From positions 1 through 9,582 of the forward strand of contig JASLAI010000099.1 of assembly GCA_030147225.1 (NCBI GenBank): DNA of 9,582 bases. Reading direction: 5' to 3'. The DNA is from Planococcus sp. (in: firmicutes). Lineage in GTDB: Bacteria; Bacillota; Bacilli; Bacillales_A; Planococcaceae. Shown here piece after piece: positions 1 to 9,582 of the stretch (position 1 is its first letter; each line of letters starts with the position of its first letter). The position numbers were made by a program, and so were the translations under genes. The notes beneath the pieces are model-generated. The model made no database searches. It worked only from the letters and a program-made list of their open reading frames with translations, and had not been told where the DNA came from.

Positions 1-72
1 AAAGAATGAAAGGGTGGCAGTAAATGGGAGCAGAAAGATATCACAATGAATTTCATTATGGAGAGGACATGC

Positions 73-537
73 ATGGATTTAAAAGAGGGACTGCCGTTTC
101 AGAATGATGATATGATCGAGCAGCACCCTTTTTTGAACAAAATCTATCCATATGCCCTCAATACCATCCATCTCGTGACTTATTGCGAGAACAATACGGT
201 TTCATTGCTGTCCGGTAGTCTAGAAATCGGAACTGTTGAAAGTGTTACTGGATATGCAGATGAAATTGGAGGCATTTCATGTGGATTAGACCATCAAGGG
301 AATTTGAAATCATATGCCTACGATTTAAATACATTGGAAAAAATTGATAAGCATCCGCAAACTCGCTTCGTTTTTGCAGGGAGCAAAATCCCGCATTTCG
401 ATCGACTCAAGTCTTTTGCAATCAATTTACATATCCAAAATAAAATCAATGATGTAGTCTCCTGGAAATTCGCCTTAAATTCGAAGGGGCAGGCCATTTT
501 AATTACTTCTCTGACAGAAAAGGAAAATCTACTTTAA
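73..537 (+). CDS. C-terminal half of a sugar-transfer-associated ATP-grasp protein, probably a non-functional remnant
   Basis: The protein resembles only the distal part of the sugar-transfer-associated ATP-grasp family (Pfam ATP-grasp_7 type), which occurs in capsule and exopolysaccharide loci. Matching stretches, in order, are IEQHPFLNKIYPYALNTI (family: EQHPxLxxxNPxSVNTIRIVT), GGISCGLD, a KHP motif, SKIPHFD (family: xxIPxWD) and a final VSWKFAL...ILI (family: VGWDIAL...VLIEIN). Family members are about twice this length, and the N-terminal ATP-binding half is absent. Several usually invariant positions differ: Arg of NTIR is His, the Asp of GWD is Lys, and the terminal IExN reads ITSL. Start: ATG 73 has GGAGAGG 6 nt upstream. 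An ATG at 46 in the same frame overlaps a TGA in another frame (ATGA), so 46 is a possible coupled start. In-frame sequence upstream is blocked by TGA at 7-9, so the missing half, if it exists, lies outside the window in another frame. The family call is from remembered motifs and is moderately sure; loss of function is inferred. Confidence 0.6.
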   Translation: MDLKEGLPFQNDDMIEQHPFLNKIYPYALNTIHLVTYCENNTVSLLSGSLEIGTVESVTGYADEIGGISCGLDHQGNLKSYAYDLNTLEKIDKHPQTRFVFAGSKIPHFDRLKSFAINLHIQNKINDVVSWKFALNSKGQAILITSLTEKENLL

Positions 538-601
538 AGATTTTAAGTTAAATGCGAAGACTTTCAAAATACTGTCTTCTTAATTAAAAATCCATTAGTT
601 G

Positions 602-635
602 GAAAGCCAGGAAAAGGTCAATGTTCCTGGCTTTC
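602..635 (+). terminator. Perfect 12-bp inverted repeat, possible terminator
   Basis: GAAAGCCAGGAA (602-613) pairs perfectly with TTCCTGGCTTTC (624-635) around a 10-nt loop, 65 nt after the preceding stop codon. The sequence after the stem is TGCATAAG, with no T-run, so it is either a weak intrinsic terminator or an RNA-stabilising hairpin. The rest of the 538-789 gap shows a weak GAAGAC/GTCTTC pair (556-579) and no convincing promoter or reading frame. Confidence 0.5.
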
Positions 636-789
636 TGCATAAGCTATTTCAAAAGCTGTAAAGAATCCATTAACGATTTTTTTGATCTTCTCAGCGGACT
701 ATCAGCCAAACGATATTAGCAGTGAAAAGACGGTTGGGCAATCCAAAAGCTTGATTCAGGAAATTGGGAAAAGGGGGATCATCATCACC

Positions 790-2076
790 ATGTTGCAGAA
801 TCTAAAAATAGCAGTAGTGGGGCTGGGGTATGTCGGATTGCCCGTAGCGGTAGCTTTCAACCAAAAATATCCCGTCATCGGCTACGACCTTAGTAAGAAG
901 AGAATACAAGCGCTAATGCTGGGAATGGATAAGACAAATGAAGTAAGCCAGGAGGAACTAAAGCGATCGACTATCGTTTTTACGGCAGATCCATCAGATT
1001 TGAAAGAAGCCGGTTTCATCATCGTTACGGTCCCCGGTTCTATGGACAAAGAAAAGCTGCCAGATTTATCTGCATTGGAACAAGCTAGCAGATGTATCGG
1101 AGAGTACATGAAAAAAGGGGCAGTAGTGGTCTATGAATCAACCGTGGCCCCGGGGATGACAGAAGAGATTTGCATTCCCATACTAGAGAAGTATTCAGGG
1201 TTCGAGAGCGGCAAGGAATTTTTTGTCGGCTATTCGCCTGCAAGGATTCTTCCGGGGGACAAAAAAAACAGCTTCACAAAAATGAAAAAAGTGGTTGCAG
1301 GACAAAACAAGGAAGTCACAGAATTTCTGGCACTTGTTTATGGCAGTGTCGTTGCTGGAGGAATTTATGAAGCGCCCTCCATTCGTGTTGCCGAAACAGC
1401 GAAGCTGGTTGAGAACATTCAACGGGACATAAACATGGCGTTGGTTAATGAGTTGGCCCTAATTTGCGAGCGTTTAAAAATCGATACACAGGAAGTATTG
1501 GAAACAGCAGGAAGCAAACGCGATTTCATCAAAGCGTTTCCGGATTTAGTCGGGGGAGAAGGAATTGAATTGGCGTCCTTTTATTTGGCCAACAAGTCAG
1601 AGATGGTCGGCCATAGCTCTGAAGTGATTTTGTCAGGGCGCAATATCAATAATGGCATGGGTAGATTTATAGCGCAGTCCCTGATCAAAAAAATGATCCA
1701 GGATAAGATCAGTTTACCAGATGGACGCGTCACTGTTTTGGGGCTCTCCTTTAAAGAAGATGTCCCAGATCTTCGCAATTCAAAAGTGGTTGATATTATA
1801 CACGAGCTGAAGGAGTTTGGCATTGAAGTCCAGTTGGCAGATCCTTATGCTTCTGTGGAAGAGGCAAAACGCTATTACGACTTGAACGTCCAAGCCCACC
1901 AACAGTTGAAGCCAGCACATGCAGTCATTCTTGCAGTTCCGCATAAATCTTATAAAGAGGCAGGATGGAAGCAGTTTGAAAGCTTGTTAATTGGCCAGCA
2001 AGGGATTGTCTTCGATATAAAAGGTGCTCTCGATGCAACAAAAAAACCGGAAAATATCCAATTATGGCGTTTGTAA
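790..2076 (+). CDS. UDP-sugar dehydrogenase homologue (WbpO/TviB-like) lacking key catalytic residues
   Basis: This is a nucleotide-sugar dehydrogenase family protein of 428 aa, the usual length. Active members oxidise UDP-hexoses such as UDP-GalNAc or UDP-ManNAc to uronic acids for capsule or teichuronic-type polymers. The N-terminal NAD-binding fold has VVGLGYVGLP (residues 8-17), then YESTVAPGMTEE and YSPARILPGD. The central helix holds ENIQRDINMALVNEL with Lys205 and Asn209, and the UDP-binding C-terminal domain has LSFKEDVPDLRNS. The layout fits the UDP-GalNAc/GalNAcA dehydrogenase branch best. Oddity: where the family has GGHCIxxDP, this protein reads GGEGIELAS. The nucleophilic Cys is therefore Gly258 and the conserved Asp four residues later is Ala262. 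The Glu of SPER is also changed, to Ala151. The frame is intact throughout. Start: ATG 790 directly precedes the Rossmann strand and has AAGGGGG 12 nt upstream; a longer frame from TTG 682 has no ribosome binding site and no family-like sequence. Family membership is certain; catalytic activity is doubtful. Confidence 0.88.
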   Translation: MLQNLKIAVVGLGYVGLPVAVAFNQKYPVIGYDLSKKRIQALMLGMDKTNEVSQEELKRSTIVFTADPSDLKEAGFIIVTVPGSMDKEKLPDLSALEQASRCIGEYMKKGAVVVYESTVAPGMTEEICIPILEKYSGFESGKEFFVGYSPARILPGDKKNSFTKMKKVVAGQNKEVTEFLALVYGSVVAGGIYEAPSIRVAETAKLVENIQRDINMALVNELALICERLKIDTQEVLETAGSKRDFIKAFPDLVGGEGIELASFYLANKSEMVGHSSEVILSGRNINNGMGRFIAQSLIKKMIQDKISLPDGRVTVLGLSFKEDVPDLRNSKVVDIIHELKEFGIEVQLADPYASVEEAKRYYDLNVQAHQQLKPAHAVILAVPHKSYKEAGWKQFESLLIGQQGIVFDIKGALDATKKPENIQLWRL

Positions 2077-2120
2077 CAGACGGAAAGCGAAAGTTTCTAT
2101 TTCGTTAAACACAGGAATCT

Positions 2121-2151
2121 AACCTATCTGCCTCTAGCAGATAGGTTTTTT
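2121..2151 (+). terminator. Rho-independent terminator after the dehydrogenase homologue
   Basis: AACCTATCTGC (2121-2131) pairs perfectly over 11 bp with GCAGATAGGTT (2137-2147) around loop CTCTA, and runs into a T-tract ending at 2151. It lies 45 nt after the stop at 2076 and ends that transcription unit. Confidence 0.92.
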
Positions 2152-2226
2152 CGATCAGGTAAGATGCCGATAGTCAGTGAGTTGCGAACGATGAAAATGA
2201 AACTGGTGGGGATGTTTGATTGAATT

Positions 2227-2252
2227 GTTATTTTAAAGTGGCGGGAGGGTAT
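2227..2252 (+). promoter_or_regulatory. Weak candidate sigma-B-like promoter
   Basis: Within the 2152-2284 gap, GTTATT (2227-2232) and GGGTAT (2247-2252) are 14 nt apart. The general-stress sigma-B consensus of Bacillales is GTTTAA and GGGTAT. The -10 element is exact, but the -35 matches only at its first three bases, so this is a suggestion. I saw no better sigma-A promoter in this gap. Confidence 0.22.
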
Positions 2253-2284
2253 GGAAAAGTATAGAACTTAAGGAGGGCGAAGTT

Positions 2285-2614
2285 ATGGAGATTGTAGCAA
2301 AGAGAGATTTACTGAAAGATCGTTACGGGAATTATTATATCGTGTCTAATGCTTCCAAGAAGTCGTTGACGATTGTCAATGCGGCCATGTATCATGCATT
2401 CAACCAAACATTGAACGAAGAGCTGGTGGCTAAGGTAAAAGCAAAATATCCGAACGACGTCGCCTGCGGAAAGTATTTTGCCGACTTGGTCCATGAACAA
2501 GTGGAACAAATGGACAGTTCCGAAAACCCTGGTAAAATCTACGACATTGAAGAAGTAAAAAAAGAGTATGATCTTCACATGAAGCCACTTTACGACGATT
2601 CATTCCATCTATAA
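2285..2614 (+). CDS. Hypothetical protein, 109 aa
   Basis: I do not recognise this protein. It is small, apparently cytosolic, and rich in Lys, Asp, Glu and Tyr, with no signal peptide or membrane segment. The N-terminal third (KRDLLKDRYGNYYIVSNAS) looks like short beta-strands. The middle (LNEELVAKVKAKYPNDV and KYFADLVHEQVEQM) looks helical and could be a small alpha-beta domain. It has one cysteine and no recognisable catalytic or metal-binding motif. The start is well supported, with AGGAGGG (2271-2277) 7 nt before the ATG. It lies between a terminator (2121-2151) and a lipoprotein gene 78 nt downstream, so the two may share a transcript. That it is a real gene is likely from the ribosome binding site and uninterrupted frame; function is unknown. 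Confidence 0.72.
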   Translation: MEIVAKRDLLKDRYGNYYIVSNASKKSLTIVNAAMYHAFNQTLNEELVAKVKAKYPNDVACGKYFADLVHEQVEQMDSSENPGKIYDIEEVKKEYDLHMKPLYDDSFHL

Positions 2615-2692
2615 GGGGTGGAACGTGTATCACTTGATTACGGGCTGGTTAATAGACCGATTATGCCACTTCTTCAGTAGAGGAGGATAAAT

Positions 2693-3367
2693 ATGCCCAG
2701 ACTCATTATATGCAGTTTAGCGCTGATACTAGTGATGGGAGCTTGCGGCAATGAAGATCCGGAAGTGCAGATCCCACCAGGTTCGGACACCAATGTGACG
2801 GCTGATGATCCAGAGCGTGCAGAAGAGGCAGTCGATGAACCAGCGAATGTGGATCCATACAGCTATTTTATGCCGGACGGTTCTAGAGCCACATTTCTTG
2901 GTGAAGGCAATGAATATGCGAGTTTTACGCTTCGAACAGTTTATCTGGAGGGGGAGCATGTAGCTGTCTATGAAGACAATGGTGGAACGGTAATGTTAAA
3001 AATCTATAGGCTGAACGAAGAGACAATTGACCTAGTAATGGAGCAAGGCGAGTTTTACGAGGATTACAGTGCTGCAGCAGAAGAACTTGAAGCATTAGAG
3101 CCGATTCGGACATATTTGAGGTTTCCATTGGAAATCGGTACTGACATTGGAGAACGGACAGTTATCGAAACAGATGCAATAGTTGAGACCCCTTTTAAAG
3201 ATTTCGAGCAAGTGACAGTTCTCGAAAGTGAAGGCGAAGAAGGTTCCATAATCAAAATGTATTTTGCTGAAGGGTATGGCGAGGTGAAGCGCGAATTCCG
3301 GATGCAGGAAGAAGAGCAAGAGGAATTCGTGGTGACGTCCGTATTGGAAAAAGTTGAAATGGAATAA
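2693..3367 (+). CDS. Acidic lipoprotein of unknown function, 224 aa
   Basis: This is an exported, membrane-anchored lipoprotein. The N-terminus has a basic residue (Arg3), a hydrophobic core, and the lipobox VMGAC with Cys18 as the lipidated residue after signal peptidase II cleavage. A Pro/Asp/Glu-rich linker follows (about residues 20-55). The remainder looks beta-rich, with GEGNEYASF and EDNGGTVMLKIYR in the middle, then FKDFEQVTVLESEGEEG and MYFAEGYGEVKREF near the C-terminus. From memory, such GEGNEYASF and 'YYA-G-GxVK' patterns recur in uncharacterised lipoproteins of Bacillales; this is not a functional assignment. The protein is strongly acidic. AGGAGG (2681-2686) lies 6 nt before the ATG. 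It may be co-transcribed with the small gene 78 nt upstream, and a strong terminator follows. The lipoprotein call is firm; its role is unknown. Confidence 0.82.
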   Translation: MPRLIICSLALILVMGACGNEDPEVQIPPGSDTNVTADDPERAEEAVDEPANVDPYSYFMPDGSRATFLGEGNEYASFTLRTVYLEGEHVAVYEDNGGTVMLKIYRLNEETIDLVMEQGEFYEDYSAAAEELEALEPIRTYLRFPLEIGTDIGERTVIETDAIVETPFKDFEQVTVLESEGEEGSIIKMYFAEGYGEVKREFRMQEEEQEEFVVTSVLEKVEME

Positions 3368-3388
3368 GCTGATCGTCAGCGAAGAAAA

Positions 3389-3417
3389 CCTGCCATAGAA
3401 ATAGGCAGGCTTTTTTT
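3389..3417 (+). terminator. Rho-independent terminator after the lipoprotein gene
   Basis: CCTGCC (3389-3394) pairs with GGCAGG (3404-3409) around a 9-nt A-rich loop and is followed by C and seven Ts (3411-3417). It starts 22 nt after the stop at 3367 and separates the lipoprotein gene from the downstream regulator. Confidence 0.88.
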
Positions 3418-3436
3418 GAGCAAAAACAACGGATGT

Positions 3437-3466
3437 CAGACAGTGGGATTTAGTGTAAGCTAGAAT
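3437..3466 (+). promoter_or_regulatory. Possible sigma-A promoter for the LacI-family gene
   Basis: TAGAAT (3461-3466) matches the -10 consensus at five of six bases. CAGACA (3437-3442), 18 nt upstream, matches the last four bases of TTGACA. The position, between a terminator and the regulator start at 3496, is right. No clear operator-like palindrome is seen here, so autoregulation is not evident. Confidence 0.35.
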
Positions 3467-3495
3467 TCAAGAATAGTGGAAAAGGATTGAACCGA

Positions 3496-4482
3496 ATGAA
3501 ACCTACAATTAATGCGAAGGATGTTGCGAAGCTGGCAGGTGTTTCGCAATCCTCTGTCTCCAGAGTTTATTTTGAAGGAGCCAAAGTTTCGGAACGAACA
3601 CGCAAAAAGGTATTGGCCGCAGCTGAAGAGTTGGGCTATCGGCCCAATGAATTTGCCAGAAGCCTGATCACGAGCCGGACGAAAATTATTGGATTGGTAA
3701 TGAAAGGCGTAGAAAACCCTTTTTATCCCCAAGTACTGACGCAATTCACCGCTTCGGTAAAAAAACGGGGATACAGCGTATTGTTCGTTCATACCAATAA
3801 CGATGAAATTCAAGAAGAGGATGTCGAAACTTTATTGAATTACAATGTTGCAGGTGTCGTCATTACAGATGCCACCATGTCGTTGGCTGTAGCAGAAAGC
3901 TTTAAGATCAATCGTATTCCTTTAGTCTTTTTCAATCGCAAATTAAACCTTTCTGATTTCTATTCGGTATGCTGCGACAACTTGAATGCCGGGCGTGCAA
4001 TCGCTGAATACTTAATTGCGGAAGGTTCAACTGATATGGCCTACATCTCCGGGAATGAAAACACCTCAACCAGTCTGGAGCGTGAAAAAGGTTTTAGTGA
4101 AGTGTTGGAGCGTCATAACTTGAGTTACTCGAAGCATATTTCAAATTATACTTATGAGGGCGGGTATGCTACAGCACTTTCCATAATTGAGAGTGGAAAA
4201 CTGCCTTCTGCTTTATTTGTAGCAAATGACATTATGGCATTGGGTGTTTTAGATGCCCTTCGGAAAAAGGCAATTCGAGTACCGGAACAGGTCAAAGTCG
4301 TTGGCTTTGACAATATCGATATGGCATCATGGCCTGCTTATGAACTGACGACATGGGAACAGCCGATTGAAAGAATGGTTGAAGAAACAGTAAATTATTT
4401 ATTGACAGAAATTGCTGAATATACAGGAACCGCCAAGGTTTTGGAAGTGGAAGGCACATTTATTAAGCGAAATACGACTTAA
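3496..4482 (+). CDS. LacI/GalR-family transcriptional regulator, likely local repressor
   Basis: This 328-aa DNA-binding regulator has the usual family length. The N-terminal helix-turn-helix reads AKDVAKLAGVSQSSVSRV (about residues 7-24). The hinge helix ARSL follows, with Leu57 at the position that inserts into the centre of the operator. The effector-binding, periplasmic-binding-protein-like core then starts at KIIGLVM. Core hallmarks include ENPFYPQVL, VVITDAT, RIPLVFFNR, a region around CDNLNAGRAIAEYL, and the C-terminal PSALFVANDIMALGVLDAL and VVGFDNIDMAS. ATG 3496 is preferred over TTG 3487: AAAGG lies 10 nt upstream and the protein then begins MKPTIN, typical of the family. The gene ends with tandem stop codons, and a promoter with a CG-centred palindrome lies 50-70 nt downstream, before the dehydrogenase gene. 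This arrangement suggests a repressor of the following operon, relieved by its substrate or an intermediate. The ligand cannot be told from sequence. Confidence 0.92.
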   Translation: MKPTINAKDVAKLAGVSQSSVSRVYFEGAKVSERTRKKVLAAAEELGYRPNEFARSLITSRTKIIGLVMKGVENPFYPQVLTQFTASVKKRGYSVLFVHTNNDEIQEEDVETLLNYNVAGVVITDATMSLAVAESFKINRIPLVFFNRKLNLSDFYSVCCDNLNAGRAIAEYLIAEGSTDMAYISGNENTSTSLEREKGFSEVLERHNLSYSKHISNYTYEGGYATALSIIESGKLPSALFVANDIMALGVLDALRKKAIRVPEQVKVVGFDNIDMASWPAYELTTWEQPIERMVEETVNYLLTEIAEYTGTAKVLEVEGTFIKRNTT

Positions 4483-4488
4483 TAAGTG

Positions 4489-4517
4489 TTGACTTTCACG
4501 AAATATTCGCATATTCT
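4489..4517 (+). promoter_or_regulatory. Promoter of the dehydrogenase-permease operon
   Basis: TTGACT (4489-4494; five of six bases) and TATTCT (4512-4517; four of six) are separated by 17 nt. They lie just after the regulator stop and about 55 nt before the start at 4574. The expected transcription start near 4523-4526 falls immediately before the palindrome at 4532-4551. Confidence 0.55.
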
Positions 4518-4531
4518 CTAAATAGTTTCAC

Positions 4532-4551
4532 TTTTGCATACGTATTCAAAA
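4532..4551. promoter_or_regulatory. Probable LacI-family operator, CG-centred 20-bp palindrome
   Basis: TTTTGCATAC | GTATTCAAAA: the two 10-nt halves are reverse complements except at one position per half (C4537 against T4546). The symmetry axis falls between C4541 and G4542. A central CG, into which the hinge-helix leucine inserts, is typical of LacI/GalR operators. It sits just downstream of the proposed -10 element, so bound repressor would block initiation or early elongation. It differs from the CcpA consensus at several positions, which favours the neighbouring regulator over global catabolite control. Confidence 0.65.
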
Positions 4552-4573
4552 TAACGAAATGGAGGAATCGAAT

Positions 4574-5851
4574 ATGATGAAAGTCTTAAAAGCAGGTAAA
4601 TCTCAGGAAGAAGTAAGCGCTAACGATTCAAAGGTTTCGAGCATTGTAGCTGAAGCATTAAAAAATGTAGAAGAACGCGGCGATCAGGCAGTACGTGAAC
4701 TTTCGGAGAAATTCGATAAATGGGCACCTGAGTCTTTTCGATTATCAAGAGAACAGATAAATGAAATCGTTTCCAAAGTTCCTGTTAATGTTATTGATGA
4801 CATTAAATTTGCTCAAAAGAATATCCGTGAGTTTGCGGAAGCACAGTTAGCTTCAATGCATGAAATCGAAGTCGAAAATATCCCGGGCGTCATTCTCGGC
4901 CACAAGAATATTCCAGTCAACAGCGTTGGATGCTATATTCCGGGTGGACGCTATCCGATGGTCGCTTCAGCGCACATGAGTGTCTTAACTGCCAAAGTTG
5001 CCGGGGTTAAACGTGTAATCGCTTGCACACCGCCGATCAACGGAGAAATTCCGAATGCAACAATTGCGGCGATGGCACTTGCTGGAGCTGATGAAATTTA
5101 TTTGCTGGGTGGAATTCAGGCCATGGCGGCTATGGCGATTGGAACCGAAACAATTGAATCGGTTGATATGATCGTTGGACCGGGAAATGCCTTTGTTGCT
5201 GAAGCGAAACGCCAATTGTATGGTCGTGTTGGCATAGATTTATTCGCCGGACCTACCGAAACCTTAGTTGTTGCAGATCATACAGCAGATGCGGAAATGA
5301 TTGCGACAGATTTGTTGGGACAAGGTGAACATGGACCGACTTCCCCTGGTGCTTTGATCACAACTTCAGAAGAACTGGCAAATGAGACAGTGAAAGAAAT
5401 TGAACGACAACTGAAGACATTGCCGACAGCAGATGTCGCAAGTGTTTCCTGGGAAGATTATGGACAAATCCTCTTGGTCGATTCAATAGAGGAAGCTCGT
5501 GTCGAAGCGGATCGCTTGGCATTTGAACATGTTGAAATTCTGACAGAAAACCCAGATTATTTCCTGGAAAATATGACAAACTACGGCTGCCTATTCCTCG
5601 GACCAGAAACGAATGTAGCGTACGGCGATAAAGTGATTGGAACCAACCATACCTTGCCGACAAAAGGAGCAGCGCGTTATACCGGCGGCTTATGGGTGGG
5701 CAAATTCATCAAAACGGTTACTTATCAAAAAGTGACACCGGAAGCGAGTGCCTACATCGGAGAATATGCAGCGCGTTTATGCCAACTAGAAAATTTTGCA
5801 GGACACGCAGAACAGGCGCTTCTCCGAGTCAGAAGATACGGCAATAAATAA
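4574..5851 (+). CDS. Histidinol dehydrogenase-family enzyme, HpsN (sulfopropanediol dehydrogenase)-like paralogue
   Basis: This 425-aa NAD-dependent zinc enzyme of the HisD superfamily would oxidise a primary alcohol via an aldehyde to a carboxylate. All classical active-site residues are visible. The zinc ligands are Gln250 and His253 (GQGEHGP), Asp352 (YGDKVIG) and His411 (AGHAEQ). The acid/base pair is Glu318-His319 (FEHV), with His359 (GTNH) and Glu406 also present. The subfamily signatures [37 protein letters not shown] and the ending LLRVRRYG fit the HisD paralogues that include HpsN, which oxidises 2,3-dihydroxypropane-1-sulfonate to sulfolactate. True biosynthetic HisD differs there. 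The gene also lacks his neighbours and sits with a LacI regulator, a permease and two other dehydrogenases. Start ATG 4574 has TGGAGGA 8 nt upstream; the in-frame ATG 4559 has none and lies over that site. A role in catabolism is likely. DHPS is only one candidate substrate. Confidence 0.85.
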
Positions 5852-6093
5852 ACAGAATAAACGGCATTGAAGAAATGCTTGCATAATAGTAACGAGAACT
5901 GGATCCGAAAAAGTTGTTACAGACCCATGCTACCCACTAGCAGGACTATAAATGCCTTAGGCTATTTCTTTGCAGCAAAGCTAACGAGAAGATGCAGGAG
6001 TGATTGGTTTTCGAAGCGGATTTACGTAGTATCCACAATAAAAAAATCATTAAAAATAATTAGTCCATTTATATAACTTTAGGGGTAGGGGGA
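5852..6093 (+). other. 242-nt gene-free spacer inside the operon, possible leader or internal promoter
   Basis: I see no supported gene here. A 69-codon frame (5867-6076) starts with TTG without a ribosome binding site and has no recognisable motif. Structural hints are GTAAC (from about 5889) against GTTAC (about 5917), a pyrimidine-purine near-palindrome CTTTGCAGCAAAG (about 5968-5980) flanked by TTAG and CTAA, and an AT-rich tract (6031-6078) containing TATATAAC. That tract could be a -10 region for a separate permease transcript, but no good -35 is visible. Spacers elsewhere in this operon are -4 to 82 nt, so this one is unusually long. Confidence 0.35.
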
Positions 6094-7416
6094 ATGTTCA
6101 TGCTTGGCATGATCGGGATGTTTGGTGGATTGCTGTTATTGATTTATTTGACGATGCGGGGGATGAACCTGCTCATCGCAGCACCATTGACTGCTTTGTT
6201 TGTAGCTGTATTGAACGGACTGCCTCTGTTTCCTCAGCTTGCTGAGGAAGGGGCAGCCAACTTTTTAACCAATTACATGACAGGGTTTACAGGTTTCATC
6301 GCCTCTTGGTATTTGATGTTCCTGACAGGAGCGATTTTCGGTAAAGTAATGGAAGACAGTGGTGCGGCTGATAGTGTATCGAAATGGATTGTCAGTAAAA
6401 TAGGGATGAAGCGCGCAGCTTTGGCTGTTGTAATCGCTTGTGCGGTATTGACTTATGGGGGCGTCAGTTTGTTCGTTGTTGCTTTCTCGGTTTATCCGAT
6501 GGCACTCAGCCTTTTTAAACAAGCAGATTTGCCGCGTCGCTTCATACCGGCAGCACTTGCTTTCGGATCGACGACTTTTACAATGACCTCTGCAGGGTCA
6601 CCAGAAATCCAGAACTGGATTCCGATTGAATTTTTAGGGACGTCTCCTTACGCAGGTTGGGAAGTCAGTTTGATTGTCGCTATTTTCATGATGGTCTTCG
6701 GTTATTGGTGGCTGAAGAAAATGATTAACAAAGCAGTTGCAAAAGGAGAGCATTTTGTTTCCAGAAAAACGGATCCTTCTTCAGAAAGCCGAAACGAACT
6801 GCCGAATCCTCTTTTGAGTATGATTCCACTCGTCGTCGTATTGATCATTTCGTATATTTTCCATGATTCTCTTGGAACCTCAGCGTTAATTATCGCGTTG
6901 AGCGGCGGTATTTTAAGCACATACTTAATCAATCGAAAATACTTCGAGAACCTGGGCAAAGCTTTTAGCGACGGCGCGATGGGAGCGGTCATTGCAATCG
7001 CCAATACGGCGGCTGTAGTAGGCTTTGGTGGAGTTGTCAGAGCAACACCTTCTTTTGAAGCAGCAGTTGATGTAATGACTGGAATTCCTGGAAGCCCATT
7101 GATCGGCGGCGCTTTAGCAGTAGCAGTCATCGCCGGACTGACTGGTTCCTCTTCAGGCGGCCAAGCGATTGCCTTGCCGTTGCTGGCACCTCATTACTTG
7201 GACATGGGCGTCGATCCTGAAGCCTTGCACCGGACAGTCTCTATTTCTTCCGGTTCTCTGGATTCATTGCCGCAAGGCGGCTATGTAGTTACGACAATTC
7301 GTTCCATTGCCGGTGAAACGCATCGCGATGCGTATCCAGCATTCGGAGCTTTGTCAGTTGTCGTGCCTTTGCTTGGCGCCGTGTTGGCAGTTGTATTATT
7401 CTCACTTGGATTATAA
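6094..7416 (+). CDS. GntP-family permease (gluconate/hydroxy-acid:H+ symporter type)
   Basis: This 440-aa integral membrane transporter has the usual length for the GntP family, whose members import gluconate and other small hydroxy-acids with protons. About 11-13 hydrophobic segments can be seen, for example residues 3-22, 27-42, 65-85, 106-130, 187-206, 240-258, 263-280, 296-315, 332-352 and 415-440. Family-like motifs are GAIFGKVMEDSGAADSV after the third segment, TYGGVSLFVVAF, STTFTMTSAGSPEIQN and GLTGSSSGGQAIALPLL. The Thr/Gly/Ser-rich loops suit binding of a carboxylated or polar substrate. Two starts are close: ATG 6094 with AGGGG 8 nt upstream, and ATG 6100 with AGGGGGA 6 nt upstream; the membrane segment is complete either way. 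It follows the HisD-like gene after a 242-nt spacer, and a hairpin separates it from the next gene. The context suggests it imports the substrate of the three dehydrogenases; specificity is unknown. Confidence 0.88.
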   Translation: MFMLGMIGMFGGLLLLIYLTMRGMNLLIAAPLTALFVAVLNGLPLFPQLAEEGAANFLTNYMTGFTGFIASWYLMFLTGAIFGKVMEDSGAADSVSKWIVSKIGMKRAALAVVIACAVLTYGGVSLFVVAFSVYPMALSLFKQADLPRRFIPAALAFGSTTFTMTSAGSPEIQNWIPIEFLGTSPYAGWEVSLIVAIFMMVFGYWWLKKMINKAVAKGEHFVSRKTDPSSESRNELPNPLLSMIPLVVVLIISYIFHDSLGTSALIIALSGGILSTYLINRKYFENLGKAFSDGAMGAVIAIANTAAVVGFGGVVRATPSFEAAVDVMTGIPGSPLIGGALAVAVIAGLTGSSSGGQAIALPLLAPHYLDMGVDPEALHRTVSISSGSLDSLPQGGYVVTTIRSIAGETHRDAYPAFGALSVVVPLLGAVLAVVLFSLGL

Positions 7417-7420
7417 GATG

Positions 7421-7464
7421 AAGCTACCCAACAAACGCTGAAAACAGAGTTTGTTGGGCGGCTT
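7421..7464 (+). terminator. Intercistronic hairpin, possible partial terminator
   Basis: CCCAACAAAC (7427-7436) pairs perfectly with GTTTGTTGGG (7449-7458). Inside it, CTG/CAG pairs around an AAAA loop after one G-A mismatch, and outside it AAGC (7421-7424) can pair with GCTT (7461-7464). The stem is strong, but the tail TCGTTAT is a poor T-tract. It lies 4 nt after the permease stop and 34 nt before the next start. Partial termination or stabilisation of the upstream message is therefore more likely than full termination. Confidence 0.6.
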
Positions 7465-7498
7465 TCGTTATACAGTCAAAAACGGAGAGGTGAAGATA

Positions 7499-8443
7499 AT
7501 GGAAAACATTTCGATTATTGGAGCAGGTACGATGGGGCATTCAATTGCCTTATCCGCAGCATGGTCCGGCCAAGTTGTAAATGTATACGGCATTAATGAG
7601 CAAGATCTTAAAAACGCTGATAGAGGCTTACATAACAAACTCGAGATAATGGCTGATAATTGGCTATTCACCATAGAACAGGCTATGGAAATCAGAAAAA
7701 GCATTACGCTGACCACATCACTAGAAGAAGCGATTGTAAATTCGACTTTCGTCATTGAAGTGGTACCTGAAATTCTGGATTTGAAGAAAGCTTTATACAA
7801 GCAATTAGAAAACATAATTGGAGACGAAGTGATCATTGCGAGCAACACTTCCGGGTTTAAGCCGAGTTTACTAGCCGAAGGCATGAAGCATCCTGAGCGT
7901 TTTGTGGTAACTCATTTTTGGAATCCCGGACACCTCATTCCATTAGTGGAAGTAGTTAAAGGCGAGCATACAGAAGAAGAAACCGTCTTGAGGGCGATGG
8001 AAGTGCTGAAAGCGATGAATAAAAAACCAATTGTACTCAATAAGGAGATCCCGGGGTTTATCGGCAACCGTCTGCAATATGCTTTGTTTCGAGAAGCCCA
8101 GGCCTTATTAGATGCCGGAGCTGCTTCAAAAGAAGATATCGATGCAGCCGTAACGTACAGCATTGGACGCAGGCTGCCTGTAACTGGACCTCTTATGACA
8201 GCCGATATGGGAGGGCTTGACGTCTTTTCAGCAATCTCAGATTATTTGTTTGAGGACTTGTCAACAGACAAGCGCTCAGGCGAAACCTTGACAAAACTTG
8301 TAAAAGAAAACAAATTGGGCGATAAGAGCGGTGAAGGATTTTATTCTTGGGAATCTGCCATTTCAGCAGAGTTGAATAAAGAGCGTGAACAGACCTTAAT
8401 TCATTTTCTGAAAAATGATTTGAAAGCGGGTGCGTCTGAATGA
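7499..8443 (+). CDS. 3-hydroxyacyl-CoA dehydrogenase-family oxidoreductase (gulonate/carnitine dehydrogenase-like)
   Basis: This 314-aa single-domain-pair enzyme is the size of free-standing 3-hydroxy-acid dehydrogenases such as L-gulonate 3-dehydrogenase or L-carnitine dehydrogenase. It is not a fused fatty-acid beta-oxidation protein. The N-terminal Rossmann fold has GAGTMG (residues 8-13). EVVPE lies at 87-91 and the SNTSG motif has Ser118. The catalytic dyad is His139 (THFWNPGHLIPL) with Glu151 (LVEVV), followed by PGFIGNRLQ with Asn191 and the C-terminal GEGFYSW. Active-site residues are all present. Oddity: the acidic residue usually ending beta-2, which holds the NAD ribose, is replaced by Gly31 (VYGIN), hinting at altered cofactor preference. 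Start ATG 7499 has GGAGAGG 8 nt upstream; a longer frame from TTG 7451 begins inside the hairpin and is rejected. It overlaps the next gene by ATGA, indicating translational coupling. The substrate is probably a small 3-hydroxy acid, inferred from the operon. Confidence 0.87.
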   Translation: MENISIIGAGTMGHSIALSAAWSGQVVNVYGINEQDLKNADRGLHNKLEIMADNWLFTIEQAMEIRKSITLTTSLEEAIVNSTFVIEVVPEILDLKKALYKQLENIIGDEVIIASNTSGFKPSLLAEGMKHPERFVVTHFWNPGHLIPLVEVVKGEHTEEETVLRAMEVLKAMNKKPIVLNKEIPGFIGNRLQYALFREAQALLDAGAASKEDIDAAVTYSIGRRLPVTGPLMTADMGGLDVFSAISDYLFEDLSTDKRSGETLTKLVKENKLGDKSGEGFYSWESAISAELNKEREQTLIHFLKNDLKAGASE

Positions 8444-9204
8444 ACAATTACTTCTCCGAATTGGAAAACAAAACGGTGGTTGTCACAGGAGGCAGCAAGG
8501 GAATCGGTAAAGATATAGCCATGACTTTTGCGAAATTGAATGCCAATGTGGTGATTTCAGGAAGAAATAGAGCTGTTCTTGACTCAGCTTTACAGGAATT
8601 GAAGGGGTACAACTCTCGATGTATTGCTGTTTCTGGAGATTTGAGCGATATCATACAAGTCCGGCAACTGATCGACACAGCAGCGTCCGAATTCGGAACC
8701 ATCGATGTGTTAATTAATAATGCGGGCGTCAATATCGCCAAACCGGCGATGGAAGTGACAGAAGAGGATTGGGACACGGTGCTGGATTTGAATTTGAAGA
8801 CGGCATTTTTTGCAAGCCAAGCGGCAGCCAAGTACATGCTTGAACAACAAAGTGGGCGGATCATTAATATTGCTTCCCAAATGGCATTTGTCGGTTATGT
8901 TAAGCGGGCTGCTTATTGTTCAAGCAAAGGCGGCCTTGTGCAGCTGACGAAAGCACTGGCTGTGGAGTGGGCGAAGCAAGGCATTCGCGTCAACGCGGTA
9001 GCACCGACTTTCATCGAAACAGAGCTTACTGCGCGCATGTTCGATGACAAGGAATTTAAAAAAGATGTCGACAGCAGAATCTTGCTGGACGGTTTATCGC
9101 AGCCGGAAGACATCTCCGGTGCGGTTTTGTATTTGGCCTCGAGCCTGGCTAATTTTGTTACTGGTGAAACCATAAAAGTTGATGGCGGCTGGACAGCTAT
9201 CTAA
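8440..9204 (+). CDS. Short-chain dehydrogenase/reductase (classical SDR)
   Basis: This 254-aa classical SDR has the standard length. It has the cofactor motif TGGSKGIG (residues 16-23), NNAG (93-96), and a complete catalytic tetrad of Asn118, Ser146, Tyr159 and Lys163 (YCSSK). The C-terminal part contains GIRVNAVAPTFIETEL and VDGGW. Arg42 after beta-2 (SGRN), with no Asp there, leans towards NADP(H), although this rule is not absolute. The start codon overlaps the stop of the preceding gene (ATGA), and no strong ribosome binding site is visible, so it is probably translated by coupling. It may interconvert an alcohol and a ketone of the pathway intermediate. Paired with the upstream dehydrogenase, it could invert a stereocentre by oxidation and re-reduction. 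Related sequences are often labelled gluconate 5-dehydrogenase or 3-oxoacyl reductase, and such labels are not reliable. No clear T-tailed terminator follows. Confidence 0.9.
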   Translation: MNNYFSELENKTVVVTGGSKGIGKDIAMTFAKLNANVVISGRNRAVLDSALQELKGYNSRCIAVSGDLSDIIQVRQLIDTAASEFGTIDVLINNAGVNIAKPAMEVTEEDWDTVLDLNLKTAFFASQAAAKYMLEQQSGRIINIASQMAFVGYVKRAAYCSSKGGLVQLTKALAVEWAKQGIRVNAVAPTFIETELTARMFDDKEFKKDVDSRILLDGLSQPEDISGAVLYLASSLANFVTGETIKVDGGWTAI

Positions 9205-9291
9205 CGAAGTATGAAAATAACTAATCCAGGTTCAACTAATAGACTAACTTTGTTGCTTTATCCGCCTAAAGTCTGAATAATTACAGAATTG

Positions 9292-9309
9292 ATTGAAAAC
9301 TCTTTCAAT
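9292..9309. promoter_or_regulatory. Inverted repeat resembling a catabolite-response element
   Basis: ATTGAAA-ACTC-TTTCAAT has perfect 7-bp arms. The internal 14-mer TGAAAACTCTTTCA (9294-9307) fits the CcpA cre consensus TGWAARCGYTWNCA except for T in place of the central G. It overlaps the -35 area of the following gene, where binding would repress. A second perfect palindrome, TATTCGAATA (9310-9319), lies directly beside it. Confidence 0.4.
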
Positions 9310-9330
9310 TATTCGAATACCCTTTATAAT
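9302..9330 (+). promoter_or_regulatory. Promoter of the malic enzyme gene
   Basis: A perfect -10 box, TATAAT (9325-9330), lies 33 nt before the start codon. The best-spaced -35 candidate is the weak CTTTCA (9302-9307, 17-nt spacer). TTGAAA (9293-9298) is closer to consensus but 26 nt away. The weak -35 suggests activator dependence or modest expression. Confidence 0.55.
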
Positions 9331-9362
9331 GAACAATTATGAACTAAAGGGAGATGAGGCAA

Positions 9363-9582
9363 ATGTCTAAGCTGAAACAGGACTCGTTGCAATTGCATCG
9401 GACGCATCAAGGGAAATTGGAGATTCGATCAAAAGTAGCGCTTGAAAATGAAAGGGATCTTAGCCTCGCTTATTCTCCAGGAGTAGCTGAACCTTGCAGG
9501 GAAATCGCTGCGGATCCAGCAAAGGTCCACGACTATACGATGAAAAGCAATATGGTCGCGGTCGTTACAGACGGGACAGCTG
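9363..9582 (+). CDS. ytsJ: Malic enzyme, YtsJ-type, N-terminal 73 codons (runs off the window)
   Basis: This is the start of a decarboxylating malate dehydrogenase that converts malate to pyruvate and CO2 with NAD(P). The visible N-terminus contains [10 protein letters not shown], then [27 protein letters not shown], and [14 protein letters not shown]. These are the conserved opening motifs of bacterial YtsJ/MaeB-type malic enzymes, including the SPGVAEPC segment and the Tyr in LAYSPG that is catalytic in the family. The frame is open to the window end, and the NAD(P)-binding domain lies outside. The ribosome binding site AAAGGGAG (9347-9353) is 9 nt upstream, and a TATAAT promoter precedes it. 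It is therefore probably a separate unit from the SDR gene 158 nt upstream. In Bacillus, ytsJ stands near dnaE, accDA, pfkA and pyk, so this may mark the return to core genome. NAD versus NADP preference cannot be judged here. Confidence 0.93.

Follow-up and report, generated by a model that had tools for sequence, protein, structure and literature searches.

A conserved operon with a LacI-family regulator and a HisD-like dehydrogenase in Planococcus: a possible route from 3,4-dihydroxybutyrate to L-malate

The window analysed here is a stretch of 9,582 nucleotides from Planococcus sp. (contig JASLAI010000099.1). A preliminary description took five genes on its plus strand for an inducible cassette of catabolic genes, in which a HisD paralogue and a permease accompany two enzymes for a secondary alcohol; the analysis supports this as a prediction. 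The features are as follows.

3496..4482 (longest ORF from 3487), plus strand: LacI-family regulator (Pfam LacI and Peripla_BP_3), the predicted repressor of the operon
4489..4517, plus strand: promoter-like TTGACT-17-TATTCT between the regulator and the operator; the position fits, and the match is weak by itself
4534..4549, plus strand: predicted LacI operator TTGCATACGTATTCAA, palindromic, upstream of the HisD-like gene
4574..5851 (longest ORF from 4559), plus strand: HisD-like (PF00815) dehydrogenase of the Met126/Lys353 clade
6100..7416 (longest ORF from 6094), plus strand: GntP/CitMHS-type permease, predicted to import a hydroxy acid
7496..8443 (longest ORF from 7451), plus strand: 3HCDH-family dehydrogenase, assigned from Pfam, NCBIfam and solved relatives
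8440..9204, plus strand: SDR dehydrogenase, assigned from its ORF and Pfam, with 38% identity to HpsO
9363..9582, plus strand: first part of a malic enzyme gene, truncated at the end of the window; a neighbour, and perhaps a functional partner

The starts at 3496, 4574, 6100 and 7496 are suggested by the positions of ribosome sites, judged by eye. Pfam and NCBIfam concur with the family assignments given earlier for the five ORFs. All five are co-directional, as described, and the 3HCDH and SDR genes share 4 bp (8440-8443). In 50 of the 68 nearest-family genomes that carry a close HisD-like gene, the other four genes share its strand and are no more than 7 kb away, so the grouping is not due to chance. 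The question raised earlier, whether the five stay together in related genomes, is thus answered positively. The set is real and conserved, although it need not end at 9204, as the malic enzyme gene begins at 9363. The locus counts (100 loci; 68 family genomes) take same-strand matches within 7 kb at an identity of at least 38%. They score LacI genes that are more divergent or on the opposite strand (L046, L052, L081, L189) as absent, omit some Bacillota loci (e.g. L019, L029, L039 and L051), and concern loci that are related to one another and are not independent events.

The HisD-like protein passes the hisD model TIGR00069 (465 bits against a cut-off of 244), a model that does not separate paralogues. 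Its best solved matches are HpsN (E 1e-118) and (R)-dihydroxypropanesulfonate (DHPS) dehydrogenase (1e-109), and the best HisD follows at 1e-78. Since it is 47% identical to solved HpsN, there is little doubt that it has the HpsN/HisD fold. The equivalents of Lys353, Asp352, Glu318 and His319 are kept in the window and in 80 of 80 relative loci; the one exception, from a further comparison, is L133, which has Val at the Asp352 position. The claim that the zinc and catalytic residues are retained therefore holds for those of HpsN that were checked. The position of HpsN His126, in contrast, is Met in the window and in all 80 relative loci. In the control rows, positions 126 and 353 are His/Lys in six HpsN proteins and Tyr/Tyr in 15 HisD proteins. 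His126 lies in the GRYxH motif of HpsN and serves sulfonate recognition (PMC11382572). A pocket that keeps Lys353 while this His is replaced by Met suits a different acid, as judged from the residues.

Phylogeny against HpsN and biosynthetic HisD, proposed in the preliminary description, placed the 50 Met126 rows included in the tree in one clade with 100/100 support, so that the enzyme groups by sequence with neither true HisD nor HpsN. It shares with HisD the PF00815 family and the zinc and catalytic Glu/His/Asp residues. It differs in having Met/Lys instead of Tyr/Tyr at two substrate positions and, in the window, no his neighbours. A second, separate PF00815 gene was found in 16 of 16 relative genomes, and the 14 of these second proteins that were fetched all carry true-HisD residues. 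The idea that the HisD-like gene is the only PF00815 gene of its genome was rejected for the relatives on this count. The Met126 clade extends across Bacillota, Pseudomonadota, Chloroflexota and Bacteroidota. It is not uniform in context, since relatives in Bacteroidota and on Agrobacterium/Rhizobium plasmids lie within aromatic-type clusters.

The closest known parallel is the hps cluster (hpsR N O U P suyAB) for DHPS catabolism in Cupriavidus pinatubonensis, where the order is LacI, hpsN, hpsO (SDR), transporter, second dehydrogenase and UxaA-type genes. Both sets combine a LacI-type regulator, a HisD-fold dehydrogenase, an SDR, a second dehydrogenase and a transporter, and the carbon skeletons of their substrates would match. 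However, the operon has Met for His126, a 3HCDH enzyme rather than the galactitol-type dehydrogenase HpsP, and a GntP-type rather than an MFS permease. The window also holds no sulfo-lyase, and malic enzyme takes the last place instead of the UxaA-type genes. The shared architecture, the retained Lys353 and the HpsN enzymes as closest solved relatives would favour DHPS as the substrate, and a few genomes could have a sulfo-lyase. In the search for sulfolactate lyase genes suggested earlier, SuyB-family (PF04295) genes were present in 18 of 74 relative genomes and CuyA-like genes in 5 of 48; the latter were sought with a protein that is annotated as D-cysteine desulfhydrase and encoded beside an HpsN gene (L184). 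Against DHPS, Xsc exceeded its cut-off in 0 of 74 genomes, and, at the thresholds used, 30 of 45 cassette genomes gave no match for any of the three lyase types. The classes listed in the published survey of HpsN are proteobacterial and desulfobacterial, with no Bacillota among them (PMC11382572). From the His126 and sulfo-lyase tests, we judge DHPS catabolism to be quite unlikely. The chemistry of the preliminary description was broadly right, but its link to DHPS fails.

Regulation appears to be local. The operator TTGCATACGTATTCAA occurs once in the window at two or fewer mismatches, against 0.02 sites expected. It precedes HisD in 89 of 89 loci that have this LacI nearby and in one of the 11 that lack it. 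Its similarity to local LacI-family regulons lies in the even palindrome with a central CG, close upstream of its target, which is the commonest form in a published survey of LacI regulons (PMC4052901). The main text of that survey contains no histidinol, hisD or gntP (PMC4052901). Among 64 operator sites in 48 genomes, 62 are at the cassette. The two off-locus sites may be chance matches, since a reversed control pattern gave three sites in the same 48 genomes. A strict form of the operator, which produced no control site in 80 genomes, takes in one of the two, before a lone lactonase gene in G022. It does not take in the other, which precedes a Gluconate_2-dh3/GMC pair in G008. A strong promoter and operator had been claimed after the regulator; the operator is conserved and above chance, whereas the promoter-like match is weak by itself, and the promoter scan was near chance (14 consensus matches against a shuffle mean of 9.7, sd 3.9). 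A search for cre-type catabolite sites near the promoter returned weak matches only, one of them the operator itself. The LacI protein reached no cut-off among the NCBIfam models listed. The five genes form a conserved operon under predicted LacI control. LacI, HisD and permease occur without detected 3HCDH or SDR in 20 of 100 loci, among which the contigs of L034, L040 and L044 stop shortly beyond the permease. As the operator has nearly a single target, the pathway seems confined to one operon, with LacI, HisD and permease as the minimal set.

The 3HCDH and SDR genes occur together in 63 of 100 loci and are both missing in 34; the SDR is alone in three and the 3HCDH in none. This joint gain and loss is as expected for a pair that would invert a stereocentre by oxidation and then reduction. 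L-carnitine dehydrogenase, L-gulonate 3-dehydrogenase (lambda-crystallin) and FHMPC dehydrogenase act on free hydroxy acids or aldehydes. The window protein shares their 3HCDH fold but does not reach the curated cut-offs: the best NCBIfam model, FHMPC_DH, gives 243 bits against 500, and the carnitine dehydrogenase model 158 against 592. Among solved structures it comes closest to 4om8, a dehydrogenase of free acids, with 184 bits; the top-scoring CoA enzyme reaches 142. On plasmids, the 3HCDH has its best relative in Alicyclobacillus fastidiosus (L207), where the fetched stretch holds no annotated HisD and the MBL gene gave no match to the lactonase queries. The inversion role of HpsO and HpsP, from which the analogy is drawn, is disputed, as both have been described as oxidising the primary hydroxyl (PMC11131964, ISME J).

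The permease is a borderline GntP protein. It passes both Pfam GntP_permease (38 bits against 22.5) and CitMHS, with CitMHS scoring higher, but gives 29 bits against a cut-off of 293 for NCBIfam gntP. In 62 of the 68 family genomes it is close to HisD, and the 120 homologues listed bore family names only.

Other genes accompany the operon in some lineages. Malic enzyme is linked to it in 15 of the 68 family genomes. It is also linked in Bacillus SA1-12 (L054), where the gene lies between HisD and LacI and its product matches the NADP-dependent malic enzyme model below the cut-off. A full-length orthologue is found in L001. The linkage may be incidental, because many Planococcus-type genomes yielded a single malic enzyme gene, whether or not it was linked; the gene is unlinked in close relatives such as G007, and has no match in G004, which has the full cassette. 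Of the 68 family genomes, 26 have a 3-hydroxybutyrate dehydrogenase gene near the cassette; in the gene orders printed it follows the SDR, and its model is over the cut-off in L006 and L027. A lactonase of the metallo-beta-lactamase fold joins HisD and LacI in L050, L077, L088 and L208, which fits a substrate that forms a lactone. Few of the fetched loci showed such a gene close to HisD, and lactonases with 49-55% identity had no HisD nearby in the three of three opened.

These features lead us to propose, with confidence in its general form, an HpsN-like pathway whose substrate is a small hydroxy acid and not a sulfonate. As for substrate and product, we suggest uptake of 3,4-dihydroxybutyrate, the carboxylate counterpart of DHPS, and its oxidation to L-malate, an assignment that we hold at a little short of an even chance. 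The acid would be taken up by the permease. The 3HCDH enzyme would act on the wrong enantiomer, oxidising its 3-hydroxyl to give 4-hydroxyacetoacetate, which the SDR would reduce back with the opposite stereochemistry. The HisD-like enzyme would then carry out a four-electron, NAD-dependent oxidation at the C4 primary alcohol, giving L-malate, and the malic enzyme next door could convert this to pyruvate. If the geometry of HpsN is kept, (S)-3,4-dihydroxybutyrate would be the counterpart of R-DHPS and L-malate that of R-sulfolactate, by priority reasoning only. In lineages with the lactonase, the substrate may first be opened from 3-hydroxy-gamma-butyrolactone. The most inclusive version, held more tentatively still, would be a dedicated pathway for 3,4-dihydroxybutyrate and its lactone as a sulfur-free twin of the DHPS route. 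It would combine lactonase, importer, 3HCDH/SDR inversion and a Met126 enzyme yielding L-malate under a nearly single-target LacI, within the clade that spans the four phyla under a histidinol dehydrogenase label. The product of the HisD-like enzyme is more likely a central metabolite, because the operator is nearly single-target and a fifth of the loci are reduced to LacI, HisD and permease; malate, the oxidation product of 3,4-dihydroxybutyrate, fits this. The statement that the end product must feed an enzyme encoded elsewhere is accordingly doubtful, with the operator almost confined to the operon and malic enzyme adjoining it.

The main rival is import of threonate or erythronate (2,3,4-trihydroxybutanoate), in which 3HCDH and SDR would invert C3 and the HisD-like enzyme would make tartrate. 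These acids have the same functional groups plus one hydroxyl, including the 3-hydroxyl, and also form a gamma-lactone. The tartrate/D-malate dehydrogenase (TTC) family is over its cut-off in 36 of 48 genomes, and G001 has a short Fumerase-type gene about 3 kb from a gene of that type. However, tartrate is no central metabolite, and of the 45 cassette genomes covered by both searches, 11 lack a short Fumerase-type gene as well as any TTC-family gene over the cut-off. The only two off-locus operator sites both precede other genes. Tartrate as the end product is thereby weakened, and we regard this rival as unlikely. An equally unlikely substrate is a larger sugar acid of the 2-deoxy or uronic type, made by a GMC oxidase and the lactonase, acted on at C3 by 3HCDH and SDR, and oxidised by HisD at its terminal CH2OH to a dicarboxylate processed elsewhere. 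The GMC pair behind the G008 operator match, a site that may be chance, and sugar ABC transporters in two alphaproteobacterial relatives (L088, L208) could point to a larger sugar-like substrate. GMC genes also lie a few kb from HisD in L081 and L212, and the 3HCDH of L088 passes NF004783. LacI-HisD-permease operons with a nearly single-target operator, on the other hand, leave little room for long downstream processing.

Three further readings are less probable than DHPS catabolism. Salvage of signal lactones, in which N-acyl homoserine lactones would be hydrolysed by the lactonase and their products then degraded through the operon, takes up the annotation of the lactonase in the N-acyl homoserine lactonase family and is highly improbable: the three lactonases scanned give at most 47 bits against curated cut-offs of 325-475, and N-acyl homoserine would lack the vicinal donor used in the HpsN mechanism. 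Slightly more remote is oxidation of glycerol-phosphate to 3-phosphoglycerate by the HisD-like enzyme. By reasoning, phosphate would replace sulfonate on the same carbon skeleton and the product would be central, but CpHpsN is reported to be inactive on glycerol-1-phosphate (PMC11382572), and a carboxylate is what the families of the permease and the 3HCDH suggest. The least credible reading is degradation of vitamin B6 (SDR pyridoxal dehydrogenase, pyridoxolactonase, FHMPC dehydrogenase). FHMPC_DH is the best model of the 3HCDH, and 4-pyridoxolactonase is the best for two of the three lactonases scanned, at 47 bits against 325; this reading was rejected on the unmet model cut-offs, the operon in the window has no ring oxygenase, and the lactonase is scarce near HisD.

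A search of open-licence literature, covering titles and the starts of abstracts, found nothing published about the operon, nor any bacterial route by which 3,4-dihydroxybutyrate is degraded. If the proposal is true, 3,4-dihydroxybutyrate gains a concrete gene set, and HpsN chemistry becomes a single branch within a broader family of four-electron oxidations of diol acids. An enzyme clade labelled histidinol dehydrogenase would be catabolic, feeding the citric acid cycle, and automatic annotation of the histidine pathway would be wrong for the Met126 clade. The operator makes the claim cheap to test. Of 40 plasmid records listed, 16 show no annotation there for the clade proteins, and the other 24 name them histidinol dehydrogenase.

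In the window, the cassette is encoded on the plus strand in the following order.

Plus strand, first of five consecutive genes: LacI regulator
Plus strand, second: HisD-like dehydrogenase
Plus strand, third: GntP/CitMHS-type permease
Plus strand, fourth: 3HCDH-type dehydrogenase
Plus strand, fifth: SDR
Start at 9363, continuing past the window end: malic enzyme gene, beyond the five-gene set

The five co-directional genes of the preliminary description are borne out, with a 4 bp overlap between the 3HCDH-type and SDR genes, and the observation extends further than was noted, the malic enzyme gene at 9363 not being listed there. The nearest region found is that of Planococcus sp. CPCC 101016 (L001), whose HisD-like protein is 98% identical. 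Statements on whole genomes refer to such relatives, not to the window's own genome. Upstream of the cassette, 46-3367 encodes an ATP-grasp-type sugar-transfer fragment, a UDP-sugar dehydrogenase, a 109-aa ORF, and a lipoprotein-like ORF. L001 and the related locus L002 show this order too ahead of the cassette, and the genes resemble the final part of an exopolysaccharide cluster.

The HisD-like protein belongs to a clade separate from biosynthetic HisD. Its best solved matches are HpsN and (R)-DHPS (dihydroxypropanesulfonate) dehydrogenase, which rank above the HisDs among the matches listed. According to an excerpt of PMC11382572, His126 sets DHPS dehydrogenases apart and binds the sulfonate jointly with Lys353. 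In an alignment to HpsN of C. pinatubonensis, the equivalents of Lys353, Asp352, Glu318, and His319 are present in the window and in 80/80 loci, and position 126 is Met in all of them; these loci are the best 80 of 581 confirmed relatives, so the sample is biased toward close ones. In a wider set, the residues at 126 and 353 are Met/Lys in the window's group; six HpsN rows have His/Lys, 15 HisD rows have Tyr/Tyr, and a third HisD paralogue has Ile/Lys in its three rows. Each group forms one clade in a 74-row tree (50 Met, 6 His, 15 Tyr, and 3 Ile rows); here the program flagged long HisD branches and points where long branches join each other. Exactly two PF00815 genes were found in 16/16 genomes (E 0.001). 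The second copy outscores the HisD-like paralogue in 15 of them and scores slightly lower in G012; it carries Tyr/Tyr in all 14 sequences retrieved. The earlier view of the HisD-like gene as a paralogue rather than the sole hisD thus holds in these relatives. In one Met row, L133, Val replaces the catalytic Asp352 equivalent, perhaps reflecting an inactive copy or a sequencing error. The third paralogue (L179, L180, and L204, around 8000-9280) is 55-58% identical. By ORF names read by eye, it is flanked by permease-like and TRAP-like ORFs in L179 and L180, and a CoA-transferase-like ORF adjoins 3HCDH in L180.

Linkage of the genes, as had been expected, is widely kept. A HisD-like match at E 1e-130 or better occurs in 69 of the 261 genomes of the L001 genome's family; of these, G201 has just a 58% match, and the close form is present in the other 68. 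Neighbours were counted on the same strand, within 7 kb, and at no less than 38% identity.

Genes near the HisD-like gene in 68 family loci and in 32 selected further Bacillota loci
LacI: 65; 24
Permease: 62; 16
3HCDH: 54; 9
SDR: 55; 11
3-Hydroxybutyrate dehydrogenase: 26; 0
Malic enzyme: 15; 1
All five cassette genes: 50; 7

Among the 100 loci, 63 have both 3HCDH and SDR, three have SDR alone, none has 3HCDH alone, and 34 have neither. LacI, permease, and HisD occur without the pair in 20, including three (L034, L040, and L044) where the contig ends shortly after the permease. Examples of this minimal operon are L129, L130, and L132. These counts point to a core of regulator, HisD, and permease, with 3HCDH and SDR as a two-enzyme accessory module. 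The permease frame is seemingly split into two ORFs in L004 and L018. In L187, L188, and L083, the clade's HisD stands in a row with an iron alcohol dehydrogenase, a methylmalonate-semialdehyde-type dehydrogenase, and a different GntP permease; no LacI or operator was detected in these rows, and a sigma-54-type regulator lies upstream in L083. In L173 (genome G032), where the clade's HisD has neither cassette LacI nor operator, the neighbours, named by eye, are FAD/Fe-S oxidase-like ORFs, a TRAP-type transporter, and alcohol/aldehyde dehydrogenase-like ORFs.

The predicted LacI target sequence is TTGCATACGTATTCAA. The predicted operator TGMATACGTATKCA, a palindrome with a CG centre, lies 5' of HisD in most of 24 loci inspected and at 4534-4549 in the window. 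Within 350 bp and with one mismatch allowed, it is found in 89/89 loci that have the cassette LacI close by on the same strand, against 1/11 of the others; that single locus (L046) carries a LacI gene that is 32% identical. The operator's strict 16-base form is present in 59/80 genomes, its reversed control in 0/80. The 14-base form occurs in 46/48 genomes at 64 sites, and its reversed control at three. By eye, from the places of sites and HisD genes, 62 of the 64 are at the cassette, one of them (G269) 5' of the 3HCDH gene. G032 and G244 have no 14-base site, and their HisD loci (L173 and L172) lack the cassette LacI. Of the two sites away from the cassette, the one in G022 lies 5' of a lactonase pair and matches the strict form; the one in G008 lies 5' of a Gluconate_2-dh3/GMC pair and does not. 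Judged from the reversed-control count, both could have arisen by chance. In G008 (L206:5001-7645), the match lies 5' of a twin-arginine Gluconate_2-dh3 protein and a GMC oxidoreductase, possibly a periplasmic entry step if not a chance site.

The sulfonate link raised in the preliminary description is not upheld: Met replaces His126 throughout the aligned loci, and 30 of the 45 genomes searched for SuyB-family, Xsc, and CuyA-like sulfo-lyases lack all three. Individually, Xsc exceeds the cut-off in 0/74 genomes (best sub-threshold match 428 of 676 bits, G202), a CuyA-like gene occurs in 5/48 (E 1e-30), and the SuyB family (PF04295) occurs in 18/74, a count that pools SuyB with sugar-acid dehydratases. 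The C. pinatubonensis cluster, named hpsRNOUPsuyAB in an excerpt of PMC11382572, contains LacI, hpsN, hpsO, an MFS transporter, a galactitol-type dehydrogenase, and two UxaA-family genes, whereas the window has a GntP/CitMHS-type permease and a 3HCDH-type dehydrogenase.

At moderate confidence, the account that best fits the cassette is a DHPS-like pathway free of sulfur, with 3,4-dihydroxybutyrate as its likeliest substrate. DHPS is HOCH2-CHOH-CH2-SO3-, and swapping its sulfonate for a carboxylate gives 3,4-dihydroxybutyrate. The HisD-like enzyme would convert this to malate by a four-electron oxidation, as in DHPS to sulfolactate. The operator hardly occurs outside the operon, which in its minimal form comprises permease plus HisD; HisD should therefore yield a central metabolite, and malate would fit. 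The 3HCDH enzyme, whose nearest solved relative is a free-acid enzyme, may oxidise the 3-hydroxyl of the substrate, and the SDR, 38% identical to HpsO, may reduce the ketone from the opposite face. The role of HpsO/HpsP as an inverting pair is disputed in an excerpt of PMC11131964. Malic enzyme, encoded beside the cassette in the window and between HisD and LacI in L054, would complete the route to pyruvate. Weighing against this account, Planococcus-type genomes without the linkage carry a close malic enzyme at another place, and none was matched in G004.

The strongest rival to 3,4-dihydroxybutyrate is conversion of threonate or erythronate to tartrate. The tartrate/D-malate dehydrogenase family (TTC) exceeds the cut-off in 36/48 genomes, but 11 of the 45 covered by both searches lack both TTC and a short Fumerase-type gene. 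Some loci have GMC genes and sugar ABC transporters, which suggest a larger sugar acid. Met126 relatives in Hymenobacter, Emticicia, and Agrobacterium/Rhizobium plasmids have aromatic-type gene surroundings, so the substrate may differ within the clade.

A further lead comes from G022, where the operator-type site precedes a small ORF that matched no Pfam family and a gene for a metallo-beta-lactamase-fold protein. Relatives of this protein carry the annotation N-acyl homoserine lactonase family, and those 65-75% identical to it lie beside HisD and LacI in Alicyclobacillus (L050), a Rhodobacteraceae MAG (L077), and Mesorhizobium ciceri (L088). Relatives at any level of identity occur in 29 plasmid records; three exceed 60% identity, each with HisD within 3 kb, and HisD is absent from 3/3 less similar loci examined. 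Pararhizobium gei carries an ABC transporter, LacI, small ORF, lactonase, 3HCDH, HisD, and SDR in a single row. We infer a lactone-forming substrate, which would leave out DHPS and glycerol phosphate and would be compatible with threonate and erythronate. In the loci examined, the small protein sits directly 5' of the lactonase; the three copies scanned (Edaphobacillus L205:5071-5598, L050:12373-12852, and L088:10389-10949) matched no Pfam or NCBIfam family. It is 160-187 aa long and shares 22-34% identity between lineages.
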